A stretch of DNA of 64,000 nucleotides, taken from the IMG/VR virus record IMGVR_UViG_3300036832_000855, positions 1 through 64,000 of that record; one strand, given 5' to 3'. Made by a program: the position numbers and the translations under genes. The stretch comes from a virus. Under the pieces are notes generated by a model. The model saw only the letters and a list, made by a program, of their open reading frames with translations, searched no databases and was not told the DNA's origin. The stretch's first letter is position 1. Every line of letters begins with the position of its first letter. Shown here in pieces: positions 1 through 64,000 of the stretch.

Positions 1-76
1 GCGCGTAGTTCGAGATCCCGGCCTCCAGCACGTCGGCTGCGCGGCGCAGAAGCTCAGCGCTCACTTGCACAGTCAT
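1..76 (-). CDS. 5'-part of a small unknown protein, cut by the window edge
   Basis: Only the first 25 codons are visible (begins MTVQVSAELLRRAADVLEAG). A GAGAGGAGTT ribosome-binding site lies just upstream of the ATG, and an operator/promoter site lies at 125-145. The visible helix is too short to assign a function. Confidence 0.6.
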   Translation of the reverse strand, partial: MTVQVSAELLRRAADVLEAGISNYA

Positions 77-124
77 CGGAACTCCTCTCGGTCGGGAACT
101 GGAAGGCTCTCGCCCTCCACCCAT

Positions 125-145
125 AGGATAGCACATGACGTGCGC
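125..145 (-). promoter_or_regulatory. Operator-promoter site 1
   Basis: Palindrome GCACA-TGACG-TGCGC at 131-145, directly joined to a -10-like TATCCT (reverse complement of 125-130). It drives the leftward partial gene at 1-76. It is a member of the dispersed family described in the findings. Confidence 0.7.
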
Positions 146-269
146 TACCGCAAGGAGGTCCGTGTTCGCGATGGGAGTCTGCGCTTCCATGCTCCCCAGG
201 CATCTCGTACCCGGGTGATCCGGCGTGCGCGTTCTCGGCCGGAAGCTTAGACCCGGCGTCAAGCCAGCG

Positions 270-488
270 TCAGCTCTCGCCGTTCGCCCATGGCGGTGGC
301 GCCAGCTCCTCGCCGGTCGCAAGCTCGTCGCTGAAGTAGAGCTGGCGGCAGAACAGCGGGTCGACGCGCTGCGCGATCTGCAGCGTGATCGCGAAGCAGA
401 TCCGGAACCGGTCGACGTCCTTCGCATAGGCGGGGATCTGCGCCGGATCGGGCTCGAACTCGGGCGGGATGACGTACGGCTCGGTCAT
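270..488 (-). CDS. Small unknown protein (72 aa)
   Basis: Last gene of a three-gene leftward operon. Its ATG overlaps the stop of the upstream HTH gene by the ATGA arrangement. The protein has an acidic/proline N-terminus (PPEFEPDPAQIPAY) followed by an amphipathic middle. I do not recognise the family. Codon-position GC and translational coupling argue that it is real. No gene lies between it and the operator site at 125-145. Confidence 0.6.
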   Translation of the reverse strand: MTEPYVIPPEFEPDPAQIPAYAKDVDRFRICFAITLQIAQRVDPLFCRQLYFSDELATGEELAPPPWANGES

Positions 489-694
489 GTCGCCATGTAC
501 GTGCGGCCCTTGCGCGAGTGCCGGGCCGGTGGGTAGTACGCGTCGGATGCGACGGCGCCGAACTGCTCCAGGCGCTTCAGCGCGCCTCGCACGCTCGTCT
601 CCGACAGGCCGGTGCTCTCGGCAATCTCCGCCGCGGTGACGGGGCCCATCTCGCGCACCTCGCCCAGCACCGCCTCGATCGTCTCCGGGTTCAT
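485..694 (-). CDS. Winged-helix DNA-binding protein (69 aa)
   Basis: Residues about 15-50 read as a helix-turn-helix with wing (PVTAAEIAESTGLSETSVRG, then ALKRLEQFGAVASD). This matches the MarR/IclR-like pattern of alternating 'AEIAE.TGLS..SV...L.RL...G'. It is probably a small transcription factor or a DNA-binding accessory protein. Start and stop are both coupled (ATGA) to the neighbours. Confidence 0.7.
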   Translation of the reverse strand: MNPETIEAVLGEVREMGPVTAAEIAESTGLSETSVRGALKRLEQFGAVASDAYYPPARHSRKGRTYMAT

Positions 695-1065
695 GCGGCG
701 TTCTCGTCCGGCTGGACCACCGCGCGGATCTCGCGCCCGGGGATCGTCTCCAGCGCGTACACCGGCGCGTCAGTCAGCTTCGCACAGCCGCGGCACAGCC
801 GGACTGTGGCGATCGCGCGCTCCAGCGGGTCGGTGATGCCCTGCTCGTCAAAGATGTGCTCGGCCAGCGGGACCATCTCGGCCTCAGGGACACCCGCGAG
901 CTTGTGCAGCGCAATCGCCAGCCAGGCGAGTTCGCCCTTGACCACGAACCCGCGCTTCGTCTCGGGCTTCCAGCAGCGGATGCACGGCTCGTGCAGCTCG
1001 TGGTCGGGTATGCGGCCCAGCTCACCCATCGGGTTGCGTCTGCGCCGACGTCTTGAGTTGCTCAT
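691..1065 (-). CDS. Unknown protein with two CxxC pairs (124 aa)
   Basis: First gene of the operon. Its ATG is preceded by the leader motif CGACCGAGGAG. The N-terminus is arginine-rich (SNSRRRRRRNP). CIRC and CRGC pairs about 60 residues apart suggest a zinc site. There is no family I can name. An operator/promoter lies at 1198-1218, leaving a leader of about 130 bp. Confidence 0.65.
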   Translation of the reverse strand: MSNSRRRRRRNPMGELGRIPDHELHEPCIRCWKPETKRGFVVKGELAWLAIALHKLAGVPEAEMVPLAEHIFDEQGITDPLERAIATVRLCRGCAKLTDAPVYALETIPGREIRAVVQPDENAA

Positions 1066-1197
1066 CGGGTCTCCTCGGTCGATTGTCCAGGCGGCGGCCG
1101 CGTGAGGTCGGAGGGGTGGGAGTCCCTGCGAGGTGCATGCGCCATTGCGGGTGCTCGTTCCTCGCGTGTCGCGCGACCGCCGCTACTGGTCCCTCAC

Positions 1198-1218
1198 AGG
1201 ATAGCACGCGTCATGCGC
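1198..1218 (-). promoter_or_regulatory. Operator-promoter site 2
   Basis: GCACG-CGTCA-TGCGC at 1204-1218 with a -10-like TATCCT on the minus strand at 1198-1203. It precedes the operon starting at 1065 and overlaps the end of the gene 1211-1468. Confidence 0.7.
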
Positions 1219-1468
1219 TTGTGCGCTTGAACCGCTCTTTCTCGGGGCAGTAGGCGAAGTGGTTCAGATGGAGCGGCACCTCTCGCGTGCGCGCCAGCTC
1301 CAGCGCGCCCTTCGACAGCACGACGGCCAGGGTCGCACCGAGCCCGCGCGGGTTGATCAGCAGCACGTTGCCCTTGTCGGAGGTCTCGGTCTCGATCGGG
1401 CTGGGCGCGCCGCCGGTCGAGAGCGCCCACGTCAGCGGGCAGCCGCAGGCGCTGCAGGCGTCAGTCAT
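1211..1468 (-). CDS. Unknown cysteine-containing protein (85 aa)
   Basis: Begins MTDACSACGCPLTWA, with a C-x2-C-x-C cluster at the N-terminus and a second cysteine near the C-terminus (YCPEK), compatible with a zinc ribbon. It overlaps the upstream gene by 8 bp. Its last codons lie inside operator site 2. Confidence 0.6.
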   Translation of the reverse strand: MTDACSACGCPLTWALSTGGAPSPIETETSDKGNVLLINPRGLGATLAVVLSKGALELARTREVPLHLNHFAYCPEKERFKRTSA

Positions 1469-1664
1469 AGAGCATCTCGCGGAGCTTCGTCCGCCAGACC
1501 TCTGCGGCTCGACGCTCGGCGATGTATAGCTCCAGGTCGCTGACGATCGGCTCGACGTTGAGCACGCCCTTGACCATCCGGAGCGCGTTGATGACGTGCT
1601 CGGCGTCGTCCTCGCGAATGTCGTCCTTCAGCACGACGACGTATCCGGCGTGGCGGTCGGTCAT
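1461..1664 (-). CDS. Small conserved phage protein (67 aa)
   Basis: Starts MTDRHAGYVVVLKDDIREDD and continues into a helix-rich segment with 'INALRMVKGVLNVEPI'. I recall similar proteins in many actinobacteriophages, all of unknown function. The start was chosen at the ATG that overlaps the stop of the upstream gene. Confidence 0.7.
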   Translation of the reverse strand: MTDRHAGYVVVLKDDIREDDAEHVINALRMVKGVLNVEPIVSDLELYIAERRAAEVWRTKLREMLYD

Positions 1665-1834
1665 GGCTCGTCCTCGGGCGGGTCGATGCGGTCCAGCTCG
1701 GCGCGCCATTCGCGGGTGGCTCCGTCCTGCGAGTCCATCGCTTCGAGCCACTCGACGGTCTCGCGGAACTCGGTCAGCGGCATCGTCAGCGTGACCATTC
1801 GCGGCCGCCCGCGGTAGTCGATCGACGCTCTCAT
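1661..1834 (-). CDS. Small unknown protein (57 aa)
   Basis: MRASIDYRGRPRMVTLTMPL followed by an acidic helix ending DPPEDEP. It is coupled by ATGA overlaps at both ends. No domain is recognised. Confidence 0.6.
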   Translation of the reverse strand: MRASIDYRGRPRMVTLTMPLTEFRETVEWLEAMDSQDGATREWRAELDRIDPPEDEP

Positions 1835-2169
1835 CAGAACGGGATCTCCCCGTGCTGCTCGTCGACCACCTCGCCGTGCTTGTCGAACACGACCACGTCG
1901 TACCTCGGCAGGGCGCCCGCCATCAGCTCCCGGCAGCGGTCGCACACGCGCTCCTCGGTGTGCGGTGTGACGAAGCGGCCTCGGGCGTCGCGGCGGACCT
2001 CGACGTACTGCGGCTCCATCCAGATCATCGCGGTCTCGCCCTTCGGGTCGCGCTCCTGCGTGCGTGTGAATCCGGCGCCGCACCGGCATCGGGCGATCGT
2101 CGTGTAGTAGTGGCAGCCGTCCAGGTGAGCGGTCGCCCTCCACGCGTGCTTGTGCTGGGTTGCGGTCAT
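1834..2169 (-). CDS. Zinc-ribbon-like unknown protein (111 aa)
   Basis: An N-terminal HKHAW...HLDGCHYY segment and CRCGAGF, plus a later CDRC pair, look like a treble-clef or ribbon fold. Function is unknown. It is translationally coupled on both sides. Confidence 0.6.
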   Translation of the reverse strand: MTATQHKHAWRATAHLDGCHYYTTIARCRCGAGFTRTQERDPKGETAMIWMEPQYVEVRRDARGRFVTPHTEERVCDRCRELMAGALPRYDVVVFDKHGEVVDEQHGEIPF

Positions 2170-2519
2170 GCGGGCTGGCGTGCCGGTATGCCGAAGTCCT
2201 TGAGCACAGCCTCGATGCCCTCGGTGACACGTTCGCTCGGGAAGACATAGTCGGGGTGGTCCTGCATGAACGGCAGCGTTGCGGCACCGGCCGCCTGGTA
2301 GATCACCTCGTGCAGCTTCTCGATGAAGTCGCGCTGCTGCTCGTGGCGGACGCCCGCGTCGTACCCGGCCATGATCGCGTTCGCGAACCAGCCGATCATC
2401 TGGCCCTCGTCGACGGGAAGCTGCGCGCCGGGGCCTTCCTGCTCGGTGAGCATCGTCATGAACTCGTGCGCCCAGACGGCGGCGTCGGTTTCGCCGATCA
2501 GGTGGTTGCGGTCACTCAT
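2166..2519 (-). CDS. Unknown protein (117 aa)
   Basis: Starts MSDRNHLIGETDAAVWAHEF. It has a helical composition with repeated acidic and aromatic residues. No family is recognised. It overlaps the next gene by 8 bp and the previous by 4 bp. Confidence 0.6.
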   Translation of the reverse strand: MSDRNHLIGETDAAVWAHEFMTMLTEQEGPGAQLPVDEGQMIGWFANAIMAGYDAGVRHEQQRDFIEKLHEVIYQAAGAATLPFMQDHPDYVFPSERVTEGIEAVLKDFGIPARQPA

Positions 2520-2808
2520 CGGGCTCGTCTCCCAGTAGGCCGCGGATGGCTTCCTGGCCTTCGGGCGATGCGGCCCACGCGTCGGACTCTTCCTTGGTGG
2601 CGTCGAACTCGCCGTCGATGACGCGTTGCGCGATCGCCTTCGCGGTCATGCCGCCGGTCTTGCGCAGCTCGTTGACCAGCTCGTGCTCGGGCAGCGCGTG
2701 CGGTGACTTGAAGTCGTGGAACTCGTCGGCTCGGGCGCGGGCGGCCAGGTCGTGCAGGTGCGCTTCGTCGAGCACGCGCGCGAGGTTCTCGCTGCTCGGC
2801 TCGGTCAT
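2512..2808 (-). CDS. Unknown acidic protein (98 aa)
   Basis: Start ATG at 2808, chosen because it overlaps the upstream stop (ATGA). The middle (ELVNELRKTGGMTAKAIAQR) could be a small HTH, but this is weak. It ends with an acidic tail. Confidence 0.6.
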   Translation of the reverse strand: MTEPSSENLARVLDEAHLHDLAARARADEFHDFKSPHALPEHELVNELRKTGGMTAKAIAQRVIDGEFDATKEESDAWAASPEGQEAIRGLLGDEPDE

Positions 2809-2987
2809 CGGGCGGCTCCGAAGTAGCGGATGGCGCTCACCCGGAGATCCTCCACGAGCGCGCTCACCTGCTCGGGCGATGTCAGCTCCGGGCCCATCGA
2901 GTCGGACACGCCGTTCTCGGCGCGCCAGATGGTCATCACGTTCCGGTCCACATCGAACGTGATGGTCCAGGGCTGGTCGGCGCTCAT
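2805..2987 (-). CDS. Small unknown protein (60 aa)
   Basis: MSADQPWTITFDVDRNVMTI... is a short beta-rich protein with no recognised family. The ATG at 2987 overlaps the stop of the gene starting at 3268. Confidence 0.55.
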   Translation of the reverse strand: MSADQPWTITFDVDRNVMTIWRAENGVSDSMGPELTSPEQVSALVEDLRVSAIRYFGAAR

Positions 2988-3268
2988 CGGAACGGATCCT
3001 CCATCGGCATCGCCTCGTCCAGCCGCCCTGACGGCATGGCCATGCCCTGCTCCTGCATCGAGAGCCGGTCGAACGTCGCGGCTTTGCACGGCCGGGTCTG
3101 GAAGCCGGTGATCTCGTGCTTGCCGTAGCCACCGGCGCCGAGCTGCCCGTGCGGGCCGAGGATCTTCGTCAGCTTCGTGTCGATCGCGTCGAGGATCTGT
3201 CCGGCGTCGGTGTAGGTCTCGACGTCGAACACGACGCCGACGTTGACGACTACGCGCATCTTGCTCAT
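2984..3268 (-). CDS. Unknown protein (94 aa)
   Basis: Starts MSKMRVVVNVGVVFDVETYT and has a glycine-rich centre (GPHGQLGAGGYGKHEI). Alternating hydrophobics suggest a beta-alpha fold. Function unknown. Confidence 0.6.
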   Translation of the reverse strand: MSKMRVVVNVGVVFDVETYTDAGQILDAIDTKLTKILGPHGQLGAGGYGKHEITGFQTRPCKAATFDRLSMQEQGMAMPSGRLDEAMPMEDPFR

Positions 3269-3501
3269 GAGTGGTTCCTCGATCCGGTCGGGTCTCGTTG
3301 GGCGATGCTCTCACGGCGGGCATCCTGCGCGCGGACGAGGTCCATGTACTCGGCCGGGTCGTACCCCTGAATCAACGCGTTGCGGTTGCGGAAGTGTTCG
3401 CGGCGTTCGGCCGGGTCGGTGGGTGCGCTCGGGTAGCTGGTGCCTGCCTTAGGGCGAGTCGGCGGTTCGGTCTGCTTCGGCTTGGTCGGCTTGCGGGGCA
3501 C
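3265..3501 (-). CDS. Basic proline-rich protein (78 aa), GTG start
   Basis: A GTG at 3501 follows a strong AGGAGG site, which fixes the start. The N-terminus is lysine/proline-rich (PRKPTKPKQTEPPTRPK). The body contains NRNALIQGYDPAEYMDL. Its start lies inside the upstream small membrane-protein gene, a 53-bp overlap. Confidence 0.6.
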   Translation of the reverse strand: MPRKPTKPKQTEPPTRPKAGTSYPSAPTDPAERREHFRNRNALIQGYDPAEYMDLVRAQDARRESIAQRDPTGSRNHS

Positions 3502-3619
3502 GGTCCTCCTCAGTCAGGTAATAGGCGGCGACGGGGATGAGCATCAGGCCGATCGTGAGCGGGTCGATGCTGCCGGTGAACAGGATGCTCGCGGCGATGA
3601 GTGCGAGCACGATCAGCAT
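3449..3619 (-). CDS. Small membrane protein (56 aa)
   Basis: Begins MLIVLALIAASILF and contains a second hydrophobic stretch (LTIGLMLIPVAAYYL), then an acidic soluble tail (EEDRAPQADQAEADRTADSP). Two short transmembrane segments suggest a phage inner-membrane protein, possibly lysis- or exclusion-related. It sits between another membrane protein and the basic protein it overlaps. The ribosome-binding site is weak. Confidence 0.5.
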   Translation of the reverse strand: MLIVLALIAASILFTGSIDPLTIGLMLIPVAAYYLTEEDRAPQADQAEADRTADSP

Positions 3620-3628
3620 GTGCTCGGA

Positions 3629-3883
3629 TCATGGCGGGCTGGGACGATTGGGCGGTAGGCCCCGGTGGTCACGCGTCACGGACACAGGGCCGGGGCCTGC
3701 GCTCTCGATGTGGGTGATTGCTGAGGTGAGCGGCGCGGCGTTCTTGCGGGCCTGCCATTCGGTGACGCGCGGCAGCTTGCGGCGTCGCAGCTCATCGCTG
3801 ACGGCGTGCGCGATGCGGCGGGTGAGCGTGACGGCGCCGACGATCAGGGCGAGGAGGATGAGGCTGGCTAGCGCTTCGCCCAT
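3629..3883 (-). CDS. Membrane-anchored unknown protein (84 aa)
   Basis: The N-terminus MGEALASLILLALIVGAVTL is one transmembrane helix, followed by TRRIAHAVSDELRRR and a proline-rich tail. Start at 3883 rather than further upstream, because upstream residues are a basic low-complexity read of the neighbour. Function unknown. Confidence 0.55.
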   Translation of the reverse strand: MGEALASLILLALIVGAVTLTRRIAHAVSDELRRRKLPRVTEWQARKNAAPLTSAITHIESAGPGPVSVTRDHRGLPPNRPSPP

Positions 3884-4188
3884 TTGCCTTCCTGGACTTC
3901 CTGTTCGTACGCGCGCGCGCGCGCCGGTGGCCGCCAGGTGTCTCGCCAGTGGCGCCGCCAGCCGCAGTGTCGGCAGCGTCCCTGCCGGATGAGTGTGCGC
4001 TCGCATTTGGGGCACAGCTCGACGGGTTGCTCGGGGAGGTCTCGGTTGGCGAGCGGGACGGCGAGGTATTCGGCGAGCGCCTGTTCGACGATGGCGGTGA
4101 GGGTGCGGTCTTCCTTCTCGGCGTATTTGACGAGCCGGTCGTACAGGCCGGGGTGGAGATGCCAGTGGGCGGGGCGCTTCTGTCTCAC
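3868..4188 (-). CDS. Ribbon-helix-helix plus zinc-ribbon protein (106 aa)
   Basis: The N-terminal half (HWHLHPGLYDRLVKYAEKED, then RTLTAIVEQALAEYL) fits a ribbon-helix-helix DNA-binding fold. The second half has CPKC...CRHC, a zinc ribbon, followed by a basic tail. Probably a DNA-binding regulator. Confidence 0.6.
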   Translation of the reverse strand: MRQKRPAHWHLHPGLYDRLVKYAEKEDRTLTAIVEQALAEYLAVPLANRDLPEQPVELCPKCERTLIRQGRCRHCGWRRHWRDTWRPPARARAYEQEVQEGKWAKR

Positions 4189-4373
4189 TGCGTCAGGCGG
4201 AGGATCTCGTCGATCCGGTCCTGGAGGGCGCGGAGCACGTGGACGCTGCGCGCGTTGATGTGGCCGTAGTCGCCGTTCGAGGCGATCTCGGGCAGTTCGG
4301 CTCGGAGCTGGCGGAGGTTCAGGTCGTCGGGGTTGGGGCGGATCTCGGTGATCGTTGGTCGGATCGTTGGCAT
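4185..4373 (-). CDS. Small unknown protein (62 aa)
   Basis: ATG at 4373 preceded by CGACCGAGGAGAACGCC, the shared leader motif. First gene of an operon running to 2.5 kb. MPTIRPTITEIRPNPDDLNL... is helical with no recognised family. The leader at 4374-4500 lacks a good operator copy; a degenerate AGTGTCATCC lies near 4422-4431. Confidence 0.6.
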   Translation of the reverse strand: MPTIRPTITEIRPNPDDLNLRQLRAELPEIASNGDYGHINARSVHVLRALQDRIDEILRLTQ

Positions 4374-4500
4374 GGCGTTCTCCTCGGTCGGTAGGGTTTG
4401 CGCGGTCGCGCGGGATGACACTCGTTCTTAGACCTTCGGGGCCGACCCAGGCCAGCCGGGTGAAGCTCTCTTCGGGGTGCGCTGGCGCCCGCGCGACGCC

Positions 4501-4917
4501 TCATGGCACCTGCTCGCGGAGTGAGCGGCCCAGTTCGAGCGGGTGGACGTTGTAGCCCTCGCGGACGGCGTGGCGGAGCGCGTCCAGCTCGGATCCGAAG
4601 ACGATGGCGTCGAAGCCGCCGGGCTGGTCGACGCCGCGGTAGGCGATCCACAGGCTGGTGTACAGCCCGGCGTCGGGGTGACGCTCGATCGCGCCGGGCC
4701 GGTCCGTTATACCCGGGTGTAACGGCGGCGGTGCCTCTTCGTCGTCGGGCCCGTCCAGGTCAATGGTGTGCTCTTCGATCTCCACGTCACGCGGGTCGAT
4801 CGGGTCCTCACCTTCGGCGAGTCGCGGCAGTCCGATCTCGATTGCGTGCGCGCAGTCCCCGGCGTGACGTCCGAGCGCATCCTCGACGCCGCATTCGGGG
4901 CACGGTCCGACGGTCAT
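4501..4917 (-). CDS. Unknown zinc-binding protein (138 aa)
   Basis: The N-terminus MTVGPCPECGVEDALGRHAG holds a CPEC pair with a later H/C, a probable zinc finger. A long acidic linker follows, then a C-terminal domain (SLWIAYRGVDQPGGFDAIVF). Function unknown. Confidence 0.6.
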   Translation of the reverse strand: MTVGPCPECGVEDALGRHAGDCAHAIEIGLPRLAEGEDPIDPRDVEIEEHTIDLDGPDDEEAPPPLHPGITDRPGAIERHPDAGLYTSLWIAYRGVDQPGGFDAIVFGSELDALRHAVREGYNVHPLELGRSLREQVP

Positions 4918-5111
4918 CAGGCCTTCTCCCACAGCGCCATGATCGCGGTCTCGGTGCGGGCGATCAGCCGGTCTCCGCCGGGTGGCAGGTTCGCGATGAG
5001 CATGTCGCGCTGGAGCTGCATCAGCCGCCGGTTCTTCTCCTCAGCGGTCTCGGGGATCCGCAGGGCCTCCTCCAGGAACGCCTCCCACTCGGCCACGGTT
5101 TCCTCGGTCAT
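4917..5111 (-). CDS. Small helical protein (64 aa)
   Basis: MTEETVAEWEAFLEEALRIP... has a strongly amphipathic helical pattern and is coupled to both neighbours by 1-4 bp overlaps. Function unknown. Confidence 0.6.
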   Translation of the reverse strand: MTEETVAEWEAFLEEALRIPETAEEKNRRLMQLQRDMLIANLPPGGDRLIARTETAIMALWEKA

Positions 5112-5410
5112 CCCTCGCCTGGTGGTTCGGCCATCGGGACGAAGTCGAGCCGCATGCCGTTGGCTTCGGCGAGCGCGGTGATGTGGCCGAGCAGGTTCAC
5201 GAACACCTCGGCGCCCTCGTCCTTGCTGTAGCCGCCGTGGGCGATCATGCCCCGGTCGGTGGCATCGTCGTCGAGCATGAGGATCGCCCTGTCGTCCTCG
5301 CAGTGCTCGGGGTGCTCCTCGCCCGCCTTGAGCATCGCGGCGGCGATCCTGCCGAGCCGGTCGACGGGTTCGCCCTCGACCTTCCCGGTCATCTTCGACA
5401 GGCGTGCCAT
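5108..5410 (-). CDS. Unknown protein (100 aa), possibly leaderless
   Basis: Starts MARLSKMTGKVEGEP; the centre has DDRAILMLDDDATDR. A TACGAT hexamer ends seven bases before the ATG at 5410, so the transcript could start at the start codon. An alternative in-frame ATG at 5419 lies inside that hexamer and was rejected. It follows the structured intergenic region 5420-5646. Confidence 0.55.
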   Translation of the reverse strand: MARLSKMTGKVEGEPVDRLGRIAAAMLKAGEEHPEHCEDDRAILMLDDDATDRGMIAHGGYSKDEGAEVFVNLLGHITALAEANGMRLDFVPMAEPPGEG

Positions 5411-5419
5411 GGCGCGCAT

Positions 5420-5646
5420 CGTACGCCATCGGTCGATCCGGCTGGACAGCGTACTGTCGCACCTTGCGAGCTTTTCGTTAGCTCACGGTGCGCGCCTGCA
5501 GCAAATCGGCAGCGTGCTGCCGATTTGCCCGGCGGGCCGGTGCCCCGACACCGGCTCGCCTTCGACATAGCCGAAAGGCTTTTGATTAGGTCAGTTGTGG
5601 ACCGGCCACGTTCCGAGGACGTGCGTCCAGGGCAACGGCATCAGCT
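5420..5646. terminator. Structured intergenic region behind the lysis genes
   Basis: Contains a perfect 12-bp stem with a 4-base loop (5501-5512 and 5517-5528), a 6-bp stem (5537-5542 and 5549-5554) and AGCC-GAAA-GGCT at 5569-5580. No T-tract follows the long stem. Most likely a terminator cluster for the leftward lysis transcript, followed by the promoter for the gene at 5108-5410. No gene is visible in these 227 bases. Confidence 0.5.
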
Positions 5647-5982
5647 TCACGGCTCATCGCCGTAGACCGGCTGGTCGTCGGGCGCCGGGTCGGGCGTCGG
5701 CAGCGGCGTCGGTGGCGGCAGCGGCGTCACGGTCGGCGCCGGTGCCCGCTGCGCCTCGGCGACCTTGCCGCCGTAGCTGTCGATCCCCCGGCCGATCCCG
5801 GAGCCGAGGCCGAGCGCACCGGCCATGAACGTGATGTCCTGGATGTACTGGTGGAAGCTGAGCGACTGCGGGTTGGTGATCGTGACGACACCGCCGACGA
5901 TGATCGCGACGGTGGCCGCGACGATCGTCAGGATCGTGATCACCGGCTTGTCGGAGGCGATCTGGGAGAGGTCGATCTTCAT
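5647..5982 (-). CDS. Holin-like membrane protein (111 aa)
   Basis: After a short soluble start (MKIDLSQIASDKP) there is a strong transmembrane helix (VITILTIVAATVAIIVGGVV) and a second hydrophobic segment (ITFMAGALGLGSGIG), then a proline-rich charged tail. Size, topology and position directly after the lysozyme gene suggest the holin, which would open the membrane for the endolysin. A phage membrane accessory protein is the alternative. Confidence 0.6.
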   Translation of the reverse strand: MKIDLSQIASDKPVITILTIVAATVAIIVGGVVTITNPQSLSFHQYIQDITFMAGALGLGSGIGRGIDSYGGKVAEAQRAPAPTVTPLPPPTPLPTPDPAPDDQPVYGDEP

Positions 5983-5992
5983 CTGCCGTCCT

Positions 5993-6526
5993 TCATCCGG
6001 GGAATGGTGCGGGCGCGGTCTGCGGGAACAGCCAGCTCATGCCGGTGTGCTCGCCAGCCTCTGTCGCCGCCGGTGGTACCGGTACTACTGGCGGCCCGAC
6101 CGGCGTCAGGAACAGCTTCCGTTCGGCCTGGCGACGTCGGGTCAGCCCAGCGAGCGTACGGCCGCCCGCCTTGTCCCACTTCAGCAGCTCGTTCGCCGCC
6201 CGGTTCCAGTCCTTCGCTCGCAGCGCCCGGCCGACGCCGGTGTCACCGATCCCGCCGGTGCCGACGTTGTAGACGAACGACGTGATCGCGTCGAACTGGT
6301 TCTGGTTCAGCCCTGGGATCTTGTTCACCGCGGCGCCGTAGGTCTGGTCGACCTCGCGGCGGAGCCGGTCGGACGCCTGCTGCTCGGTCATGCGTGGCGT
6401 GTTCGGGCCGACGCCCTTGGTCGAGCCGTAGCCGATCGTCCACACGCCGACCGGGTCACGGTACGGCGCTGACCGGAACCCCTCGTACTCCTTGATCAGG
6501 TCGAGACCCTTCTGTCCGAGGTTCAT
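5993..6526 (-). CDS. Phage lysozyme, glycoside hydrolase family 24 (177 aa)
   Basis: T4-lysozyme-type muramidase that cuts the glycan backbone of peptidoglycan. KEYEGFRSAPYRDPVGVWTI carries the family triad E15, D24 and T30, followed by IGYGST. The C-terminal part keeps the family helix (QFDAITSFVYNVG) and ends in a proline-rich tail of about 40 residues that is not part of the catalytic fold. It lies 11 bp upstream of the holin-like gene and overlaps the end of the gene 6523-6705. Confidence 0.9.
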   Translation of the reverse strand: MNLGQKGLDLIKEYEGFRSAPYRDPVGVWTIGYGSTKGVGPNTPRMTEQQASDRLRREVDQTYGAAVNKIPGLNQNQFDAITSFVYNVGTGGIGDTGVGRALRAKDWNRAANELLKWDKAGGRTLAGLTRRRQAERKLFLTPVGPPVVPVPPAATEAGEHTGMSWLFPQTAPAPFPG

Positions 6527-6705
6527 CGCTCATCTCCTTCAGCGCAGACGATCTTGACCTCGGCCATCTCGTCGGCGACGTAGGTCGGATGCGCCTCGCC
6601 GGTCTTGATCGCAACGACGATCCAGCCGATCAGGTCGCACAGGTGCTCGATCGAGCCGGTAATGACGACTCCTCCGTTCGGTCGGACCTCGAAGGTCAGC
6701 AGCAT
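6523..6705 (-). CDS. Small unknown protein in the lysis cassette (60 aa)
   Basis: MLLTFEVRPNGGVVITGSIE... lies between the M15 endolysin and the lysozyme, with an ATGA overlap to the latter. It has no clear transmembrane helix (GWIVVAIK is short). It could be a lysis accessory protein; function unknown. Confidence 0.55.
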   Translation of the reverse strand: MLLTFEVRPNGGVVITGSIEHLCDLIGWIVVAIKTGEAHPTYVADEMAEVKIVCAEGDER

Positions 6706-6708
6706 CGC

Positions 6709-7457
6709 TCATGCCGGAACGAACTTGTCCGCCCAGCCGCCGTTCGGTCCCTTCTGGTGACAGCGGTACGTGCGGTCGCCTGCCGTCCGGCCGAACACCT
6801 CCAGGTGCCCGTCGGGGTGCCGGGCGAACTGGAGCGAGACGAACGGATCGTTGGTGCCCTTGTTCCACTTCTGCCAGGCGGACCACTTGCCGTCATGGCC
6901 CATGTACTGGAAGAACACGTTGCCTGCGTGGTCCAACGAGGCCAATTGCACCCTTCCATCGGCGTTGTATCCGATTGCGAGTCTCACGTCGTCTTCCTCC
7001 TCGGTCCGTCCGGCCGGTTTGGGTTGGGGTTTGGGCGCCGCTCCCGCACCCGTCGGTCCAGGGTCAGGCCCGCGCCACGAGCCCTCGCGCCATTTGATGT
7101 GCCACCACTCGCTTGGAGCGTCACTGGTGCGCTTGCTCCAGCCGTACTTGTCGCCGCACCGGTCGAGCATCGACCGCATCTGCTGCGAGGCGAGGTCGAC
7201 GGCCAGGCCCCATCCGTGGTTGGAGAGCTGCCCGGATGGGCAGCTAGATTCCCCCTTCCCGAGCGGTAAAGATTCCACAGTTCTTGTTGTTGCGCGTACG
7301 TCCGGTAGCTCGACTTCGAGCCGGTCGGGCGCAGCTCCACGCCGTTCGCGCGGCACTCGACGTTCATCGCGTTCCACGCCGCCGCGGCGTCGTTGCGGAG
7401 CTGGCCGTTCTTGATCGGTGCCAGCTCTTGCGGTGTCAGCCTCCCGTTCGCGCTCAC
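6709..7457 (-). pseudogene. M15 (VanY/DacB-like) peptidase endolysin with lectin-like C-terminus, frameshifted
   Basis: The N-terminal part (7457 to about 7245; MSANGRLTPQELAPIKNG, then SSYRTYAQQQELWNLY) and the catalytic part (about 7245 to 6709; SNHGWGLAVDL and EWWHIKW, the zinc ligands of peptidase family M15) are in different frames. The catalytic part has no start of its own, and a one-base insertion would join them as ...NLAAHPGS-(L)-SNHGWGLAVD. An exact 8-bp stem with a 4-base loop sits at the junction (7226-7245). The C-terminal 75 residues resemble one blade of a beta-propeller lectin (LQFARHPDGHLEVFGRT). The intact enzyme would cut the peptide cross-links of peptidoglycan. Cause: mutation, assembly error or programmed frameshift. 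Confidence 0.7.
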
Positions 7458-7514
7458 GCTGAGAAGCCTACGCGCGGCCCCTGACGGCCAGGGATTCGGA
7501 CTTGGCGTCCCAGT

Positions 7515-7528
7515 GGGGCCTCGGCCCC
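7515..7528. terminator. GC hairpin between endolysin and zinc-finger gene
   Basis: GGGGC-CTCG-GCCCC, a compact 5-bp stem-loop just downstream of the gene 7537-7842 in the leftward direction. It is too short and lacks a T-tract, so it could be an attenuator rather than a full terminator. Confidence 0.35.
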
Positions 7529-7536
7529 GGATCGCC

Positions 7537-7842
7537 TCAGGCGGCTTCTCCGGGCGTCTCAGGGGCGTTCCTGAAGACTCGCCGGGCGCGCTCCAAGCTC
7601 TCGGCGCCGGTCCAGACGGTCACGTCGTACTCGGTCTCCTCGTACATGCGGCACTCCCCGTGCTCGGTCAGCGCCACGAGCCGGTCCTTGCCGTCGCGGT
7701 CCTTCAGGTCGAGCGGGTCTAGGCAGCGCGGCCAGCCGGTCGCGTCGCGCTCGTGGTGCATGTCGAACGCCTCCAGCGAGTGGAAGTGGCGCCCGCAGGT
7801 GCCGCAGTGGCTGGTGCAGCAGATCGTCTTCGTGGTAGACAC
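7537..7842 (-). CDS. FDXHR-type zinc-finger protein (101 aa), GTG start
   Basis: CGTCGRHFHSLEAFDMHHER is the CxxC...FDxH zinc-finger pattern found in many actinobacteriophage proteins annotated as FDXHR family. The remainder is charged and unrecognised. It starts with GTG at 7842. Probably a small nucleic-acid-binding or regulatory protein. Confidence 0.7.
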   Translation of the reverse strand: MSTTKTICCTSHCGTCGRHFHSLEAFDMHHERDATGWPRCLDPLDLKDRDGKDRLVALTEHGECRMYEETEYDVTVWTGAESLERARRVFRNAPETPGEAA

Positions 7843-7861
7843 GAGACGTGAGGCTAGCGCG

Positions 7862-8041
7862 TTAGGCGCCGGGCGGGTCGGGCTCGTTGCTGAGCAGGTA
7901 GGTGCCGACCCGGGTCGACAGCCGCATCTTGTCGTCCGGGTCCAGCTCGGAGTCCGCCTGGATCTCCTTGCGGATGGCCTTCAGCCCGTCCGGATCGGAG
8001 AAGGTGCGTTCGATCTTCTTGACGTATGCGTTCGCGTCCAT
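7862..8041 (-). CDS. Small unknown protein (59 aa), leaderless or nearly so
   Basis: MDANAYVKKIERTFSDPDGL... is a helical protein. The ATG at 8041 lies seven bases after the TAGGAT of operator site 3, so transcription would begin at or next to the start codon. Function unknown. Confidence 0.55.
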   Translation of the reverse strand: MDANAYVKKIERTFSDPDGLKAIRKEIQADSELDPDDKMRLSTRVGTYLLSNEPDPPGA

Positions 8042-8048
8042 ACCCTCT

Positions 8049-8069
8049 ATCCTAGCACAGATCATGTGT
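8049..8069 (-). promoter_or_regulatory. Operator-promoter site 3
   Basis: GCACA-GATCA-TGTGT at 8055-8069 next to a minus-strand TAGGAT at 8049-8054. It overlaps the stop codon of the polyprotein gene 8069-10711 and drives 7862-8041. Confidence 0.65.
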
Positions 8070-10711
8070 CAGACGACCCGGTCCAGCGCGTACCAGAGCT
8101 TCTCGCCGCTCGGGCTCGTCGCAACCTCCACCCAGCCACCCGTGCCGCTGCCCTCATCCGGCCTCAGTCCGGTCACGAAGCCTTCGAGCAAGCCCCCATC
8201 CGCCAGCCGAACCTGCACCCGATCATGGCGCTGGATCGTCTGTCCCGCCTTGGTGACCAGGCTTGAGATCTCGGTCTCGATGTCCGACAGGTCGGGCCGG
8301 ACGATCGGCTCGAACTCCTGCGTGGCCGAGAGACCGGGTGAGGGCAGCGCGGCGCCCAGGTCGGTGACGTTCGGTCGCCTGATCTGCGCCAGCCGGATGA
8401 TCTCCGCGTACTGCTGCTCCGGGGTCATCTGGAACTTCATCATGCGGAGCTGCTGGCGCCGCTGCCCGTCGTCCAGGCCCGCGTCGTCCATGAGCTTCTT
8501 GAGCTGCGTGCGGTAGTCGAAGTAAGTGCCCGTGACGTTGTAGTCGTCCGGGTTGCGCTTCACCGCTTCGAGCACGTCGGTCATGCCGTAGGAGCGCAGC
8601 CAGTCGGCGACCTCCAGGTGCGCGGTCTCCTCGGTGAGTCCCTCCTCGACGTTCTTGCCCAGCCCCTGGTAGTTCCTGGAAGTGATGCCGCCGTCCACGC
8701 CGACGCCGTGGTTGATCTCGTGCTGCAGGATCTCCAGGTCGTTGTAGAACCTCAGGTGATCCCGGTCGCTCTGGGACACGCCGGGGTTCGCGGCAGCGTA
8801 CGCGCGGCCTGACAGGTAGTGCTCGATGTCGTCGAGGTAGCGCTTCTCGATCGAGATGGTGCCGTTCCACTCGTGGACGGCGGCGGCGCCGTCGTTGACG
8901 ATGTCGTGGACGACAGCCGCCACATTGACGCCGGTGCCGTACTTCTGGCCCAGCTCGTCGGCACGGCCGAGCGTGTCGACTAGCAGCTCGTCGAGGTTCT
9001 TCGGGGCCTGGCCCTCCGGTAGCCGGGTGCGCCTGCCGCCTTGCGGGTTCGGCGTGATCTGCACCGCGATCACACCTCCGCGCTTCTGCTCCTCCGTCAG
9101 CCGCCGGTCGTCGCGTGGCCCCTCGATCACCTTCTCGTCCGGTTTGGACAGGTGCAGGTTGCCGCCCCAGTCGACGTTGTACCGGTTGCCGTCCTCGCCC
9201 TGCAAGATGGCCCACAGGCCCTCGGGGTGATTCGACGTCACCTCGCGACCAACCCAGTTGTAGTGCTGGGTCGCCAACCGCTTGACTACTGCGTCACGCC
9301 GCGCTTGCCACGCCGCCGCTGCCGCTGACGATCCAGAGCCAGCGGGGCGCCGGTCGTTCTCCTTCCTGAGGTCGACCACCGCCTGATAGGTGAGGCGATC
9401 GTCGAGCTTCCCGTTGGGGTCCAGCATCTGGTCGACCGCGTCCTCCATCTCCTTGTGCCAGTCCTTCTGCTCCTTCTGGCCCACGATCGTCACGGTCTCG
9501 CCGTGCTTGCCGCGCAGCGTGTCAGTGATGCCGTCCGCCTCGGTGGTGCGCTGGCGGTGTTGCAGCCCGGCGCTCTCCAGCATCGCGGACGCGTCAGCCA
9601 TGCTCTGGTTCCCCAGCGCTCTGCGCAGCGCCTCGCCGTTGGCGCTGGTGACCGCCGATTCGATCGCGGCTACGGCCTCGGCCCGCTTAGCGCGAGCTTG
9701 CTGCACGCGAGCTTCACGCTGGGCGCGCTCAGCCGCGATCTGGGCCTGGCCCTCCTTCCACACGCGCACCTCTTCGGCGCGCATCTCAGGCGTGGCGATC
9801 ATGTGATCCCAGACCATCGACCCGTGGCCCGCGTTCATGACCTCCAGCCCGCCGCCCTTCTTCTGGCGCAGGTGGAGCACGAGCGAGTCGGGTGGCTCGC
9901 CGGGCTCGACGAACTGCTTGTCGAACCGGGTGAAGCCCTCGACGCCGAACGGCAGGCTGCCGGTCGGCAGCTCGTCGCGGTTGAGCGACTTGCTCATCGT
10001 CCAGCCGCTGTCGATCATGTGCAGCGCGTTGACGACCGGCCCAGCGTCATCGCCGGGCTTGATGGAGGAGAACGGGTCGGCGCGCACCTTGGTCATGAAG
10101 CCGTGCCACTCGTCGGGGCTCATCTCCTGCGCGGGCCCGCCGGGTGCCACCGCTGTGCGCGGCGCCTCGACACGGGTCCACTTGCCGTCGCGTAGCTCGA
10201 CGCGGTGCAGACGATCGGGGGGGATCACGTCCTGCGTCAGGACCGCGTGCCCGATGCCCTCGGGGTCCGGCCTGACGGACACGTCGTGCGTGTCGACCTC
10301 CCAGACGTCGTGCAGACTTGGCGCGTACATCTGCTGGACGGCCTCGGGGCTGGTCCACAGGTAGTTGCCGCGCGACTTCATCGGCTTGGTGCCGACGATC
10401 GGCATGCCCCTGGTGCTGTCGATCCCGTGCTTCTCGATCTCCGCGCGCTTGCCCTTCGGCGCGACGTGGAACATCTTGTTGATCCACTTCCCACCGCGCC
10501 CGCGCGGATGAAGCTCTTCGGCGTAGCTCGCCTCCTGCATGCCGCCGAGCACGGCGCGGATGCTGTCCTTCGACTCCTGCGCGATCCGGCGCGAGAAGTC
10601 GCGCATATCGTCGGTCACGCGCGCGTCGCGCTGGCGCTGCTCCTCGGCAGCGTCGCCCTGCTCCTCGGCGCCGATCACGCCGTCGCCCACGGTCAGTGGT
10701 GCCCAGCTCAC
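8069..10711 (-). CDS. Head-module polyprotein with ART-like and zinc-metallopeptidase domains (880 aa)
   Basis: Residues 67-74 carry the delimiter LHPRGRGG. It is followed (about 80-180) by FHVAPKGKRAEIEKHGID and NYLWTSPEAV, a pattern like the 'HVap...I...Gl' start of ADP-ribosyltransferase/RNA-2'-phosphotransferase-like folds. The middle (about 300-400) is a charged coiled-coil-like helix. Near residue 660, ILQHEINHGVGVDGG with EEGLTEE downstream is an HExxH zincin with a candidate third ligand. The C-terminal 60 residues form a small beta barrel-like segment (HDRVQVRLADGGLLEG). Its ATG overlaps the stop of the 1110-aa polyprotein. Probably packaged in the virion and delivered with the DNA; this is inferred from position after portal and MuF. 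Confidence 0.65.
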   Translation of the reverse strand: MSWAPLTVGDGVIGAEEQGDAAEEQRQRDARVTDDMRDFSRRIAQESKDSIRAVLGGMQEASYAEELHPRGRGGKWINKMFHVAPKGKRAEIEKHGIDSTRGMPIVGTKPMKSRGNYLWTSPEAVQQMYAPSLHDVWEVDTHDVSVRPDPEGIGHAVLTQDVIPPDRLHRVELRDGKWTRVEAPRTAVAPGGPAQEMSPDEWHGFMTKVRADPFSSIKPGDDAGPVVNALHMIDSGWTMSKSLNRDELPTGSLPFGVEGFTRFDKQFVEPGEPPDSLVLHLRQKKGGGLEVMNAGHGSMVWDHMIATPEMRAEEVRVWKEGQAQIAAERAQREARVQQARAKRAEAVAAIESAVTSANGEALRRALGNQSMADASAMLESAGLQHRQRTTEADGITDTLRGKHGETVTIVGQKEQKDWHKEMEDAVDQMLDPNGKLDDRLTYQAVVDLRKENDRRPAGSGSSAAAAAWQARRDAVVKRLATQHYNWVGREVTSNHPEGLWAILQGEDGNRYNVDWGGNLHLSKPDEKVIEGPRDDRRLTEEQKRGGVIAVQITPNPQGGRRTRLPEGQAPKNLDELLVDTLGRADELGQKYGTGVNVAAVVHDIVNDGAAAVHEWNGTISIEKRYLDDIEHYLSGRAYAAANPGVSQSDRDHLRFYNDLEILQHEINHGVGVDGGITSRNYQGLGKNVEEGLTEETAHLEVADWLRSYGMTDVLEAVKRNPDDYNVTGTYFDYRTQLKKLMDDAGLDDGQRRQQLRMMKFQMTPEQQYAEIIRLAQIRRPNVTDLGAALPSPGLSATQEFEPIVRPDLSDIETEISSLVTKAGQTIQRHDRVQVRLADGGLLEGFVTGLRPDEGSGTGGWVEVATSPSGEKLWYALDRVV

Positions 10712-13700
10712 TTCTTGCCCCCCTTCTTCGCCTTCTTGGCCGCCGCTTCCTTACGCGCCAGCTCGTCGCTCAGGTACTTCTGCTGCACCCAGATGACCGC
10801 CTGCGCCTCCTGCGGCAGCCAGCCCATCTCGTGCGCCACCGCAACCACCTGGTCGGCAACCCACTTGTAGCCCGACCCCCCGGCCTTCTCAGCCAGGATA
10901 TCGCCGAGCCCCTCGGCGGTCGTTGCCTTGCCGTACTCCTTCTTGCCGACGGTGCCGAGCGTCGCGCGCCCCATGTGCGCGTCGATCGTGGCGGTCGTCT
11001 CAAGCTGCGGCCACGCCAGGTTGTTGTAGAACGAGCGCGTCTTCGGAGCGTTCAGCACAACGTCCGGGTTCTCGCCGCGCGCGAGCCGCACCGCCTTCTC
11101 GACGGACGTCCCGAGCCCGCCGAGATCGTTGACCGCCAGCAGGTGGTCGACGAGCGCGGGCGCTGGCACGTTCGAGTACGCGCGTGCCGCCTTCAGCGAG
11201 CGGAGCGCGAGATCCAGGTTCGGGTAGTCGATCTCGCCGGTGTCCTTGTCGGTGTGATCCCAGGACAACTGTGGCGACGTCGCCGCGACCATCGCCGCGA
11301 ACGTGGTCGGGTCGACGTTGTTCGCCTTCGCGATCGCCTCGATCTGGTCGTGCGCGGTCTGGTACCAGTGCTGCTGGCGGTCGGCGACGCCGCGATCCTG
11401 CGCGCCCTTGATCAGGGCGCGGAAGCGTTCGCGGACAACCTCCGGGTCGAGCCACTTCTCCGGGGCCTCGCCGCGCTGCGCGACCGGCTCGGGCGTCGGC
11501 GTGAGCCGGTTGAGCGCGTCCTCGTACTTCGGGCGCAGATGCTCCAGCTCGGGCACGAGCCGCCCCAGGTTGTGCTGCAGGTCGGCGCGCTTGACCTCGC
11601 GCGCCAGCTCCCCGGCCGTGCCCTTCGCCGTCGCGATCCGCTCGATGTAGTCGTCGTAGTTCATGTCGTCGCCCGGCGGGCGCGTCAGCAGCTTGATCGC
11701 GTCGAGCATCTCGTCTGCCTGCTCGGGCTTCGTGACCCGGGGCTCGATCAGCGCGGCTCTCAGGTCTTCGGGCGTCAGCTTGGTGTCTTCGAGCGCGTCG
11801 TGGAACAGCGCAACCGGCTTCGCCCGGTCGCTCACCGAATCGGCGACGGCGAGCACATGCTCGATGTACGGCCGCTTCTGCAGGTCGGTCTGGCCCGCGT
11901 GAGCGTTGTTGGCGACGTTGTAGAGCTTGTGCAGCCACCGACCACGCAGGCCGCCGCTCGGGACGTACTCGCCCGCGGCGCGCGCTGACCGACGGGCACC
12001 GCCGGACGGGCGCTCGGGAACGTACTCGCCCGGCTTGCCGGTCGGCTCCCACCCGGCCACGACCTTGCCCAGCTCGGCGGCGGCGTCCTGCGCCTCGGTG
12101 CGCTTCGCCCGTCCCGCCCTGGTGGTGCTGGTGCGCGCAGTCGCGGCGCTCTTGCCCTTCGGCGCCTTGATCTCCTTCAGCACGACCTTCGCGGTGTGCT
12201 CGCGCACCTCGGGCGACTCCTTGGGCAGACGCAGCCGGACGGCTTCGCGGACCATGTCCTGGTAACTCTGCCCTTCGTCCTTCCAGCCGTGCTGCTTCTG
12301 CAGCCAGCGCCCGAGCCGATCTCGCGGGTGCAAGACCTCTTGGTAGATGTTCGCCTCGGCCAGCTCGACCGCCTCCTCGGCGTGCTGGGCCGCCAGGCGC
12401 TCGGCGCGCTGCAGCAGCCACTCCCGCCGGTTCAGGGTCGGGTTGACCACGACCTCGCCTAGTAGCTGGCGGAGCACGGCGCCCATCCGCGGCCCGGGCT
12501 CCATGCCGTTCGCGATCAGGTCGTTGCCGGTCACGTTCAGATCCTTCAGCGAGCGCGGCGCCTCCACGTTCTCGGCCAGCAGCCCGCGCAGCTTGTGCAC
12601 GCCCTCCAGGCTCTTCGCGATCGCGTCGCCGTGGCCTTCCATGTCGGCCTGCTTGTGGTCCAGCAGGTCGGTCAAGAAGCGGTCGGAGTGCAGGGCGCGC
12701 AGGCGGCGGGCCTTGACCGGCGTCGGCTTCTCGACGGCCGTGAGCATGTGCTCGCGGACGAGGCCGGTCACGTGGTTGATCGTGTCCCGCGGGTAGTTCA
12801 GCCGCTCCAGCGTGCTGCGCGCGATGTTGGCGCCGACGTCCTGGTGGTTGCCGTGCTCGGGGTGCGAGTGAAAGCGGAACGTGTCGGCGCCCGGCTTGAG
12901 ATTCGCGGTGGCTGGCTTGCCCGAGTCGTGGAACAGCGCCGCCAGCCGCGCCTCGTAGCTCGCACCCATGCGCGCCAGCTCGTCGACCACCTCGAACGTG
13001 TGCTCGTCGAGCACGTGCTCGTGGTAGGGCGAGCGCTGATCGAAGCCGACCATCGGCGCCAGCTCGGGGAGCAGCGCCTGGAGCATGCCGGTGTCGCGCA
13101 TCACCCGCAGCGCCTTGCCGGGGTCGTCGCCCATCAGCAGCTTGCGCAGCTCGTCCTGGACGGTGCCGGACACGCCCTTGTTGGTGAGCGCGGTCATGCC
13201 ACCGGAGTCGCGGCGCATCAGCGCCAGCGTCTCGGCGTCCGGCTCAAGGTTGTGCTGGGAGATGAACCGCGCGCCGCGAAGCATACGCAGCGGGTCCTCC
13301 TGAAAACTGGTGTCATGGACGACGTGCAGGATGTGGCTGCGCGCGTCCTCGACGCCGCGGCCGGTCGGGTCGGTGATCACGCCCGTCTTCGGGTCGCGGT
13401 ACAGCGCGTTGACGGTGAAGTCCCGGCGCTGCGCGTCGTCGGCGAGCATCTGCTCGGGTGTCGCGTCGCCGCCCAGGCCCGGGTGCGGCACGATCGTGAA
13501 GTCGTGGCGTCCGGCGCCGGTGGACTGCTCGACGCGCGGCGGGACGATCTCGACGCCGCCGGGTGGCAGGTCCGGGTGCGTGGCGCGGACGCCGACGAGC
13601 CGGTCGCGGACCATCAGCGGCTCGGCCTTGCCGCCCGCGTCCTTCACCGCCTGCTGGATGCGCTCCGGGTGCTCGACGGCGACGTAGTCGATGTCCTTCG

Positions 13701-14040
13701 GGGTCTTGCCCAGCAGCTCGTCGCGCGGCGCCCCGCCGACCTCGCGCAGGTGCGCGAGACCCAGCTTCTCCATCCACTTGCCACTCCGATCGCGCGGGTG
13801 AAGCGCCTCGACGTACTTGGGCGGACCGTAGTCCGGCCCGTGGACCATCCGCATGCGCTCCCAGAAGCTCTCGGGCGTGTCCTTGTGCTGGTGCGCCTCC
13901 TGTAGCTCGCCGTTGCCGTTGCTGTCGACGAGCGCCTTGACCCGCTGCCAGAACTCGAAGTCGTCGCCGGGCTCGTCTGGCGCGTCGGACAGGCTCGGCA
14001 TGCCGTCCGAGACGATCGCCGCTGCCGTCGCCCAATCCAT
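10708..14040 (-). CDS. Head-module polyprotein: nucleotidyltransferase-HD, Mesh1-like HD hydrolase and DUF7178-like domains (1110 aa)
   Basis: Delimiter LHPRDR at 80-85. Then a CCA-adding/poly(A)-polymerase class II core: GGAPRDELLG 102-111, catalytic DID 116-118, RRDFTVNAL 205-213, EDPLRMLRGARF 248-259, followed by an HD domain (H371, D372). A second delimiter is LHPRDRLGRW 570-579, then a basic linker and a degenerate delimiter (GGLRGRWLHKL 696-706). Next comes a Mesh1/SpoT-like alarmone hydrolase: H714, H728, FHDALEDT 746-753, D820 and N824. The C-terminus (about 885-1090; VAATSPQLSW, APKTRSFYNN, TIDAHMGRA) resembles a domain recurrent in actinophages, provisionally DUF7178-like. Start 14040 overlaps the stop of the upstream gene. 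Domain calls are from motifs; virion packaging is inference. Confidence 0.75.
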   Translation of the reverse strand: MDWATAAAIVSDGMPSLSDAPDEPGDDFEFWQRVKALVDSNGNGELQEAHQHKDTPESFWERMRMVHGPDYGPPKYVEALHPRDRSGKWMEKLGLAHLREVGGAPRDELLGKTPKDIDYVAVEHPERIQQAVKDAGGKAEPLMVRDRLVGVRATHPDLPPGGVEIVPPRVEQSTGAGRHDFTIVPHPGLGGDATPEQMLADDAQRRDFTVNALYRDPKTGVITDPTGRGVEDARSHILHVVHDTSFQEDPLRMLRGARFISQHNLEPDAETLALMRRDSGGMTALTNKGVSGTVQDELRKLLMGDDPGKALRVMRDTGMLQALLPELAPMVGFDQRSPYHEHVLDEHTFEVVDELARMGASYEARLAALFHDSGKPATANLKPGADTFRFHSHPEHGNHQDVGANIARSTLERLNYPRDTINHVTGLVREHMLTAVEKPTPVKARRLRALHSDRFLTDLLDHKQADMEGHGDAIAKSLEGVHKLRGLLAENVEAPRSLKDLNVTGNDLIANGMEPGPRMGAVLRQLLGEVVVNPTLNRREWLLQRAERLAAQHAEEAVELAEANIYQEVLHPRDRLGRWLQKQHGWKDEGQSYQDMVREAVRLRLPKESPEVREHTAKVVLKEIKAPKGKSAATARTSTTRAGRAKRTEAQDAAAELGKVVAGWEPTGKPGEYVPERPSGGARRSARAAGEYVPSGGLRGRWLHKLYNVANNAHAGQTDLQKRPYIEHVLAVADSVSDRAKPVALFHDALEDTKLTPEDLRAALIEPRVTKPEQADEMLDAIKLLTRPPGDDMNYDDYIERIATAKGTAGELAREVKRADLQHNLGRLVPELEHLRPKYEDALNRLTPTPEPVAQRGEAPEKWLDPEVVRERFRALIKGAQDRGVADRQQHWYQTAHDQIEAIAKANNVDPTTFAAMVAATSPQLSWDHTDKDTGEIDYPNLDLALRSLKAARAYSNVPAPALVDHLLAVNDLGGLGTSVEKAVRLARGENPDVVLNAPKTRSFYNNLAWPQLETTATIDAHMGRATLGTVGKKEYGKATTAEGLGDILAEKAGGSGYKWVADQVVAVAHEMGWLPQEAQAVIWVQQKYLSDELARKEAAAKKAKKGGKK

Positions 14041-14384
14041 CAGGCGGACTTCCCCCAGTACCCGGCGTCGCCGTCGAACACGGTCGGCGTCGCGCCGTGC
14101 TCCAGCGCCGCCTCCAGCCCGTCGGCCGCCTCCTGCGGCGTCATGTCCTTCGGCGCCCACAGTCCAACGGCGTCAGCGCCGGGCGCGCCGACCACCACGA
14201 ACATCCCGGCGTCAGTCCGGATCGTCCCGTACAGCAGCGGCCAGTCCGGCTCGACCTCGGCCTCTCTCATCGCCACGCCCTTGCTCTCGAACCAGTCCGG
14301 TCCGAGCGGGAGCACGGCCACCTCGCGCATTCCGAAGAACTCGTCCGGCACCGCCGGGCCGTCTCGATCACTTGTCCACTTCAT
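14040..14384 (-). CDS. Unknown protein at the head of the polyprotein operon (114 aa)
   Basis: ATG at 14384 follows CCGAGGAGGTGAAGTC. The protein (MKWTSDRDGPAVPDEFFGMR... ADAVGLWAPKDMTPQEAADG) has no family I recognise. It is transcribed from its own promoter inside the head module and coupled (ATGA) to the 1110-aa polyprotein, so the two giant proteins may be expressed from this promoter separately from portal and MuF. Confidence 0.6.
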   Translation of the reverse strand: MKWTSDRDGPAVPDEFFGMREVAVLPLGPDWFESKGVAMREAEVEPDWPLLYGTIRTDAGMFVVVGAPGADAVGLWAPKDMTPQEAADGLEAALEHGATPTVFDGDAGYWGKSA

Positions 14385-14425
14385 GACTTCACCTCCTCGG
14401 CCGACTCTGGATATTCCCACCAATA

Positions 14426-14454
14426 ACGATAGCACACATCGTGCGCCAGCGCAA
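14426..14454 (-). promoter_or_regulatory. Operator-promoter site 4, best promoter of the set
   Basis: Minus strand -35 TTGCGC (14454-14449), 17-bp spacer and -10 TATCGT (14431-14426). The palindrome GCACA-CATCG-TGCGC at 14432-14446 occupies the spacer exactly. It drives 14384 leftward into the two polyproteins. Confidence 0.75.
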
Positions 14455-14457
14455 CGT

Positions 14458-17400
14458 TTAGGCACCGATGACGCGTACGGCGTGAACCTTCAGCTTCGCG
14501 ACCGGGACGCGCCCGTACTTCGTCTCCTCGGTCTCGGTCCGCGGTCCGGACACACCCGAGCGCTCCTCGTTGGCGTGCTGGTTCGGCGAGTCGGGCGTCC
14601 ACGAGTAGTGCGGGATGCCGTATTCGGAGTCCGGTGCGACCTTGGTGTGGAACTCGACCAGGACCCGGCCTCTCGCGCGCTCACCCGCGATCGTCTTGTC
14701 GTCGGGACGCCGCGGCTGGGCGCGGACTGCAGAGATGCCGCGGCCCTGGGTGCCCGGCAGCCCCCACACCACACCGTTCTCGGCGATCTTCCGCGCCGAC
14801 TCGGGTGACTCGAAGCGGTACCAGGTGCGAGCGGCCACCTCGGCGTTCGCCTGTTCGCGCTCGGCTGTCTTGCGCGCCTTGCGTTGAGCCTCGTCAGCGG
14901 CCAGCTCCGCCGTGATCTCGGCTCGCAGCCGCTCGCTCTCAACGCGATCGTGCACGGTCTTCGCGGCCTCCTCGGCCGTCCCGTACAGCATCGTCGCGCC
15001 GTCGGGGCGCGTGACCTCGTAGCCGTGGCGCGTGCGGGCGACTCGATGGCCGTCGGGCAGCTCGACCCGGCCGCCGCCCCGGCCGCGCAGGCTCGGTCTC
15101 GGAAGCTCCTTGAGCATCTCGGCGAAGTGGCCGTGCCAGCCTCGCGCGTGCTTCGTCGGATCCCAGAAGCGCTGCACCCCGATCTCGGCCCGCTCGATGA
15201 GCGCCAGCTCCTCCTCGTACGCCTCCCGCAGGCTGGGCGCCGTGACGGTGACCGGCCGTGATCCCTTCCAGCGCGAGCCGATCAGGAGCTGCTTGCCGAG
15301 CCACGTCCGCCCCTCGTGGGTCGGAGCGGGCCGGTCGTAGGCGCCGCGCACCTCGGGCAGCGCCTCCTCGTGCCACGGCCGGTCGATGCCGTAGGCCGCC
15401 AGCTCGGCCTCGGAGGAGAACTCGCCCCGCTCGATCTTGCCCTCGAACTCGGACAGCGCCGCCGGTGGCGTGTGCTTGACGATCTGCGCCCAGCGCCCGT
15501 CGGCTTTCGCGTCGGCCACGATCCGCTGCTGCTCGGCCTTTGCGTCGCCGGTCCACACGAACCCGCGCCGGGCCCACGCGTAGCCGCCAACGGAGACCGC
15601 CTCGACGTTGATCCGGTCGACGCCGCCCTCGCGCAGCGTCTTGAACAGGTGATCGGTGAACGCCCGGCCGAAGCCGTGCTGCTGCTCGCCCTCGCGGAGG
15701 TAGATGTTCGCGTACTCGGCCACGCGCTCCTCGCGGTTGTTCGGCGGCCGGACGATCACGCGCGCCAGCCCGACCGGCCGCTCCTCGCCCTTCTTCTGCA
15801 GGTTCAGCCACACCTCGCCGTACAGGTTCTGGACGCTGGTGCGGTTGGCGCGTACCGCCACGATCCCACCGTGCTCGAAGCCATCCATCGCGCGGGCGAA
15901 GTCCTCGCCGGTGAAGCCCTCGTGCGGCTCTGCGGGCTCGGTCTGCTTGATCTCGTGGTGGATCGCGTCGACCCATACGCCACCCCGTCCGCGCGGGTGG
16001 AGCCACTCCGTCCAGTGCTTCTCCTCCAGCTCCGCCGTCTCTTGCAGCGCCCCGATGTGCTCCAGGACGGCGCGCTCGGCCTCGTCCCAGTCGGTGAACG
16101 TCGGGACCGGCTCGACCGGCTCGCCGCCGTGGCCCATGAACACGACGTCGGGCGAGTCCAGGCTCGCCATGTCCCAGCCTTCCGGCTTGTGCTCGGGGTC
16201 GAACTTCAGGCGCACCACCTCGGTGAACCCGTGGCGCCGGTAGATCTTGGGCAGCGCTCCGTCGAAGCAGTTCAGCCACGTCCCGCCGTTCGCGACGGCG
16301 TGGTCGAGCGCTACGCCCCCGGCGCCCTGGTCGTTGTTCGCGAACAGGTTCCCGACCTCGCCGTCGGCCGAGACCGTGACGCCGGTGTGACCGTCGTCGG
16401 AGAGCCAGACTCGCTTGGCGCCTAGCTCTTCTTGGGACGGCTGGGTGATGAACTCGGAGTGGGGGTTGGCCTTGACGGCGTCGGTGTAGCGCTGGTACCC
16501 GGCGTCGGTGGACGCATCGAGCGGGGCGAGGCGAACCAGGTCGGCTCCCCGTGCTCGTCCACCGCTCCCGTCAGGGCCTCGCGCTTGAGCTGCTCGTTGT
16601 CCATTGGCTTCCTTCGTGAGCTTAGCAGCCGAGGTTGAGTCGGGCCGCACGAACAGGCCCTCCTCCGGATCCTTGTACATGACGGGCGAGACGGCCGTCA
16701 CCTGGCTCATCGGGATCCGCTTGCGCGTACGCAGGTAGCCGTCCTCGTTGCGGGTGAACCACTCTTCTTCGGGCCGCACGGTCATCTTCGCGATCACCGA
16801 CTCCGCGCCGCGCGGCAGGTACGACTGCGACGTCTGCGGGTCGATCCCCGCGTTCGTGCCCTCCCAGCTTCCGATCACGCCGCGCCGGTCGGACTGGATG
16901 TACCCGCGCTTGACGGCCTGGTTCCACTCGTCGATGCTCATGCCCCGGTACAGCTCCTTGATCGGCTCGGTGCCGATCGCCTTCGGGAACATCTGGTCGC
17001 CTGCGTGCTCGCCGTAGTCGGTCACCTTGAAGACGGGCTCGCCGTCGGTGTCCGGCGGGGGCTGCTGAACCGACAGCCACTTGCCGACATGCACGTCGTA
17101 GCCGGACTTCGGGTGGGTCTCCTTGCCGCCGTCGAGCTTCTGCGGGCTGAACCACTTCTGGAAGTTGTCGTCCATGTTCGCCAGCGTCACCGGCGTGCCC
17201 AGCTTCGCGCGCTCGTCCAGGTGCTTCTCGATCGCGTCAGCGACCACCTCCGGGTCGTACGTCTTCACCCGGTTGCCCGCCCCGACGCGCACGCTGTAGC
17301 CCTCGTCCTTGAGCCGCATGACGCTGTGGCCCTCGACGTCGGTGATGTCGTCCATCTTCGCGGCCTTGACCTGGCTCAGGATGTGGACCCAGCGGCCACC

Positions 17401-18420
17401 CCGCCCGCGCGGATGAAGCGCCTCGGTGTACTCGGCCTCCGCGAGCTGCATGAGCGCGCGCTCAACGCTCGGCCGAACCGGCAGACCGTCCAGGTAGTCG
17501 TCGATCTCGCCCGGATCGGCAACCGCCCTCACGGCCTCCTCCAGGGCCATGGCGGCCCGTGCCATCCGCATCGCCTCGCCGGGAGGTGGCACCTCCGGGG
17601 ACTGCGCCTGCGGCCGCGGCAGGTTGCGCGCCGCCTGCTGGCGCGCGACGGTTCCGAACCCGCCCGCCGCCTTGACATCCGCCCGCCACTTCGCCCAGTC
17701 CTCAGCGCTGACGCCGGGCAGCGGCTTCAGCCAGCAGCCACAGCCGGTGTGTATGGGCGGCGGGATCGTGTCGAGCACTTCCCACGGCCAGGCCTTGCCC
17801 GCCAGCGCGAGACACCCGGCGGTGTGGTTCTTGCGGTTGCCGAGCATCCAGATGGCGCCGTCCGGGGACTTCTCCTTGACGATCGCGTTCTCGCAGTGGG
17901 CGGTCGCGCGGTCGAGCAGCGCCTTCTCGCGCAGCTTCGCGTAGTGGCGCTCCCGGTTGAGGATCTCGACGGAGCGCTGGTTGCGCGCCTGCTTCGTCGG
18001 GAGCTGCCCGGCCGCGTGCAGGTCGCGCTCGGTCCGGGCCAGAGCCTTGCGCTGAAACGCCTGCTCGAAGCGCATCTCGCGCTCGACCGCTTCGCGAATC
18101 ACGGCCGGGTCGAGGTTCGGGTAGCGGCGCTTCAGCTCGTTCTCCAGCCACGTCGCCGACTCCATGTGGTGGCCCTTGAACAGCTTGCGCAGGATGCGCA
18201 GCGCCAGCGCCACCTTGACGCCGAACTCGACCGGCTCGGCAGCCGCGGACACGACGCCCGCCGCGGCGGCTGCGGGTCTCGTGATCGCGTATCCCGGGCC
18301 CGCGACGGCCACCTTCGCAGCCTGCCCGGCGGCACCGATCGCCGCGCCGGTCTGCGCGGCGTCGAGCACGCGCTGAGTGTCCGGATGCGTCTGCGGCGCC
18401 TGCTGGTCGGGGATCGCCAC
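14458..18420 (-). CDS. MuF-type minor head protein fused to ART-like and GNAT-like effector domains (1320 aa)
   Basis: The N-terminal 240 residues are a MuF/gp7-type portal-associated domain: helical start, then HCENAIVKEKSPDGAIWMLG and the HTGCGCW finger at 224-230. LHPRGRGG at 335-342 opens a second region holding ELYRGMSIDEW (489-499) and later LPRGAESVIAKM, an ADP-ribosyltransferase-like pattern. Residues about 640-765 (GNLFANNDQGAGG, LNCFDGALPKIYRRHGF) match an acetyltransferase-like domain common in phage MuF polyproteins. LHPRGRGG at 807-814 precedes a GNAT domain (EQQHGFGRAFTDHL 912-925, YAWARRGFVW). A variant delimiter (KHARGWHGHF 1090-1099) precedes another ART-like tail. Located just after the portal gene. 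Confidence 0.75.
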   Translation of the reverse strand: MAIPDQQAPQTHPDTQRVLDAAQTGAAIGAAGQAAKVAVAGPGYAITRPAAAAAGVVSAAAEPVEFGVKVALALRILRKLFKGHHMESATWLENELKRRYPNLDPAVIREAVEREMRFEQAFQRKALARTERDLHAAGQLPTKQARNQRSVEILNRERHYAKLREKALLDRATAHCENAIVKEKSPDGAIWMLGNRKNHTAGCLALAGKAWPWEVLDTIPPPIHTGCGCWLKPLPGVSAEDWAKWRADVKAAGGFGTVARQQAARNLPRPQAQSPEVPPPGEAMRMARAAMALEEAVRAVADPGEIDDYLDGLPVRPSVERALMQLAEAEYTEALHPRGRGGRWVHILSQVKAAKMDDITDVEGHSVMRLKDEGYSVRVGAGNRVKTYDPEVVADAIEKHLDERAKLGTPVTLANMDDNFQKWFSPQKLDGGKETHPKSGYDVHVGKWLSVQQPPPDTDGEPVFKVTDYGEHAGDQMFPKAIGTEPIKELYRGMSIDEWNQAVKRGYIQSDRRGVIGSWEGTNAGIDPQTSQSYLPRGAESVIAKMTVRPEEEWFTRNEDGYLRTRKRIPMSQVTAVSPVMYKDPEEGLFVRPDSTSAAKLTKEANGQRAAQARGPDGSGGRARGADLVRLAPLDASTDAGYQRYTDAVKANPHSEFITQPSQEELGAKRVWLSDDGHTGVTVSADGEVGNLFANNDQGAGGVALDHAVANGGTWLNCFDGALPKIYRRHGFTEVVRLKFDPEHKPEGWDMASLDSPDVVFMGHGGEPVEPVPTFTDWDEAERAVLEHIGALQETAELEEKHWTEWLHPRGRGGVWVDAIHHEIKQTEPAEPHEGFTGEDFARAMDGFEHGGIVAVRANRTSVQNLYGEVWLNLQKKGEERPVGLARVIVRPPNNREERVAEYANIYLREGEQQHGFGRAFTDHLFKTLREGGVDRINVEAVSVGGYAWARRGFVWTGDAKAEQQRIVADAKADGRWAQIVKHTPPAALSEFEGKIERGEFSSEAELAAYGIDRPWHEEALPEVRGAYDRPAPTHEGRTWLGKQLLIGSRWKGSRPVTVTAPSLREAYEEELALIERAEIGVQRFWDPTKHARGWHGHFAEMLKELPRPSLRGRGGGRVELPDGHRVARTRHGYEVTRPDGATMLYGTAEEAAKTVHDRVESERLRAEITAELAADEAQRKARKTAEREQANAEVAARTWYRFESPESARKIAENGVVWGLPGTQGRGISAVRAQPRRPDDKTIAGERARGRVLVEFHTKVAPDSEYGIPHYSWTPDSPNQHANEERSGVSGPRTETEETKYGRVPVAKLKVHAVRVIGA

Positions 18421-18458
18421 GCCTGAAGGCTACGGGCGTCCTGACCGGCTAGCGCAAA

Positions 18459-20483
18459 CTAGTGCCCGGCGCCGTTCGCGGCGGCGTCGGCCAGCACCCC
18501 GTCGATGATCTCGCCCAGCTCCTGCTCCAGCAGCGCCTCCAGCGCCGCTTGGGCCTCGTTCATCTGTCCCTGGTTGCCCTGGTACTCGGACGATTGGCCC
18601 TGCGCGCCGTACGGGTTCTGCTGGTCCGGGCCTTCGCCGGGCGGTGGCCCGCCAGGTCCGAACATGTTCGGCCCGGCGTCGCCGGTAGGGATCAGCGGCG
18701 GCGGCGGCCCCGGCGGCGGCCCGCCACCTCCGCTCATCTGCGCGGCGAGGAGCGGGTCGACGTAGCCCTCGGGCAGGATCCGTTCGACAGCAGCGGCCGG
18801 GTCAGCCATCTCCAGACCCTGCCCGAGCGCCACCCCCAGAAGTGTCCTACTTAGCTCAAGATTTGTGTTATTAGGATCGAAGGTACGCGCTAAATTAGCG
18901 ATCGAGTTGATGAGGTCCGCCATCTGGCGCTTGAGCGGGTTCGGCATCGAGAACTCGTAGCTCAGATCCCGCTCGGTGTCCTCCTCGTCCTGCGTCTGGC
19001 CCTCGTAACCAGCACTCAGCGCCGTCGGTCCGGCACCGTTCGAGGTGGGCTCGGTCACCGAGGACGGCGGCTCGCTCTGGATGGGCGCCGCGGGCGCGTT
19101 GATCCCACCGGCACCCGGCACCTGATTCTCCGACTTCTTAGCCTTGAGCCTCGCGCGCTCCTCGGGCGTCAGCGCGGTCGGCAGCGTGCCGTTGTCGACC
19201 GCCAGCCGAATCGACTGGTCGATGAACGTGCGGAACAGCCCCTCGAACAGCTCCTGGAACGCCTCGACCTTCTTGACCACCGGCAGCTCCAGCGCCGACG
19301 CCGTCGCCAGGTTCGCGTTCGACTGGTCGCCGAGGTAATGCTGAGGCCAGGTCGCGGCGCTGATCTGGGAGCGGATCATCTGCGCGTCCTGCGCCGCCTG
19401 CGCCGCCTGCGTCGGCACGGTGAACGGCTGCGTCGTCACGCTGTCGGAGTCGTTCAGGATCGAGCCCGGCCGCGGGCCCGGCTTGATCGTGCCCATGTTC
19501 GGATCGTCGATCGAGGTGGCGGCGAGATCGGACCGGCGGGAGATCGCCTTCGCGGCGATGTTCGCCACCTGCTGCGGCGTGCCCTTGATCGAACGGCGCA
19601 TGATGAACGCGGCGGCCGCCTGCGTCAGGTCGACGCGAGCGGCCATGAAGTCGTTCAGGGCGGCCATCCACTTCACGATCCGGCGCATCGCCGGGACGCC
19701 AAACACCTGCTCGGAGCCTCGGTTGATCGCGATGTGGTAGACGAGCCCCTCGCCGAGCTTCTGAGGCGGGCACTGGTCGTCGAGGCTGTCCAGGTCGCCC
19801 GTCTCCGGGTCGGTGGCGGCGAGCGCCTGGTAGTACATGACGCGCGGCTTGCTCGGGTCCTGCGCGTCCATCTGCGCCGTCATCGACGGCCGGTCGTTGG
19901 CGAAGTCCCAGCCGTAGGTGCGGCGCCGGGCGACGTAGTACAGAACGCGCAGCCGGTTGTTCGAGTCGCGGACCACATCCTCGACGGAGTCGTGATCGAG
20001 CAGGCCGAGCTTGACCTTGCCGTCGTCGCCCTGGAAGAACAGCAGGAACAGGTTCGACTGGAGCACGAGATCGGTGCAGAGCGCCACCTGTGCCGGGAAC
20101 GTGGTCAGGACCGCCTTGTTGTCCGGGTCATCCCACGCCTCATCAATGACCTCCTGGACCTTCTCGTCCGCCGCCTTCGGCTTCGGGACGCCGCGGCCGA
20201 AGATGAAGTTGCAGCTCAGCTCGACGTTCGCCCCGGCCACCGGATCCTGTACCCAGACCATGCGCGACTGAGCAGCCATCCGGCGGCGCTCGGTCGGTCT
20301 GACCTCCTGCGGCTGGCCGCCGATGTAGTCGAGCACGTACCACCCGAGCAAGTCCAGCTCTTTTTGCATGGCGCGACGCTCGACATCGGACGCTTCGAGC
20401 AGCTCGACGTAATTGCGGTCGATGACGGTCTTGCCGGTGCGCTCCTCGATCTGCTCCTGCAGGCGCTTCGTCCAGTCAGGCAT
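18459..20483 (-). CDS. Portal protein (674 aa)
   Basis: Forms the DNA-entry ring of the capsid vertex. The N-terminal half has the portal order LDLLGWYVLDYIGG..., LSCNFIFGRGVPKP, LLDHDSVEDVV and YHIAINRGSEQVFGVPAMRR (the 'G.s.l......w' region). The later part has VEAFQELFEGLFRTFIDQSI. The C-terminal 110 residues are Gly/Pro/Gln-rich. Synteny with the MuF gene 38 bp downstream supports it. About 70 bases of the coding region (18840-18905) are AT-rich with rare codons. Confidence 0.85.
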   Translation of the reverse strand: MPDWTKRLQEQIEERTGKTVIDRNYVELLEASDVERRAMQKELDLLGWYVLDYIGGQPQEVRPTERRRMAAQSRMVWVQDPVAGANVELSCNFIFGRGVPKPKAADEKVQEVIDEAWDDPDNKAVLTTFPAQVALCTDLVLQSNLFLLFFQGDDGKVKLGLLDHDSVEDVVRDSNNRLRVLYYVARRRTYGWDFANDRPSMTAQMDAQDPSKPRVMYYQALAATDPETGDLDSLDDQCPPQKLGEGLVYHIAINRGSEQVFGVPAMRRIVKWMAALNDFMAARVDLTQAAAAFIMRRSIKGTPQQVANIAAKAISRRSDLAATSIDDPNMGTIKPGPRPGSILNDSDSVTTQPFTVPTQAAQAAQDAQMIRSQISAATWPQHYLGDQSNANLATASALELPVVKKVEAFQELFEGLFRTFIDQSIRLAVDNGTLPTALTPEERARLKAKKSENQVPGAGGINAPAAPIQSEPPSSVTEPTSNGAGPTALSAGYEGQTQDEEDTERDLSYEFSMPNPLKRQMADLINSIANLARTFDPNNTNLELSRTLLGVALGQGLEMADPAAAVERILPEGYVDPLLAAQMSGGGGPPPGPPPPLIPTGDAGPNMFGPGGPPPGEGPDQQNPYGAQGQSSEYQGNQGQMNEAQAALEALLEQELGEIIDGVLADAAANGAGH

Positions 20484-20676
20484 CGGAGTCCTCCGAGCGG
20501 ATCACTCGCCAGTCGGTCAGCGCCGACGCTCGCATCTTGTACGCCTCGCCGGTGCGGGCGTCCTCGACCATGACGGCGCCGCGAGCGCCGCCGACCTCCA
20601 GGACGTACAGAAGCGTGGTCTCGTCCGTGAGGTAGACATGCGTCGCTAGCGCTCGCGCTCTCTCTGCAACTGCCAC
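20476..20676 (-). CDS. Small unknown protein (66 aa), probable GTG start
   Basis: GTG at 20676 has an AGGAG eight bases upstream; no ATG gives a sensible length. THVYLTDETTLLYVLEVG suggests a small beta-rich protein. It ends overlapping the portal start by 8 bp and overlaps the upstream gene by 31 bp. Start uncertain. Confidence 0.45.
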   Translation of the reverse strand: MAVAERARALATHVYLTDETTLLYVLEVGGARGAVMVEDARTGEAYKMRASALTDWRVIRSEDSDA

Positions 20677-21017
20677 GCCTCGCGCTCCTGGGCCTCGATC
20701 GCCAGCGCCAGCCCCTGCTCGCGCTCGCGGTCCTCCGGATGTCCCGAGACGAGATCGCCCCGGCGGTTCAGTAGGTCTCGGATCGTCTTGCTGCGCCACA
20801 GCTCTTCGCGGTCGGCGCGCCACGTCGGGCAGGTCTGGTATCCCGTCGAGCTGAAGCAGTAGGCCCTCAACGTCGAGGGGTTCCGTCGGCTGTCGATCAG
20901 GTTCGACGTGATGCGGCAGACGCAGCCGGTGCCCCCCGCCGCTTCCGAGACCAGGGCACCGGCGGGGCACGGCGGCGCGGTCGGGTTCGGGATGACGACG
21001 CGTTCGAAGTCGGCCAC
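20646..21017 (-). CDS. Unknown protein with cysteines (123 aa)
   Basis: MADFERVVIPNPTAPPCPAG..., GCVC, YCFSSTGYQTCPTW and a charged, glutamate/arginine-rich C-terminus (EDREREQGLALAIEAQERE). Four or more cysteines suggest metal binding. It lies directly upstream of the portal gene. Function unknown. Confidence 0.6.
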   Translation of the reverse strand: MADFERVVIPNPTAPPCPAGALVSEAAGGTGCVCRITSNLIDSRRNPSTLRAYCFSSTGYQTCPTWRADREELWRSKTIRDLLNRRGDLVSGHPEDREREQGLALAIEAQEREAWQLQRERER

Positions 21018-21124
21018 GCGCCAACCTTACTGCCGCCCTCGCGGGCTGCCACACAACGATCCGCCAGACCGCACCCACATCTCGCGAGCGTAAGTCCGAC
21101 GGGGCGGGTCAGGTCAAACGGCTT

Positions 21125-21265
21125 TTAGGGCCGCGGGTCTGCGCGGCCGCGGTTGATGCTCCACGGTCGCCAGGCCAGCTCGGGATCGTCCTTCTCGACC
21201 TCGTTGACCATGGCGACCAGGGCTCGGGCTATCACCAGAAGCTGCTGCTTCTGCTCGTCGGTCAC
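21125..21265 (-). CDS. Small unknown protein (46 aa), GTG start
   Basis: GTG at 21265 overlaps the stop of the upstream gene (GTGA). VTDEQKQQLLVIARALVAMV... is a single amphipathic helix followed by WRPWSIN. A longer upstream reading is low complexity and was not used. Confidence 0.5.
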   Translation of the reverse strand: MTDEQKQQLLVIARALVAMVNEVEKDDPELAWRPWSINRGRADPRP

Positions 21266-21597
21266 AGATCGAAGTCGGGAGCGCTGCGGAGTCGCTCGTC
21301 CATCGTCGCCTCCTGACGCGCCTTCCACTCCGCCTGCTCGCGAAGGCTGTCCAGCCAACGCCCGTAGAGCTTCTCCAGCTCGCCGGGCGGGATGATGCGC
21401 GGGTCACGGCCGTCGGCGTCATTCTCGGCCAGCCAGTCGAGGAACGCCTGCGCCCGGTCTTCGGCCGCCTCGCCGTTCTCGCCGGTGTGGAACAGCGGGC
21501 CGAACGCCCAGCCGGTAACGCTGTCGAACAGGCAGGCCAGCTCGGTGTTGAAGCCGTGGTCGCCCTGCTCGTGGCCGATCAGGATCCTGGTGCTCAT
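21262..21597 (-). CDS. Unknown protein (111 aa)
   Basis: MSTRILIGHEQGDHGFNTEL... shows a beta start followed by helices (AQAFLDWLAENDAD). No family is recognised. It overlaps both neighbours by 4 bp. Confidence 0.6.
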   Translation of the reverse strand: MSTRILIGHEQGDHGFNTELACLFDSVTGWAFGPLFHTGENGEAAEDRAQAFLDWLAENDADGRDPRIIPPGELEKLYGRWLDSLREQAEWKARQEATMDERLRSAPDFDL

Positions 21598-21998
21598 TCG
21601 TCGTCCTCTCCTAAGGGTTTGACCCGGTCGATCCAGAGGATCTCCAGGTAGGCGTGCTCGTCGAGCGCGATCACGAGCCCGACGTCTTGGTCCATCGCCT
21701 CGGCCACGCCGTCCCAGAGCTGCGACAGGTCGATGCCGCTGCCGCCATCCCCAACGGCGTACACGCCAACGTCTTCCTCGTAGTCGCCCCGTTCGTGCCG
21801 GAACATGAGATCTCCAGGCTCGCGCTCGGGCTGCTGTCCAAGCACCGCCTCGACGTCGTCGTACTGCTGGTCGGGGCTCACGTGCTGCAGCACGCCGCGC
21901 AGCTCCGCCACGATCACCTCACCGGCGGCCCGGGTGGTAACCACGACGCGCTCACCCAGGTGGTCGTTGACCAGCATCAGCATCTCGTCCCTGGTCAC
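21594..21998 (-). CDS. Unknown protein (134 aa)
   Basis: MTRDEMLMLVNDHLGERVVV... then GEVIVAELRGVLQHV is an SH3-like beta pattern. The C-terminus is DQDVGLVIALDEHAYLEILW. Possibly a small beta-barrel protein; function unknown. Confidence 0.6.
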   Translation of the reverse strand: MTRDEMLMLVNDHLGERVVVTTRAAGEVIVAELRGVLQHVSPDQQYDDVEAVLGQQPEREPGDLMFRHERGDYEEDVGVYAVGDGGSGIDLSQLWDGVAEAMDQDVGLVIALDEHAYLEILWIDRVKPLGEDDE

Positions 21999-22198
21999 TC
22001 CTCCTCCTCGGGTCCAGGCACGTAGACGTCGAAGTCGCCTACGACGGCCTCGTCTATGACCACGCTGACGCGGGAGCCTTCCTCGTCAAGCATCTCGACG
22101 CTCGTGCCCGCGAGGGCGGTCTCGATCTCCTTGGCCACGGTCAGCATCGGGACGCCGTCAGCGCCGTCGAGAATCAGCTTCACGTAGATCTCAAGCAT
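21995..22198 (-). CDS. Small acidic protein (67 aa)
   Basis: MLEIYVKLILDGADGVPMLT..., an alpha/beta pattern with an acidic tail (PGPEEEE). Coupled at both ends; it precedes the Mini-A-like gene's stop by 8 bp overlap. Function unknown. Confidence 0.6.
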   Translation of the reverse strand: MLEIYVKLILDGADGVPMLTVAKEIETALAGTSVEMLDEEGSRVSVVIDEAVVGDFDVYVPGPEEEE

Positions 22199-23303
22199 CT
22201 TCGTCCCCCTCAGGCTCGCCGCCGTTCAGGCTCTCGACAATCTCGGTCCAGCGCTGCGACGCCTGGCGCAGCAGCCGCTGGCCGTCCTGCTCGCGCTCGA
22301 CGGCCTTGTCCCAGACGTCGTTGTCGATCAGCGCCTCGACGTGCGTCCGGACCAGGCCGGACAGGACATCGGGCGGGAGCGCGTCCAGCTCCCAGGAAGA
22401 GGTGTTCTGGGCACGATCCAGAGGGTCGTGCGAGGCATCGAGATCCGAGAACAGGTCGATGTAGCTCCCCGGCTTGATCCCCACGATCCTGTTCTGCCTG
22501 CGGACAATCCCGGAGCGAGAGTCCGTGAGCTTGGCGAAGTTCGGCGGCGGGTTGTACTGCTGGACCTGGTCCATCGTCAGCGCGATCCGGTTGATCGTGA
22601 GCCGGTCGAGCACATCGTTGATCCACTGCCGGATCGTCACATCCTGGTTCGTCTCGCTGTACGTGTCCCAGTTCTCGTCCGCGTCCATCATGTGGCGCGC
22701 GTAGTCCTGGCCGACGAACTGCTCCAGCCGGTCCTTGATGTCGCGGGTCATGTCGATCCCGGACGGGTCGTGGTCGCCGAGGTGCAGGATCGTGATCCGC
22801 TTGCCCTTGACCGCCTGTTCGAGCAGGCGCTGCCCGGCCGCCCACATCTCGCTCTGCGACGTGTAGCCGCGGCACGAGAAGTAGGGGACGTCCAGCTCTT
22901 CGCTGACACCGGCGATCACGCCGACGAGCGCGTCCTTCTCGATCCACACCTCGACGTAGTCGCCCTGCGCTTCCCACAGGTCGACCTTGTAGCTCCGCGC
23001 GGTCGCGGTGATGATGTGCGCCGGGTCGCGCCAGTGCGTCAGGGCGCGGATGTTCCGCGTCCGGTCGACGATGTGATCCCAGTCCATGTGCCCGGTCAGC
23101 CGAGCGTCGTTGACGATCGAGCCGAGCCGCTTGTAGGACTGCTCAGTGTTGAGGATCAGCCCTCGTGCGACGTGCTGGTAGTAGAGCTGACGGAGCGTCA
23201 GGTCGTAGCCCTGCTGCTCATACTCGACCAGGATCTCGTTGGCCTGCCGGATCGCGGCGAGCGTGTCTGCGTTGAAGTTCTTGGTCTCGTAGGCGATCCT
23301 CAT
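22191..23303 (-). CDS. Spo11/Topo VI-A-like protein with Toprim domain, candidate Topo Mini-A (370 aa)
   Basis: Residues about 30-85 (LTLRQLYYQHVARGL 36-50, VNDARLTGHM, IVDRTR) follow the 5Y-CAP winged-helix pattern of the Topo VI-A/Spo11 family, whose catalytic tyrosine sits in an R-x2-YY context (here Y41/Y42). A Toprim-like domain follows: WIEKDALVGVI (E122) and LHLGDHDPSGID (D177, D179). No GHKL ATPase partner (Topo VI-B) is visible. Known relatives in mobile elements are the 'Mini-A' proteins, which lack subunit B. Likely role: DNA cleavage or binding in phage replication or recombination. The start at 23303 overlaps the upstream stop. Confidence 0.6.
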   Translation of the reverse strand: MRIAYETKNFNADTLAAIRQANEILVEYEQQGYDLTLRQLYYQHVARGLILNTEQSYKRLGSIVNDARLTGHMDWDHIVDRTRNIRALTHWRDPAHIITATARSYKVDLWEAQGDYVEVWIEKDALVGVIAGVSEELDVPYFSCRGYTSQSEMWAAGQRLLEQAVKGKRITILHLGDHDPSGIDMTRDIKDRLEQFVGQDYARHMMDADENWDTYSETNQDVTIRQWINDVLDRLTINRIALTMDQVQQYNPPPNFAKLTDSRSGIVRRQNRIVGIKPGSYIDLFSDLDASHDPLDRAQNTSSWELDALPPDVLSGLVRTHVEALIDNDVWDKAVEREQDGQRLLRQASQRWTEIVESLNGGEPEGDEDA

Positions 23304-23599
23304 TCGGCCGCCTTCGTCACGACGTACTCGCCGTCCTTCTGCTCGATCTCGGCCAGCTTGTTGAAGTCCGCGTAGCCAATGTCGAGCCACGCCAGGACGG
23401 GCTCGTCGCGCCCTTCGAGCTTGAGCATCATGTGGACGTGCAGGTGGTCGCTGTCGCCGTTGGGGACCGCGAGCTGCACGATGTTGACGCCTTCGTTGTC
23501 GAGCCGGTCGATCACCGCCGCGCTTAGCGAGCGGGTGTACTTCCGGACTGCCTTCATGTTCAGGGCGACGACGGTGTCGGCGCCCATTACCTTGCTCAT
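23300..23599 (-). CDS. Unknown protein (99 aa)
   Basis: ATG at 23599 preceded by GACCAGGAGTGAACAC. MSKVMGADTVVALNMKAVRK..., later DHLHVHMMLKLEGRD. First gene of the operon that includes the Mini-A-like protein; it is driven by operator site 5. Function unknown. Confidence 0.6.
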   Translation of the reverse strand: MSKVMGADTVVALNMKAVRKYTRSLSAAVIDRLDNEGVNIVQLAVPNGDSDHLHVHMMLKLEGRDEPVLAWLDIGYADFNKLAEIEQKDGEYVVTKAAE

Positions 23600-23603
23600 G
23601 TGT

Positions 23604-23840
23604 TCACTCCTGGTCGGGGTTGTCACTCGATCGTAGCACAGGTCTTGTGCTTGGCACTACCTCCATCCACCAGTCACCCTGGAACGGAACGCCGCTCCCG
23701 GCAACCTCCAGCTCGATCAGCCCGCGACGCTCCAGGCGCCGGGCCATAGCGAGCTGAGGGCCGCGTACCCCCACGCGGCCCTCGCTCTCGATCCGCGCCA
23801 ATAGCGCGGTCTGCGCCGGGGTGAGTCGCCCCTCACTCAC
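23604..23840 (-). CDS. Small winged-helix-like protein (78 aa), GTG start
   Basis: LTPAQTALLARIESEGRVGV and QLAMARRLERRGLIELEV form a helix-turn-helix plus wing pattern. GTG at 23840 overlaps the upstream stop (GTGA). The 3' end lies just past operator site 5. It may be a DNA-binding protein. Confidence 0.55.
   Translation of the reverse strand: MSEGRLTPAQTALLARIESEGRVGVRGPQLAMARRLERRGLIELEVAGSGVPFQGDWWMEVVPSTRPVLRSSDNPDQE
23630..23650 (-). promoter_or_regulatory. Operator-promoter site 5
   Basis: GCACA-GGTCT-TGTGC at 23636-23650, a perfect half-site match, with minus-strand TACGAT at 23630-23635. It drives the operon 23599 to about 20476. Confidence 0.7.
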
Positions 23841-24334
23841 CCCGTGCCCCCTGCCGCAGTCTTGTTGGTGACTCGCTCGATCAGCTCGCGCAGGCTGGCC
23901 CGCTGAATCGAGTCCAGGCCGCCGCGATAGTTGACCGAGAACCTGACCATCGGCTCGCCGGTGTCGGTCACGAGCCCGGCCTCGATCTGGCGCCGGTTCA
24001 GACTCTCGGCCAGCGTCCCGTTGATCGTGGTGCGCTCGGCAAGCTCGCGCGCGTTGCGCTCCTGCGCCTCGCGGCTCCGCTCCGCCGCCGCGAGCCGGTC
24101 GGCCCATGTACCGAGGATCCGGCGCGCGTTCACGTCGTACTCGTCGCCGTCCTCGTCTCGCACCCGAGCGTTGAGCTTCTCCTCGTTATAGCGTCGGCCC
24201 GACTTCGCCGGGCTGTACACCTCGACGAGCGTCGCCCGCTTCGCGTCGTGCTGCAGGATGCCCTCGCGCGGGCGCACCGGGAAGCGCGTCACAACGGCGT
24301 AGTGCTCGCCCACCTTCAGGTCCGCCGTCCTCAT
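23837..24334 (-). CDS. Unknown protein (165 aa)
   Basis: MRTADLKVGEHYAVVTRFPV is a small beta-barrel-like start seen in several phage proteins ('tADLkvG..Ya'). A charged helix (WADRLAAAERSREAQERNAR) and a C-terminal helical region follow. Function unknown; possibly nucleic-acid binding. Confidence 0.6.
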   Translation of the reverse strand: MRTADLKVGEHYAVVTRFPVRPREGILQHDAKRATLVEVYSPAKSGRRYNEEKLNARVRDEDGDEYDVNARRILGTWADRLAAAERSREAQERNARELAERTTINGTLAESLNRRQIEAGLVTDTGEPMVRFSVNYRGGLDSIQRASLRELIERVTNKTAAGGTG

Positions 24335-24624
24335 ACGGTCACCTCCAGCAGCTCCTCGATGGTCGCGCCGTCGAGGTAACGCCGGGCGTCCTCGTCGCTG
24401 ACCTCCACACCGGTCAGCGCCGGGCCGAAGTGGCCACCGAAGCGCGCCATCACGGCACGGCGGATCTCCGCCTTGGCGGTCTCGATCTCGACCGCTCCCG
24501 CGATGCGGGAGTAGCCGTTCGCCCGCAGCATCGCGGCCTGCTCGGCTGCGGTCACGTCGGTCTCGCGGATGGTCTCCAGGTTGCTGCGCACCATCCACCG
24601 CTCGTAGGCCGACAGGGATGTCAT
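24331..24624 (-). CDS. Unknown helical protein (97 aa)
   Basis: MTSLSAYERWMVRSNLETIR... with a later VEIETAKAEIRRAVMARF. All-helical pattern, no family recognised. Coupled at both ends. Confidence 0.6.
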   Translation of the reverse strand: MTSLSAYERWMVRSNLETIRETDVTAAEQAAMLRANGYSRIAGAVEIETAKAEIRRAVMARFGGHFGPALTGVEVSDEDARRYLDGATIEELLEVTV

Positions 24625-24950
24625 GCCGTCACCTCCCTCGTGACTGCGTCGCCGAAGTCGTAGCTCCGGAAGCTGGACGCGCGGTAGGCGGCGTCGCCGA
24701 CCTCGTCCATGTAGACGCCGCGGCGCTCGCCCTTGATCCAGACCTTGGCGCCGCGCTTGAACACGCGCCGGACGACGTAGTCGTCGCCCCAGTCGTAGTC
24801 GACGGTGACGCTGTAGCCAGCGCCGACCGGCAGGGTTACGCCGGTCTCGCGGCGGATCACTCGGCCGCCGCTGATGGCCAGCACGTTCATGCGGCCGATC
24901 TGCGCGAGCAGGACGCTGGTGTCGCACTCGCGGAAGGTCTCTGTGGTCAT
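24621..24950 (-). CDS. Unknown protein (109 aa)
   Basis: First gene of an operon, ATG preceded by CGACCGAGGAGACCGA. The protein is beta-rich (GYSVTVDYDWGDDYVVRRVF, KVWIKGERRGVYMDEVG). The leader 24951-24997 carries the shared hairpin. Function unknown. Confidence 0.6.
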   Translation of the reverse strand: MTTETFRECDTSVLLAQIGRMNVLAISGGRVIRRETGVTLPVGAGYSVTVDYDWGDDYVVRRVFKRGAKVWIKGERRGVYMDEVGDAAYRASSFRSYDFGDAVTREVTA

Positions 24951-24957
24951 TCGGTCT

Positions 24958-25016
24958 CCTCGGTCGGGGGGGGCGGGTCTCTCTTGCCCGCACCTACATT
25001 GTATCACATCGTGAGC
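24958..25016 (-). promoter_or_regulatory. Operator-promoter site 6 with hairpin leader
   Basis: Shortened palindrome TCACATCGTGA at 25004-25014 next to minus-strand TACAAT (24998-25003). The leader contains a GCGGG/CCCGC stem (24973-24977 and 24987-24991), a C-run and the CGACCGAGGAG ribosome-binding motif. Confidence 0.7.
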
Positions 25017-25279
25017 TAGCGCAGCTCGATCACGAGTATGTCGATCAGCGGGATTCGCCCGCCGTCGACGACGTCTCGCTCCTCCAGGATCAGCGTCGGG
25101 CCATCGGACGTGCAGGCGAGGACCGTGCCCTCGACGCGGAGGTCGTTGGCGTCCTCGGCATCCCACGAGCGCGGGTCGAGCGTCAGCCGTACTCGCTTGC
25201 CCAGCAGCTTGCCGCCCGCGGTCATCTTCATGACGTCCGGGTTGGGCGTGGTCGCCCATGGTCGAGTCTCCCAGGGCAT
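25016..25279 (-). CDS. Unknown protein (87 aa)
   Basis: MPWETRPWATTPNPDVMKMT... then KRVRLTLDPRSWDAEDAND and TLILEERDVVDGGRIPLIDI. It has a beta-barrel-like pattern. The stop codon lies at the edge of operator site 6. Function unknown. Confidence 0.55.
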   Translation of the reverse strand: MPWETRPWATTPNPDVMKMTAGGKLLGKRVRLTLDPRSWDAEDANDLRVEGTVLACTSDGPTLILEERDVVDGGRIPLIDILVIELR

Positions 25280-25815
25280 CACGCCGCCTCCGGTCCGGTC
25301 GGCAGCCCGGGCTCCCACGGCCGCTGGCGGTAGCCGGACTGGCCGGTCTGCCGGTACAGCGCGTGGTCGTGCTCGAACTCGGCGCCCTGGTGTTCGACCA
25401 CCTGGCGCTCGACGAAGCCGAGCGGGCTGAGCTGGTCCGGCGGCAGCACCCACAAGTGGTACTCGTTCGCGCAGTCGACCAGCATCGACTCGGGTGGGAA
25501 GATCTCGACCGCCTCGCGCTCGGGTCCGGCGACCTCGTTCTTGATCGCCTGGATGTGGCGCCAGTCGCGGATCGCGGAGCGGTCTCGGCGCTTGAACGAG
25601 AGGTGCATCGAGCCGTCCTCGAACACGAGCGCCGCGCCGTTGTACAGGCGGTTGCCGAACGCCAGGCACTCGGTCGCGGGGATCGGCGTGCGGTACGTGA
25701 ACCAGTGCTTGCGCCCGCCGGTCTCGTGGAAGGCACGCGCCATGCCAGCGGCGCCCTCGCGAGCCGCCGGGCCGATGGCCAGCGGCTCCCAGGTGCGGGG
25801 GCTGCCCTTGCTCAC
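25279..25815 (-). CDS. DUF7694-like phage protein (178 aa), GTG start
   Basis: MHLSFKRRDRSAIRDWRHIQ, AIKNEVAGPEREAVEIFPPE and NEYHLWVLPP reproduce a pattern I associate with the phage domain DUF7694 (beta strand, 'RDWRHIQAIKNE', 'EiFP.E..lvd....yHLWv'). Function unknown. GTG at 25815 overlaps the upstream stop (GTGA). Confidence 0.6.
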   Translation of the reverse strand: MSKGSPRTWEPLAIGPAAREGAAGMARAFHETGGRKHWFTYRTPIPATECLAFGNRLYNGAALVFEDGSMHLSFKRRDRSAIRDWRHIQAIKNEVAGPEREAVEIFPPESMLVDCANEYHLWVLPPDQLSPLGFVERQVVEHQGAEFEHDHALYRQTGQSGYRQRPWEPGLPTGPEAA

Positions 25816-26054
25816 GCGACGGCCTCCAAGGTCTCCAGGAGTGCGCGCACGCACGTGGCCTCCTCGTGGAAGTTGGCGTCGGTCAGGGCAGCGGCGGCCA
25901 CCGCTAGCAGCGCGGCGCCGTCGAAGTCGAAGTAGTGCGCAAGCAACACGCCGCACGCCTTCTCGTCGTCGATCTGGTCGAGTATCTCGGGCCGGAAGGA
26001 CTCGCGCTTCTGAGCGTCGATCAGTCCGGCGAGCACGTTCTTCTTGACGCTCAT
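25812..26054 (-). CDS. Unknown protein (80 aa)
   Basis: MSVKKNVLAGLIDAQKRESF, then an alanine-rich helix (FDGAALLAVAAAALTDANF). No family recognised. Coupled at both ends. Confidence 0.55.
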   Translation of the reverse strand: MSVKKNVLAGLIDAQKRESFRPEILDQIDDEKACGVLLAHYFDFDGAALLAVAAAALTDANFHEEATCVRALLETLEAVA

Positions 26055-26482
26055 GCGTCCTCCTCCAGGTCGAAGTACCGGCCGATCCGCGGCTCTTCGA
26101 ACCGCAGCTCGTCGAACCGGGCCTTCGCCGCTGCGTAGAACTCGCGCAGGCCCTTCTCGCTGTAGCGCCCCACCGGCTCGGAGCGGTCGAGCCCGAGCCC
26201 CTTGAACAGGGTGAAGCTCTGCGACGTGCCGATCGGGTTGCCGTCGCGGTCGAGGATCGTCTCCTCGGTCACGCGACTGATCGACGCGCTGTAGCTCCGC
26301 GGCGTGGTCCGGCCGCTGAAGTAATTCGGCCCGCCCTTGTCGTAGCCGACTCGGAAGCTGGCGAAGATCCGGCGCTCGGCGCCGTCCCGCCCCTCGTGGT
26401 CGGTGCCGATCAGGTAGTCGGCCTTGATCGTCCGCGCGCTCTTGTTGAACGTGACGCGCGGCTCGGTGGTCATGGTGGTCAT
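26051..26482 (-). CDS. Unknown protein (143 aa)
   Basis: MTTMTTEPRVTFNKSARTIK with alternating strands (RRIFASFRVGYDKGGPNYFS) and a C-terminal helix ending in an acidic tail. ATG at 26482, overlapping the upstream stop; an in-frame ATG nine bases downstream is an alternative. Function unknown. Confidence 0.6.
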   Translation of the reverse strand: MTTMTTEPRVTFNKSARTIKADYLIGTDHEGRDGAERRIFASFRVGYDKGGPNYFSGRTTPRSYSASISRVTEETILDRDGNPIGTSQSFTLFKGLGLDRSEPVGRYSEKGLREFYAAAKARFDELRFEEPRIGRYFDLEEDA

Positions 26483-26679
26483 GCTTCTCCTCGGTCGGTG
26501 GTGAACTCGATCTCTGCCGGTTCGAGCGTCTGCTCCAGCAGCTCCGCGCATCGCGCGCAAGACAGGTAACCGCCGAGCACCGGATGGCGGCAGGCGCCCT
26601 CTGCCGGGCGGTCGCACCGCGCGAACGCCTGGCATGCAACGTTGTCGCTGGCCTCCAAGATCTTCACGGTGGTGGTCAT
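26479..26679 (-). CDS. Small zinc-finger-like protein (66 aa)
   Basis: Cysteine/histidine spacing VACQAFARCDRPAEGACRHP and SCARC suggests a treble-clef zinc site. It ends TTDRGEA, which is the translation of the shared leader motif of the downstream gene. Confidence 0.6.
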   Translation of the reverse strand: MTTTVKILEASDNVACQAFARCDRPAEGACRHPVLGGYLSCARCAELLEQTLEPAEIEFTTDRGEA

Positions 26680-26894
26680 GCTTCTCCTCGGTCGGTGGCC
26701 TTGGCCTTCCTGGCCCTGGTCTTCTTCGGCGTGAGCGCCGTCACGCGCGCTCGGGCGTCCTCCTCGCTGGGGAACGGCTCGTGGTCCGCCATGCGGGTCG
26801 CGCCGGTCTCGTAGAAGTGGACGACCAAGTGCTGGCGCCCGCGGCGCCCCTTCGGATCGTGGACGTAGGCCACGCTCAGGGTCAGGTCAGGCAT
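26676..26894 (-). CDS. Small unknown protein (72 aa)
   Basis: MPDLTLSVAYVHDPKGRRGR, beta strands, then a lysine-rich tail (PKKTRARKAKATDRGEA) ending in the translated leader motif. Function unknown. Confidence 0.55.
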   Translation of the reverse strand: MPDLTLSVAYVHDPKGRRGRQHLVVHFYETGATRMADHEPFPSEEDARARVTALTPKKTRARKAKATDRGEA

Positions 26895-27117
26895 CGGCCT
26901 TCTCCTGCGCCGCCACTGCCTGGCGCACCGTGTTGAAGCGGCCGTCGTAGACACGGTTGTGGTCGACGATGATGGTCTCGCCGTAGTACATCGAGCCCTT
27001 GTGCGTCGGCCGGACGCGGACGCCGAAGATGTTCACGTCGAGCACCTCGCACGGCCACACGCCGGATGCCTGGCCCTCGTCGAGCCACCAGGTCCAGCCT
27101 TCGATTGGCTTGATCAT
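26887..27117 (-). CDS. Small unknown protein (76 aa)
   Basis: First gene of the operon 27117 to 25016. ATG preceded by CGACCGAGGAGACAAG. MIKPIEGWTWWLDEGQASGV..., beta-rich (VNIFGVRVRPTHKGSMYYGE). Function unknown. Confidence 0.6.
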   Translation of the reverse strand: MIKPIEGWTWWLDEGQASGVWPCEVLDVNIFGVRVRPTHKGSMYYGETIIVDHNRVYDGRFNTVRQAVAAQEKADA

Positions 27118-27150
27118 CTTGTCTCCTCGGTCGGGGGGAGTTGCACTCTC

Positions 27151-27171
27151 ATCATAGCACACGTCATGCGC
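27151..27171 (-). promoter_or_regulatory. Operator-promoter site 7
   Basis: GCACA-CGTCA-TGCGC at 27157-27171 with minus-strand TATGAT at 27151-27156. It overlaps the stop codon of the upstream gene and drives 27117 leftward. Confidence 0.75.
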
Positions 27172-27749
27172 TACGTGGGCAGGTACAGGCCCTGTGGGTT
27201 CCTGTCCGTCACCATGCCCAGGATGTCGATCGGCACGCGACCGGACAGGCCGGGCGTGTCGTCGATCGCCGCCAGAATCTCGGCGGCGGGCCAGCCCTGC
27301 ACCGGCGCGCGCGTGAGCACGCACCAGCCCTCGAAGTCGAGCGGGCCGAGTATGTCCAGGAAGTCGCTCGCGGCCCTGGAGAACGGCTCGCGCGGCGTCA
27401 GCTCGACGGCCGGGCCGGTCGGGCTCTCGGGCCTGCCCCAGCGCCAGATGAAGCCCTTGCCGTGCGGCTCGTGCCGGGCGTCACGGTAGGTGCCGACCCA
27501 GACGCCAGTGACGTCGTCGTCGTAGCTCCAGAGGGTCGGGTCGACGATCGTCGCCTTCTCGTCGTAGCAGTCGTGGCCAAGCACGAGCCAGGAGTGCTGG
27601 CCGTTCACGCCCATACAGAAGCCTCGCGCCACCCGGCAGGCGCCGAAGCGCCCGGAGCGCATCAGCTTCACGCTTGCGCCGTGACACTGGTTGGCCCAGC
27701 CGTCCAGCGGTGCCAGCACCTCGGCGGCTGCCAGCTCAGAAGGGATCAT
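27171..27749 (-). CDS. Conserved phage protein with Cys/His motif (192 aa)
   Basis: RSGRFGACRVARGFCMGVNG, QHSWLVLGHDCYDEKATIVD and PTLWSYDD form a conserved block of the kind seen in hypothetical proteins of other actinophages; the C..H..D order could be a papain-like (NlpC/transglutaminase-like) triad, but this is unproven. The C-terminal third contains WAAEILAAIDD-like helices and VPIDILGMVTDR. Confidence 0.6.
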   Translation of the reverse strand: MIPSELAAAEVLAPLDGWANQCHGASVKLMRSGRFGACRVARGFCMGVNGQHSWLVLGHDCYDEKATIVDPTLWSYDDDVTGVWVGTYRDARHEPHGKGFIWRWGRPESPTGPAVELTPREPFSRAASDFLDILGPLDFEGWCVLTRAPVQGWPAAEILAAIDDTPGLSGRVPIDILGMVTDRNPQGLYLPT

Positions 27750-28128
27750 CGGGATGCGTCTCCACCGGCGGCTCGTGCTTGGGCGGCAGCGCGCGCGCGA
27801 GCGCGCCGACGGTCGCGTCGATCTCCTCCGCGTCGTACATGCGCTGCCCGGCGCGCCACATCTCGATCAGCTCGCGGGCGAGCTTGACCACCTCTTCGGG
27901 TGGCTGCGCGTCCGCCACCTCGGCGGCGAAGCGCCACGCCTCGTCCGGCGTCATCACAACGTGGGCGATCTGTGTCCAGCGCCCCTCGCCGTCGATCTCG
28001 CGGCCGATGCGCAGGACCGTGTTGCCGGACGGCGAGGTCTCGATCGCGCCGACCAGGTCACGCGGCTGCTTGGTGCGAGCCTCGTAGGCGGTGCGGTCGA
28101 GCCTGCGGCCGTAGGGCGCGTAGCTCAT
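27736..28128 (-). CDS. Unknown protein (130 aa)
   Basis: MSYAPYGRRLDRTAYEARTK, a beta region (SGNTVLRIGREIDG) and a helix (EEVVKLARELIEMWRAGQRM). Overlaps the downstream gene by 14 bp. Function unknown. Confidence 0.6.
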   Translation of the reverse strand: MSYAPYGRRLDRTAYEARTKQPRDLVGAIETSPSGNTVLRIGREIDGEGRWTQIAHVVMTPDEAWRFAAEVADAQPPEEVVKLARELIEMWRAGQRMYDAEEIDATVGALARALPPKHEPPVETHPDDPF

Positions 28129-28415
28129 GGCGTCACCCGGATCCGGGCGCGGAACGCCGCCGAGCGCGCGTCACGCGCCTCTGCGGCCTTGTCGCGAACC
28201 GGCGCCGTGCGGCCGGTCTTGACCAGCGAGTGCTTCGAGACGAGCCCGATGAAGTCGCCGTCGACGGTCTGGACGTAGACCATGCCCATGGTCCCGTTCG
28301 GCGGGCAGCCGTGCGGCTGGATCTTCTGGACCTCGCGCCCGGCGTAAGCCGTCACGCGCTTGTCGGTCCGGTCCATCAGCCCGGCTGGCTCCAGTCGGAA
28401 TACAGCGCGGTTCAT
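28125..28415 (-). CDS. Unknown protein (96 aa)
   Basis: ATG after CGACCGAGGAGGAGAC. MNRAVFRLEPAGLMDRTDKR, then GMVYVQTVDGDFIGLVSKHS, a small beta-barrel-like pattern, and a basic C-terminus. First gene after operator site 8. Confidence 0.6.
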   Translation of the reverse strand: MNRAVFRLEPAGLMDRTDKRVTAYAGREVQKIQPHGCPPNGTMGMVYVQTVDGDFIGLVSKHSLVKTGRTAPVRDKAAEARDARSAAFRARIRVTP

Positions 28416-28636
28416 GTCTCCTCCTCGGTCGGTTGCACTACAGAGTTTAGCACACATCTTGCGCTCCAGGCTTCGCGCATCGCGTCCTCGCGCGTGCGCC
28501 CGTCACCGTTGATGTAGCCGAAGTCCGGCCGCTCGACGTAGGCGCGATAGCCGCCGCCCTTGAGCTTGACCACCCAGCCGACGAGTCGGTCGTCGAGCAT
28601 GATCCGGCGGCGGCGGCGGAGGATCGGCTCGGTCAC
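28412..28636 (-). CDS. Small basic protein (74 aa), GTG start
   Basis: EPILRRRRRIMLDDRLVGWV, then KGGGYRAYVERPDFGYINGD. The C-terminus VVQPTEEET is the translated leader motif in another frame. GTG at 28636 overlaps the upstream stop. Confidence 0.55.
   Translation of the reverse strand: MTEPILRRRRRIMLDDRLVGWVVKLKGGGYRAYVERPDFGYINGDGRTREDAMREAWSARCVLNSVVQPTEEET
28444..28464 (-). promoter_or_regulatory. Operator-promoter site 8
   Basis: GCACA-CATCT-TGCGC at 28450-28464 with minus-strand TAAACT at 28444-28449. It lies inside the 3' part of gene 28412-28636 and drives 28415 leftward. Confidence 0.7.
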
Positions 28637-28821
28637 TCGGTCTCCACCCGGATGCCGCCGATCGCGTTCTCGGCGCGCTGCTTCATGTCACGCAGCCCGT
28701 ACAGGTAGCCGCGCCGGAACTCCGCGAGCGCAACGCTCGCGACCATGTCGGTCAGCTTCGGGTCGATGCCGACAGCGTCGAAGATGATCTTCAACTGGTC
28801 GACGTTCTCGGGGGCGCTCAC
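28633..28821 (-). CDS. Small unknown protein (62 aa), GTG start
   Basis: SAPENVDQLKIIFDAVGIDP then a helix (FRRGYLYGLRDMKQRAENAI). GTG at 28821 and stop both overlap neighbours. Function unknown. Confidence 0.55.
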   Translation of the reverse strand: MSAPENVDQLKIIFDAVGIDPKLTDMVASVALAEFRRGYLYGLRDMKQRAENAIGGIRVETE

Positions 28822-29060
28822 TCGTCCTCCTCAGTCAGCTCGCCGCGCTCAAGGTCGAGCCGGTCGAACCTCCAGCCGGTGCCCTTCAGCGCGTCGGCGA
28901 AGAACTCCTCCAGCTCCATCGCCATGCCCTCGGGATCGTCGGCGCGGTACTCCTCGTTGATGAAGTCCCGCACCTGCTCGATCAGGTTGGCGCGGTGGGT
29001 TGCGGCGATCGTGCGTTCGATGAAGAACAGCTTCTCCGCTCGCGTCAGTTCTCGTTCCAT
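28818..29060 (-). CDS. Unknown helical protein (80 aa)
   Basis: MERELTRAEKLFFIERTIAA..., acidic helical protein ending GELTEEDE. ATG preceded by CGACCGAGGAGACCTG, the leader motif. Function unknown. Confidence 0.6.
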   Translation of the reverse strand: MERELTRAEKLFFIERTIAATHRANLIEQVRDFINEEYRADDPEGMAMELEEFFADALKGTGWRFDRLDLERGELTEEDE

Positions 29061-29257
29061 CAGGTCTCCTCGGTCGGGTCGACGCCGTTGGCCTTGGCGC
29101 GCTTGAGGCACGCCTTGCACGTCGGAGCATCGGTGGTGGCGACCGCGCCGCTCACGGCGCGGCCCGTGCAGAACAGGATCGTGTACCACCCGGCGCGCCG
29201 GGAGGGCTCACCAAGGTGAACCTTCCCGGTGCCGTAGTTGGTCGCGTACCGCCGCAT
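29060..29257 (-). CDS. Small cysteine-containing protein (65 aa)
   Basis: RRAGWYTILFCTGRAVSGAV and CKACLKRAK suggest a zinc knuckle of a type frequent in actinophages. The tail VDPTEET is the translated leader motif. Coupled at both ends. Confidence 0.6.
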   Translation of the reverse strand: MRRYATNYGTGKVHLGEPSRRAGWYTILFCTGRAVSGAVATTDAPTCKACLKRAKANGVDPTEET

Positions 29258-29889
29258 CAGGCCGCCCTCTTCTCGGCCTGCGCCCTGGTGAGCTTCTTGC
29301 CCGCGGTCCAGTCGACCGGCGCGCTCGGGAAGCACACGGTGCAGAGTGTCGGCCCCAGCTCGTCGACGGCCTCGGCCTCGGTCTTGCCCGACAGCTCGGG
29401 CATCCAGCCGTACGTGGTCGTCGGGTAGCAGGTCGAGCAGTGCATCGAGCTGTGGACGTGGCCCGCGCTCGACGTCACCAGGAAGAACCGTGACCAGCCG
29501 GTGTAGGTCGCTTCCAGCTTGTCGATCTCGGCCTGCTTCTCGAACCGCTCGGCGAGCAAGGCCTCGCGCTTGGCGAGTGCCTCGCCAGGCCTGTCGGCCT
29601 CGTAGGGCGCGACGCGGCCCTTCCACTCGTCCCAGTCGGTGCGCACCCAGCCGTCGGATTCGGTCACCTGGTGAGTCGCCTTGTACTCAGCGACTGCGCT
29701 CGCAGTGGCGGTCGCGATCTCGATGGCGTCGGCCAGCTTCATGTCAGTGACGCGCTGGCGCCCGCGGTAGTAGTACTTCGCGCCCGCTATGCGCAGCAGG
29801 TCGCTGGTGTTGTAGTCGATCCGCTGCCAGATGGCGTACAGCTCGCGCCACAGGGCGGAGAGCGCCATGTCGGTTTCCTTCGGTGTCAT
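29257..29889 (-). CDS. Unknown protein with C-terminal zinc-like motif (210 aa)
   Basis: The N-terminal helical region (SALWRELYAIWQRIDYNTSD) is followed by a glutamate/lysine coiled-coil stretch (AKREALLAERFEKQAEIDKL). The C-terminal HSSMHCSTCYPTTTYGW and CTVCFP have the 'H..HC..C...C..C' spacing of a zinc site. The N-terminal region resembles phage proteins of unknown function. Start 29889 overlaps the upstream stop. Confidence 0.6.
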   Translation of the reverse strand: MTPKETDMALSALWRELYAIWQRIDYNTSDLLRIAGAKYYYRGRQRVTDMKLADAIEIATATASAVAEYKATHQVTESDGWVRTDWDEWKGRVAPYEADRPGEALAKREALLAERFEKQAEIDKLEATYTGWSRFFLVTSSAGHVHSSMHCSTCYPTTTYGWMPELSGKTEAEAVDELGPTLCTVCFPSAPVDWTAGKKLTRAQAEKRAA

Positions 29890-30053
29890 GCCTTCACCAC
29901 CTTGAGGTCGCCGGACTGCCCGAGCGGGCACTCGGCTACACCGTTGATGATGTAGTTGCGCACGTCTTCGCGGACGTCACCGGGCTCAATGCCGTACTCC
30001 AGCGCCCAGGCGCCGACGTCCACCTCGACGGTCATCTCGATTCGTACCTTCAC
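29886..30053 (-). CDS. Small unknown protein (55 aa), GTG start
   Basis: GTG at 30053 follows CGACCGAGGAGACGAAG. KVRIEMTVEVDVGAWALEYG, then EDVRNYIING, a compact alpha/beta protein. A longer upstream reading would translate the hairpin leader and was rejected. First gene after operator site 9. Confidence 0.6.
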   Translation of the reverse strand: MKVRIEMTVEVDVGAWALEYGIEPGDVREDVRNYIINGVAECPLGQSGDLKVVKA

Positions 30054-30059
30054 CTTCGT

Positions 30060-30120
30060 CTCCTCGGTCGGTGGGAGCGGGCCTCTCGCCCGCACGTACA
30101 TCATAGCACACATCATGCGT
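30060..30120 (-). promoter_or_regulatory. Operator-promoter site 9 with hairpin leader
   Basis: GCACA-CATCA-TGCGT at 30106-30120, minus-strand TATGAT at 30100-30105. A leader stem GCGGGC/GCCCGC (30077-30082 and 30088-30093) is followed by CGACCGAGGAG. Confidence 0.75.
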
Positions 30121-30470
30121 TAGGTCCAGTCGCGCGCGGCGGCCGCCTCGAACTCCTCGCGGGAGATCTCCTCGACGGCGTCGAGCGGCACGATGCCGGG
30201 TTCGCCGCGTGGCTCCATCACGGAGTAGCACCAGGCGGGAAACGCCCGGCGGCGCTCCCAGGTCTCGCGCTCCAACGGGTGGTCTTCTTTGAACTGCGAC
30301 GGGGCGCTGTACCCGTAGATCCAGATCTGCCGGGCGGGCGACATGTCGACGTAGAGCATGCCGCCGTACTCGAACGCTGGCTGCGGGTTGCCACCGTAGG
30401 CTCGCCGCCAGAACAGCGGCTGGCCGTCGTCGGCCCACTGCGCGTAGGGCTCTCGCTCGTAGTCGAACAA
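30120..30470 (-). CDS. Unknown aromatic-rich protein (116 aa), probable TTG start
   Basis: TTG at 30470 lies one base past the stop of the upstream gene, with GAGGGG upstream; no ATG gives a conserved-looking N-terminus. Contains FDYEREPYAQWADDGQPLFW, GGMLYVDMSPARQIWIYGYS. Function unknown. Start uncertain. Confidence 0.5.
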   Translation of the reverse strand: MFDYEREPYAQWADDGQPLFWRRAYGGNPQPAFEYGGMLYVDMSPARQIWIYGYSAPSQFKEDHPLERETWERRRAFPAWCYSVMEPRGEPGIVPLDAVEEISREEFEAAAARDWT

Positions 30471-30471
30471 C

Positions 30472-30678
30472 TCAGTACCACCCCTCGCCCGGCCGGTCCT
30501 TCCAGTGGACGCCGTACAGGCCCGCATACGGACCGGTCTCGGCAGCGTCGTTGGGCGAGTGAGCCGAGAAACCGGCCTCGCGCTTGGCCATGAAGAACGC
30601 CACGGCGTCCTCAGGCGTGGCGAAGTAGTCGACGCGCCAAGCGAAGCGCAGCTCAGACGTAACAGGTTCGGGGATCAT
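30472..30678 (-). CDS. Small unknown protein (68 aa)
   Basis: MIPEPVTSELRFAWRVDYFA, then TPEDAVAFFMAKREAGFSAH and a tyrosine-rich C-terminus. ATG preceded by the CGAGGAGACCAA leader motif. Function unknown. Confidence 0.55.
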   Translation of the reverse strand: MIPEPVTSELRFAWRVDYFATPEDAVAFFMAKREAGFSAHSPNDAAETGPYAGLYGVHWKDRPGEGWY

Positions 30679-30905
30679 TTGGTCTCCTCGGTCGGGGTGG
30701 GTGCGTCGACCAGCTCGACCGGCGTGTCCGGGTGAACGTACCGGTTGACCTGGCGAATGCCGTTGGTGGCGTCGATGCGGACCAGCCGCACCGGACCGTC
30801 GTCGTAGCCGTCGCGGACGAGGACGGTCTCGTACAGCGTGCGGCCGCCAACGATCCGGACCCACTGGTCGCCGTCGTAGCCGATCAGATCGAAGGCGGTG
30901 AGCAT
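30675..30905 (-). CDS. Small unknown protein (76 aa)
   Basis: MLTAFDLIGYDGDQWVRIVG... is beta-rich. Its tail APTPTEETK is the translated leader motif of the next gene. Coupled at both ends. Confidence 0.55.
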   Translation of the reverse strand: MLTAFDLIGYDGDQWVRIVGGRTLYETVLVRDGYDDGPVRLVRIDATNGIRQVNRYVHPDTPVELVDAPTPTEETK

Positions 30906-31162
30906 CAAAAGTCCGGTGCGCTGATCCCGCGGACGCTCGCCCACTCGATCAGGTCGGAGTTCATCTCGTCTTCGAGGCGCACCTCGCGGGCGATCGGGGT
31001 CTCGATCTCGCGGCCATCGCTCGCGGCGATCCGGAGCACCCGCATCGAGTCCCACCCGGCGACGTTCAGCGCCGCCTTGCGCAGCGCGTCATCCGACGTG
31101 CCGCTGGGCGCGTCGAACAGGATCGTCTCGTCCGGCTCCCGGCATGTCACCGTGTATCGCAT
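30905..31162 (-). CDS. Unknown protein (85 aa)
   Basis: MRYTVTCREPDETILFDAPS, then a helix and ASDGREIETPIAREVRLEDE. ATG after CGACCGAGGAGACGAG. First gene after operator site 10. Function unknown. Confidence 0.6.
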   Translation of the reverse strand: MRYTVTCREPDETILFDAPSGTSDDALRKAALNVAGWDSMRVLRIAASDGREIETPIAREVRLEDEMNSDLIEWASVRGISAPDF

Positions 31163-31189
31163 CTCGTCTCCTCGGTCGTGTCGTTACAC

Positions 31190-31210
31190 ATGGTAGCACA
31201 TGTCATGCGC
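31190..31210 (-). promoter_or_regulatory. Operator-promoter site 10
   Basis: GCACA-TGTCA-TGCGC at 31196-31210 with minus-strand TACCAT at 31190-31195. It drives 31162 leftward. Confidence 0.75.
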
Positions 31211-31216
31211 TACCGG

Positions 31217-31402
31217 TCAGGTCGTGCCCTCGAACTGAGCGACGACCTCGACGTTCCAGCGCTCCCACTTCACGGTCGTCTGACCGTTGGTCCTGATCTT
31301 CACGATCAGGCGCCCGAACTGGGAGGAGCCGGTCACGATGCCGGTGTGCCCGGTCGTGAGGTTGCGGACGATGTCGCCGCGCCTGGCGTCGGCGCCGGTC
31401 AT
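31217..31402 (-). CDS. Small beta-barrel-like protein (61 aa)
   Basis: MTGADARRGDIVRNLTTGHT, then GIVTGSSQFGRLIVKIRTNG, an SH3/KOW-like pattern of short strands. Probably a small nucleic-acid or protein-binding barrel. ATG overlaps the upstream stop. Confidence 0.55.
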   Translation of the reverse strand: MTGADARRGDIVRNLTTGHTGIVTGSSQFGRLIVKIRTNGQTTVKWERWNVEVVAQFEGTT

Positions 31403-31620
31403 GTCGCATCCTCCCATCGTGTGTTCTCCAGGACCGTCTGGCCCTTGTCAGTGATTCGCCAGCGGTCGTGCAGGTTGCGCGACACAAGGCCGCGCTGCTC
31501 CAGTCGCCAGAGCACGTCGGAGCGCACACCCAGCCACTTGGCGGTTCGGCCGTTGCCGAACTCCAGGGACGAGAGCACGGTCCACTGGCGGCGCGTGAGC
31601 GGCCTGTCAGCGCGGCTCAT
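31399..31620 (-). CDS. Winged-helix DNA-binding protein (73 aa)
   Basis: LTRRQWTVLSSLEFGNGRTA, VLWRLEQRGLVSRNLHDRWR and ITDKGQTVLENT match the PadR/MarR-like layout (helices, turn, wing). Possible local regulator; target unknown. Confidence 0.65.
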   Translation of the reverse strand: MSRADRPLTRRQWTVLSSLEFGNGRTAKWLGVRSDVLWRLEQRGLVSRNLHDRWRITDKGQTVLENTRWEDAT

Positions 31621-31853
31621 GCTGCCAGCGCCCGGCTGAAGCCGAACGCCTCCTTGCCACGCACGTGCGCGGCCTCGGTCAGGGCCACCGCGTCGGCGTT
31701 GACCGTCAGGGTCTCGCCGTCGAGCGTGGTGAACTGGCGGAGCCTGTCGTCCTCGGTCACCGTCCGGCGCTTGAGCGCCAGACCGACATCCTCGGCGCGG
31801 CCGCGCACGGTTCTCGCCAGCCCGTTGGCCAGGTAGATCGTTGTCGCGTCCAT
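31617..31853 (-). CDS. Unknown protein (78 aa)
   Basis: ATG after CGACCGAGGAGACACG. MDATTIYLANGLARTVRGRA..., then DGETLTVNADAVALTEAAHV. First gene on the leftward side of the divergent operator at 31901-31936. Function unknown. Confidence 0.6.
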   Translation of the reverse strand: MDATTIYLANGLARTVRGRAEDVGLALKRRTVTEDDRLRQFTTLDGETLTVNADAVALTEAAHVRGKEAFGFSRALAA

Positions 31854-31861
31854 CGTGTCTC

Positions 31862-31936
31862 CTCGGTCGGGGGAGTCGCGCCCTCTCCGGGCGCAACTAC
31901 ATTGTACCACATCTGGCGCACGATGTGTGTTACCAT
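31862..31936. promoter_or_regulatory. Divergent operator-promoter pair (site 11)
   Basis: Leftward: minus-strand TACAAT (31901-31906) next to CCACATCTGGCGC, then a leader hairpin GCGCCC/GGGCGC (31878-31883 and 31889-31894) and CGACCGAGGAG. Rightward: GCGCA-CGATG-TGTGT (31916-31930) next to TACCAT (31931-31936). The two half-sites share GCGCA. One bound regulator could shut both directions. Confidence 0.75.
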
Positions 31937-31942
31937 CCGCGC

Positions 31943-32299
31943 ATGCCAAGCCGCGAACAGCGACGTGCGACGTTCTTCGCCGACAAGTGCTGCGCTCAGT
32001 GCGGCGCCACGAAGAACCTGGAGCTAGACCACGTTGATCCAGCCACCAAAGACCCGAAACTCAAGCGGGCTGCGAGCTGCACGATCTGGGGCTGGAGCGA
32101 GGTTCGCCGCGCGACCGAGCTGGCGAAGTGCCAGGTGCTCTGCCAGCCATGCCACCGAGCCAAGAGCAGTCGGGAGCAGGCGGAGCGCCAACGCGCTCGT
32201 CCAATCGTCCACGGCAGATACACGAGCTACACCGGGCGCCGCTGTCGCTGCGGTCTCTGCAGCGCAGCGATGCGCGCGTACCAGCGAGAGCACCGCTAG
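31943..32299 (+). CDS. HNH endonuclease (118 aa), leaderless
   Basis: CAQCGATKNLELDHVDP, CQVLCQPCHRAKSSR and a second CRCGLC pair fit an HNH/treble-clef nuclease, with H of LDH as general base. The ATG lies seven bases after TACCAT, so the message is predicted to be leaderless. It faces the terminase genes tail to tail, 2 bp apart. HNH proteins next to terminases often assist DNA packaging by nicking or cutting; a homing nuclease is the alternative. Confidence 0.75.
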   Translation: MPSREQRRATFFADKCCAQCGATKNLELDHVDPATKDPKLKRAASCTIWGWSEVRRATELAKCQVLCQPCHRAKSSREQAERQRARPIVHGRYTSYTGRRCRCGLCSAAMRAYQREHR

Positions 32300-32301
32300 C
32301 C

Positions 32302-34065
32302 CTACTCGTCGTAGTCGTAGCCGTCCTCGTACCCGTTCGCGTAGCCGTTGGCCTGCCCGTCGTGAAGCTGGTAGTCGCCGTCGCTGCGGCCCGGGCTGTA
32401 CTCCATCGTCTCGGGGTCGCGCAGCGTCGAGCGCTCGAACCCCAGCTCGGTCATCTCGTCGATCGAGGTGATCTCCTCGTGGTCGACCTGCTGGCGGATC
32501 CACCAGCACTCGTTCGCGACGATCGCGTACGTGAGCGCCTGCATCCAGTCGTCGGGCCCGTCGGCGCGATAGCGCACGTACACCCGGCCGACGTCGTTCT
32601 GTTCCACCGAGCGAACGTTCGAGCACATCTGCGCCACGAAGTCCGACGGCAGATCCTGCGGCAGGTACTCGCGCTGCGCGCGGATGCGCTCCTGGGCGGC
32701 GTCGATCGCCTCGGTGCGGCGGACGCTGGCGCGGCGCTGCTGGTCGTCGACCGAGAGCACGTCACGCTGGGTCTCGGTGCCGTAGCTGATGATGTACACC
32801 CGCCCGGCGAAGCGGTTCGCGAACGCCTGCGCCAGCCGGTTCTCGGGCAGGTGGTCGATCCCGGCCATGACCACCCGGAAGCGGTCCATCAGCTTCGCCA
32901 GCTCCTCGAAGCTGTCGACCAGGCCGAGGTACAGGCAGCGGCCCTGCGTCTCGGACGCCTGCTCGGAGACCCACACGTTCAGCGCGCGCACGCTCGCGAC
33001 GTCGACACCCATGATCACCGGCTTGGTGCCCTCGTAGCCGGTGAACTGCGTGTAGCCGCGCTGCGCGGCGGCGATCATCGCCGGGGTCAGCCGGGCGCCC
33101 TCGGCCTCCCACGGCTCGCCCAGGTCGCGGTTGAAGAACACCTGGCGCCGGTAGGCGACCTGCTCGCGTGACGCGGCGATGAGCGAGCTGACGACGTTCT
33201 CGCTCGGGAGGATCAGCTTGGTGACGTGGTAGCCGCGGGCGCGCCGGTCCGGGTGGGAGGCGACCCACTCGCCGTGAACGACGTTGAGCGGCCCCTTGCG
33301 GCACTTGCGGCAGATCCGGATCTCGCGCTCCAGGTCGATGTTGTCGGCCCACGTGAGCGCCTGCCATTCGCCGCAGCTCTCGCACTTGACTGTCCACTCA
33401 CGCTGGTCGGACTTGCGGTACTCCTTGTGGATCCCGTGGTCGGAGATGGTCGGAAAGCCGATCCGGCGGATCATCCCGAGCGAGTCCTGGCCGCCGACGC
33501 GGCGCTCGGCGATTGGGATGTGCGCCTGCACGAGCAGGTCGTGCTCGTCGAGGCACAGCGCGTCGGCGTCGATGGATTCGAGCCCGGCCTCGGCCTCGGA
33601 GCCGCGGAAGTAGATGATCCCCAGGCCGACTGACTTCAGCGTCTTGTTCTGCACGCTGGCGGGCGGCACGCGAGTCCTCAGGTACTCACCCAAGATAAGC
33701 GGCTTGATCCGGCCGTCCGAGAAGTCGAGCAACTGGCGCTCGCGGGGGAAGATGTAGAGCACGCGGGCGGCGTGCATGTCGGCCCAGCAGAGCGCCCACC
33801 GGACCAGCCAGGCGGAGATCCCGAGCTGCGTCGCCTTCATGACGACGACCTCCTTGTCGTCGAAGCCCTGCTCGTACAGCTCGCGCTGGAACGGCCAGCG
33901 CTCGAAGTTGAGCGGGCCCTTGGTCTCGGGCACCTTTACCGCCCATTCCAGGAAACTCGCACGCCGCTGCTCGTGCGCGGCGATGTCCGACTGCAGCGCG
34001 TCGAGGAACGCGTCGGTGACGGTCAGGCGGAAAGTCTCGCGCGGGTCAAGCCTTAGCGGTGACAC
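32302..34065 (-). CDS. terL: Large terminase subunit, GpA family (587 aa), GTG start
   Basis: Motor ATPase and nuclease that packages DNA through the portal. The ATPase domain has the variant Walker A region VVVMKATQLGISAW (about 74-87) and Walker B LCLDEHD (about 170). A zinc-ribbon pair CESCGEW and CRKCRKG (about 228-258) is typical of lambda-GpA-like terminases. The nuclease domain starts near IMGVDVAS (about 350) with later acidic clusters. The C-terminal tail is Tyr/Gly/Asp-rich. It overlaps the upstream small zinc protein by 20 bp. Confidence 0.85.
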   Translation of the reverse strand: MSPLRLDPRETFRLTVTDAFLDALQSDIAAHEQRRASFLEWAVKVPETKGPLNFERWPFQRELYEQGFDDKEVVVMKATQLGISAWLVRWALCWADMHAARVLYIFPRERQLLDFSDGRIKPLILGEYLRTRVPPASVQNKTLKSVGLGIIYFRGSEAEAGLESIDADALCLDEHDLLVQAHIPIAERRVGGQDSLGMIRRIGFPTISDHGIHKEYRKSDQREWTVKCESCGEWQALTWADNIDLEREIRICRKCRKGPLNVVHGEWVASHPDRRARGYHVTKLILPSENVVSSLIAASREQVAYRRQVFFNRDLGEPWEAEGARLTPAMIAAAQRGYTQFTGYEGTKPVIMGVDVASVRALNVWVSEQASETQGRCLYLGLVDSFEELAKLMDRFRVVMAGIDHLPENRLAQAFANRFAGRVYIISYGTETQRDVLSVDDQQRRASVRRTEAIDAAQERIRAQREYLPQDLPSDFVAQMCSNVRSVEQNDVGRVYVRYRADGPDDWMQALTYAIVANECWWIRQQVDHEEITSIDEMTELGFERSTLRDPETMEYSPGRSDGDYQLHDGQANGYANGYEDGYDYDE

Positions 34066-34306
34066 TGGTGCTGAGCGCCCTCAGGTGGTACTCGCAGTAC
34101 GCCTCGCGCGGCGCGGCGCACTCGGTGCAGCTCGCCCAGTCGCACTTCTTGAACATCGTGCGGCGGCGGCGCTCGGGCGTCCGGCGGCGCTCCTCCTTGC
34201 CATCGTCGATCTCCGCGGCGATCGAGGCGAACAGGCTCCGGTGCGTCTCGCAGAAGCGCGAGCCGTTGGCGCGCTCAAGCGGACAGTGTGGGCTGCTGCA
34301 CCGCAT
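34046..34306 (-). CDS. Double zinc-finger-like protein between terminase genes (86 aa)
   Basis: Two similar C-x4-C...C..H units: CSSPHCPLERANGSRFCETH and CDWASCTECAAPREAYCEYH. A basic arginine-rich linker (RRRTPERRRRT) lies between. Likely binds nucleic acid or the terminase; overlaps both terminase genes. Confidence 0.65.
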   Translation of the reverse strand: MRCSSPHCPLERANGSRFCETHRSLFASIAAEIDDGKEERRRTPERRRRTMFKKCDWASCTECAAPREAYCEYHLRALSTSVTAKA

Positions 34307-34844
34307 CGGCCCTCAGCGTGTCCAGGATCGCGCGTTTCATGTCCGGGGTGGCACCCTGCTCGGTCAGGACGGTCACGAGCTTGACGGCGAGCGTCTGGAC
34401 GTCCAGCTCCAGGCGCAGGGTGCCGAGGTCGTGCGGCAGGATGCCGGTGGCCTGCATCAGCTCGGCCGTGCGCGTCAGCGCGCTGAGCTGCGCGTTGATC
34501 GCCGCGATCTTCGTCGCGTCAGCCGCCGACTCGTCGGCCACCTCGGCGAGCTGCTCGATCCAGCTCTCCAGCCGGTCGAGCATCGAGTGCACGATCGCGA
34601 TCGGGTCGCGGCCCTGGTAGGTCGACTGGTTGTCGGCGCGCCACGCCGAGTAGACGTTCCTGCAGGCCGCGACGGTCAGGTTGTACTTCTCGGCCAGGTA
34701 CGCCCAGCTCTGGCCGCGCAGCCGGTCGCGCACCAGCTCGGCGTTGCGCTCCTCGCGCTCCTCGTCGGTCAGCCCCGGCTTGCGCCCGCGCTTGCGCAGG
34801 TGACGCTCGGTCAGGTCGTCAATCGAGCGGCCGTCCTCGTCCAC
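34275..34844 (-). CDS. Putative small terminase subunit (189 aa), GTG start
   Basis: RGRKPGLTDEEREERNAELV, then a helix-turn-helix (SWAYLAEKYNLTVAACRNVY) and a long helical C-terminal region (WIEQLAEVADESAADATKIA) with coiled-coil character. Position directly upstream of the large subunit and HTH-plus-coil layout fit a DNA-recognition terminase subunit. The name is inferred from position, not from recognised homology. Confidence 0.55.
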   Translation of the reverse strand: MDEDGRSIDDLTERHLRKRGRKPGLTDEEREERNAELVRDRLRGQSWAYLAEKYNLTVAACRNVYSAWRADNQSTYQGRDPIAIVHSMLDRLESWIEQLAEVADESAADATKIAAINAQLSALTRTAELMQATGILPHDLGTLRLELDVQTLAVKLVTVLTEQGATPDMKRAILDTLRADAVQQPTLSA

Positions 34845-34868
34845 GGCCGCATCGTACCGGCGCTCAGA

Positions 34869-35189
34869 TCACCACCGGGAGGCGAGCCATGTGTCGCGCT
34901 CGGCAAGCCGCTCGCGCTCGCGCTTGCCGCGGTCGGCCGTGAGGTCGACGCCGATGCCGCAGCGCAGGCACATGCCGCGGGGCGCGTCGTGCCCGAACAT
35001 GGCGCACGTCTGGGTCTTCGCGCCCGGACGTGGCATGCCCTGCCTGCGCAGCGCGAAGTAGTACGACAGCGTCTGGTACACGTCCAGCGCGCGCTCGTCG
35101 TAGTCGCCGAAGTCGGCGATCTCGGCGCGCAGCTCCTCGAACGGGTCCTCTTCCTTCTCCTGCGCCGACGGCTGCTCGGGCTCGGTCAG
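34869..35189 (-). CDS. Unknown zinc-site protein (106 aa), probable CTG start
   Basis: The frame has no ATG or GTG near the expected start. CTG at 35189 overlaps the upstream stop as CTGA, mimicking the ATGA/GTGA couplings elsewhere, with GGAGGA upstream. Contains EEDPFEELRAEIADFGDYDE and TCAMFGHDAPRGMCLRCGIG, a C..H..C..C zinc-finger pattern. Function unknown. Confidence 0.5.
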   Translation of the reverse strand: MTEPEQPSAQEKEEDPFEELRAEIADFGDYDERALDVYQTLSYYFALRRQGMPRPGAKTQTCAMFGHDAPRGMCLRCGIGVDLTADRGKRERERLAERDTWLASRW

Positions 35190-35458
35190 AACGGGGGCTC
35201 TTCCTCCGCGCGCGTGCGCGTGGTCGTCTCGATGCGGGTGCGGATCGCAGGCCCCCAGTTCCGGACGGGCACGGGGCGCCAGACGCCCTCCGTGTCCCCC
35301 GCCACCTCCTTGGCTGCGTCGAGACGAGACGTGGCGCTGGCGCTGCCACTCTCGACCCACGCCACGACAGCCTCGTCTGTAGCCGGATCCTTCAGCTCGC
35401 GCTGAGCAAGCACCGTGTACTCGGTCGCCGCTGACACTCGTTCCTTGGCCGTGGCCAT
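35186..35458 (-). CDS. Unknown protein (90 aa)
   Basis: ATG at 35458 preceded by CCGAGGAGGCTGGAC. MATAKERVSAATEYTVLAQR, central acidic/serine stretch, then WRPVPVRNWGPAIRTRIETT. No family recognised. Confidence 0.6.
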   Translation of the reverse strand: MATAKERVSAATEYTVLAQRELKDPATDEAVVAWVESGSASATSRLDAAKEVAGDTEGVWRPVPVRNWGPAIRTRIETTTRTRAEEEPPF

Positions 35459-35493
35459 GTCCAGCCTCCTCGGGTCGGGTTGTACCGGGAAGA

Positions 35494-35712
35494 CTACGCG
35501 TCCTCGCGGACGGCGTGGTCCTGCCGGTTGGGCTGCGCCAGTGACGGCCGGTACGTCGGCTTGCGCCGGGGTGGCGCCTCTGGCGGCGGGCCCCAGTACT
35601 CGCGCTCCTCCGGTGTCATCTGGCGGATCGTGAGCAGCCCCTCTTCCTGCTGGCGGCGGATCCGCTCCAGCGCGGCCTCGTGCGCCAGCCTGGCGCGCTC
35701 CGCGCGATGCAT
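35494..35712 (-). CDS. Small charged protein (72 aa)
   Basis: MHRAERARLAHEAALERIRR, glutamine/glutamate-rich helix, then MTPEEREYWGPPPEAPPRRK. Probably helical with a disordered tail. Function unknown. Confidence 0.5.
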   Translation of the reverse strand: MHRAERARLAHEAALERIRRQQEEGLLTIRQMTPEEREYWGPPPEAPPRRKPTYRPSLAQPNRQDHAVREDA

Positions 35713-35715
35713 AGG

Positions 35716-36027
35716 TCAGCTCGCCGTTGTCGCCTTCTTGCGCCGCCGCTTCTTGGGCGGGGGCGGCTCCGGTTCGCGACTGCGGCGCCGGTTGCGCTCG
35801 ACCCAGGTGCCCATCCTCTCGATGTCCCTGCGGTACCACACCGGCGTGGCCTGCAAATGTGCCGCCGTCGGCGGCATCAGGCCGCGTTTGATCCAGCGCC
35901 CGATGCGCGGCCGCTCGACGCCCAGCAGCTTCGCGACCTCGGCCGTTCCGACGATGTCGAGTTGCCTGACCGCACGCGGCTGCCTGGGTGGACCGATCGG
36001 TGGCTCAGCCCCGTTTTCCTTGCTCAT
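35716..36027 (-). CDS. Excisionase/MerR-like helix-turn-helix protein (103 aa)
   Basis: VGTAEVAKLLGVERPRIGRW and IKRGLMPPTA form a MerR/HTH_17-type helix-turn-helix, followed by VWYRRDIERM and a basic proline/lysine tail (PPPPKKRRRKK). Start at 36027 gives a short leader with GGGGAGCGGG; the ATG at 36051 lies too close to the promoter hexamer. Candidate regulator or DNA-binding accessory for packaging. Confidence 0.65.
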   Translation of the reverse strand: MSKENGAEPPIGPPRQPRAVRQLDIVGTAEVAKLLGVERPRIGRWIKRGLMPPTAAHLQATPVWYRRDIERMGTWVERNRRRSREPEPPPPKKRRRKKATTAS

Positions 36028-36061
36028 CCCGCTCCCCTTCGTGGTCGTCATTATTCCCTCC

Positions 36062-36082
36062 AGGGTAGCACACGAAGTGCGT
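36062..36082 (-). promoter_or_regulatory. Operator-promoter site 12
   Basis: GCACA-CGAAG-TGCGT at 36068-36082 with minus-strand TACCCT at 36062-36067. It overlaps the stop of the upstream gene and drives the HTH gene and probably the terminase operon. Confidence 0.7.
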
Positions 36083-36366
36083 TATCGGTCGAGCCGTCGG
36101 CGGATTGCATCGAGCGTCGGGCACACCCACCTACCGGCGGTGCAGCCCGCGCCCATGGCGGCGATCTCAGCACGCGTCGTGCGCACCGTGATTCCGCACC
36201 GGCAGTCGCGCGCGCGGGGCGAGGCCAGCTCCTCGCGAATGATCGTCGCGAGCTTCGAGCTGGCTTCCTTCTGGCGCTTGCGCTCCGCTTCCCGCCGGGC
36301 GCGTTCGAGCTGGCGGTGGCGGGCGCGCGCGGCTTGCTCCTCCGCGCGCGGATCCGCCGCCATCAT
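36082..36366 (-). CDS. Unknown protein with C-terminal cysteine pairs (94 aa)
   Basis: Long arginine/glutamate helix (EEQAARARHRQLERARREAE) followed by RDCRCGITVRTT and CTAGRWVCP, a possible zinc ribbon. ATG at 36366 overlaps the upstream stop. Confidence 0.55.
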   Translation of the reverse strand: MMAADPRAEEQAARARHRQLERARREAERKRQKEASSKLATIIREELASPRARDCRCGITVRTTRAEIAAMGAGCTAGRWVCPTLDAIRRRLDR

Positions 36367-36854
36367 GCGGATGCTTCGATCGCCTCGCGAACAGCAACCG
36401 CGAGGTCGAACGTCCACTCCTCTTCGAGTGCCCGCTGCCGGTTGCTCAGCTCCGAGATCTCTCGGCGTAACTGCACCAGCTCGCCGCGGGCCTCCTCCGT
36501 CATGTCGCCGCGGTAAACGGCCGATGCCCGGTATCCGGACGACGGGAGCTGCTCGGTGTCGCCGTCGAAGACCGCGAGCACGTTGCCGGTGCCCGCGTGG
36601 AACCCGGTCGCGGTGCCCCGCTCGAACGACGTGAAGCGGTCCGTCAGCCGGTAGAACGGCACGTTGGTCTTCACCTTGCGCTGCCGGACTTGCGGCTTCG
36701 CCCGCTCGATGGCCTCGCTGAACGTGCCGCTGTTCGCGAGCGCTCGCGCGTCCTCGTCTTCAGCATGCCCGCGCAGGAACACCTCGAAGGTGCCGCCGGT
36801 GCTCACATGGACCTCACACGGCACGGTGAGGATTTCGACTTCTGTCAGTTTCAC
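36363..36854 (-). CDS. Unknown protein (163 aa), GTG start
   Basis: GTG after ACCGAGGAGTACAGCA. KLTEVEILTVPCEVHVSTGG, beta-rich middle, then a coiled-coil-like C-terminus (ELVQLRREISELSNRQRALE). First gene left of the divergent operator at 36890-36927. Function unknown. Confidence 0.6.
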   Translation of the reverse strand: MKLTEVEILTVPCEVHVSTGGTFEVFLRGHAEDEDARALANSGTFSEAIERAKPQVRQRKVKTNVPFYRLTDRFTSFERGTATGFHAGTGNVLAVFDGDTEQLPSSGYRASAVYRGDMTEEARGELVQLRREISELSNRQRALEEEWTFDLAVAVREAIEASA

Positions 36855-36889
36855 TGCTGTACTCCTCGGTCTAGGGGTTGCCGCGAGCG

Positions 36890-36971
36890 ATGATAGCACA
36901 CACGGTGCACACGATGTGTGCTACAATGTAAGTGCGCCCGGAGAAGGCGCGCTCCCCCCGACCGAGGAGGT
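36890..36971. promoter_or_regulatory. Divergent operator-promoter pair (site 13)
   Basis: Leftward: GCACA-CACGG-TGCAC (36896-36910), minus-strand TATCAT (36890-36895). Rightward: GCACA-CGATG-TGTGC (36907-36921) next to TACAAT (36922-36927), then hairpin GCGCC/GGCGC (36934-36938 and 36946-36950), C-run and CGACCGAGGAG (36958-36968). The two palindromes overlap by four bases. Confidence 0.8.
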
Positions 36972-36977
36972 ACTGAA

Positions 36978-37637
36978 GTGGAAGTCATCCGGAGAACCAA
37001 CCCGGGTGCCTATCGTCAACCCCGCTGGCACTACGCTGCCGACGCAGAGTCTACACGCACGATGTGCGGTAAGGACGTCGCCGAGATCAAGGGCGATCGT
37101 CGAGGCTCGTGGAACCGGCCGCGGATCGAGCGCAAGGACGAGGCGGACCGCGGCTACAGCGGGATCTGCGCCGTCTGCACGCGCAAGGCGCACGGCGGCG
37201 GCGGCTCGGTGAAGCTCACCGTGGCCGACATGAAGGCGCTCGTCGCACGCGCGGCTGAGGCTGGCGAGAAGGCATACCGGGACGCGATCCCGACCCCGAT
37301 GGTGGTCTACACCCCGAAGAACATGATGGCCTCCCTGATGGGCGGCGATGATGGCGGGGCCGACCCCAACGAGCCGGTGTACAACGTCCCCGAGGGCGTG
37401 TGCGGCACGGCCTGGGTCAACATCAAGCCCGGCGGCTCACGGTTCGCCCGGTTCATCCTGAAGGAAGGGCTGGGCCGGTCCGACAGTTACCGAGGTGGGG
37501 TGAACCTCTCGCCCGCGAAAATCTGCGGCGACAGAGGCTCACAGTCACTCACCCGCTGGGAAGCAGCGGCCCACGCGATCGCGGATGTGCTCCGCGACGG
37601 CGGGATCACCGCCTACAGCGAGTCGTGGATGACATGA
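36978..37637 (+). CDS. Unknown protein (219 aa), GTG start
   Basis: GTG at 36978, ten bases after GACCGAGGAG. The N-terminus EVIRRTNPGAYRQPRWHYAA and MCGKD / CAVCTRKAHG give a possible C4 zinc site. The C-terminal half (GVCGTAWVNIKPGGSRFARF, SYRGGVNLSP) looks like an alpha/beta domain common in small actinophage proteins. First gene of the rightward operon 36978-39644. Confidence 0.6.
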   Translation: MEVIRRTNPGAYRQPRWHYAADAESTRTMCGKDVAEIKGDRRGSWNRPRIERKDEADRGYSGICAVCTRKAHGGGGSVKLTVADMKALVARAAEAGEKAYRDAIPTPMVVYTPKNMMASLMGGDDGGADPNEPVYNVPEGVCGTAWVNIKPGGSRFARFILKEGLGRSDSYRGGVNLSPAKICGDRGSQSLTRWEAAAHAIADVLRDGGITAYSESWMT

Positions 37638-37843
37638 CCGTGACCAGACGGCGCCAACCACGTAAGCGGATCGTGGGCGAGCACTTCCGAGAGGACGGCT
37701 CGCCCAAGCGCCGCTTCGCCACCGAGCGCGAGGCTCGTGAGTACGTCGAGACCTTCGGCTACCACTGCTCGGTCTACCCGTGTTCGTTCGCGGGCTGCAA
37801 CGGCTACCACCTCGGCACGCGCCGGGGACCGAGGCTGTTCTGA
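37634..37843 (+). CDS. Small unknown protein (69 aa)
   Basis: MTVTRRRQPRKRIVGEHFRE, basic start, then YHCSVYPCSFAGCNGYHLGT with three cysteines and a histidine, a possible zinc knuckle. Overlaps both neighbours. Confidence 0.6.
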   Translation: MTVTRRRQPRKRIVGEHFREDGSPKRRFATEREAREYVETFGYHCSVYPCSFAGCNGYHLGTRRGPRLF

Positions 37844-38151
37844 TGAACCGCAACTACTCGCTGATCAAGGTCAGCCAAGGCGACTACCTGCTGCCGTCGA
37901 ACGACGGCCAGACGCTCTGGCGGATCCGCCGCTACCAGGACGGCCCCTCGTACGGGCTGGAGGAGTGGCCCGCCGACCGCGACTTCTGGGGCGCGTGGAA
38001 GTACACCGGGCGCATCCGCTGGCGCGGCGGACTCGATACCGAGGCGTATGAAGACCTCATCTACTCGGACGCCTGGGATGGGCCGGTGGACTGGCAGTCC
38101 ACGACGCGCGCCGAGGCGATCGCCGCGGCGCTGAGGGGGGGAGCCCGATGA
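37843..38151 (+). CDS. Unknown aromatic-rich protein (102 aa)
   Basis: MNRNYSLIKVSQGDYLLPSN, then WRIRRYQDGPSYGLEEWPAD and a C-terminal helix. Probably a small single-domain protein; function unknown. Its ATG overlaps the upstream TGA. Confidence 0.6.
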   Translation: MNRNYSLIKVSQGDYLLPSNDGQTLWRIRRYQDGPSYGLEEWPADRDFWGAWKYTGRIRWRGGLDTEAYEDLIYSDAWDGPVDWQSTTRAEAIAAALRGGAR

Positions 38152-38795
38152 CCAGGCGAACCTGGGTCTGTCCCAACCCGAACCACAAGGGCGTTCTCGC
38201 CCCGGGGCGCATGCGTGCGGACGACGTCCGGCGCTACTGCTGGCCGTGCTCGCTTGAGGCCGGACGCCTCGTCCAGCGCCACGCCCCGGCGCTTGAGCGC
38301 AAGCGCGAGCAGGCCAAGACCGCGCGAGCTGCACGAGCCACGCGCGAGCGCGAGCGCGCCCGTGAGACGAAGACGGCGCGCGAGACCATCGACGGCGTCA
38401 ACGTCGGCAAGGAGATCGCGCGGCTGATCAAGCTGCCCGCTCTGCGCGACGAGCTACCGTCCTACCTGCGCGGGCGCAAAGTCGACTGGACCCTGCACCG
38501 CACCAGCAACGGGCGCTACAGCGGGCGCGCGTGGCCTCGCGACAGGATCCACCTGAGCCTCGGCAGCGTCAGCGCCGCGGAGGTCAAGGCGATCCTCTGC
38601 CACGAGCTGGCGCACTACGTGCTGCCCGGTGGCACCAACCACGACGGGCGCTGGGAGCGCTGCTACGCGCGGGCGGTCCGAGAGGCCTACGGCGTCGACG
38701 TCCAGGCGCGGCCCGGCGAGAGCAAGTACGCGCTCGACCGGCGCGTAATCCAGGCGCTCGGCGGCACCGGCGAGCATCGGATCGAGGACGAGTGA
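38148..38795 (+). CDS. SprT-like zinc metalloprotease (215 aa)
   Basis: Contains ILCHELAHYVLPGGTNHDGR: HELAH at 152-156 with a third histidine at 165, the SprT/SPRTN arrangement. The N-terminal CPNPNH...CWPC is a probable zinc finger, followed by a long Arg/Glu/Lys coiled segment (residues 50-80). SprT-like enzymes degrade DNA-bound proteins; in a phage this could clear host proteins from DNA. The exact substrate is unknown. Confidence 0.7.
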   Translation: MTRRTWVCPNPNHKGVLAPGRMRADDVRRYCWPCSLEAGRLVQRHAPALERKREQAKTARAARATRERERARETKTARETIDGVNVGKEIARLIKLPALRDELPSYLRGRKVDWTLHRTSNGRYSGRAWPRDRIHLSLGSVSAAEVKAILCHELAHYVLPGGTNHDGRWERCYARAVREAYGVDVQARPGESKYALDRRVIQALGGTGEHRIEDE

Positions 38796-39067
38796 TGGCC
38801 AGCCGCGAACAAATCAAGGTGCAGATGCCGATCCGCTGGAAGAGGCTGGCGACCAAGTCCCGGCGCCGAGTCGACGCGCTGCTGCACACGATCACGATCG
38901 CGCAGCTCGGCGCCGACCTCGACGTCAGGGCGCTGCGCAACGTCCTGATCGCGGAGCTGGAGAGCTGCCTGTACCACGAGGCGCGCGCCAGCGGCGACGA
39001 GCACCAGGCCGCGCTGCGCAAGAGCCGCGAGGGACGCGAGCAGGTCGACGCGCTCGCGGGCTGGTGA
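38795..39067 (+). CDS. Unknown helical protein (90 aa)
   Basis: MASREQIKVQMPIRWKRLAT, then LLHTITIAQLGADLDVRALR and LYHEARASGDEHQAALRKSR. All-helical pattern, function unknown. Coupled to the protease gene by overlapping TGATG. Confidence 0.55.
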   Translation: MASREQIKVQMPIRWKRLATKSRRRVDALLHTITIAQLGADLDVRALRNVLIAELESCLYHEARASGDEHQAALRKSREGREQVDALAGW

Positions 39068-39261
39068 TGCGTCGCTCTGTCGCGGTCGCCGCGATGCTCG
39101 CGGCCGTGGCCCTGCCCGGCGCGGGCAAGACCAAGGTCAAGCCCCGAGGCCGATCCGACGCGCCCGATCAGACGCTGGCGCTCGGCAGCCTGGCCGACGC
39201 GATCGAGGAGCTGCTCGCGGACGTCGTCGGTGACCGGACGTGGAACCGGCGCCTAAGATGA
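39067..39261 (+). CDS. Small protein with signal-like N-terminus (64 aa)
   Basis: MRRSVAVAAMLAAVALPGAG is a short basic start plus hydrophobic stretch, compatible with a signal peptide or signal anchor, followed by KTKVKPRGRSDAPDQ and an acidic helix. Function unknown. Confidence 0.5.
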   Translation: MRRSVAVAAMLAAVALPGAGKTKVKPRGRSDAPDQTLALGSLADAIEELLADVVGDRTWNRRLR

Positions 39262-39644
39262 TCGACGAGCCCTGGTGGACGTGGTGGAACAAGGGCCAGC
39301 AGCGGTGGAGCGCACGCCTCGGGCGCTGGGTAATCGCGGGCCGTGGCCCGTATGACGGCCTGTACTGGGACGAGACCGGCGCGGAGATCACGTTCCCTGC
39401 CCTGCTCGACCTGCACTGGTTCAAGCGAGAGGTCGCGCCGGGCATCGTTCGCTGCCCGGTAATCGCGTGCATGGCATCCCAGCCTCGCCGGTACCCGCGA
39501 CCTCGCTCGGCGAGCGACCGAGCCCGGTACGCCGCCAGGCGGCGCGACGAAGGCTTGACCTACCGGGAGATCGCAGAGGAGATGGGCGTGACGAGGGAGC
39601 GAGTTCGCCAGCTCGTGATTGCCCGGGAGCTTGTGTGGCGATGA
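39258..39644 (+). CDS. HTH protein with tryptophan-rich N-terminus (128 aa)
   Basis: The N-terminus EPWWTWWNKGQQRWSARLGR is strikingly Trp-rich. The C-terminus (RRDEGLTYREIAEEMGVTRE, RVRQLV) is a sigma-70 region-4-like helix-turn-helix. Possibly a small transcription factor. Last gene of the rightward operon, followed by a hairpin. Confidence 0.6.
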   Translation: MIDEPWWTWWNKGQQRWSARLGRWVIAGRGPYDGLYWDETGAEITFPALLDLHWFKREVAPGIVRCPVIACMASQPRRYPRPRSASDRARYAARRRDEGLTYREIAEEMGVTRERVRQLVIARELVWR

Positions 39645-39652
39645 ACCGGGGT

Positions 39653-39685
39653 GACTGGCGCCGGGCGTGGCGACCGGCGCCAGTC
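39653..39685. terminator. Bidirectional hairpin terminator between convergent operons
   Basis: A 12-bp perfect stem (39653-39664 and 39674-39685) with a 9-base loop lies between the ends of the rightward gene at 39644 and the leftward rusA-like gene at 39705. Confidence 0.7.
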
Positions 39686-39704
39686 GTCTCCTCGGTACGA
39701 ACTT

Positions 39705-40229
39705 TCAGGCGACGGCTAGCTCCAGGTCGAGCTGGCCGTCTGCCGGTAGCGCGGACACTACCCACACCCGGATCTCCGCGCGCGCGGGCTCGCCGTAGCG
39801 CTTCTCGGCGCGGACGGTCGTGACCTGGCCGTCGTCGGCGTAGAGCACGCCAGTGAGCGCATCGAGCACGGCCCGCAGGTACTTATCGACGTCGGGCCGG
39901 ACGGCCGGGTGCGTCGGCGCCGACGCCTTGAGCAGGTGCGCGTTGCGGCCGGTGCCGAAGTGCCCGACGCCGCGCGGCTGGTAGAAGATCACCTCAACGC
40001 CGACGGGCTCGCCGCGGGCGATCCGGCCACCGGCCTGCTCGCGGGCCTCCAGCGCGCAGGTCGCGACGGCGTTCTCCCAGGTGCGGCCGCGGGCACCGGC
40101 GGCGTTGCGGGTCACGATCACCGGGTTGCCGTTCTTGCGCAGGACGAGCGAGCGGTCCTTGTGCTTCGCAGCGAACGACGTCGTCGAACCCTTCGTGACC
40201 GGCCTGCCAATGACCGTGAACTGGATCAC
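39705..40229 (-). CDS. RusA-like Holliday junction resolvase (174 aa)
   Basis: The N-terminus MIQFTVIGRPVTKGSTTSFA matches the RusA start ('f.v.G.P..k.r.R'). PDVDKYLRAVLDALTGVLYA followed by DDGQV gives the aspartates that bind magnesium in the RusA active site. It would resolve branched DNA during replication, recombination and packaging. Last gene of the leftward cluster 42069-39705; a hairpin lies just upstream. Confidence 0.85.
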   Translation of the reverse strand: MIQFTVIGRPVTKGSTTSFAAKHKDRSLVLRKNGNPVIVTRNAAGARGRTWENAVATCALEAREQAGGRIARGEPVGVEVIFYQPRGVGHFGTGRNAHLLKASAPTHPAVRPDVDKYLRAVLDALTGVLYADDGQVTTVRAEKRYGEPARAEIRVWVVSALPADGQLDLELAVA

Positions 40230-40246
40230 ACCGTGAGTCTACGACC

Positions 40247-40266
40247 GGCCCCGGCGTACCGGGGCC
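40247..40266. terminator. GC hairpin between the 334-aa gene and rusA
   Basis: GGCCCCGG-CGTA-CCGGGGCC, an 8-bp perfect stem with a 4-base loop, in the 43-bp gap. Terminator or processing site. Confidence 0.55.
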
Positions 40267-40272
40267 AGTCGC

Positions 40273-41277
40273 TCAGCCCGCCAGTCGGTCCCTCGCGCGC
40301 CGAGCGTTCAGCCTCTCGATCGCGCGCGCCGCGTTCGCCTTCTCGTTCGGTGGCGCCGCCGGATCGGCCATGAGCCGCTCGCAGTCGACAATCTTCCGCT
40401 GGATCCCGAGATCGTCCATGTGCGCCATCGTGGTCGCCAGAGACGTCTCTGTCCACTTGTCCAGGATGTTGAGGTAGTCGAAGATCCGCACCGTGGTGCT
40501 CTGCGTCGTCTCCGACCAGTCCAGGTCCGGCAGGTCGTAGGACTCCAGCACCCGCACCGCCTCCATGATCGGGATCATCACGTCGTGGTACAGGTCCGTA
40601 TCCCCAGCCTTGCGCTTCGTGTACAGCTCGCGCAGCGGCTTGCCCGACTCCTTCTTCTGCTTCTTGGGCCGCAGCGGCGCCTCGACGCCGTGTACCCGTT
40701 CGACGGCTTCGATCGCGGTGCAGACCTCTCCGTAGCTGCCGTTGCTCAGTGTCTTGCCCGACAGACCCGCCTCCTCGACGGCTGCGGTGGGCCATTCGTC
40801 GGATTGCGCCTTCGATGTGGCAACGATCCTCTCCCGGTCCCACCCTCGCCGCGCCCGGTCACGAACCCACTCCTGTACCGCGGGCACGCGGGACAGTGAA
40901 GGCTTGCCCTCGGTGAACGTCGGCTCGGTCGGCTTCCTGGTCTTGGCCCTCTTCTTGGGCGCGGTCTTCGGCCTGTCCGCGCGCTTGGCCTTCTGGTAGG
41001 CCGTGTTCCATGCCGGACGATCGGCGTTATTACCTAGGTAATAACGCCATGCTTTCGCGCAAAAGACAACGTGAGGCTGGCCGTACGGCTTGCCGGTCCG
41101 CGTGTTGATCCACCCGGCCGCTACTTCCACCTGCGTCATCCCGCCGTCGAGTAGCCGAACGACTTCCTCCGCCTGCGCCCAGCGAGCGTCATCGGCGGAT
41201 CCCTCGGCCGCGGCGATCTCCTGCTCCAGCCTGTTCAGTTTCGCGGTCGCCTCGACCGCGCGTGTTTCCTCGTGCAT
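40273..41277 (-). CDS. Unknown replication-region protein (334 aa)
   Basis: ATG after AAGGAGAAGAC. The N-terminal helix (VEATAKLNRLEQEIAAAEGS) is followed by an HTH-like region (VVRLLDGGMTQVEVAAGWIN), a basic linker (KKRAKTRKP) and a helical C-terminal half (MIPIMEAVRVLESYDLPDLD). Perhaps a DNA-binding protein. The coding region contains a perfect 26-bp AT-rich palindrome at 41023-41048. Confidence 0.55.
   Translation of the reverse strand: MHEETRAVEATAKLNRLEQEIAAAEGSADDARWAQAEEVVRLLDGGMTQVEVAAGWINTRTGKPYGQPHVVFCAKAWRYYLGNNADRPAWNTAYQKAKRADRPKTAPKKRAKTRKPTEPTFTEGKPSLSRVPAVQEWVRDRARRGWDRERIVATSKAQSDEWPTAAVEEAGLSGKTLSNGSYGEVCTAIEAVERVHGVEAPLRPKKQKKESGKPLRELYTKRKAGDTDLYHDVMIPIMEAVRVLESYDLPDLDWSETTQSTTVRIFDYLNILDKWTETSLATTMAHMDDLGIQRKIVDCERLMADPAAPPNEKANAARAIERLNARRARDRLAG
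41023..41048. repeat. Perfect 26-bp AT-rich palindrome inside a gene
   Basis: A perfect inverted repeat centred on CTAG (half-site GGCGTTATTACCT), with far lower GC than its surroundings. Candidate binding or origin site. Confidence 0.75.
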
Positions 41278-41300
41278 GTCTTCTCCTTATAGGACGAGCA

Positions 41301-41328
41301 GGGGCGAGCGCCCTAAGGCGCCCGCCCC
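41301..41328. terminator. GC hairpin upstream of the 334-aa gene
   Basis: Two-part stem GGGGCG and GCGCC paired with GGCGC and CGCCCC around a CTAA loop, with a one-base mismatch bulge, in the gap between the genes at 41277 and 41338. Likely a terminator or attenuator. Confidence 0.6.
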
Positions 41329-41337
41329 GTAATGCTC

Positions 41338-42069
41338 CTACTCGTCGCCGCCCTCGTCGGCGTCGCTGCCGCTGCCGTTTTCCTTCCCGGCCTCGATCGA
41401 GCGCTTGATCCTGTCGGTCCCAGCCTTCAGCCCGTCCTGGGCCTCGTTCTTGAACTCGTTGAGGAACGCAGTGCCGTGCTCGGGCACGCGGCCGACGGCC
41501 AGCTCCATCATGACCGAGTGCTTGGTCATCGCGGCCTTGATCTTCTTCCGCTGAGGTGCGGAGAAGTCCTCCAACAGTGACCGCTTGTTCCGGGTCACGT
41601 AGATCCCGGCCTCCTTGCGGGACACCTGTCGACGGCAAAGGATCCCCTCGCCGTTGAGTTGCGCCTGGACCGGGCCGTCCGGATCCATGTTGGTGAGGCG
41701 CCAGATATCCCCATCGAGGATGTCGTAGACGAGCCTCGCCACCGGCGGATCCGCCGTCTCGGCTGCTGCGGCCTTGCTGAGACCGAACAAGTCCCGGACC
41801 ATCGCTGAGCGGGTCCAGTACACCTTGTCGCGGTCTCCCGGGGTCACGACGACGCAGTTCTCCACGACGCCCGTGTAGATGCGAACCGCAAGCCCGTCGC
41901 GGTCCGGCTCCCCGTTGTCCAGGAGAAGCCCCTGATTGGCGTACGCCAGCAGGGCCTCCTTCTGGGCCAGCCCGTACAGCTCCTCCGCCGAGCGGAGATC
42001 GGGCTGGTCTTGAGACTCGTCCTGAGCCTCGCCCTCGGGCTCCTCCGGAGCCCCCTGTTGTGAGTCCAT
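41338..42069 (-). CDS. Unknown acidic protein (243 aa)
   Basis: N-terminal 35 residues acidic and glutamine-rich (DSQQGAPEEPEGEAQDESQD). The core has WTRSAMVRDLFGLSKAAAAE, ILCRRQVSRKEAGIYVTRNK and a basic helical stretch (PQRKKIKAAMTKHSV). The C-terminus is acidic (GSGSDADEGGDE). First gene of the leftward replication cluster under site 14. No family recognised. Confidence 0.55.
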   Translation of the reverse strand: MDSQQGAPEEPEGEAQDESQDQPDLRSAEELYGLAQKEALLAYANQGLLLDNGEPDRDGLAVRIYTGVVENCVVVTPGDRDKVYWTRSAMVRDLFGLSKAAAAETADPPVARLVYDILDGDIWRLTNMDPDGPVQAQLNGEGILCRRQVSRKEAGIYVTRNKRSLLEDFSAPQRKKIKAAMTKHSVMMELAVGRVPEHGTAFLNEFKNEAQDGLKAGTDRIKRSIEAGKENGSGSDADEGGDE

Positions 42070-42101
42070 TTGGACCCCTTTCACCTAAGGCCTGCGGGAG
42101 G

Positions 42102-42121
42102 CGCCCTCGCATTTGAGGGCG
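42102..42121. other. Leader hairpin of the 243-aa gene
   Basis: CGCCCTC-GCATTT-GAGGGCG, a 7-bp perfect stem between promoter site 14 and the ATG at 42069. Possible attenuator or mRNA stabiliser. Confidence 0.45.
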
Positions 42122-42143
42122 GCCCCCGGCGGCGTTTCGACAC

Positions 42144-42161
42144 ATCGTAGCGCATCGTGTC
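42144..42161 (-). promoter_or_regulatory. Operator-promoter site 14
   Basis: Shorter variant GCGCA-TCG-TGTC at 42150-42161 with minus-strand TACGAT at 42144-42149. It sits between the leftward replication genes and the XRE gene, the position of a control switch. Confidence 0.55.
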
Positions 42162-42201
42162 AAGCCCTGCCGCCGCCATAGCGCCTCAAGGCCACCGCGG
42201 G

Positions 42202-42207
42202 TATCCT
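42202..42207 (+). promoter_or_regulatory. -10 hexamer of the XRE gene, leaderless
   Basis: TATCCT ends seven bases before the ATG at 42215, so the transcript is predicted to begin at the start codon. Confidence 0.5.
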
Positions 42208-42214
42208 ACCGGCA

Positions 42215-42469
42215 ATGAGCGCAGTGTCCGGTCGCCCCAACGCCGACCTTCTCCAAGCGAGGGTCGCCGCCAACATCCGCCTCGCGCGAGATCGTCTCAA
42301 GCTGAGCCAGCGCCAGTTCGCGCGCTTGCTCGACATCGACCCGATCCAGGTCAGCCGGTGGGAGCGCGGACTCAACACCCCGAACACGGCCAACATCATC
42401 GCGATCGCCGCTGCGGTCGACGTCGACCCGGCCTGGTTCTACGCCGAGCACGACACCGACGTCACCTAG
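42215..42469 (+). CDS. XRE-family repressor-like protein (84 aa)
   Basis: A compact Cro/C1-type helix-turn-helix: NIRLARDRLKLSQRQFARLL, DIDPIQVSRWERGLNTPNTA, then IIAIAAAVDVDPAWFY, the classical five-helix layout. There is no C-terminal cleavage or dimerisation domain. It is flanked by operator-family sites at 42144-42161 and 42469-42489, the latter overlapping its last codon. This makes it the best candidate for the protein that binds the dispersed palindromes. The link is inferred, not shown. Confidence 0.8.
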   Translation: MSAVSGRPNADLLQARVAANIRLARDRLKLSQRQFARLLDIDPIQVSRWERGLNTPNTANIIAIAAAVDVDPAWFYAEHDTDVT

Positions 42470-42489
42470 CGCACAACGCGTGCTATCCT
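42469..42489 (+). promoter_or_regulatory. Operator-promoter site 15
   Basis: GCGCA-CAACG-CGTGC at 42469-42483 next to TATCCT at 42484-42489. It drives 42516-44230 rightward. Confidence 0.7.
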
Positions 42490-42515
42490 CAGTCGAAATC
42501 GACCGAGGAGTACCG

Positions 42516-42800
42516 ATGGATAAGCAGTCACCGCGCCAGCGCAACCACCGCCTGGTCACCCACAACGTCCCGCTGACCTGGCAGGGGCCAGGCGACGTCC
42601 ACGACACCATGGAGCGCGACATCTGGCGCGAGCTGGGCAAGGCGATCATCGACGTAGACGAACAGCTTGCGGAGCTGGCCGGATGGCACAGCACCGAGGT
42701 GAGCCGACTCATCCGGAAGGTGAACCGGCTGCGCGAGATGGCCGACAAGGCGTACGAGTGGCACGCGGGAAGGCCCGTACCGACCAAGGAGGCGTCGTGA
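42516..42800 (+). CDS. Unknown helical protein (94 aa)
   Basis: ATG after CGACCGAGGAGTACCG. MDKQSPRQRNHRLVTHNVPL, then DIWRELGKAIIDVDEQLAEL and HSTEVSRLIRKVNRLREMAD. Helical; the last segment could be an HTH. Function unknown. Confidence 0.55.
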   Translation: MDKQSPRQRNHRLVTHNVPLTWQGPGDVHDTMERDIWRELGKAIIDVDEQLAELAGWHSTEVSRLIRKVNRLREMADKAYEWHAGRPVPTKEAS

Positions 42801-42994
42801 CCGTCAACGCATCGAGCAGCCATGGCGACCGCTGGGTCGAAGTCGAGACTGAGGACCAGTGGGTGTATCTCCGGATCTACAAGAACGCAGATGACCGCGA
42901 ATACGAGCTGATCTTCGATACGACGCAGGCGCTCGCCCTGAGTGCCGAGCTGGACCTGGTGATCGCGGCGGCCGCGCCCGAGGAGCACCAATGA
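42797..42994 (+). CDS. Small unknown protein (65 aa), GTG start
   Basis: GTG at 42797 overlaps the upstream TGA. WVEVETEDQWVYLRIYKNAD, then EYELIFDTTQALALSAELDL, a small beta-beta-alpha protein. Function unknown. Confidence 0.6.
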   Translation: MTVNASSSHGDRWVEVETEDQWVYLRIYKNADDREYELIFDTTQALALSAELDLVIAAAAPEEHQ

Positions 42995-44031
42995 CGAGCA
43001 GGCTCACGTCGTACAGCAGCGACAACGGGATGCGGAAGGCTGCGCGCGAGCGCGGCCTGGGCGTCAAGAAGGAGCGCGACTCGCAGTACCAGGCCGGGGC
43101 GTGGGACGTCCGCCACGTGTGCAGCAGAGAGCGCCTGCTGCGCGGATCACGCGACGAAGCGGCAGCGTTCATCGCCGCCTACGACCCGGGCAAGGAGCGC
43201 CTCGGGATCATCGGGGCGATCCCGAAGCTCGTGGTCTTCGCCCCAATGGTCGACTGGCCCGGCGTACGCGACGAGGACAGCGGATTCGAGTACGCCTGGG
43301 AGAACCTGGAACGCGTACAGAAGCTGCTCGCCGACTTCGAGCCGGGATCGCACTGGGTGCGTCCCGAAGCACCACCAGAGCCAGGGCTCGGAGAGGCGCT
43401 CCTCGGGTGGCGCGGCGGGGTCCTGGAGACGATCAACATGCGCCGCGACCTCACGAACCTATACCTGACCGACCTCTCGCCGCTCAAGGCGATCGAAGAC
43501 GAGGGCGAGCGACGTCGCGCGGCCACGGAAGCCGGGCGCCTGCGAGCGCTCATCGACTACGTGCTGGAGCGCCGGGCAACCTGGCCCGAGATCGCCGCCG
43601 AGGAGAAGGCGATCCTGCTCGAAGCCGAAGCGATCGCCTCGATGCGCTCAGACCACGGCCGCCACGGCGACGCCGCCGAGAACCGCGTCTTCCGGCTCAC
43701 CAAGGCCGACGAGCGCGAGGTCAAGCTGAACGAGCGCCGAGCCGCGCTCGACAAGCGGCTCGGGATCGACACGGTGCGCCGCTACTGGTGGCCGCCGATC
43801 CGCGAAGCGCGCGAAGGCATCGAGAAGCTGCAAGCCGAGATCGTCGCCGGTCACCACGTCGAGAACCTCCCCCGGATCCACGAGCGCCTCGAAGAGCTGG
43901 CGAAGCTGATCTCGTACACCGACCGGCTCGCGCAATCCGCCGACCTGCGCGAACGCGCACGCAAGATCCGCCAGTCCAAGGGCGACAAGCAAGGACTCGC
44001 CGAACCCCAATCCGCAGAGGAACAGTCATGA
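42991..44031 (+). CDS. Unknown coiled-coil protein (346 aa)
   Basis: N-terminal domain about residues 1-120 (YSSDNGMRKAARERGLGVKK, IIGAIPKLVVFAPMVDWPG), then long charged helices (ERRRAATEAGRLRALIDYVL, LTKADEREVKLNERRAALDK, RIHERLEELAKLISYTDRLA). Likely an extended helical or oligomeric protein. No family recognised. Confidence 0.55.
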   Translation: MTSRLTSYSSDNGMRKAARERGLGVKKERDSQYQAGAWDVRHVCSRERLLRGSRDEAAAFIAAYDPGKERLGIIGAIPKLVVFAPMVDWPGVRDEDSGFEYAWENLERVQKLLADFEPGSHWVRPEAPPEPGLGEALLGWRGGVLETINMRRDLTNLYLTDLSPLKAIEDEGERRRAATEAGRLRALIDYVLERRATWPEIAAEEKAILLEAEAIASMRSDHGRHGDAAENRVFRLTKADEREVKLNERRAALDKRLGIDTVRRYWWPPIREAREGIEKLQAEIVAGHHVENLPRIHERLEELAKLISYTDRLAQSADLRERARKIRQSKGDKQGLAEPQSAEEQS

Positions 44032-44230
44032 CCAACCCAGACCCGTGGGTGCTGATGGAGGACAACAATCCCGACGCCCGCATCCACCTCTACCACCACC
44101 CTGCAACTGGATCCAGCGCGTGCAACTCAACGAGCCGGTGAGCAAGCGCCGCCTGTCCGAATGCGCCGGGCACCCCTGGTGCCACCGCTGTCAGGAACTC
44201 CCGATGTTCGCGCACATGCCACAGCCCTGA
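44028..44230 (+). pseudogene. Small zinc-site protein, apparently frameshifted
   Basis: MTNPDPWVLMEDNNPDARIH followed by LYHHP ends in frame after 37 codons. The next frame continues CNWIQRVQLNEPVSKRRLSE, then CAGHPWCHRCQELPMF, which has the cysteine/histidine content expected for the same small zinc protein. One missing base near 44100 would join them. Alternatively two tiny genes, the second from GTG at 44119. Confidence 0.4.
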
Positions 44231-44235
44231 GGCCA

Positions 44236-44676
44236 TCAGGCCAGGTCGCGCCGTTCGTACAGGCAGAGCTTCCCGTACTTCCACGCGAGCCTTCGGCCCT
44301 TGATCAGCCTCTCCGCTCGCGCCCACGCCTGCGCACGCGGCGCCTGAATCTGCCGCTGGATGTCACGCCAACGGATCAGACCCGAATCCTGCACGATGGC
44401 CAGAATCCCCTGGTCGATCTCCCGCCGCCGCTCGCCACGACTCCGGGGAGCAACACGCGGCTGGTGGTAGCGCCGGTGGCACGGCCCGCACAGCACCGTC
44501 AGGTCCCCCGGCAGCTCACGGCCCACGCGCTCGTAGGTGCGGTGGTGGACGTGCAGCACCGGCGCGGCCACGTTGCAGAGCTGACAGCGTCCGCCCGCCC
44601 GCTCGATCGCCTCCTCGCGCTTCGCTCGCCAGGCGGCGCTCTCTAGATACTCCCGATACGCCTTACCTCTCTTCAT
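44236..44676 (-). CDS. HNH endonuclease (146 aa)
   Basis: CQLCNVAAPVLHVHHRTYER and LTVLCGPCHRRYHQ show the HNH catalytic histidine in a zinc-binding CxxC frame, with basic flanks. The C-terminal half (SGLIRWRDIQRQIQ...) may recognise DNA. ATG at 44676 follows GAGGAGGCAGGCCC; a longer start at 44781 is possible. Tail to tail with the preceding rightward operon. Confidence 0.75.
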   Translation of the reverse strand: MKRGKAYREYLESAAWRAKREEAIERAGGRCQLCNVAAPVLHVHHRTYERVGRELPGDLTVLCGPCHRRYHQPRVAPRSRGERRREIDQGILAIVQDSGLIRWRDIQRQIQAPRAQAWARAERLIKGRRLAWKYGKLCLYERRDLA

Positions 44677-44952
44677 GGGCCTGCCTCCTCTATCCGAGGG
44701 AGAGTTCGGAGCAGGGCTGGGCTCTAGTCGCGGCCAGAAACCGCAACCGGCCTTCCATCCGATGGAGCCGTCCGTCGACATGGGAGGGCCAATCGAGCTA
44801 GGCGGCTGGTGGGTAGTCCCGCCCTGCGCTCTCCTGAGTTAGTCCCCCTCGGCGCGACCCGAGAGGCCACCAGTCCCCCTTGCTGTCGCCCTGAGGGGGT
44901 ATGGGCGTCCGCGCCCGGGCCTACACTGGAGCCTCTTCTTGGTGGAAGACCT
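44677..44952. other. Intergenic region without a recognised gene
   Basis: About 276 bases upstream of the HNH gene, between it and the primase-helicase terminator. I see no operator-family site, tRNA or convincing reading frame. It must contain the HNH promoter; none is clear. Confidence 0.4.
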
Positions 44953-44955
44953 TGG

Positions 44956-44975
44956 GCCCCGGTTGGCGCCGGGGC
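44956..44975. terminator. Terminator hairpin after the primase-helicase
   Basis: GCCCCGG-TTGGCG-CCGGGGC, a 7-bp perfect stem, 16 bp beyond the leftward stop at 44991. Confidence 0.6.
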
Positions 44976-44990
44976 TCGCCTATTTCAGGG

Positions 44991-46805
44991 CTAGTCACCG
45001 GCGGTCAGCAGCTCATCTTGCAAGCGGTAGATGTTGTCGGCCTTCCGGCGCGCCTGCTCCTTGTAGATCCCGTAGCCGCCGAGCTTCTTGAGCGTGTTCT
45101 CCAGGGCGCCCGCGGTGACGTCGTGGCCCGCACGGTGCAGCGCGTTCTTGATCTGCCCGTACGTCGCGAACCCGCCGGACGAGTCGCGGATCAGCTCGTA
45201 CACGAACTGGCGCCGATCGAAGCTCGGGGTCGGCTCGATGTCGACCAGTTTCTCCGACTGCGTCTCGGGCTGGAGTGCGTAGCCGGTGATCCGGCTGAAG
45301 TTCACGTTCCAGTGCGAGCCGACGGGCCGGTGGCCCTGCTCGGCGACCTCGCCTTCGCGGTCCTTCCACAGGTGCAGCCACGATCGGCTCTGCGACTTGC
45401 GCTCGATCCCGAGCAGCATCTCGGCGCCCCACTGCCAGGCGGATGAGCCGAACAGGTCGTGGACCGTGAGCGGCTGATCGTCGCGCGCCTTGCGGCAGTG
45501 CATCGGCAGCAGCAGGCTGAAGCCGTAGCGCTCGCGCCAGTCGTCGAACCGGCGCATCAACTCGACGGCCGCTTGCGTGTCGTTCGGGTCGCCGCGCGTG
45601 AGCTTGTACAGCGGGTCGAGCGCGACGATGTCGTAGTGCCCGTCGTAGAAGATCCGCTCCATCCGCTCGATCGCCTCCTTGTCCGAGTCGAGCGCGAGCC
45701 CGTCCGGCACCTGGAGGTACTTGACGCGGTCGCTGTCCTGTAGGCCGACCTCGCGGATCCGGCGCTTGACGGTCCGGCGGCCCTGCTCGACGTCGACCAC
45801 GAGCGCACGGAGATCGCCGCGGCCCTCCCAGTTCAGGAACGGTCGGCCGTAGCAGGCGGCGGCCGTCATGTGCAGCACAAACGTCGTCTTGCCGTGGCCG
45901 GTCCAGCCTCCGACCACGATCCGGTGGCCCTTGTAGATCAGCGGGCCGAGCAGATAGCCCTCGGTGTCGGGGTCGGGGAGCTGCATGAACTCGCGGGCGC
46001 TCAGCACCTGCATGCGCTCGGGCTCGACCACGACCTGGTTGTCCGGGTCGACGTCGACCAGGGTCTTGAGTCCGTACCCAGCGGCGACGTGGTCGGTGAC
46101 GTCCTTGCCGACGGCGGGCTGGCGCACGATCACCTTGGCGGCGACACCCTTGAGCGCCTGGTAGACAGCGTGCGCGTGCTCCTGGCCGGGCCGGTGGCCG
46201 GTCTTCGGGTCGACCGGGTCGACGTCCTGGATGATCAGCACGTTGGCGCCGCGGAGCGTCTCGGTGTACTCGTCCCGCCACTTCCCGGCGCCGCCGGGGC
46301 AGGTCGTCGCCACCTTGCCCTTGCCCTCCAGGGTGTGGACATCCCTCTCGCCCTCGACGAGGCAGACCAGCTCACGGGCCTTGACCGCCTCGATCACCTT
46401 CGGCAGCCGGTAGAGGACGCGCCGGACGTCCTGGATCCCCCACTCGCCGTTCGGTCGGCGCTGGCGGAAGTCCTTCGGGCTGAAGCGGACCACCTGGAAC
46501 AGCGGCTTGCCGTCCTCGTCGGTGTAGTCGTAGCTCGCGACCTCGACCCGGTCGGTCGGCTGCTCCTCCAGCTCGAACAGCTCGCGGACGTCGAGGCCGA
46601 GCGCACGGGCGAGCTGGTCAAGCGTGCATCCGGCGTGGCAGAACACGAGCGCCCGGCCGTCGTCGCCCTGGTCGAGCTTGAAGCTCGGGTCGCGGTCGTC
46701 ATGCGCCGGGCACTTGGCCGTCCAGCCGTGCTGCTCGCTGCCGCGGGCGTTGCAGTCGAGCGCCCACAGTCGGGACAGCACCTTCTCTACCGCCTCAGAC
46801 GGCAT
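44991..46805 (-). CDS. Primase-helicase: zinc finger, Toprim and RepA/DnaB-like ATPase (604 aa)
   Basis: Zinc-binding primase finger CPAHDDR (C32, H35) and FCHAGC (C56, C60); Toprim domain LVEGERDVHTL (about 149-159) and IIQDVDPVD (about 191-199); RecA-fold ATPase with Walker A GGWTGHGKTTF (299-309), a helix and Walker B-like VALDPLYKL. The C-terminal 100 residues contain a winged helix (FATYGQIKNALHRAGHDV). It would unwind the fork and prime DNA synthesis. ATG at 46805 preceded by AGGTCTC. No DNA polymerase is visible in the window. Confidence 0.85.
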   Translation of the reverse strand: MPSEAVEKVLSRLWALDCNARGSEQHGWTAKCPAHDDRDPSFKLDQGDDGRALVFCHAGCTLDQLARALGLDVRELFELEEQPTDRVEVASYDYTDEDGKPLFQVVRFSPKDFRQRRPNGEWGIQDVRRVLYRLPKVIEAVKARELVCLVEGERDVHTLEGKGKVATTCPGGAGKWRDEYTETLRGANVLIIQDVDPVDPKTGHRPGQEHAHAVYQALKGVAAKVIVRQPAVGKDVTDHVAAGYGLKTLVDVDPDNQVVVEPERMQVLSAREFMQLPDPDTEGYLLGPLIYKGHRIVVGGWTGHGKTTFVLHMTAAACYGRPFLNWEGRGDLRALVVDVEQGRRTVKRRIREVGLQDSDRVKYLQVPDGLALDSDKEAIERMERIFYDGHYDIVALDPLYKLTRGDPNDTQAAVELMRRFDDWRERYGFSLLLPMHCRKARDDQPLTVHDLFGSSAWQWGAEMLLGIERKSQSRSWLHLWKDREGEVAEQGHRPVGSHWNVNFSRITGYALQPETQSEKLVDIEPTPSFDRRQFVYELIRDSSGGFATYGQIKNALHRAGHDVTAGALENTLKKLGGYGIYKEQARRKADNIYRLQDELLTAGD

Positions 46806-46828
46806 GAGACCTCCACGCGGACGGACGA

Positions 46829-46849
46829 GACCGAGCACACGATGTGCGC
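46829..46849 (-). promoter_or_regulatory. Operator-like site 16, weak promoter
   Basis: A perfect-spacing palindrome GCACA-CGATG-TGCGC at 46835-46849, but the adjacent minus-strand hexamer is TCGGTC, a poor -10. It may be a pure binding site in front of the primase-helicase gene. Confidence 0.55.
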
Positions 46850-46923
46850 TCCGATCGGCAGACGGCTCACGTTACACGCGGCCACGGGCCGAGGCAAGCC
46901 GAAAGATGCCGCAGTTTGCGGGT

Positions 46924-47268
46924 TCAGTCCAGCGGAGCGGCTGACAAGACCTGCGCGAAGTGTCGGCGCTCGGTGCCGACGCGGAACCCTCGATCCTTGA
47001 TCGGCGGGAACGCCACGTACTCGACCTCCAGCTCCAGCACTACCTTGATCCGGTCGCCCTCAGCGAACTGCCCCTGCACCGCCATCGGCGGCACCGGCGC
47101 CAGCTTCAACGTCGAGTCCGACAGGTCGTATTCCGAGCCCAGGTCGAAACTGAGCTGCTCCGCCGTGCCCACGATCGGGGAACCCAGCACCGCCACGTCC
47201 ATGTCTTCCAGCGACTCTTTCTCGCCCTGCTCGTCGACTACCTGGCCGTTGCTTTGCTGCTTCGCCAT
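46924..47268 (-). CDS. Unknown acidic protein (114 aa)
   Basis: ATG after CCAAGGAGAACACG. Glutamine/glutamate-rich start (AKQQSNGQVVDEQGEKESLE), then a beta-rich domain (AVQGQFAEGDRIKVVLELEV, YVAFPPIKDRGFRVGTERRH). Position before the primase-helicase suggests a replication accessory role, but no family is recognised. Confidence 0.55.
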   Translation of the reverse strand: MAKQQSNGQVVDEQGEKESLEDMDVAVLGSPIVGTAEQLSFDLGSEYDLSDSTLKLAPVPPMAVQGQFAEGDRIKVVLELEVEYVAFPPIKDRGFRVGTERRHFAQVLSAAPLD

Positions 47269-47635
47269 CGTGTTCTCCTTGGGGATCAGGGTGCGGTGTG
47301 TGTCCCGTCGATGGCGCCGGGTAGTAGCGAGCGATCCACCAGTCGAGCCCCAGCTCGTTGATGAACTCCCAGTTCTCCGCGGTGAGCAACGTGCGTGGCA
47401 TACGCCGGAAAGCGCTCGTGTGCCGCGCGTGGCATCGCTCACAAAGTGCGATACCGCTGCGGGGATCCCAGACGAGGGTGCCGGGATCTAGACGGCGCTC
47501 GCGCTCGACGCGCTCAAGCCTCGCCTGCGTGATCACGTGATGACCCTGGACGCGCACTCTCCCCTTGCACACGACGCAGGGTTTGGGGGGTCGGCCGACT
47601 ACCTTCCGGTGCCACGCCCGAGCCGGATCTTTCAT
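47060..47635 (-). CDS. HNH endonuclease-like protein with out-of-frame tail (191 aa)
   Basis: CVVCKGRVRVQGHHVITQAR and GIALCERCHARHTSAF give an HNH core with GHH. After NWEFINELGLDWWIARYYPA the reading frame runs 209 bp into the next gene in another frame, giving a low-complexity Arg/Gly tail. Either a genuine long overlap or a lost stop/frameshift near 47270-47300. Confidence 0.6.
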   Translation of the reverse strand: MKDPARAWHRKVVGRPPKPCVVCKGRVRVQGHHVITQARLERVERERRLDPGTLVWDPRSGIALCERCHARHTSAFRRMPRTLLTAENWEFINELGLDWWIARYYPAPSTGHTPHPDPQGEHDGEAAKQRPGSRRAGRERVAGRHGRGGAGFPDRGHGGAAQFRPGLGIRPVGLDVEAGAGAADGGAGAVR

Positions 47636-47762
47636 GGAGCGGGCGAGGACGGTCGGGACACGGACGGCACTCTACGCTCGATCTGAGACGTGTTGGTACT
47701 TCGATTCAGATGACGTCCGATCCACCTGCTTGCATCCCTCCTCCCGACCGAGGAGACACCAC

Positions 47763-48971
47763 GTGACGATCGCGCGTACGCCTTACCCCAGGGCGCTGGA
47801 GGAGTTTCCGGCTGTCCGCCAGAGCACCCTGTCGGACTTCGACGAGTGCGGCCTGGAGAGCCTGTTCGAGCGCCGCTACCGCAAGTCGTTCTCGGACGCG
47901 GCGTCCGGACGCGGGATCATCTGGCACCGGGCGGCGGCGAAGATGCTGCGCGAGATGGCCGCCCAGGGCGAGGAGCGCCTGGAGGTCGACGTCGGCCTCG
48001 CGATCATGCTGGAGACGCTGAGGCAGACCGACGTGCCGATCGAGGAGATGGTCACCTGCCCGATGAAGGAGATCCACGACCTGCTGTGGATGACGAAGAA
48101 GTTCTGCTCGGAGAAGACCTGGTCGATCGAGCGGCTCGTGTCGGTCGAGGAGCGCCTGGCGGCGACGCTGTACTACCCGAACCCGTACGGGGGGCAGGTT
48201 GAGCGGATCTTCTCCGGACAGCTCGACGCACTGTTCGCGGAGGGCGAGAACCTGGAGCGCGGGATCGTGGTGGACTGGAAAACTGGCTGGTGGCTGCCGC
48301 CGCCGTCGGAGATCTCCGAGGCGGGCTTCTTCCAGCAGCGCTCGTACGCGCTGCTCGGCTTCCGCAACCACTCGCCGTTCACGTCGATCACGTTGTACGA
48401 GTTCTACCCGCGCTACTCGCAGGCGCGCGAGGCGACGCTGTACCGCGACCAGCTCGACGAGATCGAGCTGACGATGTCCGCGCTGGTCGAGCGGTTCGAC
48501 CGGTCGGTGGAGGAGGACACGTGGCACGCGAGCCCCGGCAACCACTGCGGACACTGTCCGCGGCCGATGGCCTGCCCGATCTTCCCGAAGGCCCGGCGCC
48601 GGGGTGCGATCCGCTCCGCGGAGGAGGCAGAGCTGGCGGTCGAGCAGGTGCTGGTCGGCGAGAAGGCGATCGCCCAGAACAAGGAGGCCCTGAAGGCGTG
48701 GGCGCACGTTCACGGGCCGGTGCCCGTCCGCGACGCCAAGGCCAACCGGGTGTACGGCCACCGCGTACAGAAGCGTACGCGTCGGCCGACGAAGGAGGAG
48801 ACGGCGAACGCGCTGGCCCTCGGGCAGTCGCCCGAGGATCTCTACCGTGACGAGATCGGCACACGCTTCGACATCCACATCCCGAAGATCGAGCTGGAAC
48901 CAGAGCCGGACCTGGAGGAGCTGCTGCGGCAGTCCCTGGAGCTGGCAGAACAGAGGAGACGTAATGGCTGA
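47763..48971 (+). CDS. PD-(D/E)XK (RecB/Cas4-like) nuclease (402 aa), GTG start
   Basis: GTG at 47763 after CGACCGAGGAGACACCAC. QSTLSDFDECGLESLFERRY is the usual entry helix, IFSGQLDALFAEG and IVVDWKTGWWLPP supply the D and D-x-K of the PD-(D/E)XK core, and QQRSYALLGFRNH the motif Q/Y helix. HCGHCPRPMACPIFP is a cysteine cluster, as in Cas4/AddB iron-sulfur sites, though the N-terminal partner cysteine is only C-GLES. Likely exonuclease partner of RecT, 8-bp overlap. Confidence 0.8.
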   Translation: MTIARTPYPRALEEFPAVRQSTLSDFDECGLESLFERRYRKSFSDAASGRGIIWHRAAAKMLREMAAQGEERLEVDVGLAIMLETLRQTDVPIEEMVTCPMKEIHDLLWMTKKFCSEKTWSIERLVSVEERLAATLYYPNPYGGQVERIFSGQLDALFAEGENLERGIVVDWKTGWWLPPPSEISEAGFFQQRSYALLGFRNHSPFTSITLYEFYPRYSQAREATLYRDQLDEIELTMSALVERFDRSVEEDTWHASPGNHCGHCPRPMACPIFPKARRRGAIRSAEEAELAVEQVLVGEKAIAQNKEALKAWAHVHGPVPVRDAKANRVYGHRVQKRTRRPTKEETANALALGQSPEDLYRDEIGTRFDIHIPKIELEPEPDLEELLRQSLELAEQRRRNG

Positions 48972-49899
48972 GACCGAGGTAAGGCCAGAGCCCGAGAGCA
49001 AGATGGTGGTGCGGGCGGTGCCCACGCCGCTGACCAAACCGGCGCGGTTCGCGTTCGACAACGAGCAGCTCGCGCTGATGAAGCGGACCGTCGCCCGCGG
49101 CGCTGACGACAACGCGTTCCTGCTGTTCCTGGAGCTGATCGGCAGATACAAGCTCGACCCGTTCGCCGGGCACGCGTACCTGGCGAAGATGCCGGGGCAG
49201 GACGGCGAGCCGCCGACGTTCAAGACGATCATCGCTCGCGACGGGCTGCTGGCGATCGCCAACCGGTACGAGGACTTCGGCGGCCTCGAAGGCGACGTGA
49301 TCTACGCCACCGACACGATCGCCCGCACCAAGGACGGCTTCGTCCACCTGTACCCGGAGATCGCCGCCGCCGAGCGGCTGAAGCAGGACATCGTCGGCGC
49401 GTGGTGCCGGTGCTTCCGCGCGGGCCGGGTGCCCACGTTCTTCCTGGCGAAGTGGGCGAGCTACAACCGCCCGAACATGAAGCGCACCTGGGGCAAGTAC
49501 CCGGACGCGATGATCCTGAAGGTGGCCGAGTCGATGGCGCTGCGCAAGCAGTTCTCGATCACGGGCATGATCCCCGAGGACGAGATCGGTGCGCGCTACG
49601 ACGACAAGCTCGGCGGGATCGTCGAAGGGACCGCGACCGTGATCGAGCAGGAGCCCGACTGGGGCCCGGACGACGAGATCGCCCAGCAGCTTCAGGTCGC
49701 GTTCAGCGAGGCGAACCGGATCCGGCCGGGGAGCTTCCTGCCGCAGAAGGTCCGGCTGAAGCTCGCCGGGGCCGACCAGGCGACGCGCATGGGGATCCTC
49801 CAGGAGGTCACCGACTTCGTGCTGAAGCACGGCGGCTCGCTACCCATTGAGGGCGAAGCCGTCGAGGATGCCCCTGAGGGCGCAGGGGAAGCCGTCTGA
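48964..49899 (+). CDS. recT: RecT-family single-strand annealing protein (311 aa)
   Basis: FLELIGRYKLDPFAGHAYLA, KTIIARDGLLAIANRYEDFG, then WCRCFRAGRVPTFFLAKWAS and KRTWGKYPDAMILKVAESMA, LRKQF follow the RecT/Bet alignment in order. It anneals complementary strands during phage recombination, with the nuclease encoded just upstream. ATG after AGAGGAGACGTA. The C-terminus is acidic. A strong terminator follows. Confidence 0.9.
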   Translation: MAETEVRPEPESKMVVRAVPTPLTKPARFAFDNEQLALMKRTVARGADDNAFLLFLELIGRYKLDPFAGHAYLAKMPGQDGEPPTFKTIIARDGLLAIANRYEDFGGLEGDVIYATDTIARTKDGFVHLYPEIAAAERLKQDIVGAWCRCFRAGRVPTFFLAKWASYNRPNMKRTWGKYPDAMILKVAESMALRKQFSITGMIPEDEIGARYDDKLGGIVEGTATVIEQEPDWGPDDEIAQQLQVAFSEANRIRPGSFLPQKVRLKLAGADQATRMGILQEVTDFVLKHGGSLPIEGEAVEDAPEGAGEAV

Positions 49900-49940
49900 G
49901 CGCCTCCGAGCGCCTCCCCCTACCCACGGGTCACCCTGCA

Positions 49941-49968
49941 GAAACGGCCGCCTAAGGGCGGCCGTTTC
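49941..49968. terminator. Bidirectional terminator
   Basis: GAAACGGCCGCC-TAAG-GGCGGCCGTTTC, a 12-bp perfect stem with flanking A/T runs, between recT and the convergent tail genes. Confidence 0.9.
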
Positions 49969-49986
49969 GTGAGACGCGAGCGTTCA

Positions 49987-50005
49987 ATCCCGACCGAGGA
50001 GTGAG
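49987..50005 (+). other. Orphan leader motif
   Basis: CCCGACCGAGGAGTGAGG on the rightward strand is the shared ribosome-binding leader, but the only frame after it runs antisense through the tail-collar gene. Possibly left over from a deleted gene. Confidence 0.45.
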
Positions 50006-50060
50006 GGCCGCTCGCGTTCTCGTGCTCAGGATACACGAGACGCGCGCCGATTCGGCCGTT

Positions 50061-51224
50061 TCACGTCTTGATCAGGTACGTCGCGGCGACCCAGGGCTGC
50101 ATCACGTTGTGCGCAGCGCCGCCGCCGTCGTTGTTGATCGGGTGGGTGTGGCGAGTGTTCGCGCCGCCCGACTGGGCGCTCCACGTGTGGGTGTGGTTGG
50201 CGCTGATCCCACCCGTCTGGGCGCTGAACGAGTGCGCGTGGCGCGCGGTCGCTCCACTGGTGCCCGATCCACCGCCGATCGTTGCGCAACCCTGCCCGCC
50301 GGACTGGGTGACGGGCGAGTTGCTCGGGGACAGCGCCAGGTTGTGCGCGTGGTCCGGGCTGTCGGTCCCCGTGGTACCCGAAACGGCGTGCGAGTGATCG
50401 CTGCTCACGTAGCTGGTGGTCCCCGAGCTGTAGTGCGAGTGGTCGGGCGTGTCGTTCCCGGTGCTCGCGCCGTGCGCGTGGACCGGCATCTCGGCGTTCG
50501 CGAGCAGGTGGGTCTCCTCGCCGCCCTTGCTGGCGAGCACCCGGCTCGTCAGGCCCGCACCCTGCCCGGCGCCGATGGGAGCGCGGCCACGGAAGTCTGG
50601 AAGGGCAAACGTGGTCGATCCATCGCCTTGCCCCCACGGTGAAGTAGTGCCGCCAAGCGCCGCGTACAGCGCCGGAAAGGTAGTGCGACTCACCGTGGAG
50701 CCGTCGCACACGAGCCATCCGGCAGGCGGGGTCTGGCAGGCGGTCAACTTGATGTCCCCGGGCTGCCAGAGCTGCGCGCCGTCGACACCGCCGTCCACGA
50801 GCTGGCGCAGGTTTGTGATGCGCGTCCCATCGAAGATCGCCTCGCCGATCTTGCGGTAATGCGGCGTCGCCGGGGTGCCGGTCAGCAGCGCCGTCAGCGC
50901 GAACGTGTAGTCGGTCGAGTCGGTCTCGGGCGGCGGCGGCGTCGGGTTGGTCGCGAACGAGTTGTTGCCGGTGGTCGCGAAGATGCTGTAGGTCCCGGCC
51001 GCGCCGGTGACGGTCGTCTGGACGGTCGCGGAGACATAGCGCCACAGGCCGTCGATCCCGAGCGACACCTGGGCGTTACCGACGCCCGCGGCGATCTGGA
51101 CCTGATTGGAGCCGATCTGCGTCAGGAACAGGTTGCGGCTGCTCACACCGACAAACTCCTGGAGCGCGTCCAGGAAGTCCTGCGGGATCGGACTGCCGTA
51201 GCTGAGCTGCCGGTGCTTGCTCAC
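50061..51224 (-). CDS. Tail-collar fibre protein with HxH repeats (387 aa), GTG start
   Basis: About residues 1-130 form the adhesion/fibre base. ACQTPPAGWLVCDGSTVSRT, TFPALYAALGG and FALPDFRGRAPIGAGQGAG make a phage tail-collar domain. The C-terminal third has many HxH motifs (DHSH, DHAH, RHAH, NHTH, RHTH), as in T4 gp37-type needles where histidine pairs bind metal ions. The block NNSPVTQSGGQGCATIGGGS-like is shared with the fibre at 60713-63886. GTG overlaps the upstream stop. Confidence 0.8.
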   Translation of the reverse strand: MSKHRQLSYGSPIPQDFLDALQEFVGVSSRNLFLTQIGSNQVQIAAGVGNAQVSLGIDGLWRYVSATVQTTVTGAAGTYSIFATTGNNSFATNPTPPPPETDSTDYTFALTALLTGTPATPHYRKIGEAIFDGTRITNLRQLVDGGVDGAQLWQPGDIKLTACQTPPAGWLVCDGSTVSRTTFPALYAALGGTTSPWGQGDGSTTFALPDFRGRAPIGAGQGAGLTSRVLASKGGEETHLLANAEMPVHAHGASTGNDTPDHSHYSSGTTSYVSSDHSHAVSGTTGTDSPDHAHNLALSPSNSPVTQSGGQGCATIGGGSGTSGATARHAHSFSAQTGGISANHTHTWSAQSGGANTRHTHPINNDGGGAAHNVMQPWVAATYLIKT

Positions 51225-52336
51225 AGGGTGCCTCCGATGTTCGTGATGCCGACGAAGAAGCCATCCGAATACCCCTCGGTGATCGCCAGGTGCGCGGGCG
51301 TGAGATCGCGGATGAACGGCCAGCCGAAGCCCGCGTACGCCTGCGGGATCTTGATCGAAACCGTGTTCGCAGGTGGGGAGTTCGTCTGGGTGCTGGAGCT
51401 GTTGCCTGGCGTGCCCGTCCAGGTGCCGTTCAGATCCCCCGAGAAGTAGGCGGGGGCGGTTGCCCCGAGCAGCGCGAGTGCGGAGTCGACGTAAACGGTC
51501 TGCGCAGGGGTCACCGTGAACTGGATACACGCCGTGACGTTGGTGCGGTTCGCGGTCGGCGTCCACGTCGTCGTGTACCGCGTCCACGCGGTCGTCAGCA
51601 CATTGTTGGCGCTTGTGCCGAGATCGCCGCCGACGCCCAGGATGACGGCTGCTCGCTCACCACCAGCGTTGCCCTTCAGGTAGACCGCGAACGTGTACGT
51701 GACCCCTGCGGTGAAGGTGCCCGGCAGAAGTACCTCAGCGCCCTCGGCAGCAAGCGAGCCGTTCGACACGATCCGCATGGTGTTGTTGCCCGACTGCGCC
51801 GCGCCGGTCTGGCAGGTGAGGGCTGCTCCGACGTTGTTGAAGTTGCGCGACGCCGCCCACGCAGCAGGCGCCGCGCCGACCGTGTCGTGCTCGAAGCTCG
51901 GGTTCGGGATGAGGTTCGTGTAGTCCGTCGCCGGGTTGTGCTCCTGGTAGGACCAGCTCGTGCCGAACAGCGCGGTGATGCTGGCCTCCCAGTCCAGGCC
52001 GCGCCCCTGGCCCTTGAGCCGCCGCATGGTCGCGAGCGCGAGCTGCTGGCGGGCGGCGAGCGTCAGCCCGGGCGGGTTGATCGGCAGGCCGAGGAGCTGC
52101 TCGAACATCGGCAGCAGCGCGTCGGCGCTGGCCGGAAGGAAGTTCAGGATCACTGCCTGGCGTGCCTGTTCGAGCCGCAGCAGCTCGTTCGCGACGACCT
52201 CCAGGACCGTCTGGACCTCGTAGGCCGAGCGTTCGAACGGCGGCACCTCGCTGAGCAGATCGGCCGGATCCTCGTCGACCTGCGCCATGGTGCCGGGGCC
52301 GAACACCGCAAGCGGATCGGTCACGGTCACCGACAT
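51221..52336 (-). CDS. XkdU/YmfQ-like baseplate protein with carbohydrate-binding-like insert (371 aa)
   Basis: Residues 20-130 (DPADLLSEVPPFERSAYEVQ, FLPASADALLPMFEQLLGLP, ATMRRLKGQGRGLDW) match the DUF2313/XkdU baseplate pattern. An insert of about 170 residues (LIPNPSFEHDTVGAAPAAWA, TYTFAVYLKGNAGGE, TACIQFTVTPAQTVYVDSAL) has the jelly-roll pattern of carbohydrate-binding modules. The C-terminal part returns to the XkdU end (WPFIRDLTPAHLAITEGYSD). It presumably contacts the host surface. Confidence 0.8.
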   Translation of the reverse strand: MSVTVTDPLAVFGPGTMAQVDEDPADLLSEVPPFERSAYEVQTVLEVVANELLRLEQARQAVILNFLPASADALLPMFEQLLGLPINPPGLTLAARQQLALATMRRLKGQGRGLDWEASITALFGTSWSYQEHNPATDYTNLIPNPSFEHDTVGAAPAAWAASRNFNNVGAALTCQTGAAQSGNNTMRIVSNGSLAAEGAEVLLPGTFTAGVTYTFAVYLKGNAGGERAAVILGVGGDLGTSANNVLTTAWTRYTTTWTPTANRTNVTACIQFTVTPAQTVYVDSALALLGATAPAYFSGDLNGTWTGTPGNSSSTQTNSPPANTVSIKIPQAYAGFGWPFIRDLTPAHLAITEGYSDGFFVGITNIGGTL

Positions 52337-52340
52337 GGGC

Positions 52341-53825
52341 TCAGCCGTCCGTCAGGGTCACGGTGCCCAGTTGGGCCACCTGCGGCGACGCGCCCGCCGC
52401 GAGCGCGATGTCGTTTACGGCACCGTTGACGAGCAGGTTGTTGACCTTGTGCACGCCGGTGACGAAGAAGGCTGCCTGCACGTGCTCGTAGACGATCGTG
52501 TCGCCAGGCTGGAGGCCTTGCAGGTAGGTCGCGAGCGCGGTCATGATCGCCTGCCGGGTCGCGATCGTGTTGCTGGTGCCGTCGAGCGTGTAGCCCTTCT
52601 CGGGGACGACCGTGGCCGAGATCGTGACCGTCAGGATCGCGGACGTGACGACGGTTACCGTGGCGCCGATCGGAGCTTGACCCTGCCCAAGCCCCGGCGT
52701 CGGATCGAGGAACTGCTGAAGCGTGGTAACGACACTGGCCGTGACCGGCGTACCGTCTGCGTTCATCGCGACGACCAGCACGGTTCCGGCGCCGTTCCAG
52801 ACCGGGATCACCGCCGCCCGACCGACGCCCTCCGACGCCGCCCAGCGCCGGTAGTCGGTGACGTTGCCGCCGCCCGACGTGCCGACGTACTCGCCGAGGA
52901 TCCGCAGCCGGAAGTCGTCGTCGGATTCCTCCTCCTGACCGCCCTGCATCGCACTCGGGTTGAAGACCGAGATCACGGTCGGGAGGACGGTGTCGAGCGA
53001 CGTGACCGCATTCGCAGCAACGTTGCTCGCTGTACCCGGCGTGAGCGCCTGCGCTGCCAGTGTGATCCCCGACGTCGTGTTCGTCGTCGGCTCGATCACG
53101 GTCGTGTTCGGCGAGACAGCGCCCGTGTCCGCGTAGGTCAAAGCGGTCACCGAGGCGAGAAGCTGCCCGGTCGACTGCGCCGTCTGCGTGACGTACACGT
53201 TGTAGGAGGTCGCGCCGCTGACGGCAGTCCAAGTGATCGTGTTCCGAGACGTCGTGCCCGTGTTCACGACCGACACGTCGGCGGAGCCGGTCGTCTCCCC
53301 GAACGCGTTCAGCGCCGTCACGTGGTAGTAGCGCGTGCCCGCGGCCAGCGTGCCGCCCGTGGTGGCACCCGCGACCGCCACGCCGGTGGGCTTGGGCAGC
53401 GACGCCGACGACGTCCCGCTCGCGGTCGTCTGGTAGCTCTGCACGTCGCCGGTCAGCGGAGCGACGGCCGACGCCTGCGTTCCGGCAGCGATCAGGGTCG
53501 GCGCCGACGCAAGGAACGTCAGCGAGCCGACGGCTGACGTCGCCGGGTTGCGCGTCAGCCCGAACGTGGTTCCGTGCTCGTCCAGGTAGTCGCCCCACGC
53601 GGTCGACGGGAACGCCGCGGCGATCGTCTCGGTCATCGCGTCCCACAGCCGCGCGCACTCCATCGCGGGCGGTTGCGTCATGTCCCAGTAGAACGAGCCC
53701 TCGCGAGTGTCCACCCAATCCGGGTCGTCGGTGGCCAGCCCGGCGTTGGCGTCCTGGTCCATCCGGGCCCGGACGCGCGCGAGCGTCTCGGAGAAGATCT
53801 CGGTCAGGTCAGTGACGTCTGTCAT
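52341..53825 (-). CDS. Baseplate J-like protein (494 aa)
   Basis: DLTEIFSETLARVRARMDQD, GSFYWDMTQPPAMECARLWD and GDYLDEHGTTFGLTRNPATS are the N-terminal baseplate J/XkdT signature. EEESDDDFRLRILGEY and YRRWAASEGVGRAAVIPVW are the central one. A fibronectin-like insert (VAVAGATTGGTLAAGTRYYH, TYNVYVTQ-like) lies at about 140-240. It forms the wedge of a contractile tail baseplate. ATG overlaps the XkdS-like stop. Confidence 0.9.
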   Translation of the reverse strand: MTDVTDLTEIFSETLARVRARMDQDANAGLATDDPDWVDTREGSFYWDMTQPPAMECARLWDAMTETIAAAFPSTAWGDYLDEHGTTFGLTRNPATSAVGSLTFLASAPTLIAAGTQASAVAPLTGDVQSYQTTASGTSSASLPKPTGVAVAGATTGGTLAAGTRYYHVTALNAFGETTGSADVSVVNTGTTSRNTITWTAVSGATSYNVYVTQTAQSTGQLLASVTALTYADTGAVSPNTTVIEPTTNTTSGITLAAQALTPGTASNVAANAVTSLDTVLPTVISVFNPSAMQGGQEEESDDDFRLRILGEYVGTSGGGNVTDYRRWAASEGVGRAAVIPVWNGAGTVLVVAMNADGTPVTASVVTTLQQFLDPTPGLGQGQAPIGATVTVVTSAILTVTISATVVPEKGYTLDGTSNTIATRQAIMTALATYLQGLQPGDTIVYEHVQAAFFVTGVHKVNNLLVNGAVNDIALAAGASPQVAQLGTVTLTDG

Positions 53826-54349
53826 GTGATCGGGATGTTGCTGAATTCGAGAGGCTGGGTCTGCAACGGCGGCGCGCCGTCCACGATCACTGTGAACGAT
53901 GCGTAGAGCACCTCGTCAAACGGATCTTGCGAGAACCCGAAGCCCTCGACGGCCACGATCCGGTCGTGCACGAGGAGGGCCTCGGTGAGCCCGTCCTCAT
54001 ACGCGGAGAGCAGCGCGTCGTCGGCCTGCTGGCCGATCAGCGCGTCCGGCTCCTCAACGCCGTACTGGTCCGAGTAGATCGGGTGCGCGTACCGGGCTGT
54101 GCGCGCCGTTTTCTCGATCCACATGATCAGACTGTCCAGCTCGTAGGTCTCCTGCGGCGCCGTGCCGTCCTTGACGAATTGCCCGGCGACGAAGTCGAAC
54201 CGCCAGCTCTTGCCGAACGGGATCGGCGCGTCCGGATCGGTGTCGACCACGGGTGCGAGCGCCGCGTCGAGCTGGAGGTCCGGGTTGATCAGTCCAGGGT
54301 CGGGCGGGATCAGGTCGTAGCCGAGTGAGTCGGGCTCGATGATGCTCAT
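53822..54349 (-). CDS. XkdS/W-like baseplate protein (175 aa)
   Basis: PFGKSWRFDFVAGQFVKDGT and LDSLIMWIEKTARTARYAHP, YSDQYGVE match DUF2634/XkdS baseplate proteins, related to gp25-like wedge proteins. It precedes the J-like gene as in B. subtilis PBSX, supporting a contractile tail. Confidence 0.85.
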   Translation of the reverse strand: MSIIEPDSLGYDLIPPDPGLINPDLQLDAALAPVVDTDPDAPIPFGKSWRFDFVAGQFVKDGTAPQETYELDSLIMWIEKTARTARYAHPIYSDQYGVEEPDALIGQQADDALLSAYEDGLTEALLVHDRIVAVEGFGFSQDPFDEVLYASFTVIVDGAPPLQTQPLEFSNIPIT

Positions 54350-54705
54350 GACGTCTCAGGCGGCTCGTTGAACCACAGGATCGTCGGCTCCCCCGTGACG
54401 AGCGCCGCCTGCTCGGCCTGCGCCTCGATGGACAGGTCGGTGCTGACGGCGAAGGTCTGGGTCTCGGCGATATCGAGCGCGTGCAGATCGCCGTTGAGCG
54501 CAAACGGCAGGTACGCCGCAGCCCGCTGGATCGCGTCCTCCTCGTGGTCTGCCGCGACGATCACGGCGTGAACCGGCGTCACGTCCGGCTGCGGGATCAC
54601 CCCGATCGGGACGCCCGGGTCCAGGCCCGTGTCCGGCAGCGGCGGATACCCGCCCTCTGGCGGCGGCGGCATGGGAACAGACGCGAACACGATGTATCTG
54701 GGCAT
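54346..54705 (-). CDS. Unknown tail-module protein (119 aa)
   Basis: MPRYIVFASVPMPPPPEGGY, proline-rich start, then PVHAVIVAADHEEDAIQRAA and a C-terminal alpha/beta stretch. Coupled to the XkdS-like gene. Function unknown. Confidence 0.6.
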   Translation of the reverse strand: MPRYIVFASVPMPPPPEGGYPPLPDTGLDPGVPIGVIPQPDVTPVHAVIVAADHEEDAIQRAAAYLPFALNGDLHALDIAETQTFAVSTDLSIEAQAEQAALVTGEPTILWFNEPPETS

Positions 54706-54714
54706 CGCTCACTC

Positions 54715-55437
54715 CTAGATCTGGATCGTTTGGACGGTCTCGGCCGCGACCCCGTCGTCGTCGGTGACCGCCAGTGTCACGTCGTAGCTGCCGAACTTCG
54801 TGAACGTGTACATCGGCGTCGGACCGGCATCGAGCAGCTCGTCGGCTCCGAAGCTCCAGTCGTAGCGCGCAATCGGAGTCGCGCCCGGCGTCGAGGAACT
54901 CGCGTCGAACTGAACCTGGTCGCCCTTCTGCGGCTCGGTCGGCGTGAACGTGAACGCGGCGACGGGAGGCGACGGCTCGACGTCAGGCGGCGGCGGCTCA
55001 ACTGGCGGCTCGTCCGGTGGCGGCTCCTCCGGTGGCGCTACCGACGACGCTGGGGGCACTCCAGGCGCCATCGTCGGCGGGAACACCTGCAAGGCGCCGC
55101 GGATCAGCAGGTTCACCTGCTCGGTCAACGCCCGGACCTGCTGGTTGATGGTGGCCGTCGACGCGTCCCGAGCCCTGAGGAACATCTGGTTGGGCCGAAG
55201 GCAGTCGTGCAACTGGTCGCGTCCCGCCTGGCGAACCTGCTCCAGCGCCTGCGGCGCTCCGGGCGAGAACGTCTCGCCGTCGTACGTGTACCCCGGCTCA
55301 GGTCGCGGGTCAGCGTCAGTCGCATTCACGAAGGCGGGCGCAACCATGTGCGGCGGGATCGTGTCCGAGCCGTAGTCGTACATCGTGACGACCACCGCCG
55401 GGTCTTGCGTTGCGTCAAGTTCTGCAATCAGTGTCAT
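54715..55437 (-). CDS. Tail-associated protein with C-terminal PKD domain (240 aa)
   Basis: N-terminal 60 residues (TLIAELDATQDPAVVVTMYD, GYTYDGETFSPGAP) resemble tail-fibre chaperone/assembly starts. A helical segment (DASTATINQQVRALTEQVNL) and a proline/glutamate linker lead to a PKD fold (AAFTFTPTEPQKGDQVQFDA, IARYDWSFGADEL, YTFTKFGSYDVTLAVTDDDG). PKD domains mediate surface adhesion. ATG overlaps the giant fibre stop. Confidence 0.7.
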   Translation of the reverse strand: MTLIAELDATQDPAVVVTMYDYGSDTIPPHMVAPAFVNATDADPRPEPGYTYDGETFSPGAPQALEQVRQAGRDQLHDCLRPNQMFLRARDASTATINQQVRALTEQVNLLIRGALQVFPPTMAPGVPPASSVAPPEEPPPDEPPVEPPPPDVEPSPPVAAFTFTPTEPQKGDQVQFDASSSTPGATPIARYDWSFGADELLDAGPTPMYTFTKFGSYDVTLAVTDDDGVAAETVQTIQI

Positions 55438-58400
55438 CCGACCCTCCTGGGCTTCGCCTTGATCCATCCGTTTGCGTAGTTCGCCGCGTTGGCGGCGTTG
55501 TTCCAGACCATGAGCGACAAGACTTGTGCGGCGGTGAGATTGGCGAATACTTGCTCCCTCACCATGTCGCCCCCGCCCCACAGCGCAGTTGCCACCGACT
55601 GCGCGGCGACCCACCCGGTCGGCAGCGCACCATTCACGCCGACCGCCGTCTGAAGGTTGACCTGAGCGCTGACGGTCACCTGGCCGAAGCATCCCCACGT
55701 GACGTCATAGTCGCCCGGCAAAGGAACGGTGATCGTTGGCCCGCCACTAAGCGCCACCGCCGACGTCGATGAAGTGCCAGTGGAACCCGAAGGACCAGCT
55801 TGCATATCTGAGCCGCCAACAAGCTCCCACTTGTGCGTCGAGGTCGACGCCGCCCGGTACTTCAGGTGCCACACCACCCCGTTCGTTTGATCGGCCACGA
55901 AGTAGAACTCCTGCCCGTCGACCGGGTTCGACGGCAGCCCGGAGCTGGAGACGAGCGGAGTCGTGACCGGCAGCGGCGCGGGGGCCTGCGTGAGCAGAGA
56001 GACGGAGAGGAAGTTCTCGGTGATCGGTATGCCAACGTCGAGCGCGGTGCCCTGCCCGCTGTAGCACCACAGCTCGATGTAATCGCCTGCGTTGCACTGA
56101 ACCTTGTCACTAACCGCCGCCCCGTAGTAGTTCGCGACGGCGGGCTGGGAGTAGGCGCGAGACACCATCGCACCGTTCTTGTAGATCGCCACGAGAACGT
56201 TTGTGTAGGTGCCCGTAGCGCTGGCCGACGAGCCGAACTCCGCATCCACGGCGTAGACGCCAGCCACCGGGCAGACGTAGCGGCTATTGGCGATCTGGAT
56301 GCAGCCGCTCGGGTCGAACGAGACGGTGTCCACCGGGATCTTGGTGTAGGTGTTCGCTGGTGGCGTGTACGCGGCGTTGCGGTAGGCCCGTGCTGCGTAG
56401 GACGGTGCTGCGATCGGGGCGGTCCCGATCAGCGAGACGGACAGGTAGTTCTGCGACGGGCTTGCGACCACGGTCAGCGCCAGGTTGCAGTACGACCACA
56501 ACTCGATGTAGTCGCCCGCGTTGCACTGAATCTGGTCGCTGACCTCGCCGTATGCCGTGCCCCCTGACACCGGCGCGGCGATCGGCAGCGCCGACCACTG
56601 GGTGCCGTTCTTGTAGATGCCGACATAGCCGCTGGCTACGCCACCCGAGTTGTACCCGGCGAGCGCAGCGTCAACCTGGTAGTAGCCGCCGGTCGGGCAG
56701 ACGTACCGATTGTTCGCGATCTGAACGTTCCCGCCCGCGTCGAACCCAACGGTGTCGATCGGCACTTTCGCCCAGGCGTTCACGGTGGATTGCGTGAACG
56801 CTGCCGAGCGGTACGCCTTCGCCTGACTCGCGGGCTGTAGCGGCTGCTGCTGCACCGCCGTCGCCGCAACAAGCGAGACGGAGAGGTAGTTCGCGTTGTA
56901 CCCCGTCTGCAAGGGAGCGGTTGTACCGGCGTAGCCCCACAGCTCAAGTTTGTCGCCCGCGACACAGTTGATGATGTCGCTGACCACCACGGCAGGGAAA
57001 CCGCCCGCTACCGCGTCACTCTCACCCTGCGCGATGTTGCCACCGTTCTTGTATATGGCGGCTAGCACCCGCGTGGCTGCAGCCAACGGTTGCACCTGAA
57101 CCATCCCCGAGACCTCGTAGTAGCCAGCCACCGGGCAGACGTAGGAGCTGGGCGATACGCCAAAGTGGTTACCGGGATCAAACGGCACCGTGTCGACGGG
57201 GATCTTTGTCCACGTACCCGCCGTTATCGAGAACGCGCCATTGCGCCATGCTCGTGCTGCAGAGGTCGCGTTCAGGTTCGCCCCGGCGAGCGACCAACCC
57301 TGGTCGGTCCACGCCCCGCCGACCATCTGGAAAACCTCGCCATCGGACTGGCGTACGCAGAAGTCGCCGTTGTTGCCGGGGACCTGAGCGAGGGTCGGGG
57401 TGCCCGAGCCGTTGTACGTCTTCCAGCCCGCGCCGGGCGAGCCGCCCGTATCAACCTTGACAACCGAGAGGTAGTTGAAGGCCGAGCTTGTTAGAAGCGG
57501 GTCACCAACGCCCGAATAGGCGTACAACTCCACATAATCGCCCGCACTGAGCTGGAGAACGTCTGAGACGGTGACAGCCCAAGCACCGCCCGATCCCGGG
57601 ATGATGCGTCCCCCGTCTGTGCGGGCCGCACCATTTACGTTGATCTGAGCAATCAGCAGCGAGCCAGAAGCGGCGTTGGTCTCAACCTGACCTTCAACGT
57701 GGTAGTAGCCCGCAGTGGGGCAGACGTACCGCCCGTTCGCGATCTGGAGGTTGCTACCCGCGTCGTAGGTGACGGTGTCCACCGGGATCTTCGTGTAGGC
57801 GCCCGCAGACAGCGTCAATGCTGCGTTGCGGTACGCCCGCGCGGCCGTGTTCATCGCGTACTGGACGAACTGGCCCGTCTGGCCGACCATCGAGACGGAC
57901 AGGTAGTTGGTGACGGTAGCGACCTGAAGTGCGCCGCCCGTGCCGTAGCCCCACAGCTCCAGGTAGTCGCCAGCCTGGCAATAGATGATGTCGCTGACCG
58001 AAGACGAGTACGCGGTCGCAAAGGTGCCCGTCGCGGCCTGGGAGCCGTTCTTGTAGATGATCGCTTCGATGCTCCCCGTACCGACGCTGAGGTTGATCTG
58101 CCCGTCCACCTGGTAGTAGCCGCTCGCCGGACAGATGTAGCGACCGTTGGCGAGCTGGAAGTTGCCGCCCGGGTCGAACGACACCGTGTCGAACGGAATC
58201 TTCGTGTTGGTGCTCGCAGGCAGCGTGAACGCGGCACTGCGGTTCGCCCTAGCCTGCGTGACCGGCGCGACCCCGGCCGAGATCGACGAGACGAGCGAGA
58301 CGGCGAGGAACGTCTGCTGCGCGCCAGGGTTTATTCCTGCGATGGTGCTGTAGACGTACAGCTCAAGGTAGTCGCCCGCATTGCACTGGATGACGTCGGA

Positions 58401-60698
58401 AAGTACGGCGGTGCCGTTGACCACGTTAGATGTGAGTCCGGTGCCCACGGTGGCCACAGTGCCGTTCTTCTGAACCCAAATCTGGATGCTCTGGCCCGCC
58501 GCGGCCTGCTGCACAGAGCCCTCGATGTGGTAGTAGCCAGCCGTCTGGATCTGGATGCGGCCATTAGCGGTGCTGACAAGTCCAGACGTGTCGTAGCTGG
58601 CCGCGTCGAGCGGGATCTTCTGCCATGAACTCGCAGTGACCGACAGGGCGGCACTCCGGTACGCGCGCGCCGCTATCGCCCCGGTAGTCAGGCCGCTCTG
58701 GAGCTGCGCCTGCTGGCCGACCTGAACGACGGAGAGGTAGTTACTCCAGGTGCCGACTATGTTCATCGCGACGGCTGTACTCGCGTTCCAGGCGCCGAGT
58801 TGGAGATAGTCGCCCGCGTTGCACTGGATCACGTCCGAACCGACCGACTCTTGATTCACGGTTCCGACACCGCTACCCGTCGCCACCTGTGCGCCGTTCT
58901 TGAACAGCAGCGCTAGGCACGACGCGGAGCCGATGATGGCGAAGTTGCACTGGTAATAGCCAGTCACAGGACAGGTGTAGCGGTTGGTCGAGAGTGAGAA
59001 GTTCCCAGCGGGGTCGAAGCTAATGGTGTCAACGGGAACTGCCGCAGCGGTAGAGGCGGGAATCGTGTACGCAGCACCACGGTACGCCCGCGCTGCGCTC
59101 GTGACCGCCGGGCTGCTCGGCAGCGCCGACACCATCGAGACGGCGAGGAAGTTGCGCCAGGGCGTAGTCGATAGCGCTTGACTTGTGCCGCCCGGAGTCC
59201 AGACGTAAAGCTCTAGGTAATCACCCACGTTCAGTTGCAGGGTGTCGCTCAGCACGGCACCGGTCCCGCCCGAGCCGCTGGCGATGATGTTGCCCTCACT
59301 GCCCTCGACGCCATTTCGGTTCACGTAGATCTGCATGGACCCGGAAGTCATGCTTCCGGCCATCACCTCGGCGTCGATCTGGTAGTAGCCCGCGGTCTGG
59401 ATCTGGATGCGGTTATTCGCGAGCTGCACAAGGCCGCTCGTGTCGTAGTTGATCGCGTCGAGCGGAATCTTCTGCGCACCACCGGTCAGCGTGAACGCAC
59501 CGCTACGGTACGCCCGCGCGGCAACCGCCCCGGTGGTGAGGCCACTCGCGAGCTGTGTCGTCTGACCGACCATCGAGACCGAGAAGTAACAGCCGCTACT
59601 GCTCGGGTAGATCGGCTTCGCCGCTGCGTAGGTCCAGAACTCTAGATAGTCCCCGGCGTTGCAGAACACGATGTCGCTGACCGTTGCCCCGGCCTCGACA
59701 GGGTTGGCAGCGACCGTCGCACCCGACGCCGCCGAGGTGCCGTTCTTGTAGATCGCGGCGACGTAAGAGTCGGTCGTCGTGACATCGTTCACAGTGAACC
59801 CGGCGTTACACTGGTAGTACCCGGTGGCAGGCACGGTGTAGCGGCTGTTCGCCAAGTTGAAACACGCACCGGGGTCGTAGGCGATCGTGTCTACTGGAAA
59901 CTTCGTCCATCCGGTTCCCAGCGTGTATGCGGCGCTGCGCCATGCCCTCGCCTGCGTGACCGGCGAGACCGTCCCCGAGATCGAGGAGACGAGGGACGCG
60001 GAGAGGTAGTTGCTGGCGGCGTTGCCGGTGTACGTGTTGACGGCACCGGGCGAGTTCTGGAGCGCGTACAGCTCCAGGTAGTCGCCAGCGTTGCACTGGA
60101 CGACGTCAGCTACAGCCGCGCCGTAGTCCTGACCTGACGAGGTCGCGGCGAATATGCCGCCTGTAGTGACACGAACGCCGTTCTTGTAGATCGCCGCTAT
60201 GCACTCACCCGTCGCGCCCCCGGACGGCCCGCCGGACCATGCGCCCTCAACCTGGTAGTAGCCCGCGGTCTGAACCTGAATGCGACCGCTGGCGATGCTG
60301 ACCATTCCGCTCGTATCAAAGACGGTCGTGTCGACCGCGATCTTCGTCCATGTCGCACCCGACGGAAGGCTCACCGCCGCGTTGCGGTACGCGCGCGCCG
60401 CCACGGCCAGCGCCGGGATGCTCACGTCCGAGGAGTTCGCCCCCGAGTTGTCGACCGTCGTGACCCCAGCGCCCTTGAAGTTCAGGTTCGTCCGGGCAGG
60501 AAGGCTCGCGCCCTGGTTCTGAATCGTGTGCCCAGCACCGCCGCCGCCCCCGCTGCCCCCGGTCGCGGACACCCACGTAGACCCGTTCCACCAGTAGAGG
60601 ATGTTCGCCCCGGTGTCGTAGTACATCTCGCCATTCGCGGGCGACGCCGGGGCTCCAGCCAGGCGCGGCGGATGCAGGCGGCCAATGGTGTCGGGCAT
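55434..60698 (-). CDS. Giant tail fibre with ten tandem C1q-like repeats (1754 aa)
   Basis: The N-terminal adaptor (MPDTIGRLHPPRLAGAPASP, ANGEMYYDTGANILYWWNG) is shared with the next fibre. Then ten units of about 135-145 residues, each with ARAYRNAA-like start, KIPVDT..YD, GRYVCP.AGYY(Q/H)V, A.(I)YKNG, VSD.(I/V)QCNAGDYLELY and NYLSVSLV. This is the C1q/TNF-like jelly-roll pattern. Between units 7 and 8 lies a GTP..GD..VRQSDGEVFQ linker. The C-terminal 150 residues contain a different domain (FYFVADQTNGVVWHLKYRAA). Probably a trimeric receptor-binding protein. Start 60698 preceded by AGGGAGAGCGACACCG. Confidence 0.8.
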   Translation of the reverse strand: MPDTIGRLHPPRLAGAPASPANGEMYYDTGANILYWWNGSTWVSATGGSGGGGGAGHTIQNQGASLPARTNLNFKGAGVTTVDNSGANSSDVSIPALAVAARAYRNAAVSLPSGATWTKIAVDTTVFDTSGMVSIASGRIQVQTAGYYQVEGAWSGGPSGGATGECIAAIYKNGVRVTTGGIFAATSSGQDYGAAVADVVQCNAGDYLELYALQNSPGAVNTYTGNAASNYLSASLVSSISGTVSPVTQARAWRSAAYTLGTGWTKFPVDTIAYDPGACFNLANSRYTVPATGYYQCNAGFTVNDVTTTDSYVAAIYKNGTSAASGATVAANPVEAGATVSDIVFCNAGDYLEFWTYAAAKPIYPSSSGCYFSVSMVGQTTQLASGLTTGAVAARAYRSGAFTLTGGAQKIPLDAINYDTSGLVQLANNRIQIQTAGYYQIDAEVMAGSMTSGSMQIYVNRNGVEGSEGNIIASGSGGTGAVLSDTLQLNVGDYLELYVWTPGGTSQALSTTPWRNFLAVSMVSALPSSPAVTSAARAYRGAAYTIPASTAAAVPVDTISFDPAGNFSLSTNRYTCPVTGYYQCNFAIIGSASCLALLFKNGAQVATGSGVGTVNQESVGSDVIQCNAGDYLQLGAWNASTAVAMNIVGTWSNYLSVVQVGQQAQLQSGLTTGAIAARAYRSAALSVTASSWQKIPLDAASYDTSGLVSTANGRIQIQTAGYYHIEGSVQQAAAGQSIQIWVQKNGTVATVGTGLTSNVVNGTAVLSDVIQCNAGDYLELYVYSTIAGINPGAQQTFLAVSLVSSISAGVAPVTQARANRSAAFTLPASTNTKIPFDTVSFDPGGNFQLANGRYICPASGYYQVDGQINLSVGTGSIEAIIYKNGSQAATGTFATAYSSSVSDIIYCQAGDYLELWGYGTGGALQVATVTNYLSVSMVGQTGQFVQYAMNTAARAYRNAALTLSAGAYTKIPVDTVTYDAGSNLQIANGRYVCPTAGYYHVEGQVETNAASGSLLIAQINVNGAARTDGGRIIPGSGGAWAVTVSDVLQLSAGDYVELYAYSGVGDPLLTSSAFNYLSVVKVDTGGSPGAGWKTYNGSGTPTLAQVPGNNGDFCVRQSDGEVFQMVGGAWTDQGWSLAGANLNATSAARAWRNGAFSITAGTWTKIPVDTVPFDPGNHFGVSPSSYVCPVAGYYEVSGMVQVQPLAAATRVLAAIYKNGGNIAQGESDAVAGGFPAVVVSDIINCVAGDKLELWGYAGTTAPLQTGYNANYLSVSLVAATAVQQQPLQPASQAKAYRSAAFTQSTVNAWAKVPIDTVGFDAGGNVQIANNRYVCPTGGYYQVDAALAGYNSGGVASGYVGIYKNGTQWSALPIAAPVSGGTAYGEVSDQIQCNAGDYIELWSYCNLALTVVASPSQNYLSVSLIGTAPIAAPSYAARAYRNAAYTPPANTYTKIPVDTVSFDPSGCIQIANSRYVCPVAGVYAVDAEFGSSASATGTYTNVLVAIYKNGAMVSRAYSQPAVANYYGAAVSDKVQCNAGDYIELWCYSGQGTALDVGIPITENFLSVSLLTQAPAPLPVTTPLVSSSGLPSNPVDGQEFYFVADQTNGVVWHLKYRAASTSTHKWELVGGSDMQAGPSGSTGTSSTSAVALSGGPTITVPLPGDYDVTWGCFGQVTVSAQVNLQTAVGVNGALPTGWVAAQSVATALWGGGDMVREQVFANLTAAQVLSLMVWNNAANAANYANGWIKAKPRRVG
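56370..60410 (-). repeat. Ten tandem C1q-like repeat units
   Basis: Starts of units, read as the RAYR/RAWR-type motif on the minus strand, lie near 60390, 59945, 59515, 59090, 58665, 58245, 57835, 57250, 56815 and 56385, a period of about 425 bp except for 585 bp between the seventh and eighth. The last unit continues to about 55980. Units are diverged at the DNA level. Confidence 0.75.
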
Positions 60699-60712
60699 CG
60701 GTGTCGCTCTCC

Positions 60713-63700
60713 CTAGTTCACGATCTTCAAGCTGGCCCTGCCAACGGCAGTCGCGCCCGCTGCGACCACCCCACCCGCCGTATTCCAGTACCCGACCAGA
60801 AGCGACGTGATGTTCGTCGCTCCGTCCCACCAGTTCACGCCGCCGCGCCAGGTCATGCAATAGCTGGGCTGACCTGCCGGAACGAACGACCCCGAATGGT
60901 TGCTGCTGCGGCCCATCGCTTGCGGCGGGTTGATCGCCAGCGCCGAGATGCGCGTCTCCGAGTGCAGGCGCCCGCCGGTGTTCCAGTCGGAATGCCCGGC
61001 CGGAAACCCGTACGGCGGACAGCTACTCTTGCCCAGCCCATCGTTCGTGAACGTGGTCCCGTCCGTCGTGAACGTTCGGTTCTCAGCCCACTGGTTGAAC
61101 CCGCTGTACTGACCATTCGGCTGGATGAAGCAATACCAGTTGGCGGCTGCGCCGGTGACGATTATGTCGAGGACGACCTCGTACAGCACGTCCCGATTGC
61201 CATCCAGGCCGGTGAACGTGCACAGGACCGGAGTCCCCGTCACGTTGATCATCTGCACCGTCGGCGCTTGCGCGACCCCGGCCGACACCTTCCACGTCTG
61301 GTCGACCCATACGCCGCTGGTTCGTTTGAACACTTCGCTGTCGGACGTTCTCACGGCCATGTCGTTGTCGATCTCGCCGACAAACGAACCGACAGCGGGG
61401 GTGCCCGCCCCGTTGTACGAATACCAGTTCGACCCGCGTGTGCCGACCGCGTAGGTCGTCACCGCGTCGGTGTCGAACTCGACGTTCGAGAGGCTGAGAT
61501 AAGCATTGCTTGCATTCGCGGCCTGCACTTGGCCATCGGTGCCGACGTTGATTCGGACGTGCGCGTTGGAGTTCGTGTCGCAGGCGATGATCAGCGGAGC
61601 GGGCGGGCGATAGCCAGGCGGCAGCGTGAAGATCGTCGCCGCAGCCGTCCCACCTGCGACGAGACCCCTGACCTGAACCCTGCCATCGGGATACTTGCGG
61701 AACGACAACTGCTCGAACGAAGTCCTCACCGAGTAGTTGACCCAGGCGTTCTGGAACGCAGGCTCGCCGGAGCCTCCCACCCAGTGCCACGTGTCCATCG
61801 TCGCCATGCCGGTCGACTGCTTCCAGTTCTGATCGGTCCACACCCCGTTGATGCGCCGGAAGACCTCGCCGTCCGATGCCCGCACGGCCATGTCGCCGTC
61901 CAGCTCGTTCAGGAACGTACCCGCCGCGGGCGTCCCGGCGCCGGTGTACGTGAACCAGTTCGAGCCGCGCTGCCCTTGCGGGCCGGGCCCTGCCGTGATC
62001 AGCACTACCGACATGAACGTCATCTGCGCGTTGATCTGAACCGCTGTGCCCTGCTGGTTGAAGACCCACAGTTCCAGGTAGTCACCGGCGATGCACTGGA
62101 TCGTGTCGGCGTACGTGAGGCTGTCGCCTTGCTGCACAGCGGTAATCGGCCCGCCGTAGCCGTACAGCGCGCCGTTCTTGTACATCCCGACCGCGTAGTT
62201 CGTATACGTCCCCGTGCCGCTCATGGTGGACATGACGCTTGCGCTCACCTGGTACACGCCAGGAGTCGCAATGTTGAATCGGCCTTGCGACGTGTTGACC
62301 AAGCTTGCCGTGTCGTAGGAGACCGCTGCCATCGGTACCTTCGTCCAGGCGTTGGCAGCGGGCGTAAGTGCAGCGGTGGGATACCCCCGCGCTGCCACGA
62401 CCGGCGCGGTCGACCGATTCGTGTAGTTCTGGTCGACCCAGACCCCGTTGACCCGCTGGAACTCCTCGCCGTCCGACTTGCGGATGGCCCAGTCGCCGTC
62501 CAGCTCCCCAACGAACGTGCCCGCTGCCGGGGTGCCGACCCCGTTGTACATGAACCACGTTGCGCCTCGCAGGCCCGTCGCGCCCTGCAGCGCGCCGCCC
62601 GAGTTGACCTGCACGCCGGTTACTTTGACGATCAGGGCCACGGCGCACCAGGGCGGCATGTTCTCGTGAGTGCTGCCGCTTCCGTCGTTGTTGATCCCGA
62701 GCGCGGGCACCGAATGGGCGTGGTTCGAGTTGTTGTACGAGTTCGACTGCCAGTCCGTGTTACTCGTGGTGTTATGCGTGTGATTCGCGCTGATCCCGCT
62801 CGTGTTTGACCCACCGCCAATCGTCGCGCAGCCCTGGCCCCCGGACTGGGTCACTGGCGAGTTGTTCGCCGACAACGACAGGCTGTGCGAGTGGTCGTTC
62901 GACACGTAGCCCGTGTTGAAGTTGACGTTGTGGTAGTGGTTCGTATCGGCGTAACCGCTGGTACCGCCACCAGTCGCACCGCCGTGGTTATGGACGGCCA
63001 GCTCGGCCGTGATCAGCGCGTGGCGCTCCTCGCCGCCGTAGCCAGAGAGCGCGCGGCTAGTCAAGGCCGATCCGCCAGAGATCTTGCCGGTGCCGGACGC
63101 TCCGCCGCCGACGCCAACTCCGGACCCAACGAGCATCCGTCCTCGCAGGTCCGGGATGTTGAACGACGCGCCGTCCGGCAGACCCCACGGCGAGCCGGTG
63201 CTGCCAAGCGCGGTGAACAGGTCGGGGTAGGCGGCACGGTTCAGTGCCCGCCCGTCGGCCAGCATCCAGTTGGTCGGGATCGCCGCGCCCGTCCAGGCCT
63301 TGACCGTGCCGACCGGATCGGTGTCGTAGATGTTGCCGGTCGTCTTGTAGTTCTGGTCAATCCAAGACCCAGCGACGCGCTGGAACACCTCGTTGTCGGC
63401 GGCACGCACGCACAGGTCGCCGTTCAACTCGCCCGTGAACGTCCCGGGCGGTGGCGTGCCAAGGCTGGTGTACGTGTACCACAGCGAGCCGCGCGTTCCG
63501 GTCGGGCCCTGAGCCCCGGCGCCGGACAGCACCACAACGGTGTACTGGCCCGATGCCGGGACGCTCGTGGTGCGCACCGTCACCGTGCTGTTGTCGGTGT
63601 GCTCAACGTCGGCCTCGACGTCGTCGTACGGCGGGGCCGAGCGGTAGACGCGAACGATCACGTTCCGCGCGCCGAGGTTGTGGGTGACGACGAACGTCTG

Positions 63701-63886
63701 GCTTGCGCCGTCGCCGATCAACTGCGAGTACGCCGTGCCGCTACCGGCCTGCGCCGACACCCAGATGGTGCCGTTCCACCAGAACAGGATGTTGGAGCCC
63801 GTGTCGTAGTACATCTGCCCGAGCGCAGGCGAGGCGGGGGCGGCGGACGCGCGGGGAGGTCTGAGGGTTCCGGTGATGTCAGGCAT
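60713..63886 (-). CDS. Tail fibre with collar, HxH, C1q-like and 40-residue linker repeats (1057 aa)
   Basis: N-terminal adaptor MPDITGTLRPPRASAAPASP as in the neighbouring fibre, then a beta domain (TYSQLIGDGASQTFVVTHNL). Four copies of a 45-residue module (GTPAAGTF..ELDGD.AVR.SDGEVF.R..GVW.DQNW) separate domains. A tail-collar (NWMLADGRALNRAAYPDLFT, SFNIPDLRGRMLVGSG) carries HxH repeats (DHSH, NHTH, NHAH), then one C1q-like unit (ARGYPTAALTPAANAWTKVP, DYLELW), then two further unrecognised domains. Likely a host-binding fibre; 15 bp upstream of the giant fibre start. Confidence 0.8.
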   Translation of the reverse strand: MPDITGTLRPPRASAAPASPALGQMYYDTGSNILFWWNGTIWVSAQAGSGTAYSQLIGDGASQTFVVTHNLGARNVIVRVYRSAPPYDDVEADVEHTDNSTVTVRTTSVPASGQYTVVVLSGAGAQGPTGTRGSLWYTYTSLGTPPPGTFTGELNGDLCVRAADNEVFQRVAGSWIDQNYKTTGNIYDTDPVGTVKAWTGAAIPTNWMLADGRALNRAAYPDLFTALGSTGSPWGLPDGASFNIPDLRGRMLVGSGVGVGGGASGTGKISGGSALTSRALSGYGGEERHALITAELAVHNHGGATGGGTSGYADTNHYHNVNFNTGYVSNDHSHSLSLSANNSPVTQSGGQGCATIGGGSNTSGISANHTHNTTSNTDWQSNSYNNSNHAHSVPALGINNDGSGSTHENMPPWCAVALIVKVTGVQVNSGGALQGATGLRGATWFMYNGVGTPAAGTFVGELDGDWAIRKSDGEEFQRVNGVWVDQNYTNRSTAPVVAARGYPTAALTPAANAWTKVPMAAVSYDTASLVNTSQGRFNIATPGVYQVSASVMSTMSGTGTYTNYAVGMYKNGALYGYGGPITAVQQGDSLTYADTIQCIAGDYLELWVFNQQGTAVQINAQMTFMSVVLITAGPGPQGQRGSNWFTYTGAGTPAAGTFLNELDGDMAVRASDGEVFRRINGVWTDQNWKQSTGMATMDTWHWVGGSGEPAFQNAWVNYSVRTSFEQLSFRKYPDGRVQVRGLVAGGTAAATIFTLPPGYRPPAPLIIACDTNSNAHVRINVGTDGQVQAANASNAYLSLSNVEFDTDAVTTYAVGTRGSNWYSYNGAGTPAVGSFVGEIDNDMAVRTSDSEVFKRTSGVWVDQTWKVSAGVAQAPTVQMINVTGTPVLCTFTGLDGNRDVLYEVVLDIIVTGAAANWYCFIQPNGQYSGFNQWAENRTFTTDGTTFTNDGLGKSSCPPYGFPAGHSDWNTGGRLHSETRISALAINPPQAMGRSSNHSGSFVPAGQPSYCMTWRGGVNWWDGATNITSLLVGYWNTAGGVVAAGATAVGRASLKIVN

Positions 63887-63889
63887 GGC

Positions 63890-64000
63890 TCACCCCACCA
63901 GGGTCACGAGTTTCGAGTTCGCAGCAACAGCCGTGCCGTACGTGATCGTCACGTCCCCGTTGGCGGCAACGCTGATGTCGGGGATCTCGACGTTGCCGCT
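63890..64000 (-). CDS. C-terminal end of a tail-module protein, cut by the window edge
   Basis: The visible 36 residues (SGNVEIPDISVAANGDVTIT, YGTAVAANSKLVTLVG) are beta-rich, ending three bases before the fibre start at 63886. Probably another tail or fibre protein. Confidence 0.6.
   Translation of the reverse strand, partial: SGNVEIPDISVAANGDVTITYGTAVAANSKLVTLVG

Follow-up and report, generated by a model that had tools for sequence, protein, structure and literature searches.

A phage polyprotein joining a CCA-type nucleotidyltransferase to a small alarmone hydrolase, a candidate head-delivered protector of tRNA 3' ends

Results

The window analyzed here is the 64,000-nucleotide stretch that opens IMG/VR virus record IMGVR_UViG_3300036832_000855, and all of its features given with coordinates below lie on the minus strand. 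One open reading frame (ORF; 10708..14040) encodes a polyvalent protein of 1110 amino acids in which sequence and structure prediction place, in order, a pro-segment, a first header, a CCA nucleotidyltransferase with an HD domain, a second header, a small alarmone hydrolase (SAH), and a DUF7178 domain. The reading that we favor, at a probability of about one half, is that this is a head-borne multi-effector protein that would be cut in the prohead and ejected with the DNA, keeping host tRNA 3' ends chargeable.

The frame opens with MDWATAAAIV... at 14040 and runs uninterrupted until its stop codon, which ends at 10708; these are the coordinates first assigned to it. An in-frame GTG upstream would lengthen the protein to 1150 amino acids; in the alignment of orthologues the N terminus is kept from M1 on. 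The four orthologues (including those of L001, L002, and L050) share 66 to 70% overall identity with the query. By domain, identity is 79 to 88% for the CCA module, 60 to 64% for the SAH, and about 50% for DUF7178, and by this comparison the latter two evolve faster than the first. Because dN/dS is unreliable at this high GC content, just its ranking was used, and it makes the CCA module the most constrained. A whole-protein scan of the genome contigs yielded no relative, and a tblastn search of INPHARED with the entire 1110-residue protein yielded no record with 80% coverage, the best matches listed being CCA-domain homologues. Homologues of all three domains also exist as stand-alone phage ORFs, and PADLOC matched none of the cargo proteins. 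The N-terminal pro-segment (residues 1 to 48; 13897..14040) is conserved and is also found in G012, a relative with the same gene frame and neither a CCA nor an SAH module. The original prediction had identified the two enzymes correctly but overlooked both DUF7178 at the C terminus and the header that repeats along the protein.

The CCA-type nucleotidyltransferase

Matches above the curated Pfam cut-offs (as is that of DUF7178) divide the first enzyme into a nucleotidyltransferase head (PolyA_pol, residues 101 to 238; 13327..13740; 4e-17) with GG..RD, DxD (D116/D118), and RRDFTVNAL motifs, a PolyA_pol_RNAbd neck (residues 294 to 329; 13054..13161; 3e-8), an HD phosphohydrolase domain (residues 345 to 438; 12727..13008; 2e-7), and a tRNA_NucTran2_2 tail (residues 497 to 544; 12409..12552; 1e-7). 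With the HD domain the module spans residues ~97 to 545, and its motifs read GGAPRDELLGKTPKDIDY, RRDFTVNAL, EDPLRMLR, and FHDSGK. The class II motif set and HD domain attributed to it from sequence were thus borne out by Pfam, by motifs invariant in the four orthologues, and by Foldseek. The active-site residues of the CCA, HD, and SAH domains are unchanged in all four, while up to half of the other positions vary, and the loss of catalytic residues that would have spoken against two working enzymes was not seen; the active site is conserved too in a fifth CCA module, 52% identical. An AF2 model covering residues 80 to 847 has a mean pLDDT of 82.1, with values above 90 over most of the CCA and SAH domains, and both the polymerase-beta fold and the HD metal site emerge confidently from it and from Foldseek. 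Against the PDB, the CCA module matched CCA-adding enzymes from 1e-15 (3wfr), including those of Bst (TMt, 0.79) and human mitochondria (TMt, 0.77).

Class II CCA-adding and poly(A) polymerases have their head domain in common, and together with the Pfam name PolyA_pol this gives some footing to the proposal that the module is a poly(A) polymerase, marking host RNA for decay or stabilizing phage RNA. We consider it very improbable, since the module scores 85.9 bits with Escherichia coli Cca versus 50.5 with PcnB, NCBIfam CCA models lead pcnB by 136 and 133 bits to 87, the HD domain and an RxE..STG.G...F stretch are common to the module and Cca, and Foldseek places CCA-adding enzymes far ahead. 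The same NCBIfam scores fall below the equivalog cut-offs (136 versus 438.8 for tRNA_CCA_actino and 133 versus 451 for PRK10885), and the module is therefore a distant member of the family, no equivalog of the cellular enzymes. By sequence and predicted fold, residues ~97 to 545 are a class II CCA-type nucleotidyltransferase, whose activity may be CC-adding only, A-adding only, or full CCA addition.

Phage tRNA nucleotidyltransferases (phrog_2244, and the jumbo-phage CCA-adding enzymes, for which RNA repair has been proposed [PMC7824862]) have the same domain order and motifs. All CCA enzymes that we found outside headed proteins are stand-alone ORFs of 315 to 618 amino acids, whereas the present one is part of a cargo polyprotein and has a header in front of it. 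That the enzyme matures the phage's own tRNAs lacking an encoded CCA, its location in a large ORF being incidental, accords with the phage tRNA-Glu(CTC) gene, which is followed by CCT and not CCA. Yet the CCA module does not follow phage tRNA gene content: no tRNA gene was detected in G002 and G014, which both carry the module, and G012 has a tRNA-Glu without it, although these records may be incomplete. Bacteria already possess a CCA enzyme, which should suffice for such maturation, and the activity would be oddly placed in a headed, portal-adjacent protein; we give this explanation little credence. The advantage that an injected CCA enzyme would have over the bacterial one is not apparent from sequence.

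The small alarmone hydrolase

The second enzyme (residues 704 to 826; 11563..11931) matches phrog_990 (phosphohydrolase) at 2.5e-26, with a Pfam HD_4 match at residues 708 to 763 below threshold (20.1 versus a gathering score of 27.2 bits). Its metal and ED residues H728, HDALED (747 to 752), D820, and N824 are invariant in the four orthologues, and its closest PDB match by Foldseek is the (p)ppApp hydrolase 7smg (8.6e-6; TMt, 0.83; rmsd, 2.6; 31% identity). By fold and active-site residues, this is a small alarmone hydrolase, in agreement with its earlier description as Mesh1/SpoT-like. By analogy with this nearest solved relative, the first substrates to consider would be 3'-pyrophosphates of the adenosine type, whether free or on tRNA A76, ahead of ppGpp.

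PaSpo, the SAH of Salmonella phage SSU5, strips the toxSAS modification off tRNA (PMC11559606), and the premise of the original prediction that SAHs can undo this modification is compatible with that report. PaSpo, aTfaRel, and the MuF-linked Aph1, reported to reverse pyrophosphorylation of tRNA or nucleotides, have one HD hydrolase domain each and share the metal and ED motifs of the present SAH. They are small separate proteins, whereas here the domain is built into a polyprotein that bears headers and also contains DUF7178.

Two further explanations turn on this domain. In the first, the substrate of the SAH is a free alarmone, (p)ppApp or (p)ppGpp, whose removal silences a defense or stress signal; the CCA enzyme would be tRNA-upkeep cargo in its own right, and the two would have no common target. 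The identity of 7smg points this way, as do the phage SAH Aph1, which breaks down (p)ppApp from MuF toxins (PMC12226406), the jumbo-phage HD alarmone phosphodiesterases, proposed to degrade signals (PMC7824862), the predicted cut between the modules, and a relative, G006, with the CCA module and no SAH. However, the four headed SAH modules that we found are all fused behind a CCA module, and we judge this explanation unlikely, if still of some weight. It does not exclude action on tRNA, because related SAHs can also act on modified tRNA. The second casts the SAH as the immunity partner of a (p)ppApp- or tRNA-modifying toxin that the phage itself carries, in the way that Aph1 counters MuF-Apk2, and draws on prophage loci that couple MuF-Apk2 with an SAH immunity protein (PMC12226406). 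It appears remote: a search for RelA/SpoT synthetase domains found none in G000, G001, G002, G014, G006, and G012, while the control search was positive in 11 of 14 genomes, and the SAH lies inside a headed cargo protein rather than in a separate gene behind a toxin.

Headers and predicted prohead-protease sites

Each enzyme module is preceded by a header with the consensus L-x-E-A-x-[YWF]-x-E-x-LHPR[G/D]RxG[K/R]W. Header 1, YVEALHPRDRSGKWMEK (residues 76 to 92; 13765..13815), identified in the header survey, precedes the CCA module and follows a predicted prohead-protease site, LQE|A (residues 46 to 49; 13894..13905), assigned by the L/I-X-E rule of T4 gp21, which cleaves after this motif (PMC9026906). 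A second predicted site, LAE|A, and header 2, LAEANIYQEVLHPRDRLGRW, occupy residues 560 to 579 (12304..12363) in front of the SAH; the linker that follows has an AF2 pLDDT below 50. Given this site, header, and disordered linker, the two enzymes may be separate virion proteins.

The survey of viral contigs found 27 header stretches, and the header recurs in portal-adjacent and other multidomain proteins of related phages. An [LIVM]xE[ASVG] motif lies upstream of it in 59 of 70 distinct contexts, versus 9.7% of random windows. Behind the header in relatives are ADP-ribosyltransferase (ART), acetyltransferase, metallopeptidase, zeta toxin, and cytidylate kinase modules, effectors that are freely swapped. 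In a cultured relative of the system, Gordonia phage GodonK, gp67 (MK620899, 26522-30961) lies beside the portal and bears a divergent header. The T4-type pattern L/I-X-E|A/S found at the module boundaries (46 to 49 and 560 to 563) is common to the capsid and scaffold proteins: of nine capsid proteins, seven have L[EQ]E|A in front of the mature capsid-protein domain and the two most divergent have the similar LEEM and VQET there. A 477-amino-acid scaffold/protease protein has 11 LxE[AS] sites, versus about 1.4 per 1000 amino acids in other proteins, and its eight relatives, the most distant about 50% identical, keep 6 to 14 each. The matches of the scaffold/protease gene (G000:81390-82823) to head families are weak, and we call it gp21-like on account of its LxE site pattern and position. 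From these patterns, which lend circumstantial support to the head delivery originally proposed, we infer that the header targets its protein to the capsid and that the prohead protease cuts at the L-x-E|A within it.

In the window, next to the polyprotein, is another headed ORF of 880 amino acids (8069..10711; header LHPRGRGGKW at 10484-10510) with no other recognized domain, and on its other side lie a portal-adjacent polyvalent protein of 1320 amino acids (14458..18420) with two headers, a GNAT-like domain, and ART-like motifs, and the portal protein (18459..20483; phrog_10963, 1.5e-27), whose homologues in cultured phages are just distant archaeal-virus matches.

T4 IPI-III and P1 DarA likewise place a short tag with an L/I-X-E prohead-protease site on diverse antidefense cargo; here, unlike there, the tag repeats within one polypeptide, once per module, and packaging is predicted. 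The tag LHPRxRxGKW is not known to be related to the T4 capsid targeting sequence. The T4 internal proteins are diverse defense proteins with only that sequence in common (PMC3012670), and DarA is a substrate of the prohead protease (PMC12810830).

DarA also plays a structural role (PMC12810830), and proteins of the polyvalent and MuF types can belong to the head; a protein whose domains are catalytically spent and which serves only as part of the head would fit these precedents. The invariance of the three active sites amid other changes and the free exchange of effectors behind headers make this exceedingly doubtful.

Comparison with polyvalent proteins

Unrelated catalytic domains combined in one long polypeptide beside head genes are the mark of polyvalent proteins, and the present ORF has this arrangement. 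In the passages searched of the description of these proteins (Iyer et al. 2017, PMC5512222), they are likewise huge, portal-near ORFs with unrelated catalytic domains and proposed codelivery with DNA, and ART, GNAT, and metallopeptidase modules, found in the sister proteins here, occur in them too; the relatives also have LPD1 matches. Within those passages the nucleotidyltransferases are minimal Pol-beta types and the RelA/SpoT domains are synthetases, and we found there neither a CCA-adding enzyme or SAH hydrolase nor a description of the LxEA-LHPR header.

Discussion

Delivery of the enzyme modules together with the viral DNA is probable, given that both bear an apparent packing-and-cutting label. 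The precursor would enter the prohead core and be cut at residues 48/49 and 562/563, yielding two tagged enzymes, CCA-HD and SAH-DUF7178, and both would be ejected with the DNA and active before phage gene expression. The SAH might then clear 3'-pyrophosphates from toxSAS-modified tRNA A76, from free (p)ppApp or (p)ppGpp, or from both, while the CCA-HD enzyme might restore tRNA 3' ends shortened by nucleases. Jointly they would keep the host tRNA pool chargeable and protein synthesis running despite defenses that disable tRNA ends.

The "two-step repair unit" first proposed is too strong a description. Removal of the pyrophosphate by the SAH leaves a complete CCA end, and CCA addition is therefore no next step in the same reaction; the two enzymes would mend different tRNA lesions. 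A cut is predicted between them, G006 has the headed CCA module in a record from which the SAH is absent, and G012 has neither. As to co-occurrence, a survey of which had been suggested as a check, every headed SAH found is fused to a CCA module; genes for either enzyme on its own mostly occur apart, and outside the clade the two co-occur in 5 of 30 and 2 of 6 records, a weak link that we do not take as support because genome size is a confounder and there is no proper baseline.

Several antiphage systems target tRNA 3' ends, among them toxSASs such as CapRel, and Cas12a3, and the known phage answers mostly come after the onset of gene expression; enzymes delivered from the head would work from time zero. 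Cas12a3 cleaves the CCA tails of tRNAs (PMC12851939). More broadly, we tentatively propose, at somewhat less than an even chance, an exchangeable head-cargo system in which a tag and a protease site allow effectors joined in one polyprotein to be packed, cut, and injected, here as a preemptive rescue kit for tRNA 3' ends against defenses that clip or modify them. Should the header prove a true packaging-and-cleavage signal, uncultured phages could be searched with it for injected effectors, of which many should have antidefense functions, and it would offer a testable route for loading chosen enzymes into phage heads.

The C-terminal DUF7178 domain (residues 889 to 1085; 10786..11376; Pfam, 7e-16) is a helical fold that recurs in other large phage proteins. 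We found no mention of it in the literature searched. With regard to a possible role as an HhH-GPD DNA glycosylase, a profile search against the PDB gave nothing significant, and the best plausible Foldseek match, to mOGG1, was nonsignificant (probability, 0.35; TMq, 0.38; E, 1.7). One phage homologue carries the annotation "DNA glycosylase," and the stretch K..SF..N...T(V/I)D.H..RA resembles an EndoIII motif.

Architecture of the window protein

The original prediction placed the open reading frame at 10708-14040, a position that we confirmed; the 1,110-aa protein, encoded on the minus strand, begins MDWATAAAIV, and four orthologues share this N terminus from M1 on. Its active-site residues are invariant in the four although overall identity falls to 66-70%. 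Family searches bore out both proposed enzymes, a tRNA nucleotidyltransferase (CCA) module with an HD domain and a small alarmone hydrolase (SAH), and revealed DUF7178 as a third domain. An AlphaFold2 model of residues 80-847 gave confident folds for both enzymes, joined by a disordered linker. In Foldseek searches of this model against the PDB, CCA-adding enzymes ranked first for the front part, and among the matches listed the one for the SAH part was the (p)ppApp hydrolase 7smg (31% identity, TMt 0.83). DUF7178 (window 10786-11376) had no significant similarity to any solved structure; its fold is seen again in large polyvalent proteins of phages, among them B5LJA6 of Mycobacterium phage Myrna. 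Gene calls were made with a simple codon-usage script.

With Escherichia coli Cca and PcnB as yardsticks for polymerase type, the CCA module scored 85.9 bits against the former and 50.5 against the latter, and shares with Cca an HD domain and an R-x-E-x-x-[ST]-G-x-G stretch that is absent from PcnB. NCBIfam models followed the same order (CCA above pcnB), with scores far below equivalog cut-offs. By sequence the module appears to be CCA-adding as a class, within which full CCA, CC-only, and A-only addition all fall.

The window belongs to a 122-kb virus record. Three further viral contigs (G001, G002, and G014; 110-125 kb) carry full orthologues, while a fourth, G008, stops within the CCA module; relatives' records may be incomplete. 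A single 3,918-aa open frame in the related contig G006 (L048:311-12064) combines a CCA module (51%) and seven copies of the header described below with peptidoglycan-binding, several HExxH metallopeptidase-like, GNAT, and ART-like modules; no SAH was found in that record, although the CCA module is present. In contig G012, the orthologous 525-aa frame (L047:5520-7094, minus strand) retains the same N terminus, one header, and DUF7178. The segment that stands there in place of CCA and SAH may be a 2H phosphoesterase, judging by its pair of H-x-T motifs, but it has no Pfam match. The homologues examined in other viral contigs were stand-alone genes (CCA, 315-618 aa; SAH, mostly ~150 aa; DUF7178, 206-220 aa), so the window protein unites in one chain enzymes that are separate products in other phages.

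A repeated header and proposed head delivery

LHPR[G/D]RxG[K/R]W stands before each enzyme module of the window protein and recurs elsewhere in the genome. When viral contigs were scanned with a degenerate DNA pattern encoding E-x-LHPR[G/D]Rx-G-[K/R]-W, 27 stretches turned up, with many copies in several contigs. In 70 distinct contexts, related by descent and not phylogenetically independent, the consensus was L-Q-E-A-x-[YWF]-x-E-x-L-H-P-R, and [LIVM]-x-E-[ASVG] lay within 20 residues upstream in 59, versus 9.7% of random windows from the same proteins; the scan pattern included the E at -2 but not the L-x-E-A part.

Phage T4 gp21 cleaves after L/I-X-E, a Glu-Ala bond being the first such site seen, and the giant phage phiKZ protease cleaves after S/A-X-E (PMC9026906). 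Of nine capsid proteins of these phages, seven have L-[EQ]-E-A just ahead of the mature domain, and the two most divergent have the similar LEEM and VQET there. The neighbouring 477-aa scaffold/protease protein, whose putative protease gives weak profile matches, holds 11 LxE[AS] sites, versus ~1.4 per 1,000 residues in the genome's other proteins, and eight relatives retain 6 to 14. The window protein has exactly two (residues 46-49 and 560-563), each N-terminal of one header. Precedents are the T4 internal proteins, diverse defence proteins with a common capsid targeting sequence (PMC3012670), and P1 DarA, cut by the prohead protease (PMC12810830). From these analogies and motifs we infer that the window protein would be packaged and cut by the prohead protease. 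In the 122-kb record, the genes for capsid and scaffold/protease (79781-82823) are ~45-60 kb away from portal (18459-20483) and terminase, and tail genes occupy the space between.

We assign the protein to the polyvalent phage proteins, a known class (PMC5512222). Phage CCA enzymes and SAHs are also known (PMC7824862); new here are the joining of the two in a putative head-type cargo and a recurring header that has a predicted protease site built in.

Proteins that bear the header contain, among others, ADP-ribosyltransferase, GNAT, zeta toxin, NUDIX, cytidylate kinase, peptidoglycan-binding, and metallopeptidase domains. A 929-aa ORF distant from the portal (G000:102204-104993, minus strand; also L006:18207-20000 and L007:1-993) bears the header GLQESSWAEILHPRGRGGKW near its N terminus, and Pfam recognises in it a zeta-toxin kinase domain (6.9e-22); zeta domains occur as well in headed proteins of L008, L026, and L031, and cytidylate-kinase domains lie within headed multidomain proteins at L047:8649-11258 and L020:3305-6514. 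Whole modules behind the headers set the portal-adjacent orthologues L002:4818-7988 and window 14458-18420 apart: L002 has metallopeptidase-like segments (HEAAH/HEAGH) where the window protein is ART-like. A C-terminal headed GNAT is common to both. A cultured relative, Gordonia phage GodonK gp67 (MK620899 26522-30961 = L158:8953-13392), adjoins its portal gene; its header (WNEALHPRGADGRWIDKL) is divergent, and it also has segments that are kinase-like and ART-like.

Predicted role at tRNA 3' ends

None of the six records searched (G000, G001, G002, G014, G006, and G012) held a RelA/SpoT synthetase, which argues against a toxin-immunity pair. Maturation of the phage's own tRNAs by the CCA module is likewise argued against, as phage tRNA genes and the module are distributed differently. 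An Rfam-supported phage tRNA-Glu(CTC) at L006:14272-14346 has no encoded CCA, and CCT follows it; G001 and G012 have the same tRNA, but a search of G002 and G014, whose records may be incomplete, did not find it.

ToxSAS enzymes attach pyrophosphate to the tRNA 3'-CCA, a modification reversed by the phage SAH PaSpo (PMC11559606); MuF-linked Aph1 hydrolyses (p)ppApp (PMC12226406), and Cas12a3 cuts tRNA CCA tails (PMC12851939). For a pyrophosphorylated end the SAH would suffice by itself, and a clipped end would be rebuilt by the CCA enzyme, so the two would act as parallel repairs of different lesions and not, as first proposed, as successive steps of a two-step repair unit.

Follow-up and report, generated by a model that had tools for sequence, protein, structure and literature searches.

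C1q-like domains in phage and other proteins

C1q domains are already known or proposed in phage receptor-binding proteins (PMC3909814; PMC7468147; PMC9671496; PMC5773508), examples coming from pelagiphages (PMC3909814), a cryoconite Mu-like phage (PMC7468147), corynephage CL31 (Clg55; PMC9671496), and tectivirus Toil (gp30; PMC5773508). C1q-like heads acting as phage adhesins have been described mostly as single tip domains. The gene discussed here, P0001, lies in a window of 64,000 nt (positions 1 to 64,000 of IMG/VR record IMGVR_UViG_3300036832_000855). It resembles the known examples in fold family, in being a presumed virion fiber or spike gene, in high variability, and in a proposed role in host recognition; but where those have a single C1q domain or region, mostly C-terminal, P0001 has ten, of two alternating classes (A and B).

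Foldseek aligned a model of one AB pair with minor tail proteins of Gordonia and Mycobacterium phages (BFVD models) and with the C-terminal domain of TM4 gp23 (PDB 9n6a), over about 250-365 columns. These actinobacteriophage tandem C1q-like proteins are about 11-20% identical to the pair and have, by aligned length, about two domains. The same model matched a solved structure, the central spike knob/petal of phage phi812 (PDB 9eul; 141 columns, rmsd 3.2 Å, 20% identity), but over one unit only, and the phi812 protein is a spike.

The P0001 units are predicted to have the ten-strand jelly roll of animal gC1q (PF00386) and of the C-terminal domain of BclA (PF18573), and P0001 scores above the cut-offs of both profiles (93.9 bits against 38 for PF18573; 83.9 against 23.7 for PF00386). 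Collagen-like stretches as in BclA and gC1q proteins are found nearby, in the neighboring fiber P0002; however, those proteins typically have a single head borne on a stalk of collagen, whereas in P0001 the heads stand in a row with short linkers. Bivalve multi-C1q proteins, like P0001, have several C1q domains per chain, but these number two or three, and no two-class alternation is reported in the consulted passages of the two papers (PMC6835236; PMC10672478). The MAT fibers of Bdellovibrio (PMC10769870) are trimeric with a TNF/C1q-like tip, one of them binding a bacterial surface sugar; this is a single tip domain, unlike the P0001 array. A search of the literature on tandem C1q phage fibers and phi812 spike petals, which covered subscription papers only in part, found nothing directly comparable. 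What the analysis adds to a first reading of the sequence is the order of the units: the two-class A-B alternation.

A fiber gene with ten C1q-like units

P0001 (55434..60698; this and all features below are on the minus strand) was delimited by its open reading frame and translation, with Pfam and PHROGs matches; it runs from an ATG at 60698 to a stop at 55436-55434 and encodes 1754 aa. As claimed in an earlier note made from the sequence alone, whose coordinates for the gene are correct, it contains ten diverged units of about 140 aa (137-149 aa each, 31-51% pairwise identity), with ten A-[RK]-A-[YWN]-R anchors at aa 101, 250, 394, 536, 677, 816, 953, 1148, 1293, and 1436. A profile built from these same ten units matches them at E 1e-52 to 6e-61 in a search of the 122,419-base record, and also matches the eleventh unit which that note placed in the neighboring fiber (61982..62398; 1e-36); the record contains no further match. 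Independent profiles likewise recognize P0001: BclA_C (9e-27) and C1q (1.4e-23) in Pfam, and phrog_13989 (1.9e-60) and phrog_15750 (6e-59) in PHROGs, over nine stretches each. A chance origin of the ten-unit pattern is excluded.

The array is broken. Units 1 to 7 are contiguous, with classes assigned from the tree: unit 1 (A, 59961..60407), unit 2 (B, 59529..59960), unit 3 (A, 59103..59528), unit 4 (B, 58680..59102), unit 5 (A, 58263..58679), unit 6 (B, 57852..58262), and unit 7 (C, 57426..57851), which clusters with units 5 and 6 of the nearest relative, L010 (support 99/93). There follow a 53-aa linker (57267..57425), read from the sequence as type W.TY.G.GTP...GDFCVRQSDGEVFQ...GAWTDQ; units 8 (56832..57266) and 9 (56403..56831), placed by profile match; and unit 10 (55968..56402), placed by profile match and tree, which clusters with SYAAR-type units of loci L013, L014, and L018.

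The neighboring fiber gene P0002 (60713..63886, 1057 aa; Pfam, PHROGs, and profile matches) encodes a collar domain, linker repeats of 55 aa, short stretches of Gly-X-Y, and the one C1q-like unit, which stands alone; the P0001 linker type occurs in P0002 in several copies. Direct comparison of P0001, P0002, and fib3 revealed a short peptide, PASPxxGxxYYxTxxNxLxWWNGxxW, in the N-terminal region of P0001 (60408..60698) that is common to both of the upstream fiber genes (P0002 and fib3), and is thus present in three consecutive fiber genes. This region, which matches phrog_20787 (1.8e-8), is a probable attachment segment.

Downstream of P0001 in the same operon, at 52341..54349, are genes for a sheath initiator (53822-54349; Pfam PF10934, 1.8e-19) and a baseplate J-like protein (52341-53825; Pfam PF04865, 6.7e-47), with Mu gp48-like and collar genes also downstream; sheath- and tape measure-like genes, recognized by position and sequence, lie upstream. 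Because baseplate J and the sheath initiator share their operon, the fibers can be assigned to a contractile-tail baseplate module. The note's description of P0001 as a phage fiber holds up, given its place among fiber and baseplate genes and its fiber-type N-terminus; judged from sequence, it is most likely a baseplate or tail fiber gene of an uncultured contractile-tailed phage (presumed virion location). The possibility that it is the target of a diversity-generating retroelement was rejected, since no reverse transcriptase (RVT_1) match was found in the 122,419-base record, which may be incomplete.

Predicted fold

Pfam, a sequence search of the PDB (C1q head matched at 5e-7), AlphaFold2 (AF2), and Foldseek agree in predicting the C1q/TNF-like fold that had been proposed for the units. 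The AF2 model of the AB pair formed by units 5 and 6 (pLDDT 87.2) is a predicted ten-strand jelly roll, with a relative arrangement of the two units that is not confident (pTM 0.54); Foldseek aligns it with C1QL1 (TMt 0.84, rmsd 2.2 Å, 136 columns) as well as with the phi812 petal. A different fold, such as the beta-helix that the note had named as the contrary outcome, did not turn up, and a beta-helix tail spike or fiber is rejected in favor of the predicted jelly roll. The four-unit model (units 3 to 6) is of low confidence (pLDDT 69.8, pTM 0.37); compared with engineered single-chain C1q/TNF trimers, three of its domains align (TMt 0.44-0.51, rmsd 8-13 Å).

In the modeled C1q fold, both chain termini of a unit exit on one face. 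A straight or coaxial rod, and with it the very long fiber suggested in the note, is therefore possible but not automatic, raising the structural question of how such a domain strings into a long fiber.

Alternation of two unit classes

Units 1 to 6 follow a strict A-B-A-B order, and five related phages show the same alternation. Identity between units two apart (43.0%) exceeds that between adjacent units (35.2%), a difference matched by 0 of 20,000 shuffles; a period-3 signal, also tested for in the unit arrays, was not seen. A single branch parts class A from class B (support 100/99, present in all 200 bootstrap trees), and a tree with units 1 to 6 as one clade is rejected (p 0.0151 with 72 rows, p 0.0008 with 29). 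The A/B split came before the phages carrying it diverged. Recent duplications, which the note proposed to look for by phylogeny, are absent, because no two P0001 units exceed 51% identity; recent tandem duplication is rejected on this ground and on the failure of units 1 to 6 to form a clade. The suggestion that the fiber evolved by unit duplication or diversification needs amending: both are borne out, yet duplication proceeds by the A+B pair, not by the single unit.

A search of viral contigs with the unit alignment yielded 33 loci; a single P0001 sequence found no match in the viral contigs, and genome contigs gave one relative only, a weak one. Contiguous arrays among the loci have 3, 4, 5, 7, or 8 units, and many C1q-like units stand alone in their chain. 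Several relatives retain baseplate J and sheath initiator genes downstream of their arrays. The P0001 array can be written (AB)3-C and that of L010 (AB)2-C; array lengths in relatives differ by whole AB pairs. Given the strict alternation, the fiber therefore appears to lengthen and shorten in two-domain steps. The baseplate J and sheath initiator proteins of this phage and L010 are 83% and 90% identical, while no unit is above 51%.

Possible assembly and role of the fiber

The reading we favor, at a probability of roughly 70%, makes P0001 a homotrimeric adhesin of the baseplate with C1q heads strung along it, with the AB pair as its length module and with trimers and ligand binding presumed. 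The N-terminal peptide would anchor the fiber to the tail; C1q/TNF jelly-roll heads, one after another, would make up most of the fiber's length. Three chains would assemble, most likely with every unit forming a homotrimeric head, and variable loops (CD, EF, and GH) would probably contact host-surface glycans. The repeating module would be a unit pair, A then B, of classes that predate phage divergence; fiber length would shift through gain or loss of whole pairs, and the loops would diversify via ordinary divergence and exchange between phages. Trimers between chains find indirect support in P0002 and in relatives, which contain isolated units and Gly-X-Y stretches: a unit alone in its chain could trimerize in no other way.

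In both classes the CD, EF, and GH loops vary (about 1.9-2.8 bits), and the BC, DE, and FG turns are conserved (0-1.4 bits); the loops are on the face opposite the chain termini, the turns near the chain ends. By their sequences, the likely binding loops, in this putative role, diverge quickly. Their variability lends indirect support to ligand binding by the globular heads.

Each trimer might instead be formed by three consecutive units of one chain, the arrangement found in engineered single-chain C1q, adiponectin, and BAFF; P0001 would then be a series of heads, each complete in itself, and could do without homotrimer formation. The one-face chain ends and linkers of only about 10-16 aa are a geometry workable in such engineered proteins, the four-unit model aligns best with them, and oyster multi-C1q proteins mostly have three C1q domains (PMC6835236). 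We nonetheless consider it quite unlikely: the array has period 2 and not 3, contiguous arrays come in sizes of 3, 4, 5, 7, and 8, many units are alone in their chain, and the more confident AB pair model fails to superpose on neighboring protomers (rmsd about 21 Å). It is also unlikely that the array is a passive spacer setting the reach of a fiber that binds by its C-terminal tip only. Array length does vary between close relatives, and the C-terminal region differs among them; against this, the three loops are variable in both classes, and units at most 51% identical lie beside baseplate proteins 83-90% identical. These last two observations suggest, from sequence comparison, that diversifying pressure acts on the units themselves; relaxed constraint could yield the same pattern.

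That P0001 is a capsid (head) fiber or decoration protein might be argued from PHROGs, where phrog_13989 and phrog_20787 are classed under head and packaging and a head-decoration profile recognizes P0002, but the position of P0001 within a baseplate operon, after tape measure-like and tail genes and ahead of the sheath initiator and baseplate J, an order partly kept in several relatives, makes this very unlikely. Finally, repeat arrays are easily misassembled in metagenomes, and copies could have been wrongly joined; this is hardly credible for units that disagree at roughly half of their residues or more, in a frame open throughout, when an independent contig (L008) carries a comparable array with nine strong units.

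A stronger version of the homotrimeric reading, possible but on the doubtful side, would make the AB pair obligatory as the structural period: trimers of A would pack against trimers of B via their conserved ends, giving hexameric double heads that are chained together, so that only whole-pair changes could occur. If true, a modular adhesin fiber would here be built in a manner not described before. The conserved alternation over arrays of 4-8 units in any case indicates that adhesin-type domains can make up the fiber shaft itself, duplicating two at a time; the AB-pair rule is a testable one for how phages change fiber length and possibly avidity, and the arrays offer a natural supply of numerous C1q-type domains to investigate.

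The 179-aa C-terminal region of P0001 (55437..55967) is a possible fiber tip. Its C1q-like similarity is weak (5.9e-6 when 7 tips were compared by hmmsearch); that of the L008 tip, in the same set, is 3.9e-13.

Unit Structure and Fold

The P0001 fibre gene (55434-60698, minus strand; ATG at 60698, stop codon at 55436-55434) encodes 1754 aa, in which ten C1q-like units (u1-u10) begin at aa 101, 250, 394, 536, 677, 816, 953, 1148, 1293, and 1436, marked by the motif A-[RK]-A-[YWN]-R. Each unit spans 137-149 aa; identity between any two is 31-51%, and 13 columns are invariant across all ten. A profile of these units has 11 matches in the 122,419-base virus record to which the window belongs, ten of them the P0001 units (E 1e-52 to 6e-61) and the other in P0002, the adjacent fibre gene (60713-63886, minus strand; E 1e-36). 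Because the P0001 units went into the profile, its E values are less an independent test than a sign of their coherence. Independently of the profile, P0001 matches the Pfam families BclA_C (9e-27) and C1q (1.4e-23), as well as phrog_13989 (1.9e-60) and phrog_15750 (6e-59); in the PDB its sequence matches a human C1q head (5e-7). These results bear out, as written, an earlier reading of ten tandem units with an eleventh in the neighbouring fibre. G+C over 56001-60000, within the array, is 0.639, below that of the remaining window (0.66-0.71).

An AlphaFold2 model of the u5-u6 pair (15 aligned pairs; pLDDT 87.2, pTM 0.54) consists of two well-formed domains of about ten strands apiece, with a linker at lower confidence. 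Its top Foldseek matches in the PDB are C1q and TNF family members, the best single domain by TM-score being C1QL1 (TMt 0.84, 2.2 Å, 136 columns); the central spike knob/petal protein of phage phi812 also superposes on one P0001 unit, at 3.2 Å. A four-unit model (u3-u6) is weaker (pLDDT 69.8, pTM 0.37) and indicates the same fold. The beta-helix named beforehand as the contrary outcome does not appear in either the models or the structure search.

C1q domains in phage fibres are already known; by fold comparison, actinobacteriophage minor tail proteins have two-domain C1q-like stretches. Among the annotated phages of GenBank, the full-length P0001 protein as a tblastn query drew four records, with query coverage of at most 23%. 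One unit used alone drew mainly single domains, of which several bear a C1q annotation. No published description of ten such domains per chain, or of a conserved two-class alternation, was found in the part of the literature covered.

Alternation of Two Unit Classes

The alternation goes beyond the earlier note: u1-u6 follow the order A-B-A-B-A-B, and u7 belongs to a further class, C. Searched with the unit alignment, viral contigs yielded 33 loci, and class A and class B alignments added more. Most ORFs in these relatives have one or two units and a few have three to ten: L008 has nine strong units with a weak one at the end, L010 has six in its array gene and another three in the gene before it, L011 has four and three, and L015 and L016 have four each. 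Five loci (L008, L010, L011, L012, and L018) represent related phages, since their baseplate J and sheath initiator proteins are 62-83% and 68-90% identical to those of the window. In the closest, L010, these are 83% and 90% identical, yet every unit is at most 51% identical to any window unit.

Across nine contiguous arrays, mean identity is 35.2% between neighbours, 43.0% two apart, 34.2% three apart, and 42.4% four apart, with no period-3 signal; shuffling unit order inside arrays reached the observed difference in none of 20,000 trials. In a tree of 29 units from six arrays, one branch splits the alternating positions (support 100/99, present in 200 of 200 bootstrap trees). In a 72-unit tree class A groups with a few further units (85/87), which limits the exclusive two-class picture to the six arrays. 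A single clade of window units 1-6 was rejected (p 0.0151 with 72 rows, 0.0008 with 29). These tests were not blind: the alternation was seen beforehand and the 29 units were chosen with it in mind, although, first spotted in the window, it afterwards held in five other phages.

A-A identity is 42.3% between phages and 44.9% within a phage, and B-B identity 43.6% and 43.1%; A-B identity is about 34.5% in both cases. The similarity of the between- and within-phage values implies that the classes are older than the divergence of these phages and that the arrays have not been homogenised. In a more distant three-unit array, L017, units 1 and 3 are 47% identical, against 41% to unit 2, so that alternation may be more general.

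In the window, (AB)3-C is followed by a 53-aa linker and u8-u10; in L010, (AB)2-C is followed by a similar linker and a single C-type unit. In both, an AM-x-TAAR-form linker joins the last B to the next unit. The simplest reading of these sequences is that a single AB pair was gained or lost, in a small sample that gives no direction of change. L011, L015, and L016 are each (AB)2, and L008 has one unit of another class followed by B-(AB)3. In L013, L014, and L018, units are scattered across adjacent fibre genes, often singly with other sequence between, some near-identical from contig to contig and others very different, apparently a sign of mosaic exchange.

Variability and Possible Function

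Column entropy from 15 AB pairs was mapped onto the predicted strands. In both classes entropy is low in the BC, DE, and FG turns (0-1.4 bits), with the NG and NAGD turns near-invariant, and high in the CD, EF, and GH stretches (about 1.9-2.8 bits). When all strands are averaged against all loops, the difference disappears (1.56 vs. 1.48 bits); the contrast therefore separates the two ends of the domain and not strands from loops. By strand count in the predicted fold, the two chain termini sit at the conserved end, opposite the variable loops, which fits a conserved base towards the fibre and an exposed face that varies.

The simplest account would make P0001 a multivalent adhesin shaft. For several phages, C1q heads have been put forward as the parts that bind the receptor (PMC3909814, PMC7468147, PMC9671496, PMC5773508), and one Bdellovibrio fibre has a TNF-like tip that binds a sugar on the bacterial surface (PMC10769870). 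The chains would be homotrimeric, judging from the fold, the Gly-X-Y stretches in P0002, and the occurrence of lone units, which could trimerise only with other chains. Because both chain ends leave the head on one face, stacking into a straight rod is not to be assumed: the 10-16 aa linkers would need to run along the head, or the heads would stick out from a central thread.

A serious structural rival is that units of one chain trimerise together. Some of the best matches to the four-unit model are engineered single-chain trimers of C1q, adiponectin, and BAFF, but in such a search a chain with several domains gains score simply by having them. Against this rival, the array period is two, most array sizes are not multiples of three, units also occur in isolation, and the better (pair) model fails to superpose on neighbouring protomers. 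It is also possible that the array is a spacer, with binding at the tip only. That it is an assembly artefact is unlikely.

Genomic Setting

In order of minus-strand transcription, putative sheath, tube, and tape measure genes of the tail (called from sequence and position) are followed by a third fibre gene, P0002, and P0001. Downstream of P0001 are genes for a PKD-domain protein and a small protein, then those for the sheath initiator (matching PF10934 at 1.8e-19) and baseplate J (matching PF04865 at 6.7e-47), and further on those for a Mu gp48-like protein and a collar fibre. From this order we infer that P0001 is a baseplate fibre of a contractile-tailed phage. The sole hint against this location is that some PHROG matches are labelled “head and packaging”; a place on the capsid is unlikely.

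The three consecutive fibre genes (L172:394-1728, 60713-63886, and 55434-60698) open with a similar peptide, PASPxxGxxYYxTxxNxLxWWNGxxW, of which YYxTxxNxLxWWNGxxW is common to all, and have largely different bodies; this suggests that the fibres attach at one common point or are alternatives to one another. A 55-aa repeat (GxxWYTYxGxGTPxxGTFxxExDGDxAVRxSDGEVFxRxxGxWxDQ), present in several copies in P0002 and once in P0001 (57267-57425), often adjoins short Gly-X-Y stretches and may serve phage fibres as a linker module. The PKD-domain gene (54715-55437) overlaps the end of P0001 in a start-stop ATGA, suggestive of translational coupling. The Mu gp48-like baseplate protein (51221-52336) carries a carbohydrate-binding domain (CBM_4_9, 1.4e-7), possibly another host-binding part.
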